Source of the DNA: Tenggerimyces flavus
GTDB taxonomy: Bacteria; Actinomycetota; Actinomycetes; Propionibacteriales; Actinopolymorphaceae
Length of the DNA: 64,000 bases
Assembly (NCBI RefSeq): GCF_016907715.1
Contig: NZ_JAFBCM010000001.1
Location: 1,860,001 to 1,924,000, forward strand
Direction of reading: 5' to 3'
Each line of letters starts with the position of its first letter. Position 1 is the first letter of the stretch. A program made the translations under genes and the position numbers. The notes under the pieces are model-generated. The model searched no databases. It saw only the letters and a program-made list of their open reading frames with translations, and had not been told where the DNA came from. Positions 1 to 64,000 of this stretch are shown here, one piece after another.

Positions 1-131
1 GCGCTCTTCGTGGCGGCATGTGCCTGGCTCTGCCCGGCGAGCGCGAGGCCGACCGTTCCGGCAGCTGTCGCACGCAGGAACGTGCGGCGGCTGGAGCCCT
101 GACTGGCGGGCTGGTCCTGGGTGTGGAACAT
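1..131 (-). CDS. Tat-exported protein, N-terminal fragment
   Basis: Only the first 43 or so codons are inside the window; the gene continues past position 1. It starts at the ATG 131-129. The N terminus reads as a twin-arginine signal peptide: a polar n-region, the motif SRRTFLRA at about residues 14-21, a hydrophobic Ala/Gly/Leu stretch, and an AHA-A type cleavage site near residue 39. The product should therefore be exported folded by the Tat pathway. The mature domain is not visible, so no function can be assigned. Confidence 0.7.
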   Translation of the reverse strand, partial: MFHTQDQPASQGSSRRTFLRATAAGTVGLALAGQSQAHAATKS

Positions 132-290
132 GGTCTCCCCCGTTTCATCGCGTCCTTGCTTGCTGATGAGGGACGCTACTGACGGCGAGGGCTGGCGGAC
201 ATCGGCCAGACGGAGTGGTGCCACCCAACGAACGTCGGGTCCTTCGGTCTTGGGGTACCACCGAAAGTCAGTGGTGGAAGGATGATCGGC

Positions 291-794
291 ATGACGATCC
301 ACGGCGACCACCCCTTTTTGCCGCCGGAGTCGGAACGATCGGCGGTACGGCGGTTCCGCGGCCGGCTGGCGTCGCCGGTGGCGCTGTGGACGTCGGAGTC
401 GGCGGGCCTGCCGGTGACCTCGATGCTGGTGGCGGACGGCCAGCCGGCGTTGGCGATCGGCCTGGTGGACGAGGACTCGCTGCTGTGGGCGGCGATCCAG
501 CGGACGTCCACGTTCGCGATCTCTCTGCTGTCGTGGTCGCATCGCGGCCTGGCGGAGGCGTTCGCGGAGACCATGCCCGCGCCCGGTGGGCCGTTCCGGC
601 TGACGGAGTGGAACGCGACGGAGTGGGGCCTGGTGCCGTCGGGAGTCACCAGCTGGGCCGGCTGCCGGCTGCTGGACTCGCGCAGCTCAGGCTGGGCGAT
701 CGAGATCCGCGCGACGCTGGAGCACGTCGAGGTCGGTGACGATCCCGCCCCGTTGCTCCACCAGCGGGGCCGCTACCTCACGCTCCCGGAGTAG
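291..794 (+). CDS. flavin reductase-like (FMN-binding split barrel) protein
   Basis: A protein of 167 residues that reads as a flavin-reductase-domain protein: the N-terminal RRFRGRLASPVALWTSE strand pattern, then the GLPVTSMLVADGQPALAIGLV and TSTFAISLLSW segments, which are typical of FMN-binding split-barrel proteins of the flavin reductase/HpaC group. Such proteins reduce FMN with NAD(P)H for partner monooxygenases, or bind FMN in other oxidoreductases. The ATG at 291 is chosen over the one at 282 because the GGTGGAAGG ribosome-binding site sits directly against 282. It is divergent from the Tat protein at the window edge. No partner oxygenase lies beside it, so the physiological role is open. 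Confidence 0.65.
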   Translation: MTIHGDHPFLPPESERSAVRRFRGRLASPVALWTSESAGLPVTSMLVADGQPALAIGLVDEDSLLWAAIQRTSTFAISLLSWSHRGLAEAFAETMPAPGGPFRLTEWNATEWGLVPSGVTSWAGCRLLDSRSSGWAIEIRATLEHVEVGDDPAPLLHQRGRYLTLPE

Positions 795-807
795 CAGCCG
801 AGTCTTT

Positions 808-855
808 CGGGAGGGGCGTTCTGGCGCGAGAGGTCCTTCCAGAGCGCCCGTCCCG
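808..855. terminator. hairpin terminator candidate
   Basis: An inverted repeat pairs 808-824 with 839-855: 17-nt arms with one mismatch and a G-U pair, around a 14-nt loop. It lies 13 bp after the stop of the flavin reductase gene. There is no U-run, as is common for terminators in high-GC actinobacteria. Confidence 0.5.
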
Positions 856-941
856 CGAGAGAGCGTAGATCATCTGGGCGTTCGATGAGGCGCCAACGCG
901 CCCGAGTCGTTGCGGTGGCAACCGGCACGTACGGTGATCAC

Positions 942-3443
942 ATGGCCGTACGACTCCGCCGCCGGCACGGGTTGATCGCCGCCGGACTGGCGGTGCTGCT
1001 CATCGCTGGCGTCGCGTTCTGGGTCGCGACCCGTCCCGCCGGCTTCCGTACCGAGGACCGGATGTTCACGGTCCAGACCGGTCCTGCCGGCGACGAGCAG
1101 GTACGGCTCGACACGCGGCTGTTCGTCCCCGACGCGGCGACCAGCAGCGCCAAGGCTCCCGCGGTCCTGCTCGCGCACGGCTTCGGCGGCACCAAGGACA
1201 GCGTCCGCGACGACGCCGAGGACCTCGCCGGCCGTGGGTACGTCGTTCTGACCTGGACCGCCCAGGGCTTCGGCCGCTCCACCGGCACCATCCACCTGAA
1301 CAGCCCGGACTACGAGGTCACCGACGCGCGCCGGCTGCTGGACTGGCTCGCGACCCGGCCCGAGGTCCAGCTCGACCAGGCGGACGATCCACGCGTCGGC
1401 GTCGCCGGCGGCTCGTACGGTGGCGGCCTCGCGCTGCTGCTGGCCGGGTACGACCAGCGCGTCGACGCGATCGTCCCGCAGATCACCTGGAACGACCTCG
1501 ACCGTGCGCTCTTCCCCGGCGGCGTGTTCAAGCGCGCCTGGGCCGGCAGCCTGTTCACGGCCGGCCTCGCCCCGGGACCGGGCGCGACGCCGCAGTGTGG
1601 ACGGTTCGCGCCGGACGTCTGCCGTACGTACCTCCAGTCCGCCGCCACCGGTCGCTCGGACGCGCGGACCAAGGCGCTGCTGACCAGGTCCAGCCCGCAG
1701 ACCGTGCTCGACCGGATCAAGGCGCCGACGCTGCTCGTCCAGGGCCTCGCCGACTCGCTGTTCCCGCTCGACGAAGCCGACGCGAACGCCCGCGGCATCG
1801 CCGCGACGGGCACGCCTGTCCAGGTCGCGTGGTTCTCCGGCGGCCACGACGGCGGCCAGGGCTCGACCGCCGACCAGGACCGGCTGAAGTACCTCACGAT
1901 CACCTGGTTCGACCACTACCTCAAGGGCATAGGCAACGCCTCCACTGACTTCACGTTCAGCCGCGTGAACGGCTATGACTACAGGACGAACTCGGTCCGG
2001 ACCACCGCGCTCAGCTCTGCTCGCTACCCCGGGCTCGAAGGCAACACCGAGCCTCGGTCCCTCCAGCTCAAGGGCCGCCCCAGCCCCATCGCGAACCCGC
2101 CCAACGGCGTGCCCGCGCCCCTCACCAACCTCCCCAGCCTCGGCGCGTTCGCTCAAGCGACCGAAGCGGCGGGAGCCCTCTCCGACATCCCCGGCCAGTT
2201 CGTCCGGTACGAGTCCCGAACGCTAGACGAGGCCACCGACATAGCCGGGGCGGCGACCGTCCAGCTGCTCGCCGCCAGCCCGACGACGGAGGCCGTCCTC
2301 TTCGTCAAGCTCTACGACGTCGGCTCCAACGGCAACCAGACGTTGCTCGGCGGCCAGGTCGCGCCGATCCGGCTCACGAACCTGCCGACAAGCCTCGACC
2401 AGGCGAAGCCCGTCACCGTCGAGCTGCCCGGCGTCGTGCACCGCTGGTCGGCCGGCCACCGGATCCGGGTGACGATCGCGACCGCCGACCAGGCGTACGC
2501 CAGCCCGCCCGCACCCACGACGTACGTCGTCGGCCTGGCCGAGGCCAGGCTCACGCTGCCCCAGGTGACCGCGAGCCCGATCGCGACGGCCAGCGCGATT
2601 TGGCCGTGGATCCTCGCCGCGGTGCTCCTCGCGATCGCGCTCGGCGTCGCCCTCGCCTGGCTGGTCGCGCGGACCCGCACCCGCCGCCGTACGACGACAA
2701 CCGAAGCAGACGCCACCGACAAGCCGCTCGTCATCCGCGGGCTGGCCAAGACGTACACCGACGGGTTCCAGGCGTTGAAGGGCATCGACTTCGAGGTCGG
2801 CCGCGGCCAGGTCGTCGGCCTGCTCGGCCCGAACGGTGCGGGCAAGACCACCTGCCTGCGGATCCTGCTCGGCCTCATCCGCCCGACCGCGGGCGATGTG
2901 CTGATCTTCGGCACTCCCCTCACGCCGAGCTCCGACGTCCTCAACCGGCTCGGCGCGCTCGTCGAAGGTCCCGGCTTCCTCCCGCACCTGACCGGCCGCA
3001 AGAACCTCGAGCTGTACTGGCGCGCCACCGGCCGCCCCAAGGCAGAGGCCCGGATGGACGAGGTGCTCGAGATCGCCGCGCTCGGCAGCGCGCTGGAACG
3101 GAAGGTGAAGACGTACAGCCACGGCATGAAGCAACGCCTCGCCGTCGCGCAGGCCATGCTCGGCCTGCCCGAGCTGCTCGTCCTCGACGAGCCGACCGAC
3201 GGGCTCGATCCGCCGCAGATCGCGGAGATGCGGCGGGTGCTCAAGGGGTACGCGGCGAACGGGCGCGCGGTCCTCGTCTCCAGCCACCTGCTCGCCGAGG
3301 TCGAGCAGGCCTGCACGCACGTCGTGGTCCTGGACCGCGGCCGGCGGGTGGCCGCGGGCTCGGTCGGGGAGATCGTCGGGACGAGCAACGGACAGCGGCT
3401 CGAGGACGTCTTCCTCAGCCTGATCGGGGGAGACGCCCGATGA
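942..3443 (+). CDS. membrane-anchored S15/CocE-type hydrolase fused to an ABC transporter ATPase
   Basis: An 833-residue two-part protein. Residues ~10-30 are a signal anchor. Residues ~40-540 are an alpha/beta hydrolase of the X-Pro dipeptidyl-peptidase (S15)/CocE type: HGFGG, the nucleophile elbow GGSYGG with Ser158, a later Asp (GLADSLFPLDEAD), the His of SGGHDGG, and a C-terminal jelly-roll-like region. A second membrane helix at ~549-575 leads into an ABC ATPase at ~585-830: Walker A LLGPNGAGKTT, signature YSHGMKQRLA, Walker B LLVLDEPTDGLDP. The topology implies an extracytoplasmic hydrolase and a cytoplasmic ATPase in one chain. The start ATG 942 follows a weakly coding 19-codon upstream extension (from 885). 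Its stop overlaps the ABC permease start by 4 bp, so ATPase and permease should form one transporter. Substrate unknown. Confidence 0.85.
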   Translation: MAVRLRRRHGLIAAGLAVLLIAGVAFWVATRPAGFRTEDRMFTVQTGPAGDEQVRLDTRLFVPDAATSSAKAPAVLLAHGFGGTKDSVRDDAEDLAGRGYVVLTWTAQGFGRSTGTIHLNSPDYEVTDARRLLDWLATRPEVQLDQADDPRVGVAGGSYGGGLALLLAGYDQRVDAIVPQITWNDLDRALFPGGVFKRAWAGSLFTAGLAPGPGATPQCGRFAPDVCRTYLQSAATGRSDARTKALLTRSSPQTVLDRIKAPTLLVQGLADSLFPLDEADANARGIAATGTPVQVAWFSGGHDGGQGSTADQDRLKYLTITWFDHYLKGIGNASTDFTFSRVNGYDYRTNSVRTTALSSARYPGLEGNTEPRSLQLKGRPSPIANPPNGVPAPLTNLPSLGAFAQATEAAGALSDIPGQFVRYESRTLDEATDIAGAATVQLLAASPTTEAVLFVKLYDVGSNGNQTLLGGQVAPIRLTNLPTSLDQAKPVTVELPGVVHRWSAGHRIRVTIATADQAYASPPAPTTYVVGLAEARLTLPQVTASPIATASAIWPWILAAVLLAIALGVALAWLVARTRTRRRTTTTEADATDKPLVIRGLAKTYTDGFQALKGIDFEVGRGQVVGLLGPNGAGKTTCLRILLGLIRPTAGDVLIFGTPLTPSSDVLNRLGALVEGPGFLPHLTGRKNLELYWRATGRPKAEARMDEVLEIAALGSALERKVKTYSHGMKQRLAVAQAMLGLPELLVLDEPTDGLDPPQIAEMRRVLKGYAANGRAVLVSSHLLAEVEQACTHVVVLDRGRRVAAGSVGEIVGTSNGQRLEDVFLSLIGGDAR

Positions 3444-4252
3444 GCACGTACACGCTCGGCACGGAGATCCGTCGGCAATGGAGCCGGCAACGTACGCGCT
3501 GGGCGCTCGGCTTCATGGTCCTGCTGCCGATCATCGTGCTGGTCGCGTTCCAGCTCGGCCCGGACGACGACAGCGGCGACGGGCCTGGCTTCATCTCGAT
3601 GGCGACCAGCGGGGCCGCGAACTTCACGATCTTCACCGTGCTTGTGTCGCAGGCGTTCCTGCTCATCGTCGTCGCCGCGCTGTTCTCCGGTGACGCGGTC
3701 GCGAGCGAGGCGAGCTGGGGCAGCCTCCGTTACCTGCTGGCGATCCCGGTCGGGCGAGGGCGGCTGCTCGCGGTGAAGTACGTGGTCAGCCTGCTGTCGA
3801 CCGGTGTCGCGATCGCGCTGCTGACCGGAACGAGCCTGCTCATCGGGGTGTTCGCGTACGGCTGGCATCCGCTGCAGACGCCGATCGGCGACGACATCTC
3901 GGCGAACGAGGCGCTGGTCCGGCTCGCCGCGATGCTCGGCTACCTCGCGGTCAGCCTGCTCGTCGTATCCAGCCTGGCGTTCCTGCTGAGCGTCAGCACC
4001 GACGCCCCGCTCGGCGCGGTCGGCGGCGCGGTGATGATCGTGATCGTCTCCAGCATCCTCGACCAGATCAGCGCGCTCGGCGTTCTGCGCAACCTGCTCC
4101 CGACGCACTTCACCGATGCCTGGCAGGGGTTGTTCAGCGATCCTGTGCAGCTGGACGACCTGGTGAAAGGGTGCGTTTCGGCCGCGATCTACGCCTCACT
4201 CTTCGCAGCAGTCGCGTGGGTCCGCTTCCTGCGCAAGGACGTCACGAGCTAG
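3440..4252 (+). CDS. ABC-2 type transporter permease
   Basis: A 270-residue membrane protein with about six hydrophobic helices: WALGFMVLLPIIVLVAF, a segment near residue 65, paired segments in the middle, and a final helix before FLRKDVTS. The motif SWGSLRYLLAIPVGRGRLL, after the second helix, is the usual cytoplasmic coupling region of ABC-2 permeases. The ATG at 3440 overlaps the TGA of the hydrolase-ATPase gene (ATGA), indicating translational coupling with the upstream ATPase. The likely role is export of, or self-protection against, a small hydrophobic or peptidic compound; the substrate cannot be read from sequence. Confidence 0.85.
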   Translation: MSTYTLGTEIRRQWSRQRTRWALGFMVLLPIIVLVAFQLGPDDDSGDGPGFISMATSGAANFTIFTVLVSQAFLLIVVAALFSGDAVASEASWGSLRYLLAIPVGRGRLLAVKYVVSLLSTGVAIALLTGTSLLIGVFAYGWHPLQTPIGDDISANEALVRLAAMLGYLAVSLLVVSSLAFLLSVSTDAPLGAVGGAVMIVIVSSILDQISALGVLRNLLPTHFTDAWQGLFSDPVQLDDLVKGCVSAAIYASLFAAVAWVRFLRKDVTS

Positions 4253-4276
4253 CCCGTTCGCCAGAGGTCGGCGGCC

Positions 4277-4380
4277 GTCGTTGCTTTGTCGACCCCCATC
4301 GCGCCAACGGCGCCATGGCTCATCGGGATGGTGGCCAGCGACGGAGCGCCGTTGGTGCTCCACGTCGACAAGGCGACGAC
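4277..4380. repeat. 104-nt long hairpin element
   Basis: The intergenic region holds a nested inverted repeat. Positions 4277-4293 pair with 4364-4380 over 17 bp (two G-U), 4302-4313 pair with 4346-4357 over 12 bp (one G-U), and a short third stem pairs 4316-4320 with 4333-4337 around the apical loop. It lies between the ABC permease stop (4252) and the flavoprotein start (4425). It could be a terminator, a structured leader or a small palindromic mobile remnant; nothing else in the window repeats it. Confidence 0.6.
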
Positions 4381-4424
4381 CTGCTGGCCGCCGCACCGGG
4401 GCGAACCAGACTAGCCTTGCACCT

Positions 4425-5852
4425 ATGACTGAGCAGACGTACGACGTCGTCGTCATCGGTGGCGGCCCTCCCGGAGAGAACGCCGCGGGCCGCGTCGCCT
4501 CGCACGGACTCTCAGCGGCGCTGGTCGAGTCGGAGCTGCTGGGCGGTGAGTGCTCGTTCTGGGCCTGCATGCCGAGCAAGGCGCTGCTGCGTTCCGGCGA
4601 GGCGTTGCGGGCCGCCAAGGCCGTGGCCGGCTCGGCCGCCGCGGTCACCGGCGACCTCGACGTCGCCGCGGTGCTGAAGCGGCGCGACTCGTTCGCCGCG
4701 AACTGGGACGACACCGGCCAGGTCGAGTGGGCCGAGGGCGCGAAGATCACGGTCGTCCGCGGTCGCGCGCGGCTCGACGGCTCGCTCCGCGTCGTAGTCA
4801 GCAAGGAAGGCGCCGAGGACCAGGTGCTGCTCGCCACGCACGCGGTGGTGCTGGCGGTCGGTTCGGACTCGGCGTTCCCGCCGATCGACGGGCTGCGCGA
4901 GGCCCGCCCGTGGACGAACCGTGAGGCGACGAGCGCGAAGGCGGCGCCGGAGCGCCTTGCCGTCCTCGGTGGCGGGCCGGTCGGCTGCGAGCTCGCGCAG
5001 GCGTGGAACGACCTCGGCTCCGAGGTGACGTTGATCGTCAACGGGGAGCGGCTGCTGCCGCGGCTCGAGCCGTTCGCCGGTGAGTACGTCAAGGAGGCGT
5101 TGACGTCGTACGGCATCGACGTTCGGACGTCGGCCAACGTGAAGTCCGCGCGCCGCGACGGCGACGGTCCGACCACGTTGACGTTCGAGGACGGCTCGGA
5201 GCTCGAGGCCGACGCGGTGCTGGTGGCGACCGGTCGTTCGCCGCGGACGAACGACCTCGGCCTGGCGACCGCCGGGTTGAAGGACGGCGACTGGGTCGAC
5301 ATCGACGACAGCTGCCGCGTGAAGGGCGTCGAGGGCGGCTGGCTGTACGCGGTCGGCGACGTCAACCACCGCGCACTGCTCACGCATATGGGCAAGTACC
5401 AGGCCCGGATCTGCGGCGACGCGATCACCGCGCGCTCCAAGGGTGACCACGCGATGCCGGTGAAGTGGTCGCCGTACGCCGCGACCGCCAACAACGGCTA
5501 CGTCCCCGCGGTCGTCTTCACCGACCCGCAGGTGGCGTCGGTCGGGCTGACCGAGGCGGAGGCCGAGGACAAGGGCATGAGCGTCCGTGCGGTCGAGTAC
5601 GAAGTGGGCAACACCGCCGGCGGCAGCCTGCACGCCGACGGCTACAAAGGCCTGGCGAAGATGGTCGTGGACCAGGAACGCCTGGTGATCGTGGGCTTCA
5701 CCATTGTCGCGCCCGACGCTGGTGACCACCTCCATGCCGCGACGATCGCCGTGGTGGGCGAGGTCCCGTTGGACCGCCTCTGGCACGCCGTGCCGTCGTT
5801 CCCGACGGTCAGTGAGGTCTGGTTGCGGTTGCTCGAGACGTACGGGATGTAG
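4425..5852 (+). CDS. FAD-dependent pyridine nucleotide-disulfide oxidoreductase
   Basis: 475 residues of the class I disulfide reductase fold (dihydrolipoamide dehydrogenase/mercuric reductase family). The N terminus has the FAD dinucleotide fold DVVVIGGGPPGENAA. The redox-active pair is present as GGECSFWACMPSKALL (CxxxxC). The NAD(P)-binding GGGPVGCELAQ and a second FAD motif ATGRSPRTNDLGL...LYAVGDV follow. The C-terminal catalytic HPTxSE motif reads FPTVSE, so the base His is replaced by Phe. That argues against a classical lipoamide or mercuric reductase and for a quinone- or other-acceptor flavoprotein. No partner gene is adjacent; the start ATG 4425 precedes the canonical Rossmann strand. 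Confidence 0.8.
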   Translation: MTEQTYDVVVIGGGPPGENAAGRVASHGLSAALVESELLGGECSFWACMPSKALLRSGEALRAAKAVAGSAAAVTGDLDVAAVLKRRDSFAANWDDTGQVEWAEGAKITVVRGRARLDGSLRVVVSKEGAEDQVLLATHAVVLAVGSDSAFPPIDGLREARPWTNREATSAKAAPERLAVLGGGPVGCELAQAWNDLGSEVTLIVNGERLLPRLEPFAGEYVKEALTSYGIDVRTSANVKSARRDGDGPTTLTFEDGSELEADAVLVATGRSPRTNDLGLATAGLKDGDWVDIDDSCRVKGVEGGWLYAVGDVNHRALLTHMGKYQARICGDAITARSKGDHAMPVKWSPYAATANNGYVPAVVFTDPQVASVGLTEAEAEDKGMSVRAVEYEVGNTAGGSLHADGYKGLAKMVVDQERLVIVGFTIVAPDAGDHLHAATIAVVGEVPLDRLWHAVPSFPTVSEVWLRLLETYGM

Positions 5853-5854
5853 CG

Positions 5855-8653
5855 CTACTCCCAGCTGAGGCGCATCGCGGTGGTGGCCTGCATCGGGTCG
5901 CTGCCGCGGTGGGCGGCGAGGACGCCTTCGCCTTCGGGGCTGCCAGTGTAGAGCGGTGTGCCGGCGCTGACCCAGTGCGTCCAGGCTGCGGCGAACGCCC
6001 TTACCCGCTTGGCGTTCTGGCCGAGGGCGGTGGGTACGGCGTGCCAGACCACGGCGGTCGGGCGGAGCCGTCCGACCATCGACGACGCCCCCGCACGCAG
6101 GCGGTCGGCGAGCCCGTCCACGGTATCGAGGACGTAGCGCGGGACGACGTACCGCGGTGACGTCATCGGCGAGAGCACCTCGTCCAGCGCGACCGCGAAC
6201 TCCCTCGAAGCCTCGGCCGGGACGTCGTGCATCGCGATGCGGTACTCGCCGGTCTCGTCCACCTTCACAGCGACCGCACTGGCCCCGGCTGGCGTCAGTC
6301 CGGCAGCGTGCAGTCCGTCGGCGACCGCGTACGCCAGTCGCATCGGGTCGACGGGACGTGCGGCGTCCGCCACTACTCGGCCCCGGCGTTCGACGGCGTA
6401 CGCACCGACGCCCAACAGACCCAAGGCAGCAACGGCCGCGACCGCCGGAAGCCCGAACACCGTTACCAGCAACGCCAAAGCGAGCACCGCCGCGACGGGC
6501 ACGACCCAGCGGGGAGTCCGGGCCGCGACCCCGGCAACGGTCGGCACCGACGCCGGTGGCTGGGCCGGCACGACCGCCGGCCGCGCAGTAGGCGTACGGA
6601 TCCGCAACGTGTGCACCGGCCGGTCGTCGTACGGCTCGCCGACCCGCCACAACGCCCGCACCACCGAACGAGCCTCCGCCCTCGCCAGCATCGAAGCGTT
6701 CACCGCGTCGAACGAAGCGACCTTCGGCGGAGCGAACGGCGAGAACGCGTCGTCGACATGCGCCACCCCGTCGACGATCTCCCCGGTCTCGTCGATCCCG
6801 AAGTAGCCGTTGTGCTTGCGGACAAACCGATCCCAGTCCGCCGCACCCTTCGGATGGTCCTCGGTCACGCAGACGACGGTCCACGTGATCGCCACCTTGT
6901 CCAGCCACCCGGGATCGGTGCGCAGCGCCCGACCGCGGGTCTGCACGACCGCTGTCGGTGTGGTCGCGGTCGTGAGGTCGACCAGGCCGCTGACGCCGCG
7001 CGCGTCCCAGCCCTCGCCGAGCAGCCCACGAGTGCCGACCAGCACCCGGCAGAAGCCCGCCTCGAAGAACGCGGTCACCAAGGGCACCCAGGTCCGCGAC
7101 GTCCAGCGCCCGGTCAGCTCGACGATCCCGTCGGCATCCGGCGTGCCGACCTCGAGCTCGACGTCGGCGTACCGCGCGAACGCCGTCGCCGTCTCCGCGC
7201 CGGCCGCGACGGTCCGGCCGGTGACCAGCATGGGTGCGAGCGAACGGGTCCGCGGGTCGGCGAGCAGTCCCGCGAGAACGAGCCGCGCCGACCCCGCCTC
7301 CGCGGCGAGGACCCCGCGCAACGTGGCGGGCAACGTCGCGGCCGCACGCTCGTGGTCGCACAGGATCAGCATCCGCAGCCGGTCGCCGAGCGAACGAGCC
7401 TCCGCTGCCGTGATCTCGACACACGCCGCCGACTTCGAAGCACTCCGCGCCAGCACCCGATCCACCGGCGAACGGCCGGACCGAACGCCCCGCCGGGTCA
7501 GCGAGTACCCGACGCTCGGCAGCGCCCGCCGCAGCTCGTCCAGCACGGCATCGTCGGAGCCCACGCACCGACGCACCCAGTCGTCCAGCAGACAGACCCA
7601 GTCGTCCGCGGTCGGCGGGTGCCGGTGCTCCTCGCGCAACCGCGCGTCCGGCGGCAGCGCCAACAGCCCCGCGTAGTGCAGCCGCAGCGCGGCGGCAGTC
7701 AGCAAGGGCTCGTCACGTTCCAGCCGGTGCCACGGAATCGGTGGCGAGCGATGGACGAACCGCACATCGAGCCAGCTCAGGAAGCTCGTCGAGCCGAACG
7801 ACGGATCCAGCAGATCGGTGACGAGTTCGGCGAACCGTTCCGCCTGAGCCGTCAGCCAGTCGGCCTCCGTCGGCGTCGGCGTGGTCAGCCAGGCCAGCTC
7901 CGCGAACGGTGCGAGGTGCCCCTCCCGTACGACCGACGGGATCGACGTCCCGTACACCGCCGACCCGAACAGCTCGTCCACGAGCAGCGCCTGGTCCCGC
8001 GTCAACGACCGCGGCGGCGTCGCGGTGAGGCCGAGGACGTGCGCATGCGGAACGAGCTCCAACAGCTCCGCGACCAGCCGTCCCCACACCTCCAGCAGGT
8101 GATGGCACTCGTCGAGCACGATCGTCAGCGGCGACGTGGCGCGCAGCACCTCGACGAGCGCGCGGCCGTTCGGGTGCAATCGCCCCATCAGAGGCGAGCC
8201 CGAGTGCCCCTCCTCGTCGACCTCCTCGTCGGCGTCGAACGTGGCCAGCGCCTGGTACATCAGCGCCGTCACCGGAGCGTCCAACGTGCGGGAGATCCCG
8301 GCCGGCACGGTCGCGGGAGTGAACGCCGACCACTGCCGTACCCATTGCGACTGGATCGCGGTGTTCGGCCCGAACACGACGGCCTGAGCGCCGAGCCGCC
8401 GGATGGTCTCCAGCCCGACCAGCGTCTTGCCGGTCCCCGGAGGCAGCACGACCCACGCGCGGCGGCGGTCACCGTCGACCATCAACCGGTCGATTTCGGA
8501 GAGGGCTCGGGCCTGGTGAACGCGAAGCGGGTAGGGCGCGGCCGTCATCGCGTAGGCTGCCGCCAGGTCCCGCACCCGGGCATCCTGCCACGGGCTGAGC
8601 GACCCCCCGCCGCGAAGTTCCTTGACGGCGTGAACTAACCCTTCTAAGGTCAC
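5855..8653 (-). CDS. SF2 DEAD/DEAH-box helicase with C-terminal membrane hairpin
   Basis: 932 residues from the GTG at 8653 (ATG 8548 is an alternative that removes 35 residues). The N-terminal part is an SSL2/XPB-like superfamily 2 helicase: Q-like region RVHQARALSEI, Walker A PPGTGKT (~71-77), motif Ia GPNTAIQSQW, DEAD-box variant LDECHH, motif III LGLTATPP, and motif VI QTRGRALR. About residues 716-753 are strongly hydrophobic (WVVPVAAVLALALLVTVF...AALGLLGVGAYA), long enough for two membrane helices, followed by a ~180-residue soluble tail of unknown fold. A membrane-tethered helicase is unusual. The start codon is divergent from, and only 3 nt away from, the ROK regulator start, so the two genes share control sequences. 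Confidence 0.85.
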   Translation of the reverse strand: MTLEGLVHAVKELRGGGSLSPWQDARVRDLAAAYAMTAAPYPLRVHQARALSEIDRLMVDGDRRRAWVVLPPGTGKTLVGLETIRRLGAQAVVFGPNTAIQSQWVRQWSAFTPATVPAGISRTLDAPVTALMYQALATFDADEEVDEEGHSGSPLMGRLHPNGRALVEVLRATSPLTIVLDECHHLLEVWGRLVAELLELVPHAHVLGLTATPPRSLTRDQALLVDELFGSAVYGTSIPSVVREGHLAPFAELAWLTTPTPTEADWLTAQAERFAELVTDLLDPSFGSTSFLSWLDVRFVHRSPPIPWHRLERDEPLLTAAALRLHYAGLLALPPDARLREEHRHPPTADDWVCLLDDWVRRCVGSDDAVLDELRRALPSVGYSLTRRGVRSGRSPVDRVLARSASKSAACVEITAAEARSLGDRLRMLILCDHERAAATLPATLRGVLAAEAGSARLVLAGLLADPRTRSLAPMLVTGRTVAAGAETATAFARYADVELEVGTPDADGIVELTGRWTSRTWVPLVTAFFEAGFCRVLVGTRGLLGEGWDARGVSGLVDLTTATTPTAVVQTRGRALRTDPGWLDKVAITWTVVCVTEDHPKGAADWDRFVRKHNGYFGIDETGEIVDGVAHVDDAFSPFAPPKVASFDAVNASMLARAEARSVVRALWRVGEPYDDRPVHTLRIRTPTARPAVVPAQPPASVPTVAGVAARTPRWVVPVAAVLALALLVTVFGLPAVAAVAALGLLGVGAYAVERRGRVVADAARPVDPMRLAYAVADGLHAAGLTPAGASAVAVKVDETGEYRIAMHDVPAEASREFAVALDEVLSPMTSPRYVVPRYVLDTVDGLADRLRAGASSMVGRLRPTAVVWHAVPTALGQNAKRVRAFAAAWTHWVSAGTPLYTGSPEGEGVLAAHRGSDPMQATTAMRLSWE

Positions 8654-8656
8654 GGC

Positions 8657-9826
8657 GTGTCGACCGAAGCGCCGCGACGGGTGCCGGGGAGTGGTCCCGC
8701 TGCCGTCCGGGTGTTCACGACCGTCCTCACCGACGGTCCCGTCTCCCGCGTCGACGTCGCCCGACTGACCGGTCTGTCGCCTGCCGCCGTCACCAAAGCG
8801 GTCCGTCCGCTGCTCGACGCCGGCTACCTCGTCGAGGGTGAGCTGGAGGACCGGCCCGCCAGTGTCGGACGGCCGGCCAACCCACTCGAGGTCGACGCCG
8901 ACCGCGAGTTCTTCGTCGGGATCAAGGCCACCGCCGACGAGCTCGTCGGCGTCGTCACCGACCTGCGGGCCGTCGTTCGCCGGGCCAAGCACGTACGGCT
9001 CCGCGACCACGATGTCGACCATGTCGTGGACGCGATCGCCAAGCTCACCAAGGACCTGCTGAGCACCGACCGCGCCTTCCAGCGACGCACCACCGGCCTC
9101 GGCCTCGCGATCGCCGGCGACGTCGACCACCACGCGGGCGTCGCGCGCTACTCGCCGTTCCTGGACTGGCAGAACGTCCCGATCGCGAGGCTCGTCCGCA
9201 AGGCGACCGGCCTGGAGACGTTCGTCGAGAACGACGTCAAGGCGCTCACCCGGGCCGAGCAGTGGTTCGGCCACGGCGTCGGCTCGCACTCGTTCGCGCT
9301 CGTCACGATCGGCGCCGGCATCGGCTGCGGCCTCGTCGCCGACGGCCAGCTGGTCGAGGGCGCGCACGACGTCGCGGGCGAGCTCGGCCACGTCACCGTC
9401 GACCTGAACGGCGCGGAGTGCATGTGCGGCGGCCGCGGCTGCGTCGAGACCGTCGCGTCCGAACGGGCGATCGTCGAGCACCTCAGGTCCGCCACCGGCG
9501 AGCCCGAACTCACCCTCACCGCCGCCCTCGCCCGAGCCCGCACCGGCGACGCCGCGACCCAACGGGTGTTCCGCGAGGCCGGCCGCGCGATCGGTGTCGC
9601 CCTCGCCACCGTCGCCAACCTGGTCGGCCCGGAGCGCATCGTCGTGTCCGGCGAGGGCCTGCCGACCTACGAGCTCGTCGAGGAGCAGATCCGCGAGGAG
9701 TTCGGACGGCAGGCGTACGGGGCCGCCCGCTGTGATGTAATCACCCGCGAGATGCCGTTCGAGGAATGGGCCCGCGGCGCCGCCGCGGTAGCCATCGGGC
9801 AATTGCTGGCAGCGGAGCGCTTATGA
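8657..9826 (+). CDS. ROK-family transcriptional regulator
   Basis: 389 residues. Residues ~15-75 form a winged helix-turn-helix (VARLTGLSPAAVTKAVRPLLDAGYL). The rest is a sugar-kinase-like ROK domain: the GAGIGCGLVADGQLVEGAHDVAGELGH phosphate/sugar region and the structural zinc motif CMCGGRGCVE. ROK repressors respond to sugars or sugar phosphates. GTG 8657 is preceded by AAGG at 8646-8649. Its stop overlaps the ATG of the SGNH esterase by 4 bp (ATGA), so regulator and secreted esterase are cotranscribed. This suggests a role in using an acylated carbohydrate, although no sugar transporter is present. Confidence 0.85.
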   Translation: MSTEAPRRVPGSGPAAVRVFTTVLTDGPVSRVDVARLTGLSPAAVTKAVRPLLDAGYLVEGELEDRPASVGRPANPLEVDADREFFVGIKATADELVGVVTDLRAVVRRAKHVRLRDHDVDHVVDAIAKLTKDLLSTDRAFQRRTTGLGLAIAGDVDHHAGVARYSPFLDWQNVPIARLVRKATGLETFVENDVKALTRAEQWFGHGVGSHSFALVTIGAGIGCGLVADGQLVEGAHDVAGELGHVTVDLNGAECMCGGRGCVETVASERAIVEHLRSATGEPELTLTAALARARTGDAATQRVFREAGRAIGVALATVANLVGPERIVVSGEGLPTYELVEEQIREEFGRQAYGAARCDVITREMPFEEWARGAAAVAIGQLLAAERL

Positions 9827-11001
9827 AGAAGATGCTCGTCGTCCTGCTCGTTCTCGGGTGTGGGTTGGTCGGTACGCCCGCCAATGCGTCCACCAGCGCC
9901 TGGACGGCGAGCTGGGGGACCGCGCCGACCCAGCAGTGGGACGCGCAGCCCCAGACGACCGTCCGCAACGTCGTGCATCTCAGCGTGGGCGGCAATGTCG
10001 TCCGCGTACGGCTCTCGAACCTGTTCGGCAAGGCACCGCTCGTCGTCGACCGCGCCACCGTCGCGGTCTCGGCGAACGGCACCGCCGATATCGTCGCCGG
10101 CACTCTGCGCACGCTGCGCGTCCACGGCAAGGCGCGGTTGACGATCCCCGCGGGCAAGGAGGTCGTCAGCGACCCGGTGCCGTTGCGCGTGGGCGACGAG
10201 GCCACCCTGCTCGTGTCCACGTACGTCGCGGACGCGCCCGGTGAGGGCACGATCCACCCGTTCGCCGCGCAGCGCTCGTTCGTCGCCACGGGTGACCACG
10301 CGGGCGATGCGACCGGCGGCGCGTTCGGCGCGACGACCGACTTCTGGTGGTACGTGACCGCGGTCGACGTGCTCGGTCCCCGGGTCCGCGGCGCTGTCGT
10401 CGCGTTCGGCGACTCGATCACCGACGGCGTCGGCTCTTCCTGGGACGTCAACCGTCGTTACCCCGACGTCCTCGCCCGGCGTTTGCTCGCGGCGGGCAAG
10501 CGGATGGGCGTCGCGAACGAGGGCATCGGCGGCAACAAGGTGCTGAAGGACCCGCTGCCCGGCCAGGAGTGGCAGGGACCGGGCGCGCTGACCAGGTTCG
10601 ACCGCGACGCGCTCGGCCGCGCCGGCGTACACACGGTCATCCTGCTCGAGGGCGTCAACGACCTCATCAACGCACCCGCCACCGACCCCGCCGCGCTGAT
10701 CGCCGCGTACGGAGAGCTCAAGAGCCGCGCCCACGCCAAGGGCGTCAAGCTGATCTGCGCGACTGTCCTTCCCTACAAGGGATTCGGGGCCTGGACGCCG
10801 CAGGCCGAGACCGCCCGCCAGGCCGTCAATGCGGCCGTCCGCGCGGGTGCCTGCGACGACCTGGTCGACTTCGACGCTGTCATGCGCGACCCCGCCGACC
10901 CGGAGCAGGTCAACCCGGCCTACGTCCAAGGGGACAAGCTGCACCCGAACGACGCCGGCTACGTCCTGATGGCCAACGCGATCGACCTCGCCGACCTGTA
11001 G
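9823..11001 (+). CDS. secreted SGNH/GDSL hydrolase
   Basis: 392 residues. Residues 1-22 are a Sec signal peptide (KKMLVVLLVLGCGLVG...ANA-ST). The first ~170 residues of the mature protein are a beta-rich domain, followed by an SGNH hydrolase domain: block I FGDSITDG with the nucleophile Ser, block II Gly in NEGIGGNK, block III EGVNDL with the oxyanion Asn, and block V GDKLHPND with the catalytic Asp-His. The arrangement matches extracellular GDSL lipases/esterases acting on acyl esters or carbohydrate esters. It is translationally coupled to the upstream ROK regulator. Confidence 0.85.
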   Translation: MKKMLVVLLVLGCGLVGTPANASTSAWTASWGTAPTQQWDAQPQTTVRNVVHLSVGGNVVRVRLSNLFGKAPLVVDRATVAVSANGTADIVAGTLRTLRVHGKARLTIPAGKEVVSDPVPLRVGDEATLLVSTYVADAPGEGTIHPFAAQRSFVATGDHAGDATGGAFGATTDFWWYVTAVDVLGPRVRGAVVAFGDSITDGVGSSWDVNRRYPDVLARRLLAAGKRMGVANEGIGGNKVLKDPLPGQEWQGPGALTRFDRDALGRAGVHTVILLEGVNDLINAPATDPAALIAAYGELKSRAHAKGVKLICATVLPYKGFGAWTPQAETARQAVNAAVRAGACDDLVDFDAVMRDPADPEQVNPAYVQGDKLHPNDAGYVLMANAIDLADL

Positions 11002-11044
11002 GGCGTGTCTCTCAAATATCGCCGGGCGCGCGACACCCCATGGT

Positions 11045-11127
11045 CGCCTTACCCGGCCAGTGCCCCCTCTACCTGGTGTCCACCCCACGTAAAGTGGCTA
11101 ATGATCATGTAAACATGATCGTTGGCC
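11045..11127 (+). repeat. 83-bp dispersed intergenic repeat, copy 1
   Basis: This copy aligns without gaps to the reverse complement of 39512-39594, with 65 of 83 positions identical. Its most conserved part is a palindrome: 11096-11110 pairs with 11113-11127 (core GATCATGT/ACATGATC, two G-U type pairs) around a two-base loop. It lies 44 bp after the SGNH esterase stop. The conserved hairpin suggests a REP-like or MITE-like element that may also terminate transcription. Confidence 0.75.
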
Positions 11128-11214
11128 CCAAGGCGGGCGGGGGCCGGGCGAACCCCACGCCGGACGAGAGATCGGGGCTAGAGGCGGAAGGGACGACCAG
11201 CAGGGAACCCGCGG

Positions 11215-12159
11215 TTATCCGAGGCGCCGTAGCGCTGTCTCGACAGCGACCTCGACCCGGGAAGTCATGCCGGGCCCATCGACGGGCCGGCGCCCAGCGA
11301 CCTGTTCACCGATCCACTTCGGCGCGTTGTCGTCATAGTGCAGCAGGGCATACAGATCCCACCACGGATCGAGAGTCACCCCGGCGATCGACTCATAGAG
11401 CGACCGAAGCTGCTCCGCCCATTCGGGCGAGTAGAGCGCCGCCAAGTATCGCCGACATTGCCCGACGTCGATCGCGCGCGACCCCCGATGGACGCCGAGC
11501 CAGTCGGTCAGGCCAGTGATCCTCCCGCGCGACCACAGCAGGTTGACCGGCAGGAAATCGCCGTGCAGAAAGACGGCACTGTCCTTGGGCGGCGGCGCGG
11601 CCATGGCACCGAACGCCGCCTTCCACACGGCCGGCTTCTGTGCGCCGACCGGCACCTGACGGCCGTCGAGCGGAGCGATCCAGGAATCCGTCCAAGGTCT
11701 GAACAGCTTCGCGGGGAGATCGAGGGAATGTAGCAAGACAGCAAGCTCCGCGATCCTCGTCAGCCATGATCGAGGCTCCGCCGGATCGAGGTGAACATGC
11801 CCGGGCAAACGTGTCATCAGCAACGATGGCGCGCCGCCCGTCGAAGCACCGGCGGCGTCAGTAGCCAGGATGCCCGGAACCGGGAGTCCGCTTCCCGCCA
11901 CCAGACCAAGGTTGGCGATCTCCCTCTCCAAAGCTCCCTGCAGGCCAAGCCCGCCCGGGTACTGACGCAGGACGACGAACGTTCGCCTTCCACGTCGCTC
12001 GACAGTCACCCGATGCATCGCGGAGGAGACACCACCGGTCAATCGGCGATGGCCAACGACGCGACTGCCCCGACCCATCGAAGCCGCAACCCAGGCGAGA
12101 GTCTCCACGGAAGGCCGACGCTGCCTGAACCCGCCATCCCTCCAGTCACCATCGGTCAT
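11215..12159 (-). CDS. aminoglycoside phosphotransferase-fold kinase
   Basis: 314 residues with the phosphotransferase (APH/choline kinase) fold: the nucleotide-loop region RRLTGGVSSAMHRV, an invariant Lys-like position replaced by the VVLRQYP segment, the catalytic loop FLHGDFLPVN and a metal-binding LTDWLG motif. Such proteins phosphorylate small hydroxylated molecules; only a minority are antibiotic-resistance enzymes. It is a single gene between the dispersed repeat and the S33 peptidase. The substrate is unknown, and the TDW in place of IDW is a small departure from the family pattern. Confidence 0.75.
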   Translation of the reverse strand: MTDGDWRDGGFRQRRPSVETLAWVAASMGRGSRVVGHRRLTGGVSSAMHRVTVERRGRRTFVVLRQYPGGLGLQGALEREIANLGLVAGSGLPVPGILATDAAGASTGGAPSLLMTRLPGHVHLDPAEPRSWLTRIAELAVLLHSLDLPAKLFRPWTDSWIAPLDGRQVPVGAQKPAVWKAAFGAMAAPPPKDSAVFLHGDFLPVNLLWSRGRITGLTDWLGVHRGSRAIDVGQCRRYLAALYSPEWAEQLRSLYESIAGVTLDPWWDLYALLHYDDNAPKWIGEQVAGRRPVDGPGMTSRVEVAVETALRRLG

Positions 12160-12248
12160 GAGCGCGAGGCTATTCGTCAGAGGGCCCGCGGCGATAAGGG
12201 ATTTCTCACCCGCCAGAGGAAGTGACCCGATGTCTCAGACGCAGGCCA

Positions 12249-13721
12249 CTAGAAGGGCTTGCGGGAGTCCACGCAGACGGTGCCCTTCGCGGGCAACGTG
12301 CCGTCGTTGAGGTAGGCGGCCATCGCGCCGAGCATGCACGGGTTGAACGCGCCCAGGGTGGTGTGCCCGGTCGAGCGGAACGTGAGCAGCCGGGCGTTGC
12401 CGAGGTCGGCGGTGAGTTGTTCGGCCATCCGGTACGGCGTCGCGGGGTCGTACGTGACGCCGGTGACGAGGATCGGCGCGGCGCTCTTGGGGTTGCGGAT
12501 CTTGCCGCGGAACGCGTTCTTGTCCTCGACGGGCCACAGTGCCGGACCGATGTCGTCGTAGCCCATCGCCCACCAGAAGTTGCGGAACATCGCGTAGTTC
12601 TGCTTCCCGCGTTCGACGTGGTCGGAGATCCGGCGGGAGGTCTGCTGGTCGACGTTCAGCACGGCGCTGCCGGAGTCGCCGGTCAGTGACTGGAACGCGT
12701 CGCTCCGGAACGCGATCATCGGAGCAGGATCGCCGGCGTCCGCCGCGACCAGTGCCTTGGCGAGGCCGGGCCAGTCCCGCTGGCTGTACAGGGCGCCCGA
12801 GGCGGCGAGCCGTACTTCGTCACCCGTCACCGGAGCCGGGTGCTCAGGATCGTTGGTGGGAAGGGGATTCTTGTCGAGCTTCGCCGTCAGCGCGTCGAAC
12901 GCCGCCTCGGGATCGGCACCGCCGAAGCCACACTTCGGGCCGGCCGCGGCGCACGCCGTGAAGAAGCGGTCGAGGAGTTCCTCGAACGAGGCGCCCTGCT
13001 GCTGTTGGTAATCGGCCGGCCGGTCGTAGTACGCCTGCACGTCGATCGCGCTGTCGAGGAACATCGCCCGCGCTCGGCCGGGGAACATCGACGCGTACGT
13101 CGCGCCGAGCACGGTCCCGTACGACTGCCCCACGTAGGTGAGATTCTGGTCGCCGACCGCCACGCGCAGCAGGTCGAGGTCGCGCGCGACGTTCGCCGTG
13201 CTCACGTGGGGGAGCAGCAGCTTGTTGTTCCGCAGGCACTTCTCCCCACGCTGCCGTGCCTCTGCGACGAGCGTCGGCACGTTCGCGGTCTCGGGACGGG
13301 TGAACACGATCGGACCGGTGTCCTCGTCGTGGCAGTCGATCGCCGGCCGGCTCGCGCCGACGCCGCGCGGGTCGAAGCCGACCCAGTCGAACCTGCTCAG
13401 CAGCTGGAACGCGGGCGGCGGTGCCGTTCGTACGAAGTCCACGCCCGAGCCGCCCGGCCCACCAGGGTTGAGGAACAGGGTCCCGATCCGGTGCTCCTGG
13501 TCGACCGCCTGGCGACGGATCAGCGCCAGCTCGATCTTCGTTCCGTGTGGCTTGCGGTAGTCGAGCGGGACCTTGGCGGTGGCGCACTCGAAGCCGCCCT
13601 CGCACGCCGTCCAGCCGAGCTTCGGCACCGGCGGAGCGGAGGCCGATGAGGCGGCAGCGGCGGTGGTCAGGGAGAACGTCAGGGCGACGATGACGGGGAC
13701 GACGAGGCGGCGAAGCGACAT
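12249..13721 (-). CDS. secreted S33 alpha/beta hydrolase (tripeptidyl aminopeptidase-like)
   Basis: 490 residues with a Sec signal peptide ending in SSASA-PP around residue 30. The mature part follows the actinobacterial tripeptidyl aminopeptidase pattern (SlpD/SlpE type): CATAKVPLDY, LFLNPGGPGGSG oxyanion region, nucleophile elbow VGQSYGT, catalytic Asp in TGVTYDPATP, and catalytic His in STGHTT, followed by the typical C-terminal paired-Cys segment ending VCVDSRKPF. It acts outside the cell on N termini of peptides. It is divergent from the regulator relic at 13808; such peptidases often sit beside AfsR-type regulators, so it may have lost its own regulator. Confidence 0.85.
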   Translation of the reverse strand: MSLRRLVVPVIVALTFSLTTAAAASSASAPPVPKLGWTACEGGFECATAKVPLDYRKPHGTKIELALIRRQAVDQEHRIGTLFLNPGGPGGSGVDFVRTAPPPAFQLLSRFDWVGFDPRGVGASRPAIDCHDEDTGPIVFTRPETANVPTLVAEARQRGEKCLRNNKLLLPHVSTANVARDLDLLRVAVGDQNLTYVGQSYGTVLGATYASMFPGRARAMFLDSAIDVQAYYDRPADYQQQQGASFEELLDRFFTACAAAGPKCGFGGADPEAAFDALTAKLDKNPLPTNDPEHPAPVTGDEVRLAASGALYSQRDWPGLAKALVAADAGDPAPMIAFRSDAFQSLTGDSGSAVLNVDQQTSRRISDHVERGKQNYAMFRNFWWAMGYDDIGPALWPVEDKNAFRGKIRNPKSAAPILVTGVTYDPATPYRMAEQLTADLGNARLLTFRSTGHTTLGAFNPCMLGAMAAYLNDGTLPAKGTVCVDSRKPF

Positions 13722-13807
13722 GCCTCCTGTGTAGGCGCGTGCCCAGGCGCATGCATGGGTGACGACTGCCTATATCTGGATTGCCGCGGTGAGGCAGGCT
13801 TGAACAC

Positions 13808-14008
13808 GTGCGGGTCAACCTGCTCGGGCCGCTCGACGTCCGAGACGACGCCGGCGAGCCGATCGAGGTCGCCGGCGTCCCGCCGCTCGCCACGATCACC
13901 GACCGCGCCCGTGCAGCACTCGGCCCCGAGGCGTACGAGGCCGCGTACGCCCGCGGCACCGCCCTCACCCGCGAGCAGGCCCTCGCCCGCGTTCAGGACT
14001 ACCTCTGA
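13808..14008 (+). pseudogene. relic of an AfsR/SARP-type regulator with a large internal deletion
   Basis: This 66-codon frame begins with a GTG and reads VNLLGPLDVRDDAGEPIEVAG, matching the first ~23 residues of AfsR/BTAD regulators (compare the intact gene at 19923). It then jumps to TDRARAALGPEAYEAAYARG and a final TREQALARV, which matches the last ~36 residues of the same family (intact gene: ARAREALGDEAYERAFATG). About 1000 residues (DNA-binding, BTAD, NB-ARC and TPR regions) are missing, yet the frame is kept. It is a collapsed regulator and not a functional gene. Confidence 0.8.
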
Positions 14009-14028
14009 CCTGGGAGGCCGGGGCCCGC

Positions 14029-15213
14029 CTATCTCTTGGCGTCGAACGAGGTCCAGGTGTTGGGGCCTTGAGCGGTGTGGAGGTGGACGGTCTGTGTGCC
14101 TTCGGCGTCGACAGAGAGCGAGAACTGGCTGGGCTCTGGTTCGCGATGTCGAACCCAGCGGGCGTGGGTGTCTTCAGCGACCGCCCACAGGTCTTGCGGC
14201 CCGCCGTACTCGACGTTGATTCGGGAACCGGTGTCGGTGACCTGCGTCCACGAACCATCCAGGTGGTGGCCCAAGTAGATCCCCGCGCCCCCTTCGGTCG
14301 TGATGCTGAAGGCCGACACGTCGGGTAGTGCCAGGCCTATGGCGAACCTCGCCGCGTCGCTGTCCAGGTCGAGTGGCCGAAGGCCGCTGCGTCTCCGAGT
14401 CGTTGTCTGGGCGGCGCGTCCACGTAGCTGTGCGAACGCCGGGCTCGCGTGCGACCGCATCGGCATGAACGAAGCGGCGTCGCGCAGAAACGAGCCCGAT
14501 GCGCTACCTCGACCGTCAGGAACGAGAAGAACGAGCGCATAGCCATGCAGACTGGTCTCGATGGTGGTCAGAATCCTGCCGCCGATCGCGGTCTGTGCGA
14601 TCCACTCCGACGGGATATGACGGACAGCGCAGGTAGCGATGATGCGGTCGAAAGGGGCGTTGGCCGACCAGCCGTTGGCGCCGTCGCCAGCGATCACAGT
14701 TGGCTGGAGCCCGAGAACGTTGAGTCTTCCGCGGGCCGTCTCGACGATTGCGGGGTCGACGTCGATGGTCGTGACGTTCTTGTCGCCGACGCGATGGCAT
14801 AGGAGCGCGGCGTTGTAGCCCGTGCCTGTGCCGATCTCCAATGTGCGCATGCCATCGTCCAATTCAAGGGCTTCGAGCATGCGGAGCATGAGACCTGGCG
14901 CGGTCGAGGAAGAGGTGGGAACACCGTGCGTCGCGCCGGGATCTCCATCGAATTGAGTCACGAGGGGCTCGTTCGAGTACACGACACCGATCCATTCCGG
15001 ATCGCTGGTCGTCACTAGCACGAGCTCGCCCGTTTCAGAGTGAGGCATGAAGAAACGTGGCAAGAATGCGTCACGTGGCGTGGCGAGTAGGGCCTGCCGC
15101 CACGCCTGCGACCGTAGATCTCCGGACTCGATGAGAAGGTCGGCCAATTCTGTGCGAAGGCGCTGCCGGGCTGGATCTCGGCCGACGTTCACGCTGTTGT
15201 GGTCCTCGTTCAC
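14029..15213 (-). CDS. PIMT-like O-methyltransferase of an ATP-grasp RiPP (graspetide) system
   Basis: 394 residues. The N-terminal half is a protein-L-isoaspartate O-methyltransferase-like domain: TPRDAFLPRFF near residue 45, the SAM-binding motif LEIGTGTGYNAALL (~145-158), and TIDVDP for the second SAM contact. The C-terminal half (~250-394) is an extra beta-rich domain typical of the methyltransferases paired with ATP-grasp peptide maturases (TIGR04188-type). Characterised relatives (fuscimiditide system) methylate an Asp in the graspetide, which then closes to an aspartimide. Start GTG 15213 overlaps the ATP-grasp stop by 4 bp (GTGA). It is the last gene of the RiPP operon and is convergent with the regulator relic. 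Confidence 0.85.
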   Translation of the reverse strand: MNEDHNSVNVGRDPARQRLRTELADLLIESGDLRSQAWRQALLATPRDAFLPRFFMPHSETGELVLVTTSDPEWIGVVYSNEPLVTQFDGDPGATHGVPTSSSTAPGLMLRMLEALELDDGMRTLEIGTGTGYNAALLCHRVGDKNVTTIDVDPAIVETARGRLNVLGLQPTVIAGDGANGWSANAPFDRIIATCAVRHIPSEWIAQTAIGGRILTTIETSLHGYALVLLVPDGRGSASGSFLRDAASFMPMRSHASPAFAQLRGRAAQTTTRRRSGLRPLDLDSDAARFAIGLALPDVSAFSITTEGGAGIYLGHHLDGSWTQVTDTGSRINVEYGGPQDLWAVAEDTHARWVRHREPEPSQFSLSVDAEGTQTVHLHTAQGPNTWTSFDAKR

Positions 15214-16184
15214 AACTGAGCTCCGACGAGTAGGTCGGCGATCGCGGCGGCGATCGGCAGGCCAGTTCGTTGTTGCATCCAGATCCACTGGCCGGACGGG
15301 TTGCATTCGAACATCACCCACTCACCCTTCCTGGTTACCGCGAAGTCGAAGGCGCCAAAGTTCAGTCCGAAGTGTTTCATCCAGGCCAGAACGCCAAGTC
15401 GTACCTCGTCGGGCACCCCGGTTGTGCCGTACTCGAGAGCGTCGTAGTCAGTCCGCCAGTCCACGTGCGCCTGCCGGCTCCGAGCGTGGATCGTGCCGGC
15501 GAACATGCGCTCGCCGACGACTGTGAGTCGAACTTCGTGATCCTTCTGTATCCACTCCTGAAACAGGTGGGCGGTAAGGCGTACCGAGTCGTCGATCTCC
15601 ACGGGGTCGATCAGCTGTGTCGGTACCCCGTTACGTGCGCCGTTGTCGTGCTGGAGCTGCCCACCGTGCAACGACTTGCACACCACCTGGCCACCGATAT
15701 CCCTGGCGAACTCGCGAGCATGTCGAGGGTCGTTCGTTATGAGCGTGCGCGGGATTCGCAGCCCGTAGGCGGCAGCGATGGGCAACTGGCAGGGCTTCTC
15801 CGCGGCCTTCATATCGACGTCTGGTCGGTTCACCCACACTGCAGGCAGAGCGTAGAGAACGCCAAGCAATCCGGCCACGGCCTCGCCCCGAGCCCAGCTG
15901 CGGTAGGGCTCGTCCACGTGATCGGCGATCGCTGGCGGTTCGGGCCGCCGGTAGTAGACGGCCCGGACCTGTTCCAGGTCAGCAGCTCGGCACGCTCCCT
16001 CTATGACACCGCACCAGCGCTCCTCGAGCCGCGCCCGTAACGTGAGATGCTGCGGGAAGGTGGAGAGGTCGAATCGCATGACCGGCGCCTGCCGAGAGTT
16101 CAGCTCGTGGACGACCAGATCGGCAGTCGGATCGAGTTCTTCGGCGAGAACCAGGATTGTGCCGCGGTCGAGCTTCGTTGTCAT
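15210..16184 (-). CDS. ATP-grasp peptide maturase (graspetide ligase)
   Basis: 324 residues, the size of the actinobacterial ATP-grasp ribosomal peptide maturases (TIGR04187/SAV_5884-type). The N-terminal pre-ATP-grasp fold (ILVLAEELDPTADLVVHELN) is followed by the YYRRPEPP motif common to this family, the ATP-grasp nucleotide-binding lysine region GGQVVCKSLHGG, FQEWIQKDHEVRLTVVG, and metal-binding residues in FGAFDFAV and MFECNPSGQW. It is expected to join Thr/Ser/Lys side chains of the precursor to Asp/Glu side chains, making macrolactone or macrolactam rings. ATG 16184 overlaps the precursor stop (ATGA); the frame is open further upstream but that part overlaps the precursor gene. Confidence 0.88.
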   Translation of the reverse strand: MTTKLDRGTILVLAEELDPTADLVVHELNSRQAPVMRFDLSTFPQHLTLRARLEERWCGVIEGACRAADLEQVRAVYYRRPEPPAIADHVDEPYRSWARGEAVAGLLGVLYALPAVWVNRPDVDMKAAEKPCQLPIAAAYGLRIPRTLITNDPRHAREFARDIGGQVVCKSLHGGQLQHDNGARNGVPTQLIDPVEIDDSVRLTAHLFQEWIQKDHEVRLTVVGERMFAGTIHARSRQAHVDWRTDYDALEYGTTGVPDEVRLGVLAWMKHFGLNFGAFDFAVTRKGEWVMFECNPSGQWIWMQQRTGLPIAAAIADLLVGAQL

Positions 16185-16402
16185 ACGACTCGGTACGGGT
16201 CGCTGGTGTCGTCGTTCTTGCTGTCGTAGTTGGTATTCGTACAGGTTGCCGGCATCTCGCTGGACAGGCACCACAGTTGGCCCCCAGCGACGACGTTCAC
16301 CTGCTGGTTCGGGTCGTAGGTCACCGATCCCGCCTCGATGTCGATGATGTGCGGTGAACGCTCCGCGCGGGCTCCGAACGGTACGGTCTGCTGGTCGGTC
16401 AT
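16181..16402 (-). CDS. graspetide precursor peptide (ATP-grasp target RiPP)
   Basis: 73 residues, immediately upstream of and overlapping the ATP-grasp ligase by 4 bp. The leader has the family hallmark PFGARAERSPH at residues 8-18, then DIEAG and VTYDP, and GGQLW at 40-44, as in TIGR04186-type putative ATP-grasp targets. The C-terminal part (about residues 47-71) is rich in Ser/Thr donors and acidic acceptors: S47, S48, E49, T53, T55, T57, D60, S61, K62, D64, D65, T66, S67, D68. DS (60-61) and DT (65-66) are candidate aspartimide sites. A GAGGAG ribosome-binding site stands 7-8 nt before ATG 16402. Ring pattern cannot be derived from sequence alone. Confidence 0.85.
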   Translation of the reverse strand: MTDQQTVPFGARAERSPHIIDIEAGSVTYDPNQQVNVVAGGQLWCLSSEMPATCTNTNYDSKNDDTSDPYRVV

Positions 16403-16429
16403 GGCGTTTCTCCTCTGCTCGATTGATCT

Positions 16430-16669
16430 CTAGGCTTGTCGAGGTGTGACTACGGTCGTAGCTGAGCCGCTAGGCATCTGGCGTAGGTCCGCCCCAAGTT
16501 CGACGAGAGTCAGTGGCCGGGGAACGATCGCCGTTCCGACCCGGGCCATTCGTGCCGATCCCCACGAGACCTCGATCTCGCTCATGGTCCACATGCCAAA
16601 GTTGTGGACGAGGTAGGCGGTTCTGTCGTCGACCGCGTCAAGATGGATGAGCAACGCTCGTAGGCGCAT
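16430..16669 (-). CDS. possible small protein upstream of the graspetide precursor
   Basis: A 79-residue frame on the same strand as the RiPP operon, ending 27 bp before the precursor start. It reads as a plausible small soluble protein (LLIHLDAVDDRTAYLVHNFG, then SEIEVSWGSARMARVG and a VPRPLTLVEL segment) but I recognise no family. ATG 16669 has no clear ribosome-binding site; a GGAGGGAG stands about 25 nt before it, nearer to an ATG in another frame. An internal ATG before SEIEVSW is an alternative start. It may be a true accessory gene of the RiPP locus or an unused frame. Confidence 0.4.
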   Translation of the reverse strand: MRLRALLIHLDAVDDRTAYLVHNFGMWTMSEIEVSWGSARMARVGTAIVPRPLTLVELGADLRQMPSGSATTVVTPRQA

Positions 16670-16791
16670 GCCATGCCCGGTTCCATCAATGGTCTCCCTC
16701 CGACTGTGCCTTGGCCGTGTCCGGGACCGATCGCGTCTACGGCACCTACTTCGGCGACGGACGTTGCATCGCTACCGCCAGTGAGATGCTG

Positions 16792-16818
16792 TTGCGCCGT
16801 CGAGTGCGCGGCTAGAAT
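16792..16818 (+). promoter_or_regulatory. weak promoter candidate for the HTH regulator
   Basis: The 243 bp between the small open frame and the HTH regulator start contains TTGCGC at 16792-16797 and TAGAAT at 16813-16818, with a 15-bp spacer. This could be a sigma-70-type promoter giving a ~90-nt leader. The spacer is short, so the call is tentative. I saw nothing else in this stretch. Confidence 0.25.
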
Positions 16819-16912
16819 TCGCCCTTCACGGTGGTTGTCGACCAAAGACCAATGCCGGTCAGCGGCACCAGCAGGCGTGCCGCGCAACTTCCGCAGTTCT
16901 ACGGGGAGTTCC

Positions 16913-18103
16913 ATGACACAGGACGATAAAGGCGCGGCTCGTGAGTCGGGAGTGACCAGCAGTCCACGCTTGCGGGCAGCGAAGACCCTGTCGCAAGCCT
17001 CAGCGGACCGTGCGGGTACTCCCGGTACCCCCACACGGAGGCGACCGCCATCGATCGGCGACGGGGTCATCGCCGGTCACGTGTTGCGGATCGCACGAGA
17101 GACTGTGCGTGCCACCCGTGAACAGTTCGCTGAGCAGCTCGGTGTGGACATCGAAACCGTCAAGGCATGGGAAACCGGGCGTCGCCCGCTAGTGAACGCT
17201 TCTGGCAAAGTCATTCGGCATGTGCGACTTCACCTTCGTCGAAGTGGTGTTGCGCCCCGGCTCATAGGACTCCTCGAACCTGCGATGGAGGCGGATCTGT
17301 TCTACGAGCAAGTTGTGGCGGGCGAGGATCCCAGGTGTTGGGTTCTTGCGAATGTGGTCGGGTGGCGCGAGTTGTTCGAGTTGATCTTCTGGCCGATCAC
17401 GGGACGAGCGCCGGCAGCGATTCGAAACCTCGCGGACGTGACGTCTCTGCAGCCCCTGCGTCCGGGCGAGCTGTCGATCTTCTTCGACCACCTGCAGAGA
17501 GGTGCCGATAGACCGCTGACCGGACCGCTTCTGCGCAGGCAGGCGTACTTCTTGTCGGGCGTCGATCGGAGATCCGACAGCAAGAGCTGGCTCGCGAGCG
17601 TGGAACGCGACGGGCTTGTCTCCGGAGCCGGGAAGGAATGGCCAGGCGGCTGGGCAACGTTGCGTAGCTTGGCCGTTGCGAGAGCGTGTCAAGGCGACCC
17701 GGGACTTCTCCAGTCATTCATCTCGCGTCACCTGGCCGACGACGACTTGGCCGAGACAGCAAGCATCGTGTACTGGGCGTACTGGCTCGAACCACCGGAG
17801 GGGGGTGCGGAGTCGGACACTTTCATGTCGACCACTCATCCTGATCAGGTTCCACTCGGGAAGCTGCTGAGACATCTCGCCGCCCAGCTGTCCGAATCCC
17901 AGCCGTTCGTTGACCTGAGTGTGCATTCAACCGATGCATTGATTCGTCGCTACCCTCGCCTTCTGCTGAGCGATCGAGAAGCCGCGGCCGGCCTGGCCAA
18001 CACGGCAGCTAGTCTCTTGGACGGTGGAACTGGCTACGCACCCACCCGGAGAGCGCTGGACAGGATCCACTACACCGCCAAGTTTGCGAGGGAGTCGGTG
18101 TGA
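16913..18103 (+). CDS. XRE-type helix-turn-helix regulator
   Basis: 396 residues from ATG 16913, which has GGGGAG just upstream. Residues ~45-105 carry an XRE-like DNA-binding domain (VRATREQFAEQLGVDIETVKAWETGRRP). The remaining ~290 residues are helical with no recognisable enzyme motif, and may be a ligand-sensing or TPR-like region. It is divergent from the RiPP operon across 243 bp plus the small open frame, and overlaps the HD-domain gene by 4 bp (GTGA), so the two are cotranscribed. It is the best candidate regulator of the RiPP genes; that link is inferred from position. Confidence 0.7.
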   Translation: MTQDDKGAARESGVTSSPRLRAAKTLSQASADRAGTPGTPTRRRPPSIGDGVIAGHVLRIARETVRATREQFAEQLGVDIETVKAWETGRRPLVNASGKVIRHVRLHLRRSGVAPRLIGLLEPAMEADLFYEQVVAGEDPRCWVLANVVGWRELFELIFWPITGRAPAAIRNLADVTSLQPLRPGELSIFFDHLQRGADRPLTGPLLRRQAYFLSGVDRRSDSKSWLASVERDGLVSGAGKEWPGGWATLRSLAVARACQGDPGLLQSFISRHLADDDLAETASIVYWAYWLEPPEGGAESDTFMSTTHPDQVPLGKLLRHLAAQLSESQPFVDLSVHSTDALIRRYPRLLLSDREAAAGLANTAASLLDGGTGYAPTRRALDRIHYTAKFARESV

Positions 18104-18675
18104 ACGACGCAGCACCTGTTTGTCGGTTCCTGTACGAGGTGGGGTACCTGAAGCGGTCTCCGCGTGTCGGCTGGGAAGTCGGTGGCGTGGCTGGCCGGAT
18201 CGAGTCCGTCGCGGAGCACTCCTTCCGGACGGCGATTCTGGCCCACCTGATCGCTACGGCCGAGGGTGGGAATCCCGACCGAGCCGCGACTCTGGGGCTG
18301 TATCACGACGTACCTGAGACACGGATCGGGGACATCCCATATGTGGGCCGGCGGTACTTGACCGCCGCTGAACCGGAAACGATCGTCAAGGATCAGACCA
18401 GCAGCATGCCCGAGACGATCTCGGCGCCGATTCGGGCGGCGATAGCCGAGTTCGAGGCGGGGGAGACGATCGAAGCGGTCTGCGCGCGCGATGCCGACAA
18501 GCTGGAGTGCCTGCTCCAAGCACGCGAGTACCAGATTGCCGGAGCAACGGACATCGACGCCTGGATCGAGTCATCCAAGCGAGCAGTGAGGACACAGACA
18601 GGGCGTCGCTTGGCCGAAGAGGCGCTGGTCACACACCCCGGTGACTGGTGGAGGGCTGCGCAAGGCTCGCGCTAG
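18100..18675 (+). CDS. HD-domain phosphohydrolase (YfbR-like)
   Basis: 191 residues with an HD fold of the 5'-nucleotidase/YfbR type: ESVAEHSFRTAILAHLIA supplies the first metal His, GLYHDVPETRIGD the HD pair, and CARDADKLECLLQAREY the distal Asp. Family members hydrolyse nucleoside monophosphates. GTG 18100 overlaps the stop of the HTH regulator by 4 bp. Its partner role beside the RiPP locus is unknown; a nucleotide-linked signalling or housekeeping function is equally possible. Confidence 0.8.
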   Translation: MNDAAPVCRFLYEVGYLKRSPRVGWEVGGVAGRIESVAEHSFRTAILAHLIATAEGGNPDRAATLGLYHDVPETRIGDIPYVGRRYLTAAEPETIVKDQTSSMPETISAPIRAAIAEFEAGETIEAVCARDADKLECLLQAREYQIAGATDIDAWIESSKRAVRTQTGRRLAEEALVTHPGDWWRAAQGSR

Positions 18676-18817
18676 CGGCGGGAACAGCGAAGCAGGTGTC
18701 CCGGTCGCTGTGCGTGGACTGTCAGTCACGTTCTCGCACCACCACGCAGAGCTCGGGCGAGGCCGAGCAACTTGGCCATGCATTCCGGGGAGTTCCCGTG
18801 CGAGTCGCGTCCTCTAG

Positions 18818-19861
18818 TCAGGTCAGCTCGGGTAGCTCCTGGGGCAGGGGCCTGAGCGCGGGCCACCGGGCGAGCATGTTGGCGCGCATGCTCGCGGCGA
18901 GTCGTCCGAGCGTTGTCAGTTCCTCGCGGTCCGCACTCATCTCACCGAGGATTCCGAGGCGGTGCACCAGCCTCTCCCTGGCCGTCGCGGTACCCCACTC
19001 CCAGTCCTGCTTCGGCAGCCTGGCCAGGTGATCCACAGTGCCACGGTGGGCTCGCTGGACGAGCGCGTCACCTCGCAGCAGCCAGCCGGCGCAGGCGTCG
19101 GTGAGGTCGCCGAGAACGTCGGTGCCCGTGGCCTGGTGCCAGGCTGTTCGGTAGGCGGTCTCCGCCGCGTCGAGCAGGGCCTGGGTCGGGCTGGTGGAGC
19201 ACCAGCATGTCGGAAAGCCGATGCGCAGGTACGCGACTTCGGCCAGTCCGTTACCGAGCGCGGCCTGTTCGAAGTCGATGAACCTGACACCACTGCTGGT
19301 GTGCAGGGCGTTGTCGGGGCAGGGATCGCCATGCAGGAGGGCATGGCCAGGTGTGCGGCTGAGTCGGTCGAGCACGTCGTCCAGCTCGGCCCGCACCCTG
19401 GAGGTCACGGCGACATCGAGCTGCTGAGCGAGCCCGAGGAAGCTTTGGACGTCGTCGTCGGTGGGGCCGGACCAGGCAGGTAGGACGGATGAGGATGTGT
19501 CGTCGGCGGTGGTAGCGGCATGCAGCCTCGCCAGGGCCGTCGCGTACGCGACGGCCCAGTCTGCGGGCGGTTCCTGCTGATCCACGTATTCGAGGACGAG
19601 CATCCGTTCGCGCGGATCCGCTCCGAGCAACCTGGGTGCGACCGGTGGATACACCCTCGCTGAAAGTCTCAGCGCGGCCACCTCGCGCGCATACCGGTCG
19701 TCCGCCTCCGCGCCGTCGACGAGCTGCTTGACCACGACCGACACACCGGCCAGCTCCGCCCGCCACACCCGTGACCGCGGGCTGCTGCTCACCCTCTTCG
19801 CCCGGCGCGGCCGCCCCAGTTCGGACCGCAGCTCCTCCCCGAACCGAAGTCTCGACCACAT
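18818..19861 (-). CDS. aminoglycoside phosphotransferase-fold kinase
   Basis: 347 residues with the APH fold: SVVVKQLVDG supplies the ATP-binding Lys, LVLEYVDQQ the hinge, ALLHGDPCPDNAL the catalytic loop (Asp and Asn), and VRFIDFEQAALG the metal-binding Asp. The start ATG 19861 is 61 bp from the divergent AfsR-type regulator. Substrate unknown; nothing supports antibiotic resistance specifically. It shares only the fold motifs with the kinases at 11215 and 49781. Confidence 0.8.
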   Translation of the reverse strand: MWSRLRFGEELRSELGRPRRAKRVSSSPRSRVWRAELAGVSVVVKQLVDGAEADDRYAREVAALRLSARVYPPVAPRLLGADPRERMLVLEYVDQQEPPADWAVAYATALARLHAATTADDTSSSVLPAWSGPTDDDVQSFLGLAQQLDVAVTSRVRAELDDVLDRLSRTPGHALLHGDPCPDNALHTSSGVRFIDFEQAALGNGLAEVAYLRIGFPTCWCSTSPTQALLDAAETAYRTAWHQATGTDVLGDLTDACAGWLLRGDALVQRAHRGTVDHLARLPKQDWEWGTATARERLVHRLGILGEMSADREELTTLGRLAASMRANMLARWPALRPLPQELPELT

Positions 19862-19922
19862 GGCTTCATCGTTTCATCCGGCGCTCGCCGGCGTTTCTGG
19901 GGTGACCTGGCAGGCTGGAGGC

Positions 19923-22900
19923 GTGCGCATCGACGTACTCGGCCCTCTGGCGGTCCGGGACGAGGAGGGCCGGCCGGTCGAGGTCGGCGGGACGAGGTTG
20001 CGCGCGCTGCTCGTACTGCTCGCGCTACAGCCCGGTCGGCTGGTCACGACCGAGGCGCTGATCGACGGGCTGTGGGGCGACGACCCGCCCGGTGGGGCGA
20101 CGAACGCGCTGCAGTCGCTGGTCTCCCGGCTGCGGCGCGCCGGGATCCCGGTCGAGTCCAAGCCGGCCGGCTACCTGCTGCCGATCATGCCCGACGACGT
20201 CGACGCCTGCCGGTTCGAGGCGCTGGTCGCCGCCGGCAGGTACGACGACGCCGAGCGCGAGTGGCGCGGCGAAGCGCTCGCCGACGTGCTGGACGCCCCG
20301 TTCGCGACCGCTGTCGCGACGAGGCTCGAGGACCGCAGGCTCGACGTCGCCGAGCACCGCGCGCTCGACCTCGGCGAGCTGGAACGCCTGGCCGCCAAGC
20401 ACCCGCTGCGGGAGACGCTGCACGCCAAGCTCGTCAAAGCGCTCTCCGCGGCCGGGCGGCAGGCGGACGCGTTGGCCGCGTACGAACGGATCCGCAGAGC
20501 GCTCGCCGACGAGCTCGGCGTCGACCCGTCGCCGGCGCTCGCCGCCGTTCACCTCGCCGTCCTGCGGCACGACCCGTCCGTCGCGCCGCCAACACCAGCA
20601 CTGACCCGCACCAACCTCAGAGCCTCGCTCACCAGCTTCGTCGGACGCGAGACCGAGCTCGAACGCGTCGGCGCGCTGCTCGACGAGACCAGGCTGGTGA
20701 CCGTGTTCGGCCCCGGCGGCGCGGGCAAGACTCGCTTCGCGACCGAGCTCGCGGGAAGGCGGCAGGCGGACTCACCCGACGGCAGCTGGCTGGTCGAGCT
20801 CGCCCCGGTCACCAACGAGGACGACCTGCTGCAAGCTGTGCTCTCGGCGATGGGCATCCGCGAGGCCGTGCTGTTGGAGTCGTCGACGCTCGAACCCCGC
20901 CCGCTCAAGGCGCGGGCCGAGGTCGCGCGGCTGGTCGACGCGTTCGCGACCAAGCGGGCGCTGCTGATCCTCGACAACTGCGAACACCTGGTCACCGCGG
21001 CCGCGAGGCTGGCCGAGACGTTGCTCGCGTCCTGTCCCCAGCTGCGCATCCTGGCGACGAGCCGCGAGCCGCTGACGATCCTCGGCGAGAACGTCTACCC
21101 ACTCCCGCCGTTGTCCTGGCCCACCACGTCATCCGATCCCACGGAGGCGCTCGGGCACTCCGCGGTACGGCTGTTCGTCGATCGCGCGGTCGCCGTACGG
21201 CCAGACTTCGCACTCGACGAGGCGAATCTCAAAGCTGTACTGGAGATCTGCGCAAGGCTGGACGGGATGCCGCTCGCGATCGAGCTGGCGGCAGCCCGGC
21301 TGCGTTCGCTCGCTCCGGCTCAGATCGCTGCCAGGCTTGACGATCGGTTCCGACTGTTGACCGGCGGAAGTCGTACCGCCCTGCCGCGACACCAGACGCT
21401 GCGCGCTGTCGTCGAGTGGAGCTGGGACCTGCTGGACGAGCCTGAGCGCGTCCTCGCCCGCCGGCTCTCGGTGTTCCCGGCCGGCGCGACGCTGGAGTCG
21501 GCCGAGCTGGTCTGCGCAGCGCCCGACCAGGACGTGCTGCCGATCCTCGCCGCCCTTGTGGACAAGGCGATTCTGGTCGGCACGACCGACACCGGCAGCG
21601 AGGAGATGCGCTACCGGATGCTCGAGACGATCCGTGCGTACGGCGCCGAACAGCTCGCCGAGGCGGGTGAGCTCGCCGACGTAAGGGGCCGCCACGCGGT
21701 GTACTTCGGCGACCTCATCGAGACCGCCGACGCCCACCTGCGCACGCGCGAGCAGCTGACCTGGCTGGCCCGGGTGAGACGCGACTACGGCAACGTCGTC
21801 GCCGCACTGCGCTGGGCATTGGACACCGAGGACGGGGACCTGGCCGTCAGGTTCGGCGCGTCGATGATGTGGTTCTGGTTCATCGAGGGAAACCGGGCCG
21901 AGAGCATGGCGCTCATCGACGAGATCGTGACGCTGCCGGTGACGTCGCATCCCGAGGCCAGGGCGTCGGTGCTGGCGTTCCACGGCATGATGATGCTCAG
22001 CGCCGACCGCTTCGAGGAAGGCCGCGCGATCATCGGCAAGGCGATCGCGGACAGCCGTGCGCTCGACATGACCCAGTATCCGTTGATGCTGTTCCTCGAG
22101 GGCATCGTCTCGGTCTTCGACCGCGACCGCAACAAGGCGCGGGACACGCTGACCGGCCTCGTCGACCGGTACGGCGGCTGGGAACGCGCGCTGGCGTTGA
22201 CGTTTCTGGGATTCGTGGAGGGCAACGAGGGCAACCCCGACCTGTCGGCCGCGTATCTTCGCCGCGGGTTCGAGGCGTTCGCCGAGGTCGGCGACCGCTG
22301 GGGCATGGCCGCCGTGCGGCGCGCCGAGGCCGGTGACCTGTCGGCGGTCGGCGACCACGAGGGCGCGATCGCCGCGTACGACGAGGCCCTGCAACTGGTG
22401 CACGACCTCAACTCGGTCGACGACGTCGCGCACATGATGTCGGAGATGGGGCTGGAACGCGCGCGCATGGGCGACCTGGCCAGGGGTCGCGCCGAGCTGG
22501 AGGAGGCGCTGCGGTTCGCCGAGGAGTTCGGCCAGTCCGAGGCGCGGCACGTGGCACTGTGCGGGCTCGCGGAAGTCGAGATGAAGTCGAACGACATCCC
22601 GCGCGCTCGCGCCTTGCTGCACAGGGCATTCAGCGAGCTGCACCAGAGCGAGCGGCAGTCCGCGGGTCCGCCGCAGGCGAAGGCGCTGGTGCTCGTCGGG
22701 CTGGCGACGGCGGACGTGCTCGAACGCGATGCGCCGATGGCCGCGCAGCGGGCGCGGGAGGCCCTCCAGCACGGCATGGTCGCGTTCGACATGCCGGTAG
22801 TGTCGATCGCCGCGCGGATCGATGCCGCCGTCGCACTGCTGGAGGGATCGCCGGAACGAGCGGCCACCTTGCTCGGGCTCGCGGAGGCCGTACGCGGTGG

Positions 22901-23042
22901 GCCGCTGGTCGACGACAACGTGCTCCAGACCGCCGCCCGGGCCCGCGAGGCGTTGGGCGACGAAGCGTACGAGCGCGCGTTCGCGACCGGCCGGAGCCAG
23001 TCGCGAGACGACGCGCTCGCCAGCATTCTCCCTACGGAGTGA
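19923..23042 (+). CDS. AfsR/SARP-family BTAD-NB-ARC-TPR transcriptional regulator
   Basis: 1039 residues. The N terminus is an OmpR-like winged helix (VRIDVLGPLAVRDEEG...ALIDGLWGDDPP, ~1-90), followed by a BTAD domain (~95-230, ending DELGVDPSPALAAVH). An NB-ARC ATPase follows: P-loop VFGPGGAGKTR, Walker B LLILDNCEHLV, ATSREPL, and GMPLAIELAAARLR. The C-terminal half is TPR-like helical repeats. Such proteins activate secondary-metabolite or secretion genes. The GTG 19923 is chosen because the family starts with V/MRIDVLGPL. It overlaps the end of the convergent hydrolase gene by 11 bp. The relic at 13808 shows the same two ends. Confidence 0.88.
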   Translation: MRIDVLGPLAVRDEEGRPVEVGGTRLRALLVLLALQPGRLVTTEALIDGLWGDDPPGGATNALQSLVSRLRRAGIPVESKPAGYLLPIMPDDVDACRFEALVAAGRYDDAEREWRGEALADVLDAPFATAVATRLEDRRLDVAEHRALDLGELERLAAKHPLRETLHAKLVKALSAAGRQADALAAYERIRRALADELGVDPSPALAAVHLAVLRHDPSVAPPTPALTRTNLRASLTSFVGRETELERVGALLDETRLVTVFGPGGAGKTRFATELAGRRQADSPDGSWLVELAPVTNEDDLLQAVLSAMGIREAVLLESSTLEPRPLKARAEVARLVDAFATKRALLILDNCEHLVTAAARLAETLLASCPQLRILATSREPLTILGENVYPLPPLSWPTTSSDPTEALGHSAVRLFVDRAVAVRPDFALDEANLKAVLEICARLDGMPLAIELAAARLRSLAPAQIAARLDDRFRLLTGGSRTALPRHQTLRAVVEWSWDLLDEPERVLARRLSVFPAGATLESAELVCAAPDQDVLPILAALVDKAILVGTTDTGSEEMRYRMLETIRAYGAEQLAEAGELADVRGRHAVYFGDLIETADAHLRTREQLTWLARVRRDYGNVVAALRWALDTEDGDLAVRFGASMMWFWFIEGNRAESMALIDEIVTLPVTSHPEARASVLAFHGMMMLSADRFEEGRAIIGKAIADSRALDMTQYPLMLFLEGIVSVFDRDRNKARDTLTGLVDRYGGWERALALTFLGFVEGNEGNPDLSAAYLRRGFEAFAEVGDRWGMAAVRRAEAGDLSAVGDHEGAIAAYDEALQLVHDLNSVDDVAHMMSEMGLERARMGDLARGRAELEEALRFAEEFGQSEARHVALCGLAEVEMKSNDIPRARALLHRAFSELHQSERQSAGPPQAKALVLVGLATADVLERDAPMAAQRAREALQHGMVAFDMPVVSIAARIDAAVALLEGSPERAATLLGLAEAVRGGPLVDDNVLQTAARAREALGDEAYERAFATGRSQSRDDALASILPTE

Positions 23043-23847
23043 GGACGTCTCGCAGTTTCGCGGCGAACTCCACCGGGTGGCCGAGGTAGCCGGTGTGGTC
23101 GCCGGGGAACTCGACGTACCTGGTGCCGAGCAGCTCGGCGACCGCGACGCCCGCCTTGTACGGGTAGGTGTCCCTGCTGTCCGCACCTCCGCAGAGGACG
23201 ACGTTCGCGCCGTTCGTCCGCAGCGAGGCGATGTCGGGCACGAACCTGACGAAGTTGCGCACCTCGTGAGCGAGGAAGAAGTCGACGTTGCCCGCGAACC
23301 TCTGCTCCAGCTCGCCCTCGAACAGGTCCTCGCCCTGTTCCTCCTCCACCAGTCCCGAGCCCTCGAGGAACGTGGTCATCGCGGCCCAGCTGCCCTCCCG
23401 TTCGTACGTGGCGAGGACGTCGGCGAAGAACGCGCGGTGCCGGTCGACGTCGGGAAGCAGCTCGACCACCGGCGGCTCGTGCGCGATCACCCGCTCCGCC
23501 AGCTCGGGGTACCGCGCCGCGATGTCCAGCGCGATGATCGCGCCACCACTGTTGCCGAAGACGTACGTCTCGCCGGCACCGACCTGGTCGAGGATCCGGC
23601 GTACGTCGTCGGACTGCTCGGCGACGACCAGGTCGGTCGGCGGCCCGTCGAGCGGACTGCGCGAGTTGCCGCGGCGGTCGTAGGTGACGACCTGGAACTC
23701 GTCGGCGAGCAACGGGGCGATGGCTCCGTAGAAGCCCGCGTCGCCCATGCCGCCGGGGATGAGGAACAGGGTGGGTCCGCTGCCGTAGACCTCGTAGTAG
23801 AGCGTCGCGCCGGGAACCTTCAGCGTCTCGGTCTTCGGGGTGGTCAT
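23032..23847 (-). CDS. alpha/beta hydrolase
   Basis: 271 residues. Alpha/beta hydrolase fold: FLIPGGMGD oxyanion loop, VVTYDRRGNSRS, nucleophile elbow VFGNSGGAI (Ser), and a C-terminal His in FPGDHTGYLGHP. It is the third gene of an operon with a DrrAB-like ABC transporter; its ATG overlaps the permease stop (ATGA). Its 3' end overlaps the AfsR-type regulator tail-to-tail by 11 bp. It may modify or degrade the compound exported by the transporter; the substrate is unknown. Confidence 0.8.
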   Translation of the reverse strand: MTTPKTETLKVPGATLYYEVYGSGPTLFLIPGGMGDAGFYGAIAPLLADEFQVVTYDRRGNSRSPLDGPPTDLVVAEQSDDVRRILDQVGAGETYVFGNSGGAIIALDIAARYPELAERVIAHEPPVVELLPDVDRHRAFFADVLATYEREGSWAAMTTFLEGSGLVEEEQGEDLFEGELEQRFAGNVDFFLAHEVRNFVRFVPDIASLRTNGANVVLCGGADSRDTYPYKAGVAVAELLGTRYVEFPGDHTGYLGHPVEFAAKLRDVLTP

Positions 23848-24650
23848 GTGCGCCTCCGGTATGCGCGCAGGGCGAGCGGGACGAACAGGACGAGGAAGCC
23901 GGCCATCCAGAGCAGGCTGAACAGCAGCGGCCTGGCGACCGCTCCGCCGAGCATCAGTCCGCGGGTCGCGTCGACCAGATGCGCCACGGGGTTGACGTTC
24001 ACGAACGCCTGCATCCAACCCGGCAGCGTGGTGGTCTGGACGAACACATTGCTGCCGAAGGTCAGCGGCATCATGATCATGAAGCCGACGCCCTGGAAGC
24101 CCTGCGGCTTCTTCATCTTCAGGCCGAGCCACACCCAGGCCCAGCAGAGCGTGAGCGCGAAGCCGAGCACGAGCAGGCAGGCGGCGAGGGTGTTGAGGAA
24201 GCCCGCGTTGAACTGGTAACCGAGGATCGCGGCGAAGCCGATCAGCACGGCGAGCGAGATCGCGTACCGGACGAGATCGCCGAGCACGGCGCCGACGAGC
24301 GGTCCCGTTCTGGCGATCGGGAGGCTGCGGAACCGGTCGAATACGCCCTTGTCGATGTCGGTGTTGAGCGCGAGGCCGGTGCCGATCGTCGAGAACACGA
24401 TGGTCTGAACCATCAAGCCAGGAAGGGCGAACTGCAGGTACTTGTGCCAGTCGCCCGCGATCGCGCCACCGAAGACGAACACGAACAGCACGGTGAAGAT
24501 GATCGGCTGCAGCGTGACGTCCATCAGCGTCTCGGGGTTGCGGCGGATCTTGACGATGCTCCGCCAGGTGAGCGTGAGGCCGTGCTGGAGCGCCCTGAGA
24601 GGGTTCATGCCCCGGGTGGGCAAGGTGTCGTTGACAGTGAGGGCGGTCAT
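23844..24650 (-). CDS. ABC-2 permease, DrrB-like
   Basis: 268 residues with six predicted membrane helices and the ABC-2/DrrB pattern: SIVKIRRNPETLMDVTLQP before helix 1, FRSLPIARTGPLVG in the cytoplasmic loop, and VNPVAHLVDATRGLMLGG before the last helix. It pairs with the ATPase at 24647 (ATGA overlap), forming a daunorubicin-resistance-type drug exporter. The TGA overlaps the hydrolase gene start. Confidence 0.87.
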   Translation of the reverse strand: MTALTVNDTLPTRGMNPLRALQHGLTLTWRSIVKIRRNPETLMDVTLQPIIFTVLFVFVFGGAIAGDWHKYLQFALPGLMVQTIVFSTIGTGLALNTDIDKGVFDRFRSLPIARTGPLVGAVLGDLVRYAISLAVLIGFAAILGYQFNAGFLNTLAACLLVLGFALTLCWAWVWLGLKMKKPQGFQGVGFMIMMPLTFGSNVFVQTTTLPGWMQAFVNVNPVAHLVDATRGLMLGGAVARPLLFSLLWMAGFLVLFVPLALRAYRRRT

Positions 24651-25615
24651 GCCGCTTTGCCTTCCTGCTTGGAGTTTTCTTCGGCGCGATGGCCGGTGAG
24701 GGCGAGGAAGACCTCGTCCAGGCTGGGCAGTCGCAGCGCGAGCTCGCGTACGGTGACCTGTTCCTGGTCGAGGCGTCGTACGGCGGCGGTGAGGATGTCG
24801 GGGTCGTTCACGGGAACGGTGAGCAGGCCGAGGTCGGAGCTCTCGGTGGGGTGCTCGCCGGTGAGGTCGTGCATGATCGCCTTGACCTTGGAGAGGTCGC
24901 GCAGGTCGGCCGGGCGGATGTCGAGCGTCTGTGCACCGGCCTTGGCCTTGAGCTCGCCGGAGGTGCCGAGCGCGACGACCTTGCCCTGATCGATGACCGC
25001 GATCTCGTTCGCGAGCTGGTCGGCCTCGTCGAGGTACTGGGTGGTGAGCAGCACGGTGGTGCCGTCCCCGACGAGCTTGCGGATGACGTCCCAGACCTCG
25101 TTGCGGGCATGCGGGTCGAGGCCCGTGGTGGGCTCGTCGAGGTAGAGCATCCGGGGGTGACCGACGAGGCTGGCGGCGAGGTCGAGCCGCCGGCGCATGC
25201 CGCCGGAGTACGTGCTCGCGGGACGCCCGCCGGCGTCGGTGAGCTCGAACCGTTCCAGCAGCTCGGCGGCGCGCTCCTTGGCCTGCTTGCGCGGAAGCTC
25301 CTGCAGCCTGGCGATGAGCAGGAGGTTCTCGAAGCCGGTGAGCTCCTCGTCGACCGAGGCGTACTGGCCGGTGAGCCCGATCAGCTGGCGGACCTGCTGG
25401 GCGTCCTTGACGACGTCGTACCCGCCCACGGTGGCGTGGCCCTCGTCGGGCCGGATGAGGGTGGAGAGGATGCGGACGGCCGTGGTCTTGCCGGCTCCGT
25501 TCGGACCCAGGATGCCGAGCACCCGACCCGTCCGGACCGCGAGGTCGACCCCGGCCAGGGCCGTGGTCTTGCCGAACCGTTTCACCAGGCCTTCTGCCTG
25601 GATCGCATAGGACAT
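24647..25615 (-). CDS. ABC transporter ATPase, DrrA-like
   Basis: 322 residues: Walker A GILGPNGAGKTT (~34-45), Q-loop GLTGQYASVDEELTG, signature YSGGMRRRLDLA, Walker B MLYLDEPTTGLDP, and H-loop-region LLTTQYLDEADQ. The ~100-residue C-terminal extension ending in LDEVFLALTGH is the DrrA hallmark. It is first in a three-gene operon (ATPase, permease, alpha/beta hydrolase). The upstream region contains an operator-like inverted repeat. Confidence 0.88.
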   Translation of the reverse strand: MSYAIQAEGLVKRFGKTTALAGVDLAVRTGRVLGILGPNGAGKTTAVRILSTLIRPDEGHATVGGYDVVKDAQQVRQLIGLTGQYASVDEELTGFENLLLIARLQELPRKQAKERAAELLERFELTDAGGRPASTYSGGMRRRLDLAASLVGHPRMLYLDEPTTGLDPHARNEVWDVIRKLVGDGTTVLLTTQYLDEADQLANEIAVIDQGKVVALGTSGELKAKAGAQTLDIRPADLRDLSKVKAIMHDLTGEHPTESSDLGLLTVPVNDPDILTAAVRRLDQEQVTVRELALRLPSLDEVFLALTGHRAEENSKQEGKAA

Positions 25616-25660
25616 GTTCAGTGCCTTTCGGTGAGGTTGACTCCCACACCGTCCCTCTCG

Positions 25661-25703
25661 GCGCTGACAGCGCTCGCACAGCTCGCTGAGACGGCGCTGT
25701 CAG
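25661..25703. promoter_or_regulatory. operator-like inverted repeat upstream of the DrrAB-type operon
   Basis: GCGCTGACAGCGC at 25661-25673 is itself a perfect interrupted palindrome (5-bp arms, 3-bp centre). CTGACAGCGC at 25664-25673 is repeated inverted as GCGCTGTCAG at 25694-25703, a perfect 10-bp match. The pair lies 46-88 bp before the ATPase start, a position suited to a TetR-type repressor, although no TetR gene lies next to the operon. Confidence 0.5.
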
Positions 25704-25817
25704 GAGCTGAGAGCGGCTGGCACGAGGTGACAGGGATAAAGGCTTGACGGCCCCGGGGGCCGCCGGAAAGATCGACAGTGTTCCCTACGGGTTGTTGACC
25801 GGAGTCCGCTTCGTCGC

Positions 25818-27605
25818 GTGGCTCTGATGACGCTGGTGCGGGCGTTCCCCGCCAGCGTGACGTTTCTCTTCATGCTCGCCCTGCTCCTCGGAGCTTTGCC
25901 GGCGATCTTCGCCCTGTTGGTAGGCCGCCTGGTCGAGACATTGCCCGCGGCAGTTGAAGGTGGGATGGGCTCGGCCGCAGGCGGTCGAGTCGTCACGACA
26001 CTCGTCTGGGTGACCGCTGTTCTGGTCGCCCGCGAGGTCGTGGACGGCGTCTACCAGGTTGCGAAGTGGGACTTCTACCGGCGGTACGAGGAGTACCTGA
26101 TGGCCCGTGTGATGCGGGCGACACTCGCCGCGCCACGGCTGGAGCTGTTCGAGGACCGCGAGCAGGCAGCCGTCGCCGACAAGGCCGTGCACATCGCCGG
26201 CTGGGAGCCGGGTGATCTGGTCGACGGATGGACCACCAAGTGGCGGGTCCAGGCGCCGGGTCTGGCGTCGGCCGTACTGGTGGCGACCGTATGGCCGATC
26301 GCTGCCGTCGTTGTCACCGCCGTGTGGGTGCTGATCAGTCGGCGACTCCAGGCGGACCTGCATCGCTCCGACCTCTACGCCTACGGCGAGGCGCTCCGCC
26401 ACGCGGACTACTACAGCCGCATCGGGCAGCGGATCGAGTGGGCCAAGGAGGTCCGCGTCTTCGGCCTGGTCGACTGGGTCGCCGGCCGGTTCGGCCGCCA
26501 GTGGGCCGTGATCCTCGACGAGATGTGGAAGGCGCGTCGCGTCGACCAGCGTTCGACGACGCTGCTGTTCGTCGCCTTGGCTGCGGCCAACGGCGGGGTG
26601 CTGGTCCTCGCGGCCCGGTCGGCGGCGGACGGCTCGCTCGGGATCGCCGGGCTGACCGTGCTCGTGCAAGGCCTGCTGGGCCTGGCCGCTCTCGCGGACC
26701 AGGATGCCGACAACCTGATCGTGTATGGCTCGCCGCACATCCCTACCGTGCGGGAGCTCGAACAGGCCGTCGCCGCGCAGTCCACCCGTCCGGCCGGCAC
26801 GCTGGTCGCGTCCGGGCCGGCGCACGAGGTCCGCTTCGACGGCGTACGGTTCGCCTACCCAGGCAGGGAAGAACCTGTCTTCGACGGGCTCGACCTCCGC
26901 ATCGAGGCGGGTACCTCGCTCGGCATCGTCGGGATCAACGGCGCCGGCAAGACGACGTTGATCAAACTCCTCGCCGGACTGGAGGCGCCGCAGGCCGGCC
27001 GGATCACCGTCGACGGCACCGATCTCGCCGACCTCGACCCCGACTCCTGGCGGCGGCGAGTGGCGGCGATCTTCCAGGACTTCGTCCGGTACGAGCTGCC
27101 CGCCCGCGACAACATCGGGTTCGGCTCCATAGACGTTCGCGATGACGAGCGGATCGCCGAGGCGGCCCACCGCGCGGGCGCGAACGACGTGCTGGCCGGG
27201 CTCCCGAACGGGCTGGACACCCTGCTGTCCCGTCGGTTCCCCGGCGGCGTGGATCTGTCCGGCGGTCAGTGGCAGCGGATCGCGCTCGCCCGCGCGATGG
27301 TCGCCGTCCAGGCTGGCGCGCGCGTCCTCGTCCTCGACGAACCCACCGCCCAGCTCGACGTCCGAGCCGAGGCCGACATCTACGACCGGTTCCTCGACCT
27401 CACCCACGGCCTGACCACGATCGTGATCAGCCACCGCTTCTCGACCGTACGACGCGCCGACCGGATCGTCGTCCTGGACGCCGGCCGGATCAGCGAGGAC
27501 GGCAGCCACGACGAGCTCGTCGCCGCGGGCGGGACGTACGCACGGTTGTTCGCCAAGCAGGCGCAGCGCTATCACGACGCAGCCGATGGAGGAGACGATG
27601 CCTGA
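25818..27605 (+). CDS. heterodimeric ABC exporter subunit (permease-ATPase), pair 1 A
   Basis: 595 residues: about six N-terminal membrane helices (first LVRAFPASVTFLFMLALLLG) with the coupling segment EWAKEVRVFGL, then an ATPase domain: Walker A IVGINGAGKTT, signature DLSGGQWQR, Walker B VLVLDEPTAQLD, and H-loop VISHRFSTVR. The catalytic Glu is present. The GTG 25818 leaves a short N terminus. Its 3' end overlaps the next exporter gene by 8 bp, so the two half-transporters should form a heterodimer. It is the counterpart of the subunit at 46245. Substrate unknown. Confidence 0.85.
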   Translation: MALMTLVRAFPASVTFLFMLALLLGALPAIFALLVGRLVETLPAAVEGGMGSAAGGRVVTTLVWVTAVLVAREVVDGVYQVAKWDFYRRYEEYLMARVMRATLAAPRLELFEDREQAAVADKAVHIAGWEPGDLVDGWTTKWRVQAPGLASAVLVATVWPIAAVVVTAVWVLISRRLQADLHRSDLYAYGEALRHADYYSRIGQRIEWAKEVRVFGLVDWVAGRFGRQWAVILDEMWKARRVDQRSTTLLFVALAAANGGVLVLAARSAADGSLGIAGLTVLVQGLLGLAALADQDADNLIVYGSPHIPTVRELEQAVAAQSTRPAGTLVASGPAHEVRFDGVRFAYPGREEPVFDGLDLRIEAGTSLGIVGINGAGKTTLIKLLAGLEAPQAGRITVDGTDLADLDPDSWRRRVAAIFQDFVRYELPARDNIGFGSIDVRDDERIAEAAHRAGANDVLAGLPNGLDTLLSRRFPGGVDLSGGQWQRIALARAMVAVQAGARVLVLDEPTAQLDVRAEADIYDRFLDLTHGLTTIVISHRFSTVRRADRIVVLDAGRISEDGSHDELVAAGGTYARLFAKQAQRYHDAADGGDDA

Positions 27606-29382
27606 GACCCGCCCACCGGTGAGCCGGTACCGCGCCGCCCGCACCATGCTGAGCTTCGCCTGGGCAGCCGATCGGCGGCGAACGATCCTCTCGTTCGGCC
27701 TGCTCGGTCTGGAGGCCCTCGCCGGGTCGGTGTTCGCCCTGTGGCTGAAGCTGCTCCTCGACGGTCAGCTCGGCCTTGGCGCTGTGGGCATGGCCGCGTC
27801 GATCGGCGGCGTCGCCGCGCTGTCGTACACCGGAAGCCGCGTTCAGGCGACGCTCCAGGACCGGGCCAAGCACCTCGTCCAGCTCCGCATGCTCGACCTG
27901 ATGGGCCGGACGCCGACGCTGGAGATCCACGAGGATCCGCGGCATCTCGCCCAGCTCGAGGCGTTCCGGCTGGAGGGCCACGCGTTCGCCAACGTCTTCC
28001 CGTCGCTGATCCAGGCCTTCGCCACGGTCGTCCGCATCGTGACCACCAGCCTGCTCCTGGTCAGCGTGCATCCGCTGTTGCTGGCGCTGCCGCTGTTCGG
28101 CGCGCCGATGCTGCTGCTCAGCCCGATGACCAGCGGGCTGTTCTACGTCGGCGTGCTGCGTGCGTCTGTACCGCAACGCCGCTCGGAGCACCTGCTCGAG
28201 CTCACCGCGACTCCCGGTGGGGCCAAGGAGGTACGGCTATTCCGGCTGCGCGCGGAGTTGCTCGCTCGCTTCCACGCCACCCACCGGGAGATCCGGCACA
28301 TCCACCACTCGATGCAGGTGCGCGCCGGTCTGATCGGGCTCGCCGCCCGCGTGCTGTTCCTGGTCGGGTACGTCGCGGCGATCGCGTTCGTCGTCGACCG
28401 GGCCGTCCGCGGTGAGGCCACCGTCGGCGACGCCGCGCTCACCGCCGTCCTGGCCGGGCAGGTGCTCGGACTCGTCACCGGCTCGGCCGAGGTGCTCCAG
28501 ACCGGGCTCAAGGCTCTGGTCGCGGCGAGCAGATGGGTCTACCTGCACGACGTCTTCACCCGTGCCCGCGAACGGATCGATCCGCGAGCCGTCGTGCCGT
28601 CGCGGCTCACCGAGGGCATCCGGTTCGAAGGCGTGTCGTACCGCTATCCGCTCGCGGGCTCGGACGCGCTGCACGAGGTGGACCTGCTGCTGCCCGCCGG
28701 AGCGACCGTGGCCGTCGTCGGGGACAACGGTGCTGGAAAGTCGACCCTGGTCAAGCTGCTCGCGGGCATGTACCTGCCCACCTCGGGCCGGCTCACCGTC
28801 GACGGCGTCGACCTCGCCGAGGTCGACCCCGACCATTGGCGGCTGCGTCTGTCGGCGGGCTTCCAGGACCATGCCCGGTTCGAGTTCGTCGTCCGCGAGA
28901 CCGTCGGCATCGGTGACCTGCCCTCTGTAGACGACGCGGACACTGTCGCCGGGGCGCTGGGACGGGCTGGCGCCGTCGACCTTCTCCAGTCACTGCCGGA
29001 CGGCCTGAACACCCAGCTCGGAACGGCCTGGGACGGCGGGGTCGACCTGTCCGGTGGTCAATGGCAGAAGCTCGCCCTCGCCCGGGCGATGATGCGCACG
29101 TCCCCGCTCCTGCTGCTGCTCGACGAGCCGACGGCCGCGCTCGACGCGGACACCGAGCACCAGCTGTTCGACCACTGGACCGCCGCCGCGCGTCAGCTCC
29201 AGCAGTCGACGGGAGCGATCACGTTGCTCGTCTCGCACCGCTTCTCGACCGTTCGTATGGCCGACCTCATCGTGGTCGTCGACTCCTCCCGGGTCGTGGA
29301 GGTCGGCACGCACGCGGAGCTGATGGCACGGGGCGGGCTGTACGCGGAGCTGTTCGAGCTCCAGGCTCGCTCCTACCGCTGA
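27598..29382 (+). CDS. heterodimeric ABC exporter subunit (permease-ATPase), pair 1 B
   Basis: 594 residues, membrane domain then ATPase: Walker A VVGDNGAGKST, signature DLSGGQWQK, Walker B LLLLDEPTAALD, and H-loop LVSHRFSTVR. The coupling segment is GGAKEVRLFRL. ATG 27598 has GGAGGAG 4-5 nt upstream and is preferred to ATG 27586. It overlaps the preceding subunit gene by 8 bp and is the counterpart of the subunit at 48011. Its stop lies 3 bp before the end of the convergent aldo/keto reductase gene. Confidence 0.85.
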   Translation: MPETRPPVSRYRAARTMLSFAWAADRRRTILSFGLLGLEALAGSVFALWLKLLLDGQLGLGAVGMAASIGGVAALSYTGSRVQATLQDRAKHLVQLRMLDLMGRTPTLEIHEDPRHLAQLEAFRLEGHAFANVFPSLIQAFATVVRIVTTSLLLVSVHPLLLALPLFGAPMLLLSPMTSGLFYVGVLRASVPQRRSEHLLELTATPGGAKEVRLFRLRAELLARFHATHREIRHIHHSMQVRAGLIGLAARVLFLVGYVAAIAFVVDRAVRGEATVGDAALTAVLAGQVLGLVTGSAEVLQTGLKALVAASRWVYLHDVFTRARERIDPRAVVPSRLTEGIRFEGVSYRYPLAGSDALHEVDLLLPAGATVAVVGDNGAGKSTLVKLLAGMYLPTSGRLTVDGVDLAEVDPDHWRLRLSAGFQDHARFEFVVRETVGIGDLPSVDDADTVAGALGRAGAVDLLQSLPDGLNTQLGTAWDGGVDLSGGQWQKLALARAMMRTSPLLLLLDEPTAALDADTEHQLFDHWTAAARQLQQSTGAITLLVSHRFSTVRMADLIVVVDSSRVVEVGTHAELMARGGLYAELFELQARSYR

Positions 29383-29385
29383 TGC

Positions 29386-30363
29386 TCAGCGGCCGAGGGC
29401 TGCCTCGACGTCGGCGAGCTGCTGCTCGGACAGCGGTCCGTGCTGGAGGGCGCCGGCGTTCTCCTTCGCCTGGGCGACCGTGCGGATGCCGGGGATCGGG
29501 ACGAACGCGGGGCTGCGGGCGAGCAGCCAGGCGAGCGCACCTTGGGCGAGCGTGCGGCCGTCCACCGTGAGGACGTCGCGGAGGCGTTCGACCTTCGCGA
29601 GCCGCTCGTCGTCGCTGCCGCTGAGGTTCCAGCCGCTGCGGATGTCGTCGGCCGCGAACGTCGTGTCCTGGTTCATCTTTCCGGACAGCAGACCCATCGC
29701 CAACGGGCCGCGGACGACGCTCGCGACGCCGTACTTCTCGCAGACCGCGAGCGTGTCGGCGTTGCCGTTGAGGACGTTGAACGCCTGCTGGATCGCCGAG
29801 CAGTGCTCGTGTGGGGCCCAGGCTTCGGCGCGGTCGGTGTCGTCGGTGCTCCAGCCGTACGAGCGGATCTTGCCCTCCGCGACCAGGTCCTCGAGCGTCG
29901 CGCGTACGTCCTCGGCCTTGGCCAGGTCGTAGTCGCCGATGTGGAACTGGAGCAGGTCGATCCGGTCGGTCTCGAGCCGGCGCAGGCTGGCCTCGCAGGC
30001 CTGGCGTACGTACGCGGGGTCGGCATCGCGGCCAGTGGACTCGCGGGTCTCCTCGTCGAAGAGGACGCCGAACTTCGTGGCGATGACCACCTCGTCCCGC
30101 CGACCGCTCAGCGCCCGCGCGACGACCCGCTCACTGTGCCCGGCGCCGTACACGTCGGCGGTGTCGAAGAACGTGACGCCCTCGTCCAGCGCGGCATGGA
30201 TCGCGGCGACCGACTCGTCGTCGTCCACGACGCCCCACCCGATCGGACTCCCGTCCCGGCTGAGCGGGCCGCCGATCGCCCAGGCCCCGAACCCGATCGC
30301 ACTCACCTCCGGCCCGTTGCTCCCCAGCTGCCTACGGCCTGTCCACCCATCGCTCGCGTTCAT
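29386..30363 (-). CDS. aldo/keto reductase
   Basis: 325 residues of the AKR TIM barrel: FGAWAIGG, FFDTADVYGAGHSE (catalytic Asp and Tyr), VIATKFGV (catalytic Lys), LLQFHIGDYD in place of the usual LH, and the NADPH-binding C-terminal PIPGIRTVAQAKENAGA. It reduces carbonyls with NADPH. The ATG at 30363 is preferred over an earlier GTG. It is a single gene, convergent with the ABC exporter pair. Confidence 0.85.
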   Translation of the reverse strand: MNASDGWTGRRQLGSNGPEVSAIGFGAWAIGGPLSRDGSPIGWGVVDDDESVAAIHAALDEGVTFFDTADVYGAGHSERVVARALSGRRDEVVIATKFGVLFDEETRESTGRDADPAYVRQACEASLRRLETDRIDLLQFHIGDYDLAKAEDVRATLEDLVAEGKIRSYGWSTDDTDRAEAWAPHEHCSAIQQAFNVLNGNADTLAVCEKYGVASVVRGPLAMGLLSGKMNQDTTFAADDIRSGWNLSGSDDERLAKVERLRDVLTVDGRTLAQGALAWLLARSPAFVPIPGIRTVAQAKENAGALQHGPLSEQQLADVEAALGR

Positions 30364-30442
30364 ACCGCCCACCCTCACAGCGTTGGCGGCTAACGTCCAA
30401 TAGCCCTGACTGATCGGCGGGAACGGTCGGATCGATCAATGG

Positions 30443-31657
30443 CTACCGCTGCCATACCTGATTGGCCTTCTTGGCCGGCAGCTTCCACCGAACGAAGAGC
30501 GCCAGCGCACCGAGCAGGGCGGCGCTGGCGAGGAACGGGGCGCCCGGAGCGAAGGCGTAGAGCGGGGTTCCGAACAACGGGCCGCCGATCGAGCCGGCGC
30601 CGTTCGTCGCCCCGATGAGGCCGGCCAGCCCACCCTGCTCGTGCTGCTCGACCCGCAGTGTCGCGCCCGCCATGTAGCCCGGCAGCGCGAGCCCGTGTCC
30701 CAGCCCGAACAGCGTGGTGGCCAGCACGATCGTCGCGAGGTTCGGCGCGAACGCCAGGCCGGCGAGCGCCACCATCGAGGCCGGGATCCCCACCCGCAGC
30801 AACGTCGCCGGCGACCAGCCCAACCGCCGGACGAGCACGCCCTGCGCGATCAGCGACGCGACCCCGTACCCGAGCAGCGCCACGCCGGTCTGCTGTGCCG
30901 CCTGCTCCGGCGTCAGCCCGAGCCGGTCCTGCACGAGGAAGCCCACCGTCACCGGCAGCGAGGTCAGCGCGACGAACAGCACCATGCCGGTGAGCAGGTA
31001 CGGCGAGATGCGCGGGTCGAACGGGCTGAGCGCCTTCCGTTCGGCTGCGGCCTCCGGAGGTGCCGAGGGGCCGGCCGACTGGAACCGTACCCACACGACC
31101 ACCGCGATCAGCAGGATCAGCACCGGCGGGACGAACAGCGGCGCCATCAACCCCCACGTGGCCAGCAGTCCGCCGAGCATCGGACCGACCACGGCACCGA
31201 GCCCGTACGCGGCGCCGTACATGCCGAGCGAGCGCACCCGTTCGGCCTCAGTCCCCGTGCTCGCGGCGAGGTGCGACTGCACCGCGACCGGAACCGCCGC
31301 GGCGGTCAACCCGAAGCCGACGCCTCGACACAGCAGCAACAGCCAGAACGTGACGGCGGGCGACATGCCCGTCGCCACCGCGACCTGCGTGACGATCGCG
31401 AACCCCAGCAGCGCGGCAGCGACGCCGAGCAGCGAGGCGACGATCACCGGCTTGGGCCCGAACCGACTCACCGCGCGGCCCCACAACGGGCTCGCGAGCA
31501 GGATCACGGTCGACGACACCGTGATGAACAGCCCGACCTGGATCTCGCTCAGTCCCAGGCTGCGCCCGAGCGGCGGGATGACCGGTGCGAGGATCTGCTG
31601 GCCGCCGAACATCCCGACGACCGCGACGTACGGCACCCACCGTGCACGCGTGGACAC
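30443..31657 (-). CDS. MFS transporter
   Basis: 404 residues with twelve hydrophobic segments. The cytoplasmic loop SPLWGRAVSRFGPKPVI after helix 2 is the MFS signature, and GYGAAYGLGAVVGP-like motif C (GMYGAAYGLGAVVGPMLGG) in helix 5 is typical of drug/H+ antiporters. It starts 52 bp before the end of the flavin monooxygenase gene and runs in the same direction, so the two may be one operon for handling the same compound. Substrate unknown. Confidence 0.8.
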   Translation of the reverse strand: MSTRARWVPYVAVVGMFGGQQILAPVIPPLGRSLGLSEIQVGLFITVSSTVILLASPLWGRAVSRFGPKPVIVASLLGVAAALLGFAIVTQVAVATGMSPAVTFWLLLLCRGVGFGLTAAAVPVAVQSHLAASTGTEAERVRSLGMYGAAYGLGAVVGPMLGGLLATWGLMAPLFVPPVLILLIAVVVWVRFQSAGPSAPPEAAAERKALSPFDPRISPYLLTGMVLFVALTSLPVTVGFLVQDRLGLTPEQAAQQTGVALLGYGVASLIAQGVLVRRLGWSPATLLRVGIPASMVALAGLAFAPNLATIVLATTLFGLGHGLALPGYMAGATLRVEQHEQGGLAGLIGATNGAGSIGGPLFGTPLYAFAPGAPFLASAALLGALALFVRWKLPAKKANQVWQR

Positions 31658-31709
31658 GCGCTACCTCCAAGGCTCTGGGCAGCGGGCCAGCCTCTCACAT
31701 CGGGCGCGG

Positions 31710-32837
31710 TCAGGGGTAGGTCGGCAGCTCCAGCAGGCTCGAGACGTCGTGGATGCTCGGCTGCGGCGTGGACTGGTCCTGCTGCCAAGCGCTCATCGCC
31801 AGCGCGAACGCCTGGTTCGCCTCGACGTACGGACGCAGCGTGGCCTCGTACCTCGCGAACGCCCGCACGTGGTCGCCGCCGGCCGCCGCGAGCTCACCGG
31901 CGAGAACGTACGCGCCCGTCAGCGCGAGGCTCGTGCCCTGGCCGGACAGCGGCGAGGCGCAGTAGCCGGCGTCGCCGACGAGCGTGACGCGCCCGGCCGA
32001 CCACGACGGCAGGACGATCTGGCTCATCGAGTCGAAGTGGAAGTCCGGCGCTTCCCACAGCTGCTTGATCAGTTGCGGAACTTCCCATCCTGCTTGGGCA
32101 AAGTGCTCGGCGACGGCCCGCTTCTGCGCGTGGACGTCTCGAGTGCCGAGGGGCTGGCCCAGGAAGCCGAGCATGCCGCGGGCCTCGGTGTTGTTCCGCG
32201 CGCTGTAGAGACCGGCGAGCCCGTCCGAGGTCTGGTGGTAGACCTGCCAGTGGTCGAGGTCGAGGAAGTTCTCGGAGGTGAAGACGGCGAGGTTCGTGCC
32301 GAGGTGGTGGATGAAGTCCGCTTCCGGGCCGAACGCGAGCGCGCGCGTCGCGGAGTGCAGGCCGTCCGCGCCGACGACGAGGTCGAACGTGCGGGGCGCC
32401 GATCGTTCGAACGTCACCTGTACGTGGTCCTCGTGCTGGGTCAGGCTCGCGATCGAGTCGTCGAAGACGTACTCGACGTTGGATCGCGTTGCCTCGTAGA
32501 GGATTCCGGCCAGATCGTCGCGGAGGATCTCGATGTCCGGGCTGTCGACGTCGCCGCCGGTGAGCGTGGCCTCGGTCGTGCTGAACAGCTCGGTGCCGTT
32601 CTCGTCGACGTACGACATGCCGCGCATCGCGGTGCAAGCGGCCCGTGCCTGCTCCAGCAGGCCCATCCGCCGGGTCACGTCGAGCGCGGTGCCGCGGATG
32701 TCGATCGCCTGACCGCCGGGCCGGATCGTGGGCGCCTTCTCGACGACGGTCGGCTCGAAGCCGTGGTGGTGCAGCCAGTACGCCAGTGTCGGTCCGGCGA
32801 CGCTCGCGCCGGAGATGAGCACGCGTCGGTTGTGCAT
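31710..32837 (-). CDS. FAD-dependent aromatic monooxygenase
   Basis: 375 residues of the group A flavin monooxygenase family: N-terminal VLISGASVAGPTLAYWL FAD-binding motif, VVGADGLHSATR (DG motif), and VTLVGDAGYCASPLSGQGTSLA (GD motif). Relatives hydroxylate aromatic compounds or inactivate antibiotics such as tetracycline or rifampicin. It is divergent from the GntR-TetR regulator and followed by an MFS transporter: an oxidase/exporter/regulator set that looks like drug or xenobiotic detoxification. Confidence 0.83.
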   Translation of the reverse strand: MHNRRVLISGASVAGPTLAYWLHHHGFEPTVVEKAPTIRPGGQAIDIRGTALDVTRRMGLLEQARAACTAMRGMSYVDENGTELFSTTEATLTGGDVDSPDIEILRDDLAGILYEATRSNVEYVFDDSIASLTQHEDHVQVTFERSAPRTFDLVVGADGLHSATRALAFGPEADFIHHLGTNLAVFTSENFLDLDHWQVYHQTSDGLAGLYSARNNTEARGMLGFLGQPLGTRDVHAQKRAVAEHFAQAGWEVPQLIKQLWEAPDFHFDSMSQIVLPSWSAGRVTLVGDAGYCASPLSGQGTSLALTGAYVLAGELAAAGGDHVRAFARYEATLRPYVEANQAFALAMSAWQQDQSTPQPSIHDVSSLLELPTYP

Positions 32838-32889
32838 GGTGAGGATCCCTCCCTGATACGTTGTACGTGATCTGAACGTACGGCGTAAA

Positions 32890-32932
32890 TACAGCTTGTA
32901 CAAGACTGTTTGATGACAAGCTGTACTAGTAC
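32890..32932. promoter_or_regulatory. operator candidate between monooxygenase and chimeric regulator
   Basis: TACAGCTTGT (32890-32899) is repeated inverted as ACAAGCTGTA (32916-32925), a perfect 10-bp match with a 16-bp spacer. A second palindrome GTACTAGTAC occupies 32923-32932, and CTTGTACAAG is at 32895-32904. They lie 18-60 bp before the regulator ATG and about 53-95 bp before the monooxygenase ATG, so one regulator could control both divergent genes. Confidence 0.55.
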
Positions 32933-32949
32933 AGGAGGAGGTGGGTGGG

Positions 32950-33900
32950 ATGGCAGAGCCGCCGTACGCCCGGATCGTCGCGGCGCTGCGGGAGCGCATC
33001 GAGTCCGGCGCGCTCGCGCCCGGCGACCGGGTGCCGTCGACCCGCCAGCTCGCGCGGCAGTGGGACGTGGCGCTCGCGACGGCGACCAAGGCGATGACCA
33101 CGCTGCAGCAGCTGGGGCTCGTCGAGGCCGTGCCGAGGGTCGGCACCGTGGTCGCCGCGAAGCCCGGGCGGGAACGCCGAGCCGTCGAGCACGCGGGCGA
33201 GCCGTCGCGTGCTCGGATCCTCCGTACGGCGATCGCCCTCGCCGACGCCGAGGGCCTCGCGGCGGTGTCGATGCGCGCCGTGGCGGCGAAGCTCGACGTG
33301 GCGACGATGACGCTCTATCGGTACGTCGAGAGCAAGGATGCCCTTGTGGCGTTGATGGTTGACGCCGTCTACGGGGAGATCAGCTACCCGACCCCTTGGC
33401 CGGACGGCTGGCGGGAGCGCTTCGAGGTGGCGGCGCGGCATCAGTGGCAGCTGTACGTTCGCCATCCGTGGCTGCCGCACGTGGGCACGCTCGGCCGCCC
33501 GTTGCCGTCGCGGAACCTGACGAAGATGTCGGAGTACATGCTGTCCGCCGTCGAGCGCTACGACCTCGGCTCGGAGACGGCGATGTATCTCCAGGCCGGG
33601 CTGTACACGTTCGTGCGCGGCGTGGCGGTCAACCTCGAGTCCGAAGCCCTGGCGGCGGCGGAGACCGGGCTGACCCAGGACGAGTGGATGACCACACAGG
33701 AACGAGGTTTCGACGAGCTCGTCAACTCCGGCGAGTTCCCCGCGTTCGCGCGCGTGATCAACGGTTTCGGCCCGGAAGGCTTCGACTTCTTGCTGGAGAA
33801 CGCGTTCGAGTTCGGCCTACGGGCCTACTTGGACGGCCTCGCCGGGGTCATCGAGCGGCCCGATGGCCGGCTCGTCGACCAACCGGACCAGGCGAGCTGA
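32950..33900 (+). CDS. chimeric GntR-TetR transcriptional regulator
   Basis: 316 residues with two DNA-binding domains. Residues ~5-70 are a GntR winged helix (YARIVAALRERIESGALAPGDRVPSTRQLARQWDVALATATKAM). Residues ~80-130 are a TetR helix-turn-helix (ARILRTAIALADAEGLAAVSMRAVAAKLDVATMTLYRYVESK). The rest is a TetR C-terminal ligand/dimer domain. ATG 32950 is chosen because AGGAGGAGG lies upstream at suitable spacing while GTG 32941 abuts it. It probably represses the divergent flavin monooxygenase and possibly the MFS gene. Confidence 0.85.
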   Translation: MAEPPYARIVAALRERIESGALAPGDRVPSTRQLARQWDVALATATKAMTTLQQLGLVEAVPRVGTVVAAKPGRERRAVEHAGEPSRARILRTAIALADAEGLAAVSMRAVAAKLDVATMTLYRYVESKDALVALMVDAVYGEISYPTPWPDGWRERFEVAARHQWQLYVRHPWLPHVGTLGRPLPSRNLTKMSEYMLSAVERYDLGSETAMYLQAGLYTFVRGVAVNLESEALAAAETGLTQDEWMTTQERGFDELVNSGEFPAFARVINGFGPEGFDFLLENAFEFGLRAYLDGLAGVIERPDGRLVDQPDQAS

Positions 33901-33977
33901 TCGCCGCGGGTGGGGTAGTGGCCTTGGTGCTTGAGGGCGGCCCACACCGTTCGGACCGCCCGCCACAGGGCTGACAT

Positions 33978-36566
33978 CTACGACCCCACCGATGCCGGCC
34001 GGCCGTTGGAGACAGCGGCCACGCCAACGCCAACGCCAGCGCCGGCGTCGGGCTCGGGGAAGGCGAGCTCCATGTCGTGCTCGTGGGACTGCCCGCCGCT
34101 CACCTTGATCGTGCTCGCCGACGGCGGGTACGTCGTCGCGACCACGGTGTACTGGCCCTCGGGCACCTCGGCGAAGCGGTACGACCCGTCCTCACCCGTC
34201 GACGTGGCGCCGACCACGCGGCCGGCGGGATCGAGCAGCGTCACCCGCGCGCCGGGCAGCGGGCGCCGCCCGTACTTCCCGCGGATCCGTCCGTGCAGCT
34301 GCGCGCCGCCCACCAGCTCGACGTCCTGGCGCACCTTGCCCGTCTCCGAGACCTGCACCACCAACGCGGCGGGGCGATACACCCGCGCCGACACGGCCAT
34401 CGTGTACGACCCCGGCACCAGCCCGCGGAACGCGTACGACCCGTCCGACGTCGTCGAACGCGAGGCGACCACCTGCCCGGCCGGGTCCGTCAGCGTCACC
34501 GTGGCGCCCGACACCGGGCCGTTGCCGACCGAACGGATCGTCCCGTAGAGCCCGCTCTCCCCGGTCAACGTCACCGCGAGATCCAACGGCCCGTCACCGA
34601 TCTCGATCGGCGTCGCCTCCGGGTGGTAACCGTGCGCGCTAGCGATCAGCACGTACGTCCCACGCTCCGGCTTGTCGATCGAGTAGCCACCCTCGCCCGT
34701 CGCGACGCTGCGCCCCACCTGCTTGCCCGCAAGGTCGATCAGGGTGAGTACGGTGCCGCGGACGAGCTCACCATCCCCGCGACGCACATTGACTCGGATC
34801 GGCATCGGGTCGGCTTCCTCGTCTTCCTCACGTACGACTGCGTCGAGCTGTGGAACGGTTTCCTCAACGTCATCAGGGTCTTCGTCCGGCTCGAGGTCGG
34901 GAACGACGTCCTCCTCGGTCCGCTGCTGCGCCGGCAGGCTCACCGCGTAACCGCGCAGGTCGTTCTCGTCCTCTTCGAAAGCCTCGAGCGGCGTCGCCGC
35001 CGGGTCGCCACTGGCTGTGGTCGCGGCGGGGTGACCCTGCAGCGGCTTCTGCTTGAGGAACCAGGCGAACAGGAACGCCAAGGCCAACGCGGGAACGGCG
35101 TACAGGAAGATCGGCGGCAGCGCGTCGGCGAACGCGAGCACGAATCCCTCACGTACGTTGGCCGGAAGGCCCTGCAACGACTCCGGCGTGATCGAGTCCA
35201 CCGAGGGCACCGGGGCGCCACCGGTCGACGGCAGCCGCTCGGTGAGCGCGTCGGCGAGCCTGTTCGTGAACAGCGCGCCGAACGCCGCCGTACCCAGGCA
35301 CGCGCCGATCTGCCGGAAGTAGTTCGACGCCGACGTCGCGACGCCGAGGTCCTCGCGGGGCGCCGAGTTCTGGACGGCGAGCACCAGCGTCGGCATCACC
35401 AGACCGACGCCGACACCCAGCACCGCCATGTAGATGCCGTTCTCCACGCGAGTCGAGTCGACGTCCATCTGCGCGAGCAACGCCATGCCGCCACCGGCGA
35501 TCATCGTGCCGAGGATCGGGAACACCTTGTAGTGACCGGTCGCCGACATGATCCGGCCGGCCGTGATCGACGCGACGAACAGCCCGCTGACCATCGGCAG
35601 CATCAGCAGCCCGGACTCGGTCGGCGTCGCGCCGTCGACCATCTGCAGGAACACCGGCAGGTAGGCGATCGCGCCGAACATCGCGAACCCGATGATGAGC
35701 CCGATCACGCTGGCGACGCTGAAGATGCCGTCCCGGAACAGCCGGAGCGGAATGATCGGCTCGCTGGCGAAATGTTCGCGAACGACGAACAGAATGATCG
35801 AAACTATCGCTCCGCCGGCGAGAGCGAGGATCTGCCACGAGTCCCACTCGTACTGCGAACCACCCCAGCTGCTGAACAACACGATGCACGTCGACGCCAC
35901 CGCGAGCAGCAGCGCGCCCCAGTAGTCGAGCCGCGGCCGGACGTGGTGCTTCGGAAGTTTCAGCACCGCCGCCGTAACGAACAGCGCGATGATGCCGAGC
36001 GGGATGTTCACGTAGAAGCACCAACGCCAGCTGGCGTGCTCGGTGAACAGGCCGCCGAGGAGCGGGCCGATCACCGACGAAAGGCCGAAGACCGCGCCGA
36101 TCAGACCCATGTAACGGCCGCGCTCGCGCGGCGGAACGACGTCGGCGATGATCGCCTGCGCGCCGATCATCAGGCCGCCCGCGCCGACGCCCTGCAGGGC
36201 GCGGAACGCGATCAGCTCGGGCATGTTGTGCGCCCAGCCGGACAACACCGAGCCGACGAGGAACACGATGATCGCGAACTGGAAGATGCCCTTGCGGCCG
36301 AACAGATCGCCGAGCTTGCCGTAGATCGGCATCACGACCGTGGACGACAGCAGGTACGCGGTGACGACCCAGGAGATGTGGTCGAGCCCGTTCAGCTCGC
36401 CGACGATGGTGGGGAGCGCGGTCGCGACGATCGTCTGGTCGAGCGCGGCGAGCAGAACCGTCAGCATGAGTGCCGAGAACACCACGAGAATGCGCTTGCG
36501 GCTCAGCGTTTCCTCGGTGGGCGCGGGCACACTGGGCGGCATGCGGTCCACGTTGGTCGTTGTCAC
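33978..36566 (-). CDS. DHA2-type MFS drug transporter with C-terminal beta-sandwich repeats
   Basis: 862 residues. Residues ~25-510 are a 14-helix EmrB/QacA-type (DHA2) MFS transporter: [17 protein letters not shown], the [11 protein letters not shown] loop, and motif C region [14 protein letters not shown]. An acidic linker (~530-585) follows. About residues 587-835 form three carboxypeptidase-regulatory-like repeats, each with the pattern GxV..A.VTL.D.AG+VV..+.T..DGSY.F..V..G.Y.. . The final tail is Ala/Gly/Val-rich. The length is nearly twice the usual ~500. The start is GTG 36566. The repeats may be an extra sensing or binding domain. Confidence 0.88.
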
Positions 36567-36740
36567 GGGGGCGACCCTCCGGATGTGGTCACTGGATGTG
36601 ACGTTCTCGTCACCAATGTCGAACTTGCCCTACTGTACGCGCCCGCCTCAGCACGCTTAGCAACCGCCTGTGGACCGCGTTCTTCTCGCCCTATTTGCCG
36701 GGTACTCTGGTGCGGGCCTGATGTCTTCCGGGGGTGGGGA

Positions 36741-37247
36741 ATGATCAAGTTTGGTGGGGCTCTCACGCTGCTCGGCGTGCTCGTCGTCACCGCGTGCTCA
36801 GGCCCCGGTCCCTCCGCCGACGTCAACAAGCGCGCTGCGGACAGCAACGCCCCGGTGATCGTGACCGGCACGGTGCGTAAGGCTGTCGACGGCAAGCCCG
36901 CCGAGCCCGTAGCCGGCGCGACGATCACGCTCACCTGGTCCACCGACCGTGCGGCCGCCAAGTCCGGCGCCACCCTCGAGCCCGCCATCGTGGCGAAGGC
37001 GACCACCGACGGCAAGGGCCGTTACACCGTTCGCGGGACGGCGCCGCAGGCCTTGGTCAAGGGTGCGGCGAAGAACGACGGGATCGCGACGATCTCCATG
37101 CTGGTCGAGGCGACGAACGGTGACTTCACCTCGTCCGGCTTCACCCGCCAGATCGTCAACGGCACCTGGCGTACCGCCGCCGGCCCGATCGACATCACCT
37201 ACCGCTACGACCCCAAGGGCGCCCTGAAGAACGGCGGCACTCAGTAG
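36741..37247 (+). CDS. lipoprotein with a carboxypeptidase-regulatory-like domain
   Basis: 168 residues. The signal peptide ends in a lipobox LVVTAC (Cys ~19), so it should be a membrane lipoprotein. The mature domain resembles the repeats at the end of the neighbouring MFS protein: VTGTVRKAVDGKPAEPVAGATITLTW, then ATTDGKGRYTVRG. It is divergent from the MFS gene (174 bp between starts). Shared domain type and adjacency suggest a joint function at the envelope; the partner and ligand are not known. Confidence 0.75.
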   Translation: MIKFGGALTLLGVLVVTACSGPGPSADVNKRAADSNAPVIVTGTVRKAVDGKPAEPVAGATITLTWSTDRAAAKSGATLEPAIVAKATTDGKGRYTVRGTAPQALVKGAAKNDGIATISMLVEATNGDFTSSGFTRQIVNGTWRTAAGPIDITYRYDPKGALKNGGTQ

Positions 37248-37258
37248 TCGCGTGCCGC

Positions 37259-37843
37259 TCAGTCCTCGCTCTCCGTGTCGTGGGGCTGCGGCAGTCTTGG
37301 GTGCTTGGTCGGATAGAGCGCCGTCTGGAACGCGTACGCCACGCCGTTCTCGGTGCGAGGTAGCTGCGCGTACTCGTTGACCAGCGCGATGACGCGGAAC
37401 CAGAACTCGTCGGCGTCGTCGTCGGAGATCCAGGCGTATCTCTTGCCCGCACGCAGGTTGTCGTCGCGCTGGGCTTGTTCGGACTCGGCGGCGATGGCCA
37501 CGAACCAGTTCGGCGTCGACTCGGTGCGCTCCGGGCCTGGGCCTTCGACGTAGAACGACCTGGCGGTGCGTCCGTAGAAGCGCTCCTCCCGCCCGCGGAC
37601 CGTGCGGGTGCGGATGACCTTCAGCAGCCCGGCCGACGCGAGCAGCCCGACGTGGTAGGCGACGCTGCTCTTCGGCCGTTCCACCGCGGCAGCCAGCTCT
37701 TGCACGGTCGCGGCGCGCTCCAGCAGCAGCTCGAGCACGGTCCCGCGGAGCGGGTGGAACATCGCCTTGACCCCTTGCGGGGTCGACACGCGGCGGACGT
37801 CGTCCAGCTCGTAGTCGGGAAACTGCTGCTGACTGATCGACAT
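37259..37843 (-). CDS. ArsR-like winged helix regulator
   Basis: 194 residues. Residues ~25-85 form an ArsR/GntR-like winged helix: GVKAMFHPLRGTVLELLLERAATVQELAAAVERPKSSVAYHVGLLASAGLL, followed by a basic wing (RTRTVRGREERFY). The C-terminal half is acidic and helical and likely dimerises or senses a ligand. It is divergent from the DinB-like gene (83 bp between starts), which it may regulate. Confidence 0.82.
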   Translation of the reverse strand: MSISQQQFPDYELDDVRRVSTPQGVKAMFHPLRGTVLELLLERAATVQELAAAVERPKSSVAYHVGLLASAGLLKVIRTRTVRGREERFYGRTARSFYVEGPGPERTESTPNWFVAIAAESEQAQRDDNLRAGKRYAWISDDDADEFWFRVIALVNEYAQLPRTENGVAYAFQTALYPTKHPRLPQPHDTESED

Positions 37844-37926
37844 TTTTGGATTACTTCCGTATGCTCACTGATCGAAACTTCTCGATTGGTTGCTGGACAG
37901 CCTATCCGTACGCCTGGGGAGGACCG

Positions 37927-38430
37927 ATGGACCACACCGACATCCCGTTCGCGGAGTGCGCGACCGGCACCGAGGGCGAGATGCTGCTCTTCGCCCTCGA
38001 CCGGGTCCATCGCCAGTTCGCCTGGAAGACCGGTGGGCTCCCTGTCGAGCAGATGCTCCAGAAGCATCCGCCGTCGGAGCTGACGCTGGCCTGGCTGGTC
38101 CAACATCTCACCAGGGTCGAGGCGGACTGGACGGCGCGCGCCCAAGGCCGCGACGGCGACGAGACGCTCGCGGACGTCGACTGGGACGCCCTCGCCCACG
38201 AGCCCGACGAGCTGCGCGCCCTGTGGTTCCAGACGATCGCCCGGACGAGGCAGGCCTGGACGGTCATGGCCACCGACCTCGACACCGTCGTTCCCTGGTA
38301 CGGCGACGACTACCACGTGAACCGCCGCCGCGTTCTCGTCGACATCCTCGAAGAGAACCTGCTGCACACTGGCCAAACCTCGATCGTCCGCGAGGCGGTC
38401 GACGGGCTGACCGGCAACGACCCACCGTGA
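37927..38430 (+). CDS. DinB-superfamily protein (DUF664/mycothiol transferase-like)
   Basis: 167 residues of the DinB/DUF664 four-helix type: an initial helix FALDRVHRQFAWKTGGL, LAWLVQHLTRVEADWT with a conserved metal-ligand His, and C-terminal VNRRRVLVDILEENLLHTGQ with the second His cluster. Such proteins in mycothiol producers use mycothiol or bind metal. ATG 37927 with GGGAGGA upstream is preferred to an earlier GTG/ATG. It is followed by a second DinB-like gene. Confidence 0.75.
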   Translation: MDHTDIPFAECATGTEGEMLLFALDRVHRQFAWKTGGLPVEQMLQKHPPSELTLAWLVQHLTRVEADWTARAQGRDGDETLADVDWDALAHEPDELRALWFQTIARTRQAWTVMATDLDTVVPWYGDDYHVNRRRVLVDILEENLLHTGQTSIVREAVDGLTGNDPP

Positions 38431-38449
38431 CCGCTGACGAAGGAGCCTG

Positions 38450-38917
38450 ATGAACACGCTGTTCGACGAGGAGATCCGCAGCCACCACAGCATGCGGGAC
38501 CACCTGCTGACGCTGGTGTCCGATGCCGATCTCGGCTACGAGTTGCCCGGCCAGAACCCCACGCTGGGCGGACTGCTGATCGAGCTGGGCGACCTGCAGG
38601 GCGTCTACACGCACTCGTTCGCGACGTTCACCCTCGACTGGAAGCACCGCCAGCTCCCGCCGCCGGCGACGGTCACTGTCGCCGGCCTGCGCTCGTGGTT
38701 CGACGCGCAGGACGCCGCGATGAAGGCCGCGTTGGACCGCTTCACCGACGAGGAGCTGCGCATCGACCGGATCGACCGCGGCGGCTTCGTCGCTTCGCCG
38801 TTCGTCCAGCATCAGGTCTACCGCGAGGCGGTCTACATCTTCTACGGCAAGCTCAGCGTCTACCTCAAGGCGCTGGAGATCGACGGCGGAGAGCAGTGGG
38901 CCGGATGGGTGGGCTGA
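38450..38917 (+). CDS. DinB-like protein
   Basis: 155 residues, helical, with DinB-type spacing of histidines: RSHHSMRDHLLTLV near residue 10 and FVQHQVYREAVYIF near residue 120, plus the central LIELGDLQGVYTHSF. It lies 19 bp after the previous DinB-like gene and its stop overlaps the acetyltransferase start by 13 bp, indicating a three-gene operon. Function unknown. Confidence 0.65.
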   Translation: MNTLFDEEIRSHHSMRDHLLTLVSDADLGYELPGQNPTLGGLLIELGDLQGVYTHSFATFTLDWKHRQLPPPATVTVAGLRSWFDAQDAAMKAALDRFTDEELRIDRIDRGGFVASPFVQHQVYREAVYIFYGKLSVYLKALEIDGGEQWAGWVG

Positions 38918-39507
38918 CGCCGTACACCGTTCGCGCGCTCGACGGGACGACCTGGGACGCGTTCGCGGAGCTGGTCGAGCGCAACGGCGGAGTCTTCGGC
39001 GGCTGTTGGTGCATGGGTCACCACGCGATGGACAACGGCGAGACGTACCGCTGGCAGAAGTACGACAAGCGCGCCAAGAAGGAGGAGCTGGTGCGCGCCG
39101 GCCGTGCCCACGCCGCGCTGGTCTTCGACGCCGACGGCCTGGCGCAGGGGTGGGCGAAGTACGGCAGGCTCGAGGAACAGCCGATCATCGAGCAAAACCG
39201 GCGTGCGTACGAAGCCGATCCCCCGCCGCCGCCCGACTGGCGGATCACCTGCTTCTACGTCGACACCCGCCACCGGCGCCAGGGCATCGCGCGCGCCGCG
39301 CTCGAGGGGGCACTGGACCTGATCGCCCACGCGGGCGGAGGACGTGTCGAAGCCCTCCCCGAGGTGACCGCCGACCGCATCGCCCACGGGCGCTTCCTGT
39401 TCGAGATGACGGTCGAGCTGTACGAGGAGTACGGCTTCGAGCGCGTGCGCCAGATCGGCAAACACCGCTGGATCGTGAGCCGCACGCTGGAGCCCAACCC
39501 GGCCTAG
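38905..39507 (+). CDS. GNAT family N-acetyltransferase
   Basis: 200 residues. The GNAT core is visible: CFYVDTRHRRQGIARAALEGAL gives the acetyl-CoA-binding V..xxR.QGIA loop, and ELYEEYGFERVR the terminal strand. The N-terminal FGGCWCMGHH is a Cys/His-rich motif seen in a subgroup of uncharacterised GNATs. ATG 38905 overlaps the upstream stop by 13 bp. It ends 4 bp before the dispersed repeat. Substrate unknown. Confidence 0.78.
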   Translation: MGGLTPYTVRALDGTTWDAFAELVERNGGVFGGCWCMGHHAMDNGETYRWQKYDKRAKKEELVRAGRAHAALVFDADGLAQGWAKYGRLEEQPIIEQNRRAYEADPPPPPDWRITCFYVDTRHRRQGIARAALEGALDLIAHAGGGRVEALPEVTADRIAHGRFLFEMTVELYEEYGFERVRQIGKHRWIVSRTLEPNPA

Positions 39508-39511
39508 CGAC

Positions 39512-39594
39512 GGCCAATGATCATGTTTACATGATCATTCGCCGCTCTACGTGGGATACACCCCGCGTAGAGCACCCGCTCACCAGGTAAGGCG
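39512..39594 (-). repeat. 83-bp dispersed intergenic repeat, copy 2 (inverted)
   Basis: This reverse-strand copy aligns gap-free with 11045-11127 (65/83 identical). The palindrome pairs 39512-39526 with 39529-39543 around two bases, and a second stem pairs 39544-39551 with 39565-39572 (GCTCTACG/CGTAGAGC). As at copy 1, it begins directly after a gene end (the acetyltransferase). Orientation relative to the preceding gene is opposite to copy 1. Confidence 0.75.
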
Positions 39595-39639
39595 GCATCG
39601 GTGCCCATCCGCCAGCACCGCCGACTTCCGCAACGGGGT

Positions 39640-40497
39640 CTAGGTCTGCCTCGGAGGCTCGAGCATCGCCGTGACCTCAGCGGGCGTGGGGCAGTGGCTG
39701 TTCTGGCGGAAGTACGCGCGCCAGGGCCGGTAGCCGCGGTCATAGCCGGCGCGCATCGCGTGCGGATCGAGGTCGGCGAACACGACGCTGGGCGTTCCGT
39801 CCGATGTACGGGTGGCCAGCCATCGATCGTCGGGTGACGCCACACCGGACCCGTCGCTCCCGGGAGCGGCGAAGGCGATCCACATCCCGGTGAGCAACGC
39901 GTTCGCCTTGGCCAGTCGCGGGTCACCACCGCCAATCAGCACACAGTCGGTCGCCAGTGTCTCGTACTCGATGAACACCTCGGGCATGCATGCCTCACAG
40001 CACAGCGCGCAGGCGAAGCGGAACCCGTCGACCTCGAAGACGGTCGGATGATCGCCCGCGGCATACATATACGTCGACTCGCTGGGGGAGAGGTATCGCT
40101 TGTCGTACCGGCTGACGAGCTGCCCGGTCCCACTGATCACGTACAAGCTGTTGAACGGTCGTGCGCTTCCCACGTCACGATGGGCCGAGCCGACCACCGC
40201 CCACACACCCACGTCGCCGGCGTGCTCGACGGTCGCCGCGAGTTCCTCCGACAGCACCGCCCAGTCGACTCGCGACCAGTCCGACTCCGCCAACCGATCG
40301 GGATCGCGCGACAGCCACCGCTTGTCCGGGTAGGCCGACAACGCCCCTTCGGTGAACGAGATCAGCCGCGCTCCACCGTCAGCCGCGACGGTCATCAGCT
40401 CCCGAATGCGCCGGCCATGCTCACGAATCGACACCCCGTCCGGGATCTGCGCCCGCGTCCCCACGCCCTGCGCCACCGCGATCCGGATCGAGGTCAT
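39640..40497 (-). CDS. carbon-nitrogen hydrolase (nitrilase superfamily)
   Basis: 285 residues from ATG 40497. The catalytic triad positions are visible: Glu in ISFTEGAL, Lys in YDKRYLSPSE, and the Cys in ALCCEACMPE, which aligns with the usual ICYDxxFPE. The residue after the nucleophile region is Glu where Asp is usual, and Met replaces Phe. Members hydrolyse amides or nitriles. The Cys-rich active-site segment is atypical. It is convergent with the operon ending at 39507 and followed upstream by two unrelated small genes on the same strand. Confidence 0.75.
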   Translation of the reverse strand: MTSIRIAVAQGVGTRAQIPDGVSIREHGRRIRELMTVAADGGARLISFTEGALSAYPDKRWLSRDPDRLAESDWSRVDWAVLSEELAATVEHAGDVGVWAVVGSAHRDVGSARPFNSLYVISGTGQLVSRYDKRYLSPSESTYMYAAGDHPTVFEVDGFRFACALCCEACMPEVFIEYETLATDCVLIGGGDPRLAKANALLTGMWIAFAAPGSDGSGVASPDDRWLATRTSDGTPSVVFADLDPHAMRAGYDRGYRPWRAYFRQNSHCPTPAEVTAMLEPPRQT

Positions 40498-40535
40498 GTC
40501 GCGAGATGCTCGCACCCACCACCGACAAGGCGGCC

Positions 40536-40742
40536 CTAGCTGTTGCTGCTACCCGTTCCGTCGTCCTCGACGTCGTCGGCCGGCTCCTCGACCAGCTCCA
40601 CGTCACCCGTTGCGCTCGCGATCCGCTCGGTCTCGTCACCGTCCCCGTGCATACGGGTGATGTCGTCCATCGAGTGGATCGCCAAGGCCTCCGGATCGAC
40701 GTCGTCGACCGTCGGACGTCTGCTCTCCTGTTCGTCGCTCAC
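40536..40742 (-). CDS. small acidic protein
   Basis: 68 residues, highly acidic, with no hydrophobic segment: it ends in EEPADDVEDDGTGSSNS. It starts with GTG 40742, 10 bp after the stop of the membrane-protein gene on the same strand, so the two are likely cotranscribed. I recognise no family. Composition suggests a disordered protein. Confidence 0.5.
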   Translation of the reverse strand: MSDEQESRRPTVDDVDPEALAIHSMDDITRMHGDGDETERIASATGDVELVEEPADDVEDDGTGSSNS

Positions 40743-40752
40743 GGCCGAGCCC

Positions 40753-41148
40753 CTACCCGCCCAGCTGACGCCGAACCACAGGCCGGCTGTGCTCGTCCCG
40801 CCGCCGCACCATCGCGAGCAGCATGCACGGCAGCATCAGCACGTGGCCGCCGAGCAGCACGCCGTCGGCGGGGAGCACGCCGAGCCGGTACGGCACGAGC
40901 AGCAGCAGGAACGGTACGTACATCGCCAGCGCCATCTCCCCGACCGCCACGACGCCGTGGCCGCGCAGCACCATCCACACTCCGACGCCGACGGTCATGT
41001 TCGTCGCCATCAGCAGCGTCATCCCCTCCACCCCGGACGCGTGCCCGGGCCAGACCAGCGACCAGAGTGGTCCGAGCAGCAGCATCCCTCCGCTCATCGC
41101 GACGAGCATCCGCAGGAAGTTCCACCAGAAACGCCGCGTCGTCCCCAT
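40753..41148 (-). CDS. small integral membrane protein
   Basis: 131 residues with four hydrophobic segments (MLVAMSGGMLLLGPLW, LLMATNMTVGVGVWMVL, VPFLLLLVPYRLG, LLGGHVLMLPCMLLAMV) and a short basic C terminus. ATG 41148 is chosen because the upstream extension of the frame is not protein-like. Similar actinobacterial proteins are sometimes labelled FliP-like, but nothing flagellar is nearby. Function unknown. Confidence 0.65.
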   Translation of the reverse strand: MGTTRRFWWNFLRMLVAMSGGMLLLGPLWSLVWPGHASGVEGMTLLMATNMTVGVGVWMVLRGHGVVAVGEMALAMYVPFLLLLVPYRLGVLPADGVLLGGHVLMLPCMLLAMVRRRDEHSRPVVRRQLGG

Positions 41149-41216
41149 GCCACTCAGCGTCACATACCGACCCGGCGAGACCCCAGCGAAAGTTTCTTGA
41201 GAAAGTTCGGAAGTCG

Positions 41217-41242
41217 TGTCGATTCCCGGTCTGGTCGTTCGA
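41217..41242 (+). promoter_or_regulatory. ECF42-type promoter upstream of DUF998-DGPF-sigma operon
   Basis: TGTCGA at 41217-41222 followed 17 nt later by CGA at 41240-41242 matches the reported ECF42 promoter pattern (TGTCGA at -35, CGA/TC at -10). It lies about 60 bp before the DUF998 start, which begins an operon encoding an ECF42-type sigma factor. Autoregulation is therefore likely. Confidence 0.55.
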
Positions 41243-41300
41243 GGCCTAGGTAAAGGCCGGCCCACGAACGGGTCGGAACCAGACTTCACAGGAGCCGACC

Positions 41301-41999
41301 ATGACGCAGCACACCGCCACCGCCGCCACCCTGACCAGCAAGAACGCCGTCTGCGACCCCGCCACCAGCGTCACCCGGAGCCTGCTCGGCTACGGTGTCG
41401 TCGCCGGCCCGCTCTACACGATCGTCGCGCTGACCCAGGCGTTCACCCGCGAGGGGTTCGACCTCAGCCGCCACCAGGTGAGCCTGCTCAGCAACGGCGA
41501 CCTCGGCTGGATCCAGATCACGAACTTCGTCCTCACCGGCCTGATGACGATCGCGTTCGCCGTCGGCCTCGGCCGCGCCCTCAAGGACGGCCGCGGCGCC
41601 AAGTGGGCTCCGAGACTTATCGGAACGTACGGCGCAAGTCTCATCGCCGCCGGAATCTTCCGCGCCGACCCCGCGCTCGGCTTCCCGGCCGGCACGCCGA
41701 CCGGCGGCCCGGTGACCATGAGCTGGCACGCCTTGGGCCACTTCACGGCTGGTGCAATCGGGTTCCTCGCGCTCGTCATCGGCTGCATCGTCCTGGCCCG
41801 CCGCTTCGCCGGCGAGGGTCGCAAGGCCTGGGCCGCGTACTCCGTCGCGACCGGCGTGCTCTTCCTCTTCTCGTTCATCGGCATCGCCTCCACCGGAGGC
41901 GCCGTCGTGGCCAACGTCGGCTTCGGCATCGCCGTCGCGCTCGCCTGGACCTGGGTCGCCGCCGTCGCGGTGCACCTCTACCAGCGAGCCAGCAAGTAA
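41301..41999 (+). CDS. DUF998 membrane protein
   Basis: 232 residues with about six membrane helices, beginning GYGVVAGPLYTIVALTQAF, and the DUF998 motif DLSRHQVSLLSNGDLGWIQ after helix 1; SWHALGHFTAGAIGF is the second conserved block. Function of the family is unknown. It is the first gene after the ECF42-type promoter and is followed 33 bp later by the DGPF protein gene. Confidence 0.8.
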   Translation: MTQHTATAATLTSKNAVCDPATSVTRSLLGYGVVAGPLYTIVALTQAFTREGFDLSRHQVSLLSNGDLGWIQITNFVLTGLMTIAFAVGLGRALKDGRGAKWAPRLIGTYGASLIAAGIFRADPALGFPAGTPTGGPVTMSWHALGHFTAGAIGFLALVIGCIVLARRFAGEGRKAWAAYSVATGVLFLFSFIGIASTGGAVVANVGFGIAVALAWTWVAAVAVHLYQRASK

Positions 42000-42032
42000 C
42001 CTCACCCGCCACACACCCAAGGAGAGAAGATC

Positions 42033-42407
42033 ATGCGCTACCTCGTCCTGCTCCGCGGCACCAACCCTCCGACCCCGCCCCCCGCCGAACTGATGGAGGG
42101 AATCATGAAGCTCGGTGAAGAGGCCACCAAGGCCGGAGCGCTCCTCGACACGGCCGGCCTGCAGCCGAGCGTGAACGGTGCCCGCGTCGCCCTCACCGGC
42201 GGCCAGCTCAGCGTCACCGACGGCCCGTTCACCGAGGCGAAGGAACTGATCAGCTACGCGATCTACGAGGTCCGCTCCAAGGAGGAAGCGGTCGAGTGGG
42301 CGAACCGCTTCGTCAAGCTGCACCGCGACCTCTGGGAAGGCTGGGAGGGCGAGGCCGACGTGCTCAAGATCTTCGGGCCGGAGGACTTCGCCGGACCGCC
42401 CGCCTAA
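42033..42407 (+). CDS. YCII-related DGPF-domain protein
   Basis: 124 residues of the YCII/DGPF family, beginning MRYLVLLRG and carrying the diagnostic block TDGPFTEAKELISYAI. These proteins are the regular genomic partners of ECF42-group sigma factors and are thought to act in signal input or as targets. GGAGAG stands before ATG 42033. A hairpin lies between it and the sigma gene. Confidence 0.88.
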   Translation: MRYLVLLRGTNPPTPPPAELMEGIMKLGEEATKAGALLDTAGLQPSVNGARVALTGGQLSVTDGPFTEAKELISYAIYEVRSKEEAVEWANRFVKLHRDLWEGWEGEADVLKIFGPEDFAGPPA

Positions 42408-42426
42408 CGAAACTACCGGCCACGAA

Positions 42427-42456
42427 GCCCTCGACTTCCGGAAGGAAGTTGAGGGC
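42427..42456. terminator. hairpin between DGPF gene and sigma factor gene
   Basis: 13-nt arms (42427-42439 and 42444-42456, one G-U pair) close a GGAA tetraloop and are followed by TTTC. It is 19 bp after the DGPF stop and 29 bp before the sigma start, so it may terminate most transcripts and limit sigma-factor expression within the operon. Confidence 0.65.
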
Positions 42457-42485
42457 TTTCGGCTGTCGGTGCTTGGATCAGGCCC

Positions 42486-43742
42486 ATGACGGCTGGGGTC
42501 GAGACGCATCGCGCGATCGAGACGGTGTGGCGGATGGAGTCCGCGCGCCTGATCGCGGGGCTCACCCGGCTGGTCCGCGACGTCGGCCAGGCCGAGGAGC
42601 TCGCCCAGGACGCGCTGGTGATCGCGCTCGAGCAGTGGCCGAGGGACGGCGTACCCGACAACCCCGGCGCCTGGCTGATGGCCACCGCGAAGCACCGCGC
42701 GATCGACCAGTTGCGCCGCCGGACGAACCACGAACGAAAGTTGCAGGAGATCGGCCGAGACCATTCGGACCGGCTCGACCCCGACTGGGACGACGACCTC
42801 GACGACCAGATCGGCGACGACCTGCTTCGGCTGATCTTCATGGCCTGCCACCCGATACTTTCGACCGAGGCACGCGTCGCGCTCACGCTCAGGCTGCTCG
42901 GCGGCCTCGCGACCGACGAGATCGCGCGCGCCTTCCTTGTCCCCGAGCCGACGGTCGCCCAGCGCATCGTCCGGGCCAAGCGCACGCTCGCCGAGAAGCA
43001 GGTGCCGTTCGAGCTTCCCCCGCCGGCCGACCTGTCCGAGCGCCTCGCGTCGGTGCTCGAGGTGATCTACCTGGTCTACAACGAGGGGTACGCGGCGACC
43101 GCGGGCGACGACTGGATGCGGCCCACGCTGTGTACGGAGGCGCTGCGACTCGGACGGATCCTCGCCGGCCTCGCGCCGACCGAGCCGGAGGTGCACGGGC
43201 TGGTCGCGTTGATGGAGATCCAGGCGTCCCGTACGGCCGCGCGCACCGACGCCGACGGCAACCCGGTCCTGCTGCTCGACCAGGACCGCTCGACCTGGGA
43301 CCGGCTGCTGATCCGGCGCGGGCTCGAGGCGTTGACCAAGGCGGAGGAGCTCGGCGGGCTGCTCGGCCCGTACACGCTGCAGGCCGCGATCGCCGCCTGC
43401 CACGCGCGGGCCGCGACGCCGGAGGACACCGACTGGGAACGGATCGCCACGCTGTACCAGATCCTCGCCCAGATCTCGCCGTCGCCGATCGTCGAGCTGA
43501 ACCGGGCCGTCGCGGTCGGAATGGCGTCCGGTCCGGCCGCGGGACTGGAACGTCTCGACAAGCTGATGGACGAGCGCGTCCTGCAGGGCTATCACCTGCT
43601 GCCCGCCGTTCGCGGCGACCTGCTGGCGAAGCTGGGCCGGGCCGACGAGGCACGGGTGGAGTTCGAACGTGCCGCCGAGCTCACCCGCAACGCCCGCGAG
43701 CGCGCGATCTTCCTCGCGCGGGCCAGCGAGCTAACGGCCTAG
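42486..43742 (+). CDS. ECF42-group RNA polymerase sigma factor with TPR-like C-terminal extension
   Basis: 418 residues, about twice the usual ECF length. Residues ~20-75 are sigma region 2 (LTRLVRDVGQAEELAQDALVIAL, NPGAWLMATAKHRAIDQLRRR). Residues ~110-160 are region 4 (LTLRLLGGLATDEIARAFLVPEPTVAQRIVRAKR). The remaining ~230 residues are the ECF42 helical extension (VYNEGYAAT, LCTEALRLGRIL, then TPR-like helices LLAKLGRADEARVEFERA). No anti-sigma factor is present; the extension is thought to control activity. Its DGPF partner lies immediately upstream, and the 3' end overlaps the convergent HTH gene by 12 bp. Confidence 0.9.
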   Translation: MTAGVETHRAIETVWRMESARLIAGLTRLVRDVGQAEELAQDALVIALEQWPRDGVPDNPGAWLMATAKHRAIDQLRRRTNHERKLQEIGRDHSDRLDPDWDDDLDDQIGDDLLRLIFMACHPILSTEARVALTLRLLGGLATDEIARAFLVPEPTVAQRIVRAKRTLAEKQVPFELPPPADLSERLASVLEVIYLVYNEGYAATAGDDWMRPTLCTEALRLGRILAGLAPTEPEVHGLVALMEIQASRTAARTDADGNPVLLLDQDRSTWDRLLIRRGLEALTKAEELGGLLGPYTLQAAIAACHARAATPEDTDWERIATLYQILAQISPSPIVELNRAVAVGMASGPAAGLERLDKLMDERVLQGYHLLPAVRGDLLAKLGRADEARVEFERAAELTRNARERAIFLARASELTA

Positions 43743-44591
43743 CAGCCGCAGCGCGGCCTCCGAGGGCGAGCCGGACTCGGCGCTGTACAGGAGGATGCGC
43801 TGGCCCTCGTCCTCGGCGAGGTAGAGCGCCTCGAACGTGAGCTCCAGCTCGCCGACTTCCGGGTGCCGGAACTGCTTTGTTCCGGAAACGCAGTTCGCGA
43901 CCGGATGTTTCGACCACAGGGCTGCAAATTCCGCGCTCTTCACCGAAAGCTCGCCCACCAGCTCGGCGAGAACGCGGTCGTCCGGCGACCGTCCGGCGAA
44001 GACCCGCAGCGACGCGACCGCCCGCGCCGCCTCCTCCTGCCAGCGCGGGTAGAGGTCGCGGTGGTGCGGGTCGAGGAACAGCATGCGGGTCAGGTTCGGC
44101 CGGTCGGCCAGGTCGTCCGGCGCGTCGGGCAGCAGGTGACCGGCGAGGAGGGAGCGACCGAGTGCGTTCCAGGCGAGAACGTCGCTGCGCCGGTCGATCA
44201 CCACGGCCGGAACCTCGATGAGCGCACCGAGCAGCTGCCGGACGTTCCTACTGGCCCGGGCGGGCTTCGGCGCCCGGGTGCGCTTCCGCTTCGCCGGCTT
44301 GGCGAGCGTGTGCAGGTGGGCGCGCTCGTCGTCGTCGAGGTCGAGCGCGGTCGCGAGGGCGTCGATCACGGCCTCGGACGCGTTCGCGCTCTGGCCCTGC
44401 TCGAGGCGCGTGTAGTAGGTGGCGCTCACGCCGGCGAGCTGGGCGAGCTCCTCACGCCGGAGTCCCGGCACCCGGCGGGCGCCGTACGACACCACGCCCG
44501 CGTCCTCCGGGCTGAGCTGGGCGCGCCGCGTCCGGAGGTACTCGCCCAGTCGAGTCGGGGTCGTCGAAGAAGCCCTTCGCGCGTCGGTCAT
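43731..44591 (-). CDS. HTH regulator with MmyB-like ligand domain
   Basis: 286 residues. The N terminus is an XRE helix-turn-helix in the MmyB-type layout (LGEYLRTRRAQLSPED, RRVPGLRREELAQLAGVSATYYTRLEQG). The C-terminal two-thirds is the MmyB-like fatty-acid-binding domain (VIDRRSDVLAWNALGRSLL, LFLDPHHRDLYPRW). It is divergent from the MFS gene (187 bp apart), the usual pairing in which it represses the exporter. It overlaps the sigma gene tail-to-tail by 12 bp. Confidence 0.88.
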   Translation of the reverse strand: MTDARRASSTTPTRLGEYLRTRRAQLSPEDAGVVSYGARRVPGLRREELAQLAGVSATYYTRLEQGQSANASEAVIDALATALDLDDDERAHLHTLAKPAKRKRTRAPKPARASRNVRQLLGALIEVPAVVIDRRSDVLAWNALGRSLLAGHLLPDAPDDLADRPNLTRMLFLDPHHRDLYPRWQEEAARAVASLRVFAGRSPDDRVLAELVGELSVKSAEFAALWSKHPVANCVSGTKQFRHPEVGELELTFEALYLAEDEGQRILLYSAESGSPSEAALRLLGR

Positions 44592-44778
44592 GCCGCTGAC
44601 CGACGTGATGGCCAGCTAGAACCGGCGAAACTGAGCGACCCCGACTCGACCAATCGGAGTGGCGCCGTCGTCTCCATGAGTCCATGGTTGCTCGCCGGCG
44701 GCCGTTCTGCCTAACCCTGCGAGTGCTAGGCGACACAGGCTCTGGTTGGCATCGGCGATCGCGCCGACCGTTGGCGGC

Positions 44779-46149
44779 ATGACTGCTGTGGTGGATGTGA
44801 CCCAGGAACGGATGACGCGTCGTCAACGCGTCGTCCTCGTCCTGTTGCTGAGCGCGAGCTTCACGCTCGCGGTGGACTTCTCGATCCTGAACGTGGCACT
44901 TCCGGACATCGGCGCCTCCGTCGGCTTCGCGCTGGAGCACCTGCAGTGGGTGGCGACGGCGTTCGCCCTGTGTGCGGCCGGTTTCACGTTGCTGTTCGGG
45001 CGGGTGGCCGACCTGTTCGGGCGGCGCCGGCTGTTCTTGGCGGGGATGGCGGTGCTCGGCATAGCGTCGCTGATCGGTGGCCTGGCGACATCGCCGGGCG
45101 TGCTGCTCGCGGCACGGGTGGCGCAGGGGCTGGCGACCGCGGCGGTGACGCCGGCGGCGTTGTCGTTGCTGACGACGTCGTTTCCCGAAGGAGCGTTGCG
45201 ATCCCGCGCTCTCGGGCTGAACGGTGCGTTGATGGCGGCTGGCTTCACCACTGGCGCGATCCTCGGTGGCGTCCTGACCGACGTGCTGAGCTGGCGGTGG
45301 GCGTTCTTCCTCAACGTGCCCGTGGCTGCCCTCGTGCTCGTTGTGGCGCCGTTCGTGCTGGCCGAGGCTCGGCCGGCGATACGGCCGCGGCTGGATGTTC
45401 CGGGCGCGGTGCTCGTCACTCTCGGCCTGCTCGCCGTTGTTTACGGATTGACAGTCGCTCCGCCGGCGCTGCTCGTTGGCGTGGTGTTGCTCGTCGCGTT
45501 CGTTCTCGTGGAACGGAAAGTATCGGCGCCGCTCGTGCCATTACCGGTACTGCGCCGACGCTCGGTCGGGTGGGGCAACTTCGCCGGGCTGCTGGCGTTC
45601 GCGACCGAGACGTCGTTGGTCTTCGTCCTGACCCTGTACCTGCAGGAGGTACTGGGCTTCTCGGCCCTCGCGGCGGGGCTGTCGTTCGGCGTCCTCGGCG
45701 TGGGCACGGTGCTCGGCGGCATCGTCGGACCAAGGGTCATCGGCCGGTTCGGGAGCGTACGAGCGATCGTCGTTGGTCTCCTCGTGCAGGCAGTGGCGAC
45801 AGTTTCGCTCGTCCTGGTGGGACTTCCGGGCTCGTGGATGTGGCTCGTCCTCGTCGCGACGTTCGTCGGAGGCGTCGCGAACCTCGTGGTGATCGTCGGC
45901 TTCATGGTGACGGCGACGTCGGGACTGCCGAACGCGGAGCAGGGGCTCGCCACCGGGATCGCGACCATGAGTCAACAAGTGGGGATCACGATGGGCATCC
46001 CGATCATGAGCGCGGTCGTCGTGGCCCAGCAGTCCGTACTCGGTGGCGTGACGACGGCGATCATCGTCAATGCGGGGCTGTGCCTGGTCGGCGCACTCGT
46101 GGTCGCGGGCGCCTTTCGGCCACGGCTCAAGTCTGCCGCAGTGGGGTGA
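44779..46149 (+). CDS. MFS drug-resistance transporter (DHA2-like)
   Basis: 456 residues, about fourteen hydrophobic segments. The first helices carry the DHA2 pattern: VDFSILNVALPDIGASVGF, the GRVADLFGRRRLF loop, and motif C GAILGGVLTDVLSWRWAFFLNVP. It is an exporter of drugs or toxic organics driven by protons. ATG 44779 follows the less likely ATG-type start at 44746. Its neighbour at 43731 is the likely repressor. Confidence 0.85.
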   Translation: MTAVVDVTQERMTRRQRVVLVLLLSASFTLAVDFSILNVALPDIGASVGFALEHLQWVATAFALCAAGFTLLFGRVADLFGRRRLFLAGMAVLGIASLIGGLATSPGVLLAARVAQGLATAAVTPAALSLLTTSFPEGALRSRALGLNGALMAAGFTTGAILGGVLTDVLSWRWAFFLNVPVAALVLVVAPFVLAEARPAIRPRLDVPGAVLVTLGLLAVVYGLTVAPPALLVGVVLLVAFVLVERKVSAPLVPLPVLRRRSVGWGNFAGLLAFATETSLVFVLTLYLQEVLGFSALAAGLSFGVLGVGTVLGGIVGPRVIGRFGSVRAIVVGLLVQAVATVSLVLVGLPGSWMWLVLVATFVGGVANLVVIVGFMVTATSGLPNAEQGLATGIATMSQQVGITMGIPIMSAVVVAQQSVLGGVTTAIIVNAGLCLVGALVVAGAFRPRLKSAAVG

Positions 46150-46244
46150 GGCAGGACAAGACTTTATCTTTCCGGTAATTCACTGAAAACTTGCCGATGG
46201 TCGCGGGTGCGTATTCTCCAATCCAAAGGACTTTCGGCACTCTC

Positions 46245-48014
46245 ATGCTCAACGACGTGCGGCAAACCTGGCGTGGCTACGGAAGATTCACTCGACTGGC
46301 ATGGCGGGCGAGTCCGGCGCTCACCGTTCTGACGGTCCTGATGCTCGTGCTGAACGCGGCGGCTCCCCTCGGAGCCGCCGTCGCGATCGGTGCGGTCGTC
46401 TCGCGCGTGCCCAGTGCGTCGGCGATGCCCTGGGCGATCGCCGTCGGCGCGTTCTTCCTGCTGCAATGGTTGGCGATCGGCCTGTATCAGGCCGCGGCGG
46501 CAGCGCTCGCCGAACGAGTCAACGCTCTGCTCCAGCGCGACCTGATGGCCGCGGTCATGCGGCCGGTCGGCATCGGGCATCTGGAGGATCCGGCCAGCCT
46601 GAACCTCATCAACGTCGGCCAGGAGACGTTCCGCTCCGGTTGGAGCCGGCCGGGACGGCTCGCCCGGACGCTCAGCGGAGTGCTCAACGGGCGGTTGATG
46701 CTGATCGGCGCCTGCGTGATCGTGGCGAAATCCCAACCCGTGTGGGGGATCGCGCTCCTGCTGGCCGGGCTGTGGGCGGCGTACGAGGACAAGGTCGCCT
46801 CCCGGATCGAAGCGAACCACCACCACAGCGGAACGGAGATCTCGCGGCGCACCGAGTACTACTACGACCTCGGCGTGACTCCTCCGGCGGCGAAGGAGAT
46901 CCGGATCTTCGGGCTGGGGCCGTACCTGCTGGACCGCTATCTCGCGAGCTGGAACCGGTCGATGGACGAGGTGCTCGCCCCGACGAGCCGGCGGCCGTTC
47001 GTCGCCGCTATCGCGCTCGGCGCCGTCGTACTCGGCGCACTGGGGTCGGTCGCCGGGTCCGCGGGCGGCTCGCTCGCCGCGGGTGCGGCGATGGCGGTCG
47101 TGCAGGCGTTGATGGTCTCGCTCGCCGGCGCGCGGATCACCTCGTGGTCGAGCCTGCAGACCGAACTGGCACTGGCGACCCTGCGGCGCTACGACGACGC
47201 GGTCGCGAGTCTCGCATCGACGCCGTCGTCGGGTGGCGCGGTGGTGGGTGCCCCGCAACGGGAGATCCGCTTCGAACGGGTGTCGTTCGGCTATCCCGGC
47301 GGTACCGGAGACGCGGTGCACGAGCTCGATCTCGTCGTACCGGCGGGGCGTTCGCTCGCGATCGTCGGCGCTAACGGTGCCGGCAAGTCGACGTTGGTCA
47401 AGCTGCTCAGCCGGATGTACGAGCCGTCGTCGGGCCGGATCAGCGTCGATGACGTGGACCTGGCGTCGGCCGACGTCGAGGCGTGGCGGTCGCAACTGGC
47501 GGCAGTGTTCCAGAACTCGACCCGGTTCGCCCTTACCGCACAGGCGAACGTGTCGTTCGGCCGAGTGTCGACGGCCAACCTCGACGCGGCAGCCAAGGCG
47601 GCCGGCATCGACGACGTGATCGCAGCTCTACCCGACGGTTGGAACACGCCGCTGTCGGCCGAGTACGACGGTGGAGTGGACCTGTCCGGCGGCGAGTGGC
47701 AGAAGATCGGCCTGGCCCGAGCGCTGTACGCCGTGTCGAACGGTGCCTCGGTCCTGATCCTCGACGAGCCCGCCGCCCATCTCGATGCGCGAGCGGAGGC
47801 CCGCTTGTACGAGCGGTTCCTCGAGCTGACGTCGGGCGTGACGACGATCGTGATCTCACACCGCTTCTCGACCGTACGCCAGGCGTCCTCGATCGTCGTG
47901 CTCGACCAGGGCCGCGTGGTGGAGCAGGGGACCCACGAGGAGCTGCTCGCGCTCGATGGGGCGTACGCGGAGATGTTTCGCTTGCAGGCTTCGCGATTCT
48001 CGGAGGCATCGTGA
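46245..48014 (+). CDS. heterodimeric ABC exporter subunit (permease-ATPase), pair 2 A
   Basis: 589 residues; the membrane domain starts TRLAWRASPALTVLTVLMLVLN, and the ATPase shows Walker A IVGANGAGKST, signature DLSGGEWQK, Walker B LILDEPAAHLD, and H-loop VISHRFSTVR. It corresponds to the pair 1 subunit at 25818 (similar AKEIRIFGL/AKEVRVFGL coupling segment and C-terminal pattern). The ATG 46245 is favoured over the earlier ATG at 46197, although the AAAGGA site is about 14 nt away. It overlaps the next gene by 4 bp (GTGA). Confidence 0.82.
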   Translation: MLNDVRQTWRGYGRFTRLAWRASPALTVLTVLMLVLNAAAPLGAAVAIGAVVSRVPSASAMPWAIAVGAFFLLQWLAIGLYQAAAAALAERVNALLQRDLMAAVMRPVGIGHLEDPASLNLINVGQETFRSGWSRPGRLARTLSGVLNGRLMLIGACVIVAKSQPVWGIALLLAGLWAAYEDKVASRIEANHHHSGTEISRRTEYYYDLGVTPPAAKEIRIFGLGPYLLDRYLASWNRSMDEVLAPTSRRPFVAAIALGAVVLGALGSVAGSAGGSLAAGAAMAVVQALMVSLAGARITSWSSLQTELALATLRRYDDAVASLASTPSSGGAVVGAPQREIRFERVSFGYPGGTGDAVHELDLVVPAGRSLAIVGANGAGKSTLVKLLSRMYEPSSGRISVDDVDLASADVEAWRSQLAAVFQNSTRFALTAQANVSFGRVSTANLDAAAKAAGIDDVIAALPDGWNTPLSAEYDGGVDLSGGEWQKIGLARALYAVSNGASVLILDEPAAHLDARAEARLYERFLELTSGVTTIVISHRFSTVRQASSIVVLDQGRVVEQGTHEELLALDGAYAEMFRLQASRFSEAS

Positions 48015-49762
48015 AAGAGTGGCTGCGCACAGCCCGCCTCCTGCTGGGCATCGGCCGCGACATCGGGCCACTCCTCACCCTGGCCACCCTGCTGACGAGC
48101 GCCTTCGACTTCACCGCCCCGATCGTCGCCGCGATCGGCGCGCGGCCACTGGTCGACGGCATCGCGACCGGCTCGACGTCCCACCTGGCCCTCGGAGTCG
48201 CTCTCATCGCTACGGCATTGCTGCTCCTGGTGCTGATGCCTGCGGCCTACCGCTGGACGACGGTCCGGGTGCGCGAGCGCACCATCATGGTGATGCAGCG
48301 TCGCCTGCTCGACCTGTCTACGAAGGCACCGCGGTTGGAGCACTTCGAACGGCCGGAGTTCTGGGACCGTCTGCAATCGTTGCGTCGGAGCATGGACGGC
48401 CTCTGGATGGGCCTGTCCCTCGCCGTTCTCGGACCGATCCTGGTAGCCGAGCTCGTCGTCGCGGCCGTGCTGCTGGGACAGATCTCGCCGTGGCTCGCGC
48501 TCATCCCCGTGGTGGCGGTGCCGGCGGTGTGGGCGGCACGCTACGCGGAGCGGATCCAACGCTCGGCGGCGCTGCGAGCGGCGCCTTACCAGCGGACGGC
48601 GGAGCACCTGTTCGGGCTGGCGTCCACCGCGCCAGCGGGCATGGAGATTCGGCTCTACGGGCTGTCGTCCGAGCTGCTGACACGGCACCGTTCTGCCTCG
48701 GCGGTCGCCAACCACAAGCACGAGTCGGCGCAGTTTCGCTCGGTGGGGTTGGGATTCTGCGGCCGGTTGCTGTTCTGGGGTGCATACGCGGCGGGCATCG
48801 TGCTCGTTCTCCAGCAGGCTGCCTCCGGCCGCTCGTCGGTCGGCGACGTCACCCTGGTGTTGATGTTGGCGGTGACCTTGGTGCACGCGTCGGCCCGACT
48901 GACCGAATACGCCGGCTCGTTGCTGGCGGTGCGTACTGTGTCTGAGCACTACCACTGGCTGGAGGACCAGGCCGCCGATGCACAGGGCGGATCGCCTGTT
49001 CCCATTGAGCTTTCGCGCGGCATCGCGCTGGACTCGGTGTCCTTCTCCTACACGGCGGGCGCACCGGCATTGGATGACGTGTCACTCACCCTGCCGGCGG
49101 GCGCGGTCGTGGCGTTGGTCGGCGAGAACGGAGCGGGGAAGACGACGCTGGTGAAGCTGCTGACCGGCATGTACGCACCCACCGCCGGCCGGGTGTTCGT
49201 CGACGGGGTCGACCTGGCGTCGCTCGACCTCGACGCGTACCGGTCGCGAGTGTCGGCGGGATTCCAGGACTTCATGCGGTTCGAGCTGCTCGTCCGGGAG
49301 GCGGTCGAGGTCGGGGCGCTCGGTGCCGACGAGTCCGCGGTCCGTTCGGCGCTGGGCCGTACGCGGGCGTCGTTCGTGGACTCGCTGCCGTCGGGACTGT
49401 CCACCCAGCTGGGGATTTCGTGGTCGGGCGGAGTGGATCTCTCGGGCGGAGAGTGGCAGAAGCTGGCGCTGGCCCGGTCGATGGTGCGGACGGACCCGTT
49501 CCTCACGGTGTTCGACGAACCGACCGCGGCGCTGGACCCGCAGACCGAGCACGCCCTGTTCGAGGAGGTCTCGGCGACGGCCCGGGTCGACGGCCGGATC
49601 ACCTTGCTGGTGTCGCACCGGTTCTCGACCGTACGGATGGCCGACCTGATCGTCGTGCTGTCCCACGGCCGGCTGCGCGAGGTGGGCACGCACGCCGAGC
49701 TGATGGCCGCTGCCGGCCTCTACGCCGAGCTGTACTCGCTCCAAGCCGCCGCGTATCGCTGA
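48011..49762 (+). CDS. heterodimeric ABC exporter subunit (permease-ATPase), pair 2 B
   Basis: 583 residues: membrane domain with the coupling segment GMEIRLYGL, then ATPase with Walker A LVGENGAGKTT, signature DLSGGEWQK, Walker B LTVFDEPTAALD, and H-loop LVSHRFSTVR. It corresponds to the pair 1 subunit at 27598. The GTG 48011 overlaps the upstream stop by 4 bp, so the two half-transporters are translationally coupled and should form a heterodimer. Substrate unknown. Confidence 0.85.
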   Translation: MKEWLRTARLLLGIGRDIGPLLTLATLLTSAFDFTAPIVAAIGARPLVDGIATGSTSHLALGVALIATALLLLVLMPAAYRWTTVRVRERTIMVMQRRLLDLSTKAPRLEHFERPEFWDRLQSLRRSMDGLWMGLSLAVLGPILVAELVVAAVLLGQISPWLALIPVVAVPAVWAARYAERIQRSAALRAAPYQRTAEHLFGLASTAPAGMEIRLYGLSSELLTRHRSASAVANHKHESAQFRSVGLGFCGRLLFWGAYAAGIVLVLQQAASGRSSVGDVTLVLMLAVTLVHASARLTEYAGSLLAVRTVSEHYHWLEDQAADAQGGSPVPIELSRGIALDSVSFSYTAGAPALDDVSLTLPAGAVVALVGENGAGKTTLVKLLTGMYAPTAGRVFVDGVDLASLDLDAYRSRVSAGFQDFMRFELLVREAVEVGALGADESAVRSALGRTRASFVDSLPSGLSTQLGISWSGGVDLSGGEWQKLALARSMVRTDPFLTVFDEPTAALDPQTEHALFEEVSATARVDGRITLLVSHRFSTVRMADLIVVLSHGRLREVGTHAELMAAAGLYAELYSLQAAAYR

Positions 49763-49780
49763 GCGCTCTAGGCTGGAACG

Positions 49781-50539
49781 GTGGAAGCGGAGCAGCGACT
49801 CGAGGGTGGGTTTGTCAACGACGTCGTGCGCGTCGGCAACACCGTGCGCCGGAGTGCCGGGTACTGGACGCCGGCGGTGCACGCGCTGCTCGACCACCTC
49901 GAGCAGGTCGGGTTCGCCGCGTCGCCGCGGGTGCGCGGGATCGACGAGCAAGGCCGCGAGATCCTGACGTTCCTGCCCGGCGAGACGGTCGGCTGGACGA
50001 ACTGGCCGTCGCACCTCAAGACGAACGAGGGTCCGACCAAGCTCGGCCGGTTGCTCCGGAAGTATCACGACGCGGTCCGAAACTTCACCCCACCGCCGGA
50101 CGCCCCGTGGCGGAACGTCGTCGCCGAGGGCGGCGACCTGATCCGGCACGGCGACTTCTCCCCGTTCAACGTGACCTGGATCGGCGCGGAGCCGGTGGGC
50201 GTCATCGACTGGGACTTCGCCCAACCAGGCAAGGCGATCGACGACGTCGCGTACCTCGCGTGGTACCTCGTCCCGCTGTCGCCGGACGACCGGGTGCGGG
50301 AGTACGGGATGCGCACCCCATTGGATCGCCGAGCCCGCCTCGAAGCGCTCTGCGATGGCTATGGCGACTTCACGCCGGACGAGGTCATCGAGGGAGCGAT
50401 CGCGGTCATCGAGACCGAACTCGACCACACCCGAGAGCTCGCCCGCCGCAACCTCCACCCCTGGAGGAAGTTCGCCGCCGACGGCAGCCTCGAAGCCTTC
50501 ACCCGCGAAGCCGCCTGGATCCGCGACCACCTGACCTAG
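49781..50539 (+). CDS. aminoglycoside phosphotransferase-fold protein
   Basis: 252 residues. The catalytic loop LIRHGDFSPFNVTW (Asp and Asn) and metal motif GVIDWDFAQPGKAIDDVAY are both intact. The N-terminal lobe is short and the ATP-binding Lys is not obvious. It starts with GTG 49781, 18 bp after the ABC exporter gene, and may be cotranscribed with it. Substrate unknown. Confidence 0.78.
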   Translation: MEAEQRLEGGFVNDVVRVGNTVRRSAGYWTPAVHALLDHLEQVGFAASPRVRGIDEQGREILTFLPGETVGWTNWPSHLKTNEGPTKLGRLLRKYHDAVRNFTPPPDAPWRNVVAEGGDLIRHGDFSPFNVTWIGAEPVGVIDWDFAQPGKAIDDVAYLAWYLVPLSPDDRVREYGMRTPLDRRARLEALCDGYGDFTPDEVIEGAIAVIETELDHTRELARRNLHPWRKFAADGSLEAFTREAAWIRDHLT

Positions 50540-50549
50540 GCTTGTCCGC

Positions 50550-51792
50550 ATGGTGCCGGACGAGCTCGAACTGCACCGGAGACTCGCGGGGGAGTACATC
50601 CACCCGGACGACCCGAAGTACCCCGAAGTGCGCAATGCGCAGCTCAAGGCCTTCCACCACTACAAGCCAAAGGCGGTTGTCCGCGCCTTCACGGCCGAGG
50701 ACGTCGCCGAGACCATCACGTTCGCCAAGCAGCGTGGGATCGAGCTCCGACCACGCAGCGGCGGTCACTGCTTCGCGGGACGATCGTCTACCGACGGCAT
50801 CGTGCTCGACCTCAGCCCGATGTGGGGGTTCGCTGTCGAGGGTGACACGGCCACGATCGGCGCCGGAGCCACGATTCGAACGATTGAACGCGCACTCTGG
50901 CGCCAGGGCAGGATCCTCAATCTCGGTTGCGGACCGACCGTCGGCGTCGCCGGCCTCACCCTAGGCGGCGGAATCGGCCTCTGCCGAGCCTACGGCCTCA
51001 CCTGCGACCGGCTCCTCAAGGCCGCCGTCGTGCTCGCCGACGGCAGCATCGTCCACGCTGACGAGAATCACCACGAAGATCTCTTCTGGGCGCTACGAGG
51101 CGCCGGAGGTGGCCAGTTCGGCGTCGTCGCCCATTTCCAGCACTCGTTCTCCGATGAGCCCCATCAGGACGTCATCGCGAACTGGATGCGCTGGGCACGC
51201 GACTGCCTGGACGGCATGAACGCCCACCTCCGCCTGGTCGCGACCCCTACTTGAACGAGCCCCCGATCCTCTTCCTGTTCGGGATCCACCTCGGCACGCT
51301 GCCGAGACCGAACGGGTCCTGGCCACGCCGGTGTGAGCCCGCACTGGGCCATCGAGCGTTCCTACCGGGACGTCAAGTCCTCCTCCAGGATCGTCGGACG
51401 CGAGGACTTCTACGAGTCTGGCGCCGAACGCAGCCGGTCGGACGTCCTCGCGGAGCTTCTGGAGCGGTTCGCCGGGGACGGACCGAAGACTCGCGACGCG
51501 AGTTGAGCTTCACGCGTGGGGTGGGGCCTACAGGCGTCCGAACGAGACCGACATGGCTTTCGCGTATCGGAACTCTCGGTTCCTGCTCGAACACGTCCAG
51601 CAGACCGCGCCGAACGTACGGACACCTGGGTCGACGAGTCGTGGCAGCTCAGCACCCGTACTCCGACGAGGGCCCGATCCTGACCTCGACGACCCGCTCA
51701 CCGCCTATCACGGAGCCAACAAGGAGCGACTCCAAACGATCAAGCGGCGCTACGATCCGGACCGCTTCTTCGACTTTCCGCAAGCACTCTGA
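50550..51792 (+). pseudogene. frameshifted FAD-linked oxidase (berberine-bridge-type)
   Basis: The first 234 codons (to a stop at 51254) encode an intact FAD-binding PCMH-type domain: PRSGGHCFAGRSS, GCGPTVGVAGLTLGGGIG, LFWALRGAGGGQFGVV. After that the family pattern continues but hops frames: LNEPPILFLFGIHLGT in one frame, AAETERVLATPV in a second after ~51295, YRDVKSSSRIVG, then VELHAWGGAYRRPNETDMAFAYRNSRF, and finally AYHGANKERLQTIKRRYDPDRFFDFPQAL, the normal end of the family, stopping at 51792. Several frameshifts make it a decayed gene. A related intact-looking gene lies at the window end. Confidence 0.8.
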
Positions 51793-51833
51793 CACTCGCC
51801 GAAACTGTCGGTGGCCCCTGGCACGATGCCCGC

Positions 51834-52448
51834 ATGAGCTTCACCGGCTGGTCCGACCGCGCGTACGAAGTCATGCTCGACCTGCAAGGCGACCCCGGCC
51901 CCGCCGAGCTCGAGGAGCACCGGGACGCGGTCGAGCGGTACGTCCGCGAACCCTTCCAGCAGCTCTGCGACGCGCTCAACGCGACGGACGAGTTCGGCAC
52001 GTTCTGGCCCAGCGGCATGTCCGACCGCCCGTGGGGCTGGCAGCACCAGAGCATCACCTGGTGGATCGCCCGCCGCATCAAGATCACGTTCACGTTCGAC
52101 CTCGACGGCTTCGCGCTCGGCGGCGGCTCGGGCAGCCCCGCGCCCGACCAGGTCCAGCTCTACCGGAAGCTCGTCGACGCCGAGGGTACCGGAACGGAGC
52201 TCGCCGACATCGTCCGCAAGCTGGAACGTGCCGGCTTCGATCTCCAGGGCAGCAAGTTGCGGCGCCTACCGAGCGAGTTCCGGAAAGACCATCCCCGCGC
52301 CGACCTGCTCCGCCGCCGCGGCATCTATGCCGAGAAGCCGATCGACACGACGGATCTCCGGAAGATCCGGAAGGATCTCCGCGCACTGCACGCCCTCACC
52401 AGCTGGTACACCGACTACATCGCGCCCGCGGGCTGGGAGAAGCCGTAG
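51834..52448 (+). CDS. DUF2461-like protein
   Basis: 204 residues of the DUF2461 type: an N-terminal DLQGDPGPAELEEHRDAVERYVREPF, a central YRKLVDAEGTGTELADIVRKLE, and a C-terminal HPRADLLRRRGIYA. The fold's function is unknown. Its last 34 bp overlap the end of the convergent IucA/IucC gene of the siderophore operon. Confidence 0.65.
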   Translation: MSFTGWSDRAYEVMLDLQGDPGPAELEEHRDAVERYVREPFQQLCDALNATDEFGTFWPSGMSDRPWGWQHQSITWWIARRIKITFTFDLDGFALGGGSGSPAPDQVQLYRKLVDAEGTGTELADIVRKLERAGFDLQGSKLRRLPSEFRKDHPRADLLRRRGIYAEKPIDTTDLRKIRKDLRALHALTSWYTDYIAPAGWEKP

Positions 52449-54214
52449 AGCGGGTTCGGCACCGTTCCGTACACAGCAGCGTGCGGCCGTGCCGGGCGGT
52501 CCCGGTAGCCATCGAGCAGCAGCCGGTTCCGGTTCAGACAGAGCCGCTCGATCCGCGGCGTCAGCAGGTCGAACAGGGCGAAACGTTCGACAAGTCCCGG
52601 AAAGTCCGACTGGTACGCGAGGATCTCCGACCGCACCAACCGCCAGAACCGGTCGACCGGGACGCCGAGCTGCGAGCGGAAGATCTCGGCCAAGTACCGG
52701 AAATGTCCGACGAACAGCCCCGAATGGATGAACTGGCACAGGAACGCCGGCGGCTCCCGTAGCAGCACCGGCGCGATCTCCGGCGGCAGCGACGTCAGCG
52801 CGGGCAACGGCTGGTCGGAGATGTTCACGTCGTCGACGAAGTCCTTCACCGCGAGCCGCGAAGGAACGTCGGACGAGTCGTAGACGACGATCGCGTTCTC
52901 CCCGTGCGGCGAGAACACCACCCCGTACTCGTACAGGAAGTGCAGCAACGGCGGCAGCATTGCGTGGAACAGCCGCTCCAACCAGGCCTCCGCCGACAGC
53001 CCCGACCGTGCGACGAGCTCGGCCGCGAACGCACGACCCGACGGATCCACGTACAGCAACGACGCCAGCGTCCGCGCCCGCTCGCCCTGGTCGAGCTTCG
53101 CGACCAGCGGCTCGCGCCAAATCGCGCCGAGCAGTTCCCGGTACTGGTACGGAACACCGCTCACCGACTCCAGCGCCTCGTGCCGCACGGTGACCGACGC
53201 GACCTCACCGAGCAGGATCGGACGCGCCACGTCCCGCAGGAACTCGTCCTTCTCGAAGAGCCCGAGCACCCACGACGTCACGGCCGGCGCAGCGAGCGTC
53301 CGCTCCGTCGGCAGACCACGCCAGACCAGCGTGTTCAGCACTGACAAGGGCAGCTTGACATGGTGCCGGTTCGGCGTGGAGACGTTGGTGAACGTACGCA
53401 CCGACTGCTGCACCAGATAGTCGTCAGGCCCGTTGCCCAGCGGAACGATGCGCTGCTCGGCGATCTCGGCAGCGAACAGCGGCACCACGATCTCATCCCA
53501 CTGCCAGGGATGAACGGGCAACGACAGATAGCGATCCGGGTCGAGCCCACGGTTTTGGAGACTCGCGGTGAAGCGCGCTCGCGTCGTCTCGTCGAGCTCG
53601 CCGGCGTAGAGGTCCGCCTCCTGCAAGGTGGCGATGCCGCGGTAGTCGGCCAGCTCGCGGTCGACCGCGAACCAGGGCAGCCGCAGCGCCGTCCGTACCT
53701 CCGGTGGGTACGTCGCCGCGTCCGCGGCTGAGAAGCCCATCCGTCCCTTGCTCGGCACGATCCACGGGTGCCCGGTCTGAAAACCTTCCAGCTCCGCGTA
53801 CGTAAGTTCCGCCAGCTCCGCTGCCGGCAACGCCGACGCCGCGAGCCGGCAGTCCGCGGTCAGCGTCGCCGACAGCTCGCGCAACAGGTGCCCGGTCGTG
53901 TCACCCGACATTCCCAACGCTCGATGAGAATCGAGCACGAACCGCAGTGCGTCCGTCGCCTCCTCCGCATCCGCGTCGCCCACCGAGCGCGTGATCGACA
54001 ACGGATCCACGAACCACGAGTCGTACGAGCCGCGCGACGCCGCGAACCGGTAGACGACCCGATCCGGCAGGTCGAGCCGGTACCTGCCGTTGCCCTCCGG
54101 CGAGGGCGTCAGCAGCTCCTCGTAGGAGAACTCCGCGATGGCCTTGGCCAGCAAGGCACGCCCGGCGGCGCGCCAGGCGTCCGCGGTGAGCTCAGCGGGT
54201 ACGGGCAGCGACAC
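52415..54214 (-). CDS. IucA/IucC siderophore synthetase (RhbF-like)
   Basis: 599 residues of the NIS synthetase family (IucA/IucC with the FhuF-like C terminus): HPWIVPSKGRMGFS, the ATP/substrate region LPVHPWQWDEI, RTFTNVSTPNRHHVKLPLSV, and the C-terminal VFSPHGENAIVVYD and LAVKDFVDD motifs. It should condense the second hydroxamate arm onto the citryl intermediate. GTG 54214 has AGGAGG upstream at 6 nt; this start overlaps the monooxygenase stop by 23 bp. It is the last gene of the operon. Confidence 0.9.
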   Translation of the reverse strand: MSLPVPAELTADAWRAAGRALLAKAIAEFSYEELLTPSPEGNGRYRLDLPDRVVYRFAASRGSYDSWFVDPLSITRSVGDADAEEATDALRFVLDSHRALGMSGDTTGHLLRELSATLTADCRLAASALPAAELAELTYAELEGFQTGHPWIVPSKGRMGFSAADAATYPPEVRTALRLPWFAVDRELADYRGIATLQEADLYAGELDETTRARFTASLQNRGLDPDRYLSLPVHPWQWDEIVVPLFAAEIAEQRIVPLGNGPDDYLVQQSVRTFTNVSTPNRHHVKLPLSVLNTLVWRGLPTERTLAAPAVTSWVLGLFEKDEFLRDVARPILLGEVASVTVRHEALESVSGVPYQYRELLGAIWREPLVAKLDQGERARTLASLLYVDPSGRAFAAELVARSGLSAEAWLERLFHAMLPPLLHFLYEYGVVFSPHGENAIVVYDSSDVPSRLAVKDFVDDVNISDQPLPALTSLPPEIAPVLLREPPAFLCQFIHSGLFVGHFRYLAEIFRSQLGVPVDRFWRLVRSEILAYQSDFPGLVERFALFDLLTPRIERLCLNRNRLLLDGYRDRPARPHAAVYGTVPNPLYGFSQPAGAM

Positions 54215-55520
54215 GAGCGGCCTCCTGAAGCTGGTCGGTGGATGACGGGACACCAAACGTGGTGAACGCGGTCTGCTCGGGCAGCCGGTAGCGGGTCGTG
54301 CCGGCGATCGCGTTCAGGATCACCGCGGCGCGGTGCGCACCCAGCCCGAGGTCCGGCGTGCCGACGCCGTGCGTGTGCAGCTCGGCGTTCTGGACGTACA
54401 GCGCGCCCGTGACGTGCGGGGCGGTCGCGACGCGGTAGTCGGCGTCGACGCGGTAGCGGCCCGCATCGTCCAGGTCGAGCAGCCCGGCGTCCAGGAAGTC
54501 CGGCTGCCGCGCGGAGTAGCCAGTCGCGAGCACGACGGCATCCGTACGGACGACGAGCTCCTCGTCCTGGTCGGGCTGGTGGCAGCGCAGTTCCACGCCG
54601 TTTCCGGAACGTCGCGAGGCGACCACCGAAACATTCGGAAGGAGAGTCGCCTGCGACGAGGCCCCGCCGACGCTGCGTTCGTAGAGAAGGTCGTAAATCG
54701 CCGCGATAGTTTCGGCCGAGATCGCCTTGTACAGCTGCCATTGTTCCGGAACAAGCCGATCGCGCACCGGCTCGGCAAGCCCGCGGAAGTACCGCGTGTA
54801 CGCGGGAGTGAAGTGCTCCAACCCGAGCTTCGAATACTCCATCGGCGCGAACGCCGGTGCCTGCGTCAACCACCGCAGCTGGCGTCCGGCCGGCAGCTGG
54901 CGAAGCAGGTCGAGGAAGATCTCCGCCCCCGACTGGCCAGACCCGACGACCGTCACGTCGCCGGCGCCCGCAAGCTCGGCTTGACGATGCAGGTACTCGC
55001 CGGAGTGGAAGACGCCGCGGCCGACGACCGGCGCGAAACTTTCCGGAAGGACGGGCTGGGTTCCGACACCGAGGACGACGTTCTTCGCCCGGACCCGTTC
55101 GGTCCCGTCGGCCGTGACGAACTCGACCTCGAACGCGCCGTCCCACCGGACCGACGTGACGCTGGCGCCGAACGTGCAAGACGGCAGCCGCTCGCTCACC
55201 CACCGGCAGTAGTCGTCGTATTCGCGCCGCAACACGTGCATCCGCTCGCCGAAGTAGAACGCGTACATTCGGTCGTGCGCGCGCAGATAGTTGAGGAACG
55301 ACCACTCGCTGGTCGGGTCGGCGAGCGTCACCAGGTCGGCGAGGAACGGGACCTGCAACATCGCGTCGTCGAGCAGCAGGCCCGGATGCCACGACCACTC
55401 CGGCTTGCTCTCCAGGAAGCGCGCGGACAGGCCGTCGAGCGGATCGGCCAGTGCGGCGAGCGAGAGGTTGAACGGTCCGAGGCCCACACCTACCACGTCG
55501 TAGGTGCTGGATTCAGTCAT
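54192..55520 (-). CDS. diamine N-monooxygenase for siderophore hydroxamates (RhbE-like)
   Basis: 442 residues of the L-lysine/ornithine/diamine N-hydroxylase family: FAD motif DVVGVGLGPFNLSLAAL, W-H-P-G region PEWSWHPGLLLDDAMLQVPFLADLV, NADPH motif VVGSGQSGAEIF, and the C-terminal ATGYSA. In the rhizobactin/schizokinen pathway this enzyme hydroxylates N4 of 1,3-diaminopropane. It overlaps the acetyltransferase gene by 8 bp. Confidence 0.88.
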   Translation of the reverse strand: MTESSTYDVVGVGLGPFNLSLAALADPLDGLSARFLESKPEWSWHPGLLLDDAMLQVPFLADLVTLADPTSEWSFLNYLRAHDRMYAFYFGERMHVLRREYDDYCRWVSERLPSCTFGASVTSVRWDGAFEVEFVTADGTERVRAKNVVLGVGTQPVLPESFAPVVGRGVFHSGEYLHRQAELAGAGDVTVVGSGQSGAEIFLDLLRQLPAGRQLRWLTQAPAFAPMEYSKLGLEHFTPAYTRYFRGLAEPVRDRLVPEQWQLYKAISAETIAAIYDLLYERSVGGASSQATLLPNVSVVASRRSGNGVELRCHQPDQDEELVVRTDAVVLATGYSARQPDFLDAGLLDLDDAGRYRVDADYRVATAPHVTGALYVQNAELHTHGVGTPDLGLGAHRAAVILNAIAGTTRYRLPEQTAFTTFGVPSSTDQLQEAARVAARTR

Positions 55521-56064
55521 GCGGTTCCCTTGTCTTGATCATGAGGACGGCGCGCTTGTCGGGCAGGTCGAGGTCGGCGGCACGGACGAAGCCCGCCCGC
55601 TCGAACGCGGCGATCGACCGGACGTTCCGCACATCCGGCTCGGCCACCACTCGCGAAACTTCCGGTCGCAGAGCGAGAATCGTACGCGCGACCGCCTCCA
55701 GCAACTGGGCGCCGAGCCCGCGCCCGCGGAAGTCGCTCGGCCCGAGCAGCAGATGGATCCCCGCGTCGAAGGGGCGAGCGTCGTAGTGCTTGGCGAGCGG
55801 ATCGAGATCGGCCCAGTAGAGCTCCCAGTAGCTCATCGGCGTGCCATCGAGCGACCCGACGTAGCCCCTCGTGTGCGTCGCCTTGTTCAGCTCGGTCAGA
55901 TAGGCGATCGTGCGCTCGGGTGGACCGTCGAGCTGCCAGAACTCCGCGACGTCCGGGTCGTTCATCCACGTGGTCAGCAGCTCGTGGTCCTCCGCGCTCG
56001 CGCGACTGAGCCCGAACCCCTCCGACATGATGTACCAACTCGACCAGCGCCGATCGTCGCTCAT
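55513..56064 (-). CDS. siderophore hydroxylamine acetyltransferase (RhbD-like, GNAT)
   Basis: 183 residues of the acyl-transferring GNAT group used in hydroxamate siderophores (IucB/RhbD/MbtK type): TWMNDPDVAEFWQLDGPP, SYWELYWADLDPLAKHY, and FRGRGLGAQLLEAVAR (acetyl-CoA loop). It should acetylate the hydroxylamine of N4-hydroxy-1,3-diaminopropane. ATG 56064 overlaps the upstream IucA/IucC stop by 4 bp (ATGA). Confidence 0.87.
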   Translation of the reverse strand: MSDDRRWSSWYIMSEGFGLSRASAEDHELLTTWMNDPDVAEFWQLDGPPERTIAYLTELNKATHTRGYVGSLDGTPMSYWELYWADLDPLAKHYDARPFDAGIHLLLGPSDFRGRGLGAQLLEAVARTILALRPEVSRVVAEPDVRNVRSIAAFERAGFVRAADLDLPDKRAVLMIKTREPHD

Positions 56065-57680
56065 CGGTCTCTTGTCCACAGCGGGTTGGCAAGGTGGACG
56101 TACACCGACTGCGTCGACACCGGGCCGACCAGTTCGTCCATGCCGTGCAGGCGAGTGAGCAGATTCGCCTTGCTGCGCAGCACGGGTTCCCGCAGGATCG
56201 GCGCATCGCGGTCCTCGACGAACTGCCTGGCGAGCTCGAGCAGCGGACGCTCGGCGATCAAGCCCTGCGACCCGAACGCGCCCACCAGGCCGAGCAGGTT
56301 GTTGATGCCGAGGTAGTAGCCGAGCCGTTCCTCGGCGACGTCGTCGGGAACGGTGGTATCGGAAGCCACGCCAACGTCCGGCAGCAGCTTCTCCAGCTCG
56401 CTGATCCGGCTCGCCGCGAAGTAGTAGCCCTGGTTGTCGCGATAGCGGCCGCCGGCGGGCCAACCCTCAGAGTCCAACACCACCAGGGTGTTCTGCTGGT
56501 GTGCCTCGAGCGCGATGCCGTACGTCCGGTACAGCCAGAGCACGGGATCGATCACGGCCTGCAGATAGCGGGCGAACCAGACGGCCGCGACGTCGGCGAG
56601 CGATCCACCGGTAGTTTCGGCCAGCTTCTCGACAAGTCGCCTGAGCCGGGACGGGCCGGGCTGCGGCGAGACCAGGCCGGCGACGCACCAGATGTCGTCG
56701 TTCGGGCCGAACGGGTTGGCGCGTAGCATCGCGTCGAGGCCGATCGGTCCGTCGAGCGCGATCCACGCCGGGTCCCGCACGATGTCGAACCCGGGATGAG
56801 CGGCCTGCCACGACTCCCCGATCCCGGCCTCCAGCAGCCGATGCACCTCGACGCCGCGGTGCAGCTCCTTGCGCAGGTTCTCCCTGCGGGAGTTGGTGAT
56901 GCGCAGCGCGAGCGAGAGTTTCAGCATCACCGAAACTTCCGGCCGATAGACCGTACGGAGCGACGACGTCGGATACCACGGCGCGCCAGACGGCCCGAGG
57001 TCACGGATCCGTCCGGCGGTCAGCAGCTCGGCGAAGTCGGGTCGCCCGGCGAGGTCGCGAGCCTGCCACGGGTGCGCGGGAACGAGGACGGTCCCGTCCG
57101 GCGCGTCGCGGTCGGCGAACTCGGCGACGATCGCCTCGGCCGACCGTTCCAGCGCCGAGTCCGACGAGACCAGGTCGGCCTCCACGGCGAACCAGTGCAG
57201 CGGGAATGAGCCACGCAGCTCCGGCGAGAACGCCGAACACTCCGTGTCCGTGAGGGATTCCCGGCTCTTCGGCGTCGGGTGCAACGGATGCCCGAGGATC
57301 AGCGCCTGCTCGCCATCGAGGAACGGCGTCGTGTCCGCCGGCGCGTCGGGATGAGTCCGCCGGTGCGCGACATGGTCGGCGACACGGCGTACGGAGTCCA
57401 GCGCTCGCATGACGAGCTCGCTGCCGGCGTACGGCGGCACGCCACGCAGCAGCGCGCCCTCGCGGGCGATCAGCGCGGCGAGCGTCGCGGCGTCACCGGG
57501 CCTGTCGTCGATGCGTACCTCGTCGAACCGGTGCCAGCCGCTCGCCGACCAGTGCGCGATCGTCGCCTCGATCCGTGTACCCGACAGGTCGAGCGTGAGC
57601 AGCTCGCCATCCCTGTGGGCGATGTCGGTCTCGCGGAGCCAACACCGCAGCAGGTTCTCCATCGCCGCGTGGTCGGCCAC
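56061..57680 (-). CDS. IucA/IucC siderophore synthetase (RhbC-like)
   Basis: About 539 residues of the NIS synthetase family: LILGHPLHPTPKSRE (ATP-binding His/Lys/Ser), LVPAHPWQARD, PTSSLRTVYRP, VMLKLSLALRITNSRRENL, and GIALEAHQQNTLVVLD. It should attach the first hydroxamate arm to citrate. The start is uncertain: GTG 57680 is listed, ATG 57662 also fits, and a CTG at 57704 overlaps the decarboxylase stop (CTGA) behind a strong GGAGGAGG. The stop overlaps the acetyltransferase start (ATGA). Confidence 0.88.
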   Translation of the reverse strand: MADHAAMENLLRCWLRETDIAHRDGELLTLDLSGTRIEATIAHWSASGWHRFDEVRIDDRPGDAATLAALIAREGALLRGVPPYAGSELVMRALDSVRRVADHVAHRRTHPDAPADTTPFLDGEQALILGHPLHPTPKSRESLTDTECSAFSPELRGSFPLHWFAVEADLVSSDSALERSAEAIVAEFADRDAPDGTVLVPAHPWQARDLAGRPDFAELLTAGRIRDLGPSGAPWYPTSSLRTVYRPEVSVMLKLSLALRITNSRRENLRKELHRGVEVHRLLEAGIGESWQAAHPGFDIVRDPAWIALDGPIGLDAMLRANPFGPNDDIWCVAGLVSPQPGPSRLRRLVEKLAETTGGSLADVAAVWFARYLQAVIDPVLWLYRTYGIALEAHQQNTLVVLDSEGWPAGGRYRDNQGYYFAASRISELEKLLPDVGVASDTTVPDDVAEERLGYYLGINNLLGLVGAFGSQGLIAERPLLELARQFVEDRDAPILREPVLRSKANLLTRLHGMDELVGPVSTQSVYVHLANPLWTRDR

Positions 57681-57700
57681 GGCGGCGGGACTTTCGTCGC

Positions 57701-59083
57701 TCAGCGCTCCTCCTCCGCGCCGGCTGCCACGACCGCGTCGAGAACAGCGTCGATGTCGTCGGTTCGCGCGTGCGGGTTGAGCAACGTGAGCTTGAGCCAC
57801 GTACGGCCGCCGAGGGCTGTCCGGCCGACGACCACGCGGCCCTGCTCGAGCAACCGCCGCCGCAAGGCGGCATTGACAGTATCGGATCCGTTGTAGCGGA
57901 AGACGACCGTGGTCAGGACGGGCTTTGCCGCGAGTTCCAGGCTGTCGTGCTCGGCGATCCGGACGGCCGCGTAGTCGGCGAGCTCGTGGCAGCGCTCGAC
58001 GAGCGTGCCGAGGCCGGACCGGCCGAGCGCACGAAGGGTCACGGCGATCTTGACGGCGTCGGCGCGGCGGGTCGTACGCAGTGACTGTCCAAGCAGGCTT
58101 GGGTATCCGGCCTCCTCGTCGTCCGCCGGGTTGAGGTACGCGGCGCGCTGGGTCAGCGGTGCGAACGACTCTCTGTCGCGGGTGAGGAAGACGCCGGCCG
58201 GAACGGGTTGCCAACCGAGCTTGTGCAGATCGAGCGACACCGAGTCGGCTCGTTCGATGCCTGTCAGCAACGGTGCCATCCGCTCGGAGAACAACGCGCC
58301 GCCACCGTACGCCGCGTCGACGTGCAGCCAGGCTTGGCGTTCTCGGGCGAGGTCGGCGATGGCGTCGACCGGGTCGATCGCGCCGAGGTCGGTCGTGCCC
58401 GCGGTCGCCACGACGACCGGCGAGACGTCGCCGGCCTGGTCGAGCGCCGCCGCGAGCTTGTCGAGGTCCAGCTGGGACGACTCGTCGACGTCGATGTCGA
58501 CCACGGCCTGCGGATCGAGCCCGAGGAAGCCGGCGTTCCGGGCGATCGAGAAGTGCGCCATCCGCGAGCAGAACACGCGGACCGGCTTCGTCGCATGGTC
58601 GCGCGCGAGCAACAGGCCCATCAGGTTGGACTCGGTACCGCCCGAGGTGATCACGCCGCCGGCTCGCGCCGGGTCGTAGCCGACCATCCGCGCGAGCTGG
58701 GTGATGACCTCGCCCTCGAGCGCGGTCGATGCCGGTGCCTGGTCCCACGAGTCGAGCGACTGGTTCAACGCACTCGCGACGAGGTCGGCCGCGACCGCGA
58801 TCGCCAACGGCGGACAGTGCAGATGCCCGGCGCAGCGCGGGTCCGCCGGGTCGGCCGATCCCGCGGTGACCACCCGCGCGAGGTCGGCGAGGGCCTCGCT
58901 CGGCGTGCCGCCGTTGAGTGCCGCGACGACCGCCTTCGCGACCGCGTCGGGACCGCCCGCGGGCAACGGTCCGCCCCGCTCGGCGGCGCCGATCGTCAAC
59001 CCGGTAAGGGCGACCGCGACGTAGCTGGCCAGCTCGTCGACGTTGCCGGCGAGCTCCGAGCCAGGGGGCAACCGGTCGTTCAC
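57701..59083 (-). CDS. ddc: L-2,4-diaminobutyrate decarboxylase (PLP-dependent; RhbB-like)
   Basis: 460 residues of the group II PLP decarboxylases: HLHCPP, the PLP-phosphate region GGVITSGGTESNLMGLLLARD, VDAAYGGGALF, and the PLP Lys in DLHKLGWQPVP. Together with the upstream aminotransferase it converts aspartate semialdehyde via 2,4-diaminobutyrate to 1,3-diaminopropane. GTG 59083 overlaps the aminotransferase stop by 4 bp (GTGA). Confidence 0.88.
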   Translation of the reverse strand: MNDRLPPGSELAGNVDELASYVAVALTGLTIGAAERGGPLPAGGPDAVAKAVVAALNGGTPSEALADLARVVTAGSADPADPRCAGHLHCPPLAIAVAADLVASALNQSLDSWDQAPASTALEGEVITQLARMVGYDPARAGGVITSGGTESNLMGLLLARDHATKPVRVFCSRMAHFSIARNAGFLGLDPQAVVDIDVDESSQLDLDKLAAALDQAGDVSPVVVATAGTTDLGAIDPVDAIADLARERQAWLHVDAAYGGGALFSERMAPLLTGIERADSVSLDLHKLGWQPVPAGVFLTRDRESFAPLTQRAAYLNPADDEEAGYPSLLGQSLRTTRRADAVKIAVTLRALGRSGLGTLVERCHELADYAAVRIAEHDSLELAAKPVLTTVVFRYNGSDTVNAALRRRLLEQGRVVVGRTALGGRTWLKLTLLNPHARTDDIDAVLDAVVAAGAEEER

Positions 59084-60378
59084 CGGGCTCGTTCCGCGGC
59101 CGTCCACGCGGCGGCAAGCCGCTCGAGCACCGACGTAGCTTCGACGTCGGACATGACCAACGGGGGCAGCAGGCGCACGACCGCGTCGTCGCGTCCGCCG
59201 AGCTCGACGATCAGCCCGCGCTCGAGGCATTCGGCCCGTACCTGTTGGGAAATCGCGGGATCCGTCGCTTCGACGCCGATCATCAGGCCACGTCCACGGA
59301 CATCGCCGATAGTTTCGAACGGCAACGTCGAAAGCTCGGCCACCAACCAGTCGCCGAGTTTCTCCGCGCGTTCGTCGAGTCGATGCTCCGCAACGTACCG
59401 CAGGGTCGCCGCGCCGGCAGCCATCGCGAGCTGGTTGCCGCGGAACGTTCCGGTGTGCGCGCCGGCCGCCCAACCGTCCAACGCCGCGTCGTACACGATC
59501 ACCGCCAGCGGCAGGCCGCCGCCGATCGCCTTGGACAGGACGAGAACGTCCGACGCCACGCCGCTGTGGTCGACCGCCCAGAACGCGCCGGTGCGGCCGA
59601 CGCCGGTCTGCACCTCGTCGACGATCAGCGGAATCCCTTGCTGGCTTGTGATATCGCGCATGGCGCGCATCCACTCGTTCGGCGCGGGGATCACGCCGCC
59701 CTCGCCCTGCACGGCCTCGAGGATCATCGCCGCGGGCGGGACGACGCCGCCGTTCGGGTCCTGGAGCAGCTGGCGCACGTAGTGCGCGCTCAGGCGGGCG
59801 GTGTCGTCGCCACCGACGCCGAACGGGCAGCGATACGCGTAGGGGTACGGAAGTTGTGTGACCTCGCCGGTTGTGACGACGTTCTGGCGGGCCGCCACGT
59901 TGCCGGTCGTGGCGAGAGCTCCCGCGGTCATGCCGTGGTACGCGCCGGTGAACGCGAGCACGCCGCGCCGGCCGGTGGAGGTCTGGGTCAGCTTGAGCGC
60001 CGCCTCGACCGCGTCTGCACCGGTGGGGCCGCAGAAATGGATGCGGCCGTTCTGCTTGAGGTTCGGCGGCAGGAGGTCGAAGAGCGTGTCGACGAACGCG
60101 TCCTTGACCGGTGTCGCGAGGTCGAGGGTCGCGAGCGGCGCGCCGTCGTCGAGCACCTTGCGGATCGCGTTCACGACGACCGGATGGTTGTGGCCGAGCG
60201 CGAGACTTCCGGCGCCGGAGAGGCAGTCGAGGTACGTCCGCCCGTCCGCGCCGGTGATCGTCAGGCCGCTGGCCTGCACCGGAACTATCGGAAACGAGCG
60301 CGCGTACGTCCGTGCCGACGACTCGCGCCGGCTCTGGCGTGCGAGCACCTGGCCGCTGTCGGTGATCACGGTCGGCAT
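59080..60378 (-). CDS. dat: diaminobutyrate-2-oxoglutarate aminotransferase (class III; RhbA-like)
   Basis: 432 residues of class III PLP aminotransferases: GAGSLALGHNHP, CGPTGADAVEAALKL, FTGAYHGMTAGAL, VDEVQTGVGRTG (Asp contacting PLP nitrogen) and the PLP Lys in LSKAIGGGLPLA. EctB/Dat-type enzymes make L-2,4-diaminobutyrate. It is the first gene of the operon, with GGGAG 5 nt before ATG 60378 and an iron box 24-42 nt upstream. Confidence 0.88.
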   Translation of the reverse strand: MPTVITDSGQVLARQSRRESSARTYARSFPIVPVQASGLTITGADGRTYLDCLSGAGSLALGHNHPVVVNAIRKVLDDGAPLATLDLATPVKDAFVDTLFDLLPPNLKQNGRIHFCGPTGADAVEAALKLTQTSTGRRGVLAFTGAYHGMTAGALATTGNVAARQNVVTTGEVTQLPYPYAYRCPFGVGGDDTARLSAHYVRQLLQDPNGGVVPPAAMILEAVQGEGGVIPAPNEWMRAMRDITSQQGIPLIVDEVQTGVGRTGAFWAVDHSGVASDVLVLSKAIGGGLPLAVIVYDAALDGWAAGAHTGTFRGNQLAMAAGAATLRYVAEHRLDERAEKLGDWLVAELSTLPFETIGDVRGRGLMIGVEATDPAISQQVRAECLERGLIVELGGRDDAVVRLLPPLVMSDVEATSVLERLAAAWTAAERAR

Positions 60379-60401
60379 CGAGCTCCCTACCTCCGGTCAA
60401 C

Positions 60402-60420
60402 TCAGGTTAGGCTCGCCTTA
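60402..60420. promoter_or_regulatory. IdeR/DmdR-type iron box
   Basis: The 19 bp at 60402-60420 match the DtxR/IdeR consensus (TTAGGTTAGGCTAACCTAA) at 15 of 19 positions. The site is 24-42 nt upstream of the first siderophore gene, where iron-bound repressor would block transcription when iron is sufficient. Confidence 0.75.
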
Positions 60421-60468
60421 CAGGCCCAGCGTAGTCCGAGTCGGCGCGTCGGTGGAAATCGGGGGTGA

Positions 60469-61002
60469 CTAGTGGCGCGCGTACCGGACGACGAGCCGAC
60501 CGAACTCCATCTCACCGGAAATCCTGATCCGGACGCCGTTCGTGGGCCGGTCCACCGGAGGCCGGTCGACCGGCTGCTTCCACTCGCAGCGCAGGTCGTC
60601 CAGTTCGACGACCGCGTTGCGGGGAACGGTGATCCGGGCCTTGCCGAACCGCAGCTTGAGCTCGAGCTGGATCGCCGGGTGCTCGATGATCGCGCGGGAC
60701 AGGTCGAGGTCGACCTTGCCGAACTCGGACTCGATCTCGAACGTCTTCGGTACCTGCCAGGTCCCGCGGCGCTGGATCCTTCCGGCCTTCGCGCTGATCC
60801 GGACGGTGCGGTCTGGTGCGATCTCCGGGAGCGAGGCGAGGATCGGCGCCAGCTCGCTGCTGGTGGTCGCGGTCAGCGCCTGCTGCAGCCGGTCGTCCAG
60901 CTCGTCGTGCGACAGCTCGCCCGAGGCGTACGCCTCCTGGAGCCGTCGCACCGTCTGGTCGCGCTCGTGCTGGGTGATGCGCTGAGGCCTATCTTCCGGC
61001 AT
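60469..61002 (-). CDS. DUF1707-domain protein
   Basis: 177 residues. The N terminus is a DUF1707-like segment (QRITQHERDQTVRRLQEAYASGELSHDELDDRLQQAL...LAPILASLPE). The C-terminal ~100 residues are beta-strand-rich (FEIESEFGKVDLDLSRAI, LRFGKARITVP) and resemble LiaF/cell-wall-stress-type C-terminal domains. ATG 61002 is preferred over 61026. It lies 90 bp upstream of the siderophore operon on the same strand. Function unknown. Confidence 0.7.
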   Translation of the reverse strand: MPEDRPQRITQHERDQTVRRLQEAYASGELSHDELDDRLQQALTATTSSELAPILASLPEIAPDRTVRISAKAGRIQRRGTWQVPKTFEIESEFGKVDLDLSRAIIEHPAIQLELKLRFGKARITVPRNAVVELDDLRCEWKQPVDRPPVDRPTNGVRIRISGEMEFGRLVVRYARH

Positions 61003-61200
61003 GCGCGCATCGTGCCACTCCGACAACCCCGCTGTGTGATCACCGCGACTCGCGGCTGTGTCATGGTCGCGCTCCGCGCGACGAGCTGGGTGCTTTGAAC
61101 GCGGCGCCTTCCACCCCGGTCAATCGTTTCCGTTGCCGGTCTGGTGCCGGTGGGAGGCCGGGGAGGAAAGCGCCGCGGCACCCGGCTAGATTCGCGTGCC

Positions 61201-61851
61201 ATGCCGAGCGGGCGGAAGCGGGGCGAAGCACGCCATGTCGCCGCGCCCGCGGTCGAGCTCGCGCAGGCCGGTGACGAGGACGCGTTCCGCCGGCTGTACC
61301 GCGACGTGCATCCCGGCATGGTCCGCTACTTGCGTGTCCTGGTTGGCGATCGGGACGTCGAGGACGTCGCGTCCGAGGCCTGGCTGCAGATCGTTCGCGA
61401 CCTCGGCTCGTTCCACGGGGACGACGACGCGTTCCGCGGTTGGGCGGTGTCGATCGGCCGGAATCGCGCGCTCGACCACCTGCGGCGAGTGCGTCGGCGG
61501 CCAATCGCGGACGCCGACCTGGCCCAGTTCTCGGAACTTCCGAGCGGCGAGGACACCGCGACCCAAGCACTCGACGCGGTCTCGACGGACGCGGCGCTCG
61601 CGCTGATCGCGACGCTCCCGCCGGACCAGGCGGAGGCGATCCTGCTCCGGGTCGTGGTCGGGCTGGACGCCGCGGCGGCGGGCAAGGTGCTGGGCAAGCG
61701 GGCAGGTGCCGTACGTGCCGCAGCTCACCGCGGGCTGCGCCGGCTGGCCTCCGTTCTCGAGGGACGGGGCGGAACTATGGCCTGCGCCACGCCCGGAACC
61801 TCGCCGCGCGTGACAGTTTCGCTCGACCCGACGCTTACCGAGATGAGATGA
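61201..61851 (+). CDS. ECF RNA polymerase sigma factor
   Basis: 216 residues. Region 2: DAFRRLYRDVHPGMVRYLRVLVGDRDVEDVASEAWLQI, then FRGWAVSIGRNRALDHLRRVRRR. Region 4: LPPDQAEAILLRVVVGLDAAAAGKVLGKRAGAVRAAAHRGLRRL. ATG 61201 is chosen over an earlier GTG. The gene overlaps the following membrane-protein gene by 4 bp (ATGA), the usual sigma/anti-sigma arrangement. Confidence 0.85.
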   Translation: MPSGRKRGEARHVAAPAVELAQAGDEDAFRRLYRDVHPGMVRYLRVLVGDRDVEDVASEAWLQIVRDLGSFHGDDDAFRGWAVSIGRNRALDHLRRVRRRPIADADLAQFSELPSGEDTATQALDAVSTDAALALIATLPPDQAEAILLRVVVGLDAAAAGKVLGKRAGAVRAAAHRGLRRLASVLEGRGGTMACATPGTSPRVTVSLDPTLTEMR

Positions 61852-62474
61852 GTGGGATGCGTCGTCGCCGGATCTCCCGCGCCCAGGCAGCCGAGCTGCT
61901 GTCCGGGCGCGGTTCGGCGACCCCGGATCCCGTCGCTTCGATACTTTCGGCGGCTGCCGCGCCGGCCCGTTCGGACGAGCTGGTGGGCGAGGAGACCGCG
62001 GTGGCGGCGTTCCATCGTTCGCGGCTCTCGCCGGCTCCGGTGCCTGCACCCGGACGACGGCTCGCGCTGGTCAAGGTCGCCGGGCTGGTGCTCGCGGGCC
62101 TGAGTCTCGGCGGCGTGGCGTTCGCGGCGACCGGGATCCTGCCCGGCCCGGCTTCGCCCCCGCCCGTTCCCGCGCCGTCGGTGTCGTCGGCGGGGCCGGG
62201 GACGACGCGGACGGAGGGCGTCGCCCCGAAGCCGTCGGTCTCACCGTCCGACTCCCCGACGAAGCGGCCGCAGCCCGCGCCGAAGCCGTTCCCGACGAGA
62301 TCGGCGGATCCGGTTCCGGAACCCGAGCCGGTGCCGACCTTGACGAAGCAGCCCCGGCCGTGGCCCGTTCCGAGCACGTTGCCGGTGCCGACAGAGCTGC
62401 CTCTTCCGACCTCGCTGCCGTTGCCGACGCGATTTCCGACAACTTTTCCGACTTTTCCGGCGAACAGGCCGTAA
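61848..62474 (+). CDS. single-pass membrane protein with Pro-rich exterior, candidate anti-sigma factor
   Basis: 208 residues. The N-terminal ~70 residues are a cytoplasmic Ala-rich segment (ISRAQAAELLSG, DELVGEETAVAAFHRSR). A single helix at ~75-95 (LALVKVAGLVLAGLSLGGVAFAA) is followed by an extracellular Pro/Ser-rich tail ending in Leu-Pro-Thr repeats (PVPTELPLPTSLPLPT). No zinc-binding HxxxCxxC anti-sigma motif is present. ATG 61848 overlaps the sigma-gene stop. Membrane topology and coupling suggest it controls the sigma factor; the match to known anti-sigma families is not proven. Confidence 0.65.
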   Translation: MSGMRRRRISRAQAAELLSGRGSATPDPVASILSAAAAPARSDELVGEETAVAAFHRSRLSPAPVPAPGRRLALVKVAGLVLAGLSLGGVAFAATGILPGPASPPPVPAPSVSSAGPGTTRTEGVAPKPSVSPSDSPTKRPQPAPKPFPTRSADPVPEPEPVPTLTKQPRPWPVPSTLPVPTELPLPTSLPLPTRFPTTFPTFPANRP

Positions 62475-62476
62475 CA

Positions 62477-62504
62477 CTCTCGAGACTTCCGGCGCTGTCG
62501 AGAG
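62477..62504. terminator. short hairpin after the membrane protein gene
   Basis: CTCTCGA (62477-62483) and TCGAGAG (62498-62504) form a perfect 7-bp stem with a 14-nt loop, immediately after the membrane protein stop and 54 bp before the secreted protein start. It could be a terminator or a regulator site for the following gene. Confidence 0.4.
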
Positions 62505-62557
62505 GGAGAGGGCGCGAAGTCTGCGCCACAGCCGATCGAGAGTGAGGAACCAGCACC

Positions 62558-63103
62558 GTGCGAATCCGACACCTCGTCCGCAATGTCGTGGTCGCGGGAA
62601 CCGTCATGAGCGCGTTGGTGCTCAGCGGCGGCGTAAGCCAGGCCGTCGAGCCGCCGCTGCCTGACCTGACGTTGCCGACCGACAGCCTGCCGTTGCCGGA
62701 AGTTCCGGACCTGCCGGGTCTGCCGGGCGAGCTGCCTGACCTTCCGGGACTGCCGAACATTCCGGACCTGCCGTTGCCAGACGGCGGCTCCGACTCCGAC
62801 AAGCCGGCTCCGGGGCCGAAGACCGACCTGCCCGACGCGCCGACCCCGTGCTCCGAGCCGCCCACGGTCGACGTCGACCAGGGCGACGCGGCGTTCACGA
62901 CGATCACGATCAGCTTCGTCTGCGAGTCGGAGAAGTCGTTCCACAAGGTCATCACCGCCGAGATCGCCGGCCAGACGCTCTTCGAGATCGACACCCAGAC
63001 CGTGACCGCGAGCTACAGCGCGCACTCGACCACGCTGCGGGTGCCGAAGGCGACGATCTGCGTGACCGACCTGTCGACCGACTCGAAGAAGTGCCTGCCG
63101 TAA
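62558..63103 (+). CDS. secreted Leu/Pro-rich protein with Cys-containing C-terminal domain
   Basis: 181 residues from GTG 62558. A Sec signal peptide (residues 1-29, cut after SQA) precedes a ~50-residue segment of LP-rich repeats (PLPDLTLP, PDLPGLPGELPDLPGLP). The C-terminal ~90 residues form a small domain with four cysteines (CSEPP, FVCESEK, ATICVTD, KKCLP) able to make two disulfides. No family is recognised. The LP-rich segment resembles the extracellular tail of the protein at 61848, suggesting the two act in the same envelope setting. Confidence 0.7.
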   Translation: MRIRHLVRNVVVAGTVMSALVLSGGVSQAVEPPLPDLTLPTDSLPLPEVPDLPGLPGELPDLPGLPNIPDLPLPDGGSDSDKPAPGPKTDLPDAPTPCSEPPTVDVDQGDAAFTTITISFVCESEKSFHKVITAEIAGQTLFEIDTQTVTASYSAHSTTLRVPKATICVTDLSTDSKKCLP

Positions 63104-63126
63104 CGGGCTGACGACGACTGCAAGCT

Positions 63127-63165
63127 GGGCGTCCCGGTGTCGATGGCCCCGCCATCGGGGCGCCC
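63127..63165. terminator. bidirectional terminator hairpin
   Basis: GGGCG (63127-63131) pairs with CGCCC (63161-63165), extended by TCCC-type pairing and an upper stem CGATGG (63141-63146) with CCATCG (63152-63157), with an internal bulge. It stands between the ends of two convergent genes. Confidence 0.6.
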
Positions 63166-63177
63166 TTCCACTTTCTC

Positions 63178-64000
63178 CTATGCGGGTGGGATGTTCTGGT
63201 TGCCGCGGAACAGGTTGGTCGGGTCGTAGCGGCGCTTGATCGTCGCGAGCCGTTGGTACGTCTCCGCGCCGTACGCCTCGCGGACGCGGTCGGGCCCTTC
63301 GTTGCCGAGGTGGTTGACGTACACGCCGACCGAGTCGGCCTTGATGCGTTCGAAAGTTCCATCGGCCCAGACGCGATGGCGGGTGGCCGGCTCGTCGGGG
63401 TTCTCCCAGAACGCGCAGAGCTCGACGTGGTACGCCGCCTTCCGGTGCGAGAAGGCGGTGCCGTTCGTCGAAACTCTCGCGATGGCGCCACCGAGCGGGA
63501 TGATCACGATCGCGCCGTTCGGCGAGGTGGGGTTGAGCCCGTATTCGGTCAGCGTCGCGATGGTGCTGTCGGTGAGTTTGCTCAGCAGGCGCGAACGAAT
63601 GTACGCGGGGCGGGACGGTGCCATGCCGTCGAACAGGCGCTGGAGCTCGAGGTACTCGCTCGGGCCGACCAGGTCGACGGCGGGCGGGCCGTACGCCTGC
63701 AGCCTCGCGAGCGCGGCCTTGCCCTCGCCGGTCGGGTGCAGGCAGGCGGCGGCGATCGCGAGCGCGGGCTTGCCACGCAGGTCCTGGGGGACGAATGGCG
63801 CGTCGGGTGCGGTGATGAACGCCGCCAGCGCGGTGACGTCGTCGGGCGCGCTCTCGGAAAAGTGGCGGAAGTACCGCAGCGTCTCCTCGGCATTTTCGGC
63901 GCTGTACAGGAGCATGCCGCCGAGGGGGTCGGAGACCTCGTGCAGGCGGTACGTAAATTCCGTGACGATGCCGAAATTTCCGCCGCCACCGCGGATCGCC
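63178..64000 (-). CDS. FAD-linked oxidase (berberine-bridge-type), partial
   Basis: The gene ends with TAG at 63178 and runs past 64000; about 274 C-terminal residues are inside. The in-window N-terminal end reads AIRGGGGNFGIVTEFTYRLHEV, the conserved part of the FAD-binding domain, followed by the substrate domain and the C-terminal BBE motif (YQRLATIKRRYDPTNLFRGNQNI). The flavin-attachment residues lie outside. It oxidises a small alcohol- or amine-containing substrate with FAD. It is an intact-looking relative of the pseudogene at 50550. Confidence 0.85.
   Translation of the reverse strand, partial: AIRGGGGNFGIVTEFTYRLHEVSDPLGGMLLYSAENAEETLRYFRHFSESAPDDVTALAAFITAPDAPFVPQDLRGKPALAIAAACLHPTGEGKAALARLQAYGPPAVDLVGPSEYLELQRLFDGMAPSRPAYIRSRLLSKLTDSTIATLTEYGLNPTSPNGAIVIIPLGGAIARVSTNGTAFSHRKAAYHVELCAFWENPDEPATRHRVWADGTFERIKADSVGVYVNHLGNEGPDRVREAYGAETYQRLATIKRRYDPTNLFRGNQNIPPA

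Follow-up and report, generated by a model that had tools for sequence, protein, structure and literature searches.

A three-gene cluster of Tenggerimyces flavus with the features of a group 13 graspetide (graspimiditide) locus

Within a stretch of 64,000 nucleotides from Tenggerimyces flavus (hereafter the window), we recognised a three-gene cluster that is very probably a group 13 graspetide (graspimiditide) locus, a hairpin of esters with an imide at Asp60 being the product proposed as its best explanation. This reading rests on the family matches of the proteins, the gene order, the clade in which the ligase falls, the invariance observed across 17 cores, the exchange between Ser and Gly after Asp60 and the additional C-terminal domain of the methyltransferase. 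We counted against it that 11% of shuffled cores reach the same pairing ladder, that the precursor model TIGR04186 was narrowly missed, that the methyltransferase carries the variant motif WVRHREP and matches 1dl5 loosely, and that no protease or transporter gene was recognised within the surrounding block of low G+C.

Organisation of the cluster and the precursor gene

The precursor, ligase and methyltransferase genes follow one another on the minus strand (Table 1). As the earlier note on this DNA had described, they are chained by an ATGA overlap between precursor and ligase and a GTGA overlap between ligase and methyltransferase. All three frames are intact, and GAGGAG lies 7 bases upstream of the precursor ATG.

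Table 1. Coordinates of the cluster, its predicted functional residues and the divergent gene pair, in positions of the window.
Feature	Position	Strand	Basis
Ribosome-binding site GAGGAG	16410..16415	(-)	consensus match only
Graspetide precursor	16181..16402	(-)	73 aa, ATG start; TIGR04186 24.3 bits (cut-off 25)
Leader motif PFGAR, residues 8-12	16367..16381	(-)	near-invariant columns in alignment
Conserved core residues 53-70, TCTNTNYDSKNDDTSDPY	16193..16246	(-)	comparison with relatives
Thr53, predicted outer ester donor	16244..16246	(-)	S/T in 17/17 cores; predicted linkage
Thr57, predicted inner ester donor	16232..16234	(-)	invariant in 17/17 cores; predicted linkage
Predicted aspartimide site Asp60-Ser61	16220..16225	(-)	D60 invariant in 17/17 cores; predicted assignment
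Asp64, predicted inner ester acceptor from Thr57	16211-16213	(-)	predicted linkage
Asp68, predicted outer ester acceptor from Thr53	16199-16201	(-)	predicted linkage
ATP-grasp graspetide ligase	15210..16184	(-)	324 aa; TIGR04187 385.6 bits (cut-off 350); PDB relatives
PIMT-like Asp O-methyltransferase with C-terminal domain	14029..15213	(-)	394 aa, GTG start; TIGR04188 385.5 bits (cut-off 380)
Divergent HTH regulator	16913..18103	(+)	HTH_31; start set at the Met nearer the starts of relatives (longest ORF begins 16673)
HD-domain hydrolase, YfbR-like	18100..18675	(+)	HD_3 82.7 bits; overlaps HTH gene

The precursor combines a leader motif of the (R)PFG type with a core of Thr/Ser and Asp residues, and scored just under the curated cut-off of the NCBIfam precursor model TIGR04186. 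PFGARAER occupies residues 8-15, and the preceding residue gives VPFG, not the RPFG named as the recognition motif of the leader in PMC13003496. The longer string PFGARxERSPH had been proposed as a hallmark; PFGARAER is indeed present, but only PFG is general among leaders, ARAER(S/T)P being specific to the subfamily. Among relatives, the PFGAR columns are missing from L012, where the PFG part of the leader is lost from the frame.

We do not consider the precursor a chance frame, because relatives of 54-64% identity occur at 10 Streptomyces loci, each with adjoining ligase and methyltransferase matches (one gene being broken in some of them), and because, between the 18-residue window core and each of these 10 cores, 4-6 of the codon differences are synonymous and 2 non-synonymous. 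The precursor had no credible match in the PDB. Its second Cys, Cys45, is matched in L014 and L015 and in none of the Streptomyces rows, so that there is no support for a disulfide conserved inside the precursor.

The ATP-grasp ligase and the PIMT-like methyltransferase

The ligase exceeded the cut-off of TIGR04187 (NCBIfam), which identifies it as a graspetide-type ATP-grasp ligase, and no other protein of the genome (8.5 Mb) matched this model at E 0.001. Pfam recognised the MvdD pre-ATP-grasp domain. The protein aligned over nearly its full length with solved graspetide ligases, best with 9bou (E 2.3e-40), followed by 5ig8, 7m4s, 5ig9 and 7mgv; the stretch FECNPSGQW lies within this alignment. 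In the ligase tree (49 rows, leaving out L008, L009 and L010 with their broken or weakly matched genes), the window grouped with seven Streptomyces sequences, two from the same order and L052 in a clade of 11 rows with an SH-aLRT support of 99.

The methyltransferase exceeded the cut-off of TIGR04188 (NCBIfam) and matched PCMT in Pfam. The earlier interpretation was supported in part: the product would be a fuscimiditide-like graspetide that is methylated and probably forms an aspartimide. Solved PIMTs match the protein by sequence only over about residues 98-232, and its AlphaFold model (mean pLDDT 88.5, from a 20-row alignment of the window and fetched loci) contains an extra C-terminal domain. 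The best Foldseek match was 1dl5, a two-domain enzyme of Thermotoga maritima (TM by target 0.67), the superposition of the two domains being loose (rmsd 6.5 Å over 369 columns, against 2.5 Å for PIMTs of one domain such as 3lbf). Judged from TIGR04188 and from this loosely superposed model, a PIMT homologue with an extra C-terminal domain adjoins the ligase, and such a domain marks RiPP-associated PIMT enzymes according to PMC10787088 and PMC13001092. The motif WxxxGxP, usual near the C-terminus of graspimiditide methyltransferases and not taken here as defining, reads WVRHREP in the window, with Arg for Gly; several other rows of the alignment also depart from it. PADLOC yielded nothing beyond a generic match to a methyltransferase domain (mad2, 54.5 bits, 111 residues) and a weak one to an HTH.

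A quick methyltransferase tree (48 rows, without L008 and L009, L027 and L028 having no methyltransferase row) placed the window and the same-order rows apart from Streptomyces and L052, with SH-aLRT supports of 99 and 97. This split, compared with the single ligase clade, suggested a methyltransferase swap, an idea that we dropped since a single methyltransferase clade stayed compatible with the data in the AU test (p 0.576 including L052, 0.48 excluding it).

Relatives of the cluster

When 84,980 species genomes were scanned with one pattern, 10 of the 63 candidate stretches proved to be relatives, all of them in Streptomyces. Profile searches at E 0.01 gave matches in 7 of 391 genomes of the order and 4 of 396 of the phylum, the former adding the core-bearing genomes G014 and G107. 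Among the profile-search loci opened, which did not include L018, L019 and L021, the core was present only in the genome of the window, G014 and G107, and L016, L017 and L020 were without the motifs; such absences are weak because 14 candidates were scored per genome. A class-wide ligase search added L052, and searches of plasmids brought in the clusters of S. jietaisiensis, S. griseoaurantiacus and S. cadmiisoli (counted without record H2, which was not opened), some plasmid relatives carrying the annotation tgmB. Four of the 10 Streptomyces loci have a damaged or doubtful gene: the methyltransferase is split in L008 and only weakly matched in L009, the ligase is broken in L010, and L012 has the out-of-frame leader mentioned above.

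The plasmid clusters with an Asp-Gly core (L076, L077, L081) have a neighbourhood unlike that of the window; they adjoin a gene annotated as encoding an ATP-binding protein, which in L077 matches HATPase_c, and L077 also has genes lacking a Pfam match. Related ligases, 45% identical to that of the window, occur at L027 and L028, whose precursors have an RPFG leader and end in EQCRPGDGNDDANSLLA and EHCRPGDGNDDANSLLA. The segment of these precursors immediately ahead of the acidic residues has Cys as its sole donor of the Thr/Ser/Lys/Cys type; a natural Cys donor would be unusual. No methyltransferase match was found within 16.5 kb in the corresponding larger stretches (L069, L070), the first of which has a GNAT acetyltransferase and an HTH gene upstream.

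Conservation of the core

We read 17 cores: those of the window, the 10 Streptomyces loci, L014, L015, L052 and the three plasmid clusters. The window has TCTNTNYDSKNDDTSDPY, all 10 Streptomyces loci from the pattern scan have SCTNTNWDSKNDDTSDPY, L014 and L015 both have SCTGTNWDS(K/R)PDDTADPY, and L052 and the three plasmids all have STTDTN(Q/L)DGKGDDVSDPY. Counts of cores are counts of sequences, not of independent events, the 10 Streptomyces cores being mutually identical, as are three of the four Asp-Gly cores. With this reservation, S/T53, T55, T57, N58, D60, D64, D65, D68, P69 and Y70 are unchanged in 17/17. By its sequence the core is thus no isolated oddity; it belongs to a conserved family present in Streptomyces, on Streptomyces plasmids and in two same-order genomes. 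The earlier note had presented it as an unusual mix of donors and acceptors; it can instead be read as a hairpin of the fuscimiditide type, T-x3-T / D-x3-D. Lys62 and Ser67, formerly listed among the donors, would not be obligatory ones, because Lys62 is Arg in L015 and Ser67 is Ala in L014 and L015. A text search of the literature for core strings gave, among the matches listed, only 'ctntn' in unrelated text. In L052 the stretch DTNQDGKGDD resembles the calcium loops of EF-hands and dockerins, a reading that we set aside as residue 56 varies between N, G and D among relatives.

Both Asp-Ser and Asp-Thr steps had been named as imide candidates. D60 is the likely site, being invariant, placed in the predicted loop and followed by Ser in 13 cores and Gly in four (L052, L076, L077, L081), and the D65-T66 step is disfavoured, T66 being replaced by Val in the same four cores, which gives D-V. 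PMC13001092 lists Ser among the residues able to follow the methylated Asp. The four natural characterised members that it describes are all Asp-Gly, none Asp-Ser, which counts against the explanation favoured here. The families of L055, L057 and L059 likewise have Asp-Ser at the candidate site, so this step is no peculiarity of the present core family.

Proposed ring register and maturation

From these observations we infer the register, the imide site and the following chemical steps. The ligase would bind the PFGAR part of the leader, phosphorylate Asp side chains of the core and esterify them with Thr side chains; the inner ester would most likely be Thr57-Asp64 and the outer one Thr53-Asp68. 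The resulting nested hairpin would have a six-residue loop, NYDSKN, carrying D60. The methyltransferase would then recognise the hairpin and methylate Asp60, and the amide nitrogen of Ser61 would displace methanol to form the aspartimide, which may hydrolyse to isoaspartate.

The nested register is consistent with fuscimiditide, whose esters are Thr3-Asp22 and Thr7-Asp18 (PMC12291112), T53/T57 and D64/D68 sharing the same x3 spacing. Its aspartimide sits in the loop (PMC13003496). Shortening the loop to no more than three residues made the fuscimiditide ligase less efficient (PMC12291112), and an eight-residue ring, as T57-D64 would also form, was inferred for an engineered ThfB product (PMC13003496). 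Two or more pairs forming a ladder with a spacing of four were found in 19 of the 21 cores tested, several of which are closely related to each other, and three pairs were found in three cores (shuffle fractions 0.0045-0.007); for L003, L034 and L036, a different ladder of equal length was obtained. The two-pair ladder of the window core was matched by 0.113 of 2000 shuffles and is not significant alone, so that the register proposed for the window is borrowed from the family.

The invariance of T55 and D65 in all 17 cores could point to a third ester, Thr55-Asp65, between the inner and outer rings, and two to five esters are given for characterised members in PMC13001092. We consider this addition rather doubtful, as the residue numbers of this pair add up to 120, out of register with the constant sum of 121, and as the TNTET family (such as L025) keeps the matching Thr but, by eye, has no counterpart of D65. 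We are equally hesitant about a lasting isoaspartate, the methyltransferase acting as described and the aspartimide being only an intermediate. SsfA(BM), whose methyltransferase belongs to the same enzyme family as that of the window, was isolated as an isoAsp/Asp mixture (PMC10787088), but three of the four graspimiditides characterised in PMC13001092 were purified with the imide.

Residue 54 is Cys in 13 of the 17 cores and Thr in the other four. We regard it as very improbable that Cys54 is itself a substrate of the ligase, linked as a native thioester to an acceptor such as Asp65, or a trap that attacks the Asp60 aspartimide close by. Thioesters made by graspetide synthetases are called non-native in PMC13097080, and relative to that account a natural one at Cys54 would be new.

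Genomic setting

The G+C content of positions 14029-16402 is 0.637, against 0.692 for the window, and GC3 ranges from 0.685 to 0.824 in the cluster and the divergent HTH-HD pair, against 0.899-0.912 in three flanking genes. These lower values suggest that the five-gene block 14029-18675 was probably acquired horizontally as a unit. Acquisition, together with the four defective Streptomyces loci (which may reflect decay or draft errors), would also suit a decaying or silent island making no peptide, an explanation that we regard as most improbable given the intact frames with their overlaps and ribosome-binding site and a core kept across genera despite codon changes. At positions 13808-14008, a 66-aa ORF resembles, by eye and by a weak match, two joined ends of an AfsR-type regulator such as that at 19728-23042; it may be what an internal deletion has left of such a gene, at the border of the low-G+C block.

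Of the nine Streptomyces loci whose upstream DNA covers 2.5 kb or more, six have the HTH gene and seven the HD gene. The pair was found in none of three further core-family loci (L064, L065, L066), and among nine stretches around other graspetides an HD match without HTH occurred in L069, L070 and L072. In the genome of the window, each gene is single at E 1e-8. HTH homologues occur in 28 plasmid records, and in the three opened (L078, L079, L080, all Streptomyces) HTH precedes HD; no graspetide gene is listed within 3.5 kb of the pair in these three records, whose gene table is incomplete. We thus rejected the pair as a dedicated part of the pathway, as it also occurs on plasmids without a listed graspetide gene nearby, and treated it as a general regulatory module. 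A divergent gene for a DUF6415 natural product biosynthesis protein adjoins the pair in L078; a DUF6415 gene adjoins the graspetide cluster in L081.

Comparison with known systems

Clusters of this type are already known, three surveys cited in PMC13001092 counting 1326, 962 and 1432 for four characterised products; to these the window most likely contributes a family of graspimiditides that is conserved and compact and has a short loop. Since one core occurs naturally with both Asp-Ser and Asp-Gly, it would allow testing the effect of the residue after the methylated Asp on the formation and lifetime of the imide.

The system of TIGR04186, TIGR04187 and TIGR04188 (SAV_5884 type) is matched by both enzymes above the cut-offs and by the precursor 0.7 bits under. 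Amycolimiditide, albusimiditide and SsfA(BM), of group 13, have a stem-loop with a methylated loop Asp (PMC13001092), as proposed for the window. They bear up to five esters and have Asp-Gly according to the same source, features that, on these descriptions, would set the window apart. Fuscimiditide (ThfA/B/M, Thermobifida fusca) likewise has a precursor, an ATP-grasp ligase and a PIMT homologue, with a 67-aa leader and a 22-aa core, and its two Thr-Asp esters have donors and acceptors each four apart, a spacing that the window core also offers (PMC12291112). The inner pair encloses ten residues in fuscimiditide (PMC12291112) and would enclose six in the window, the imide step is Asp-Gly in the former and would be Asp-Ser in the latter, and the window core adds Cys54 beside its donors.
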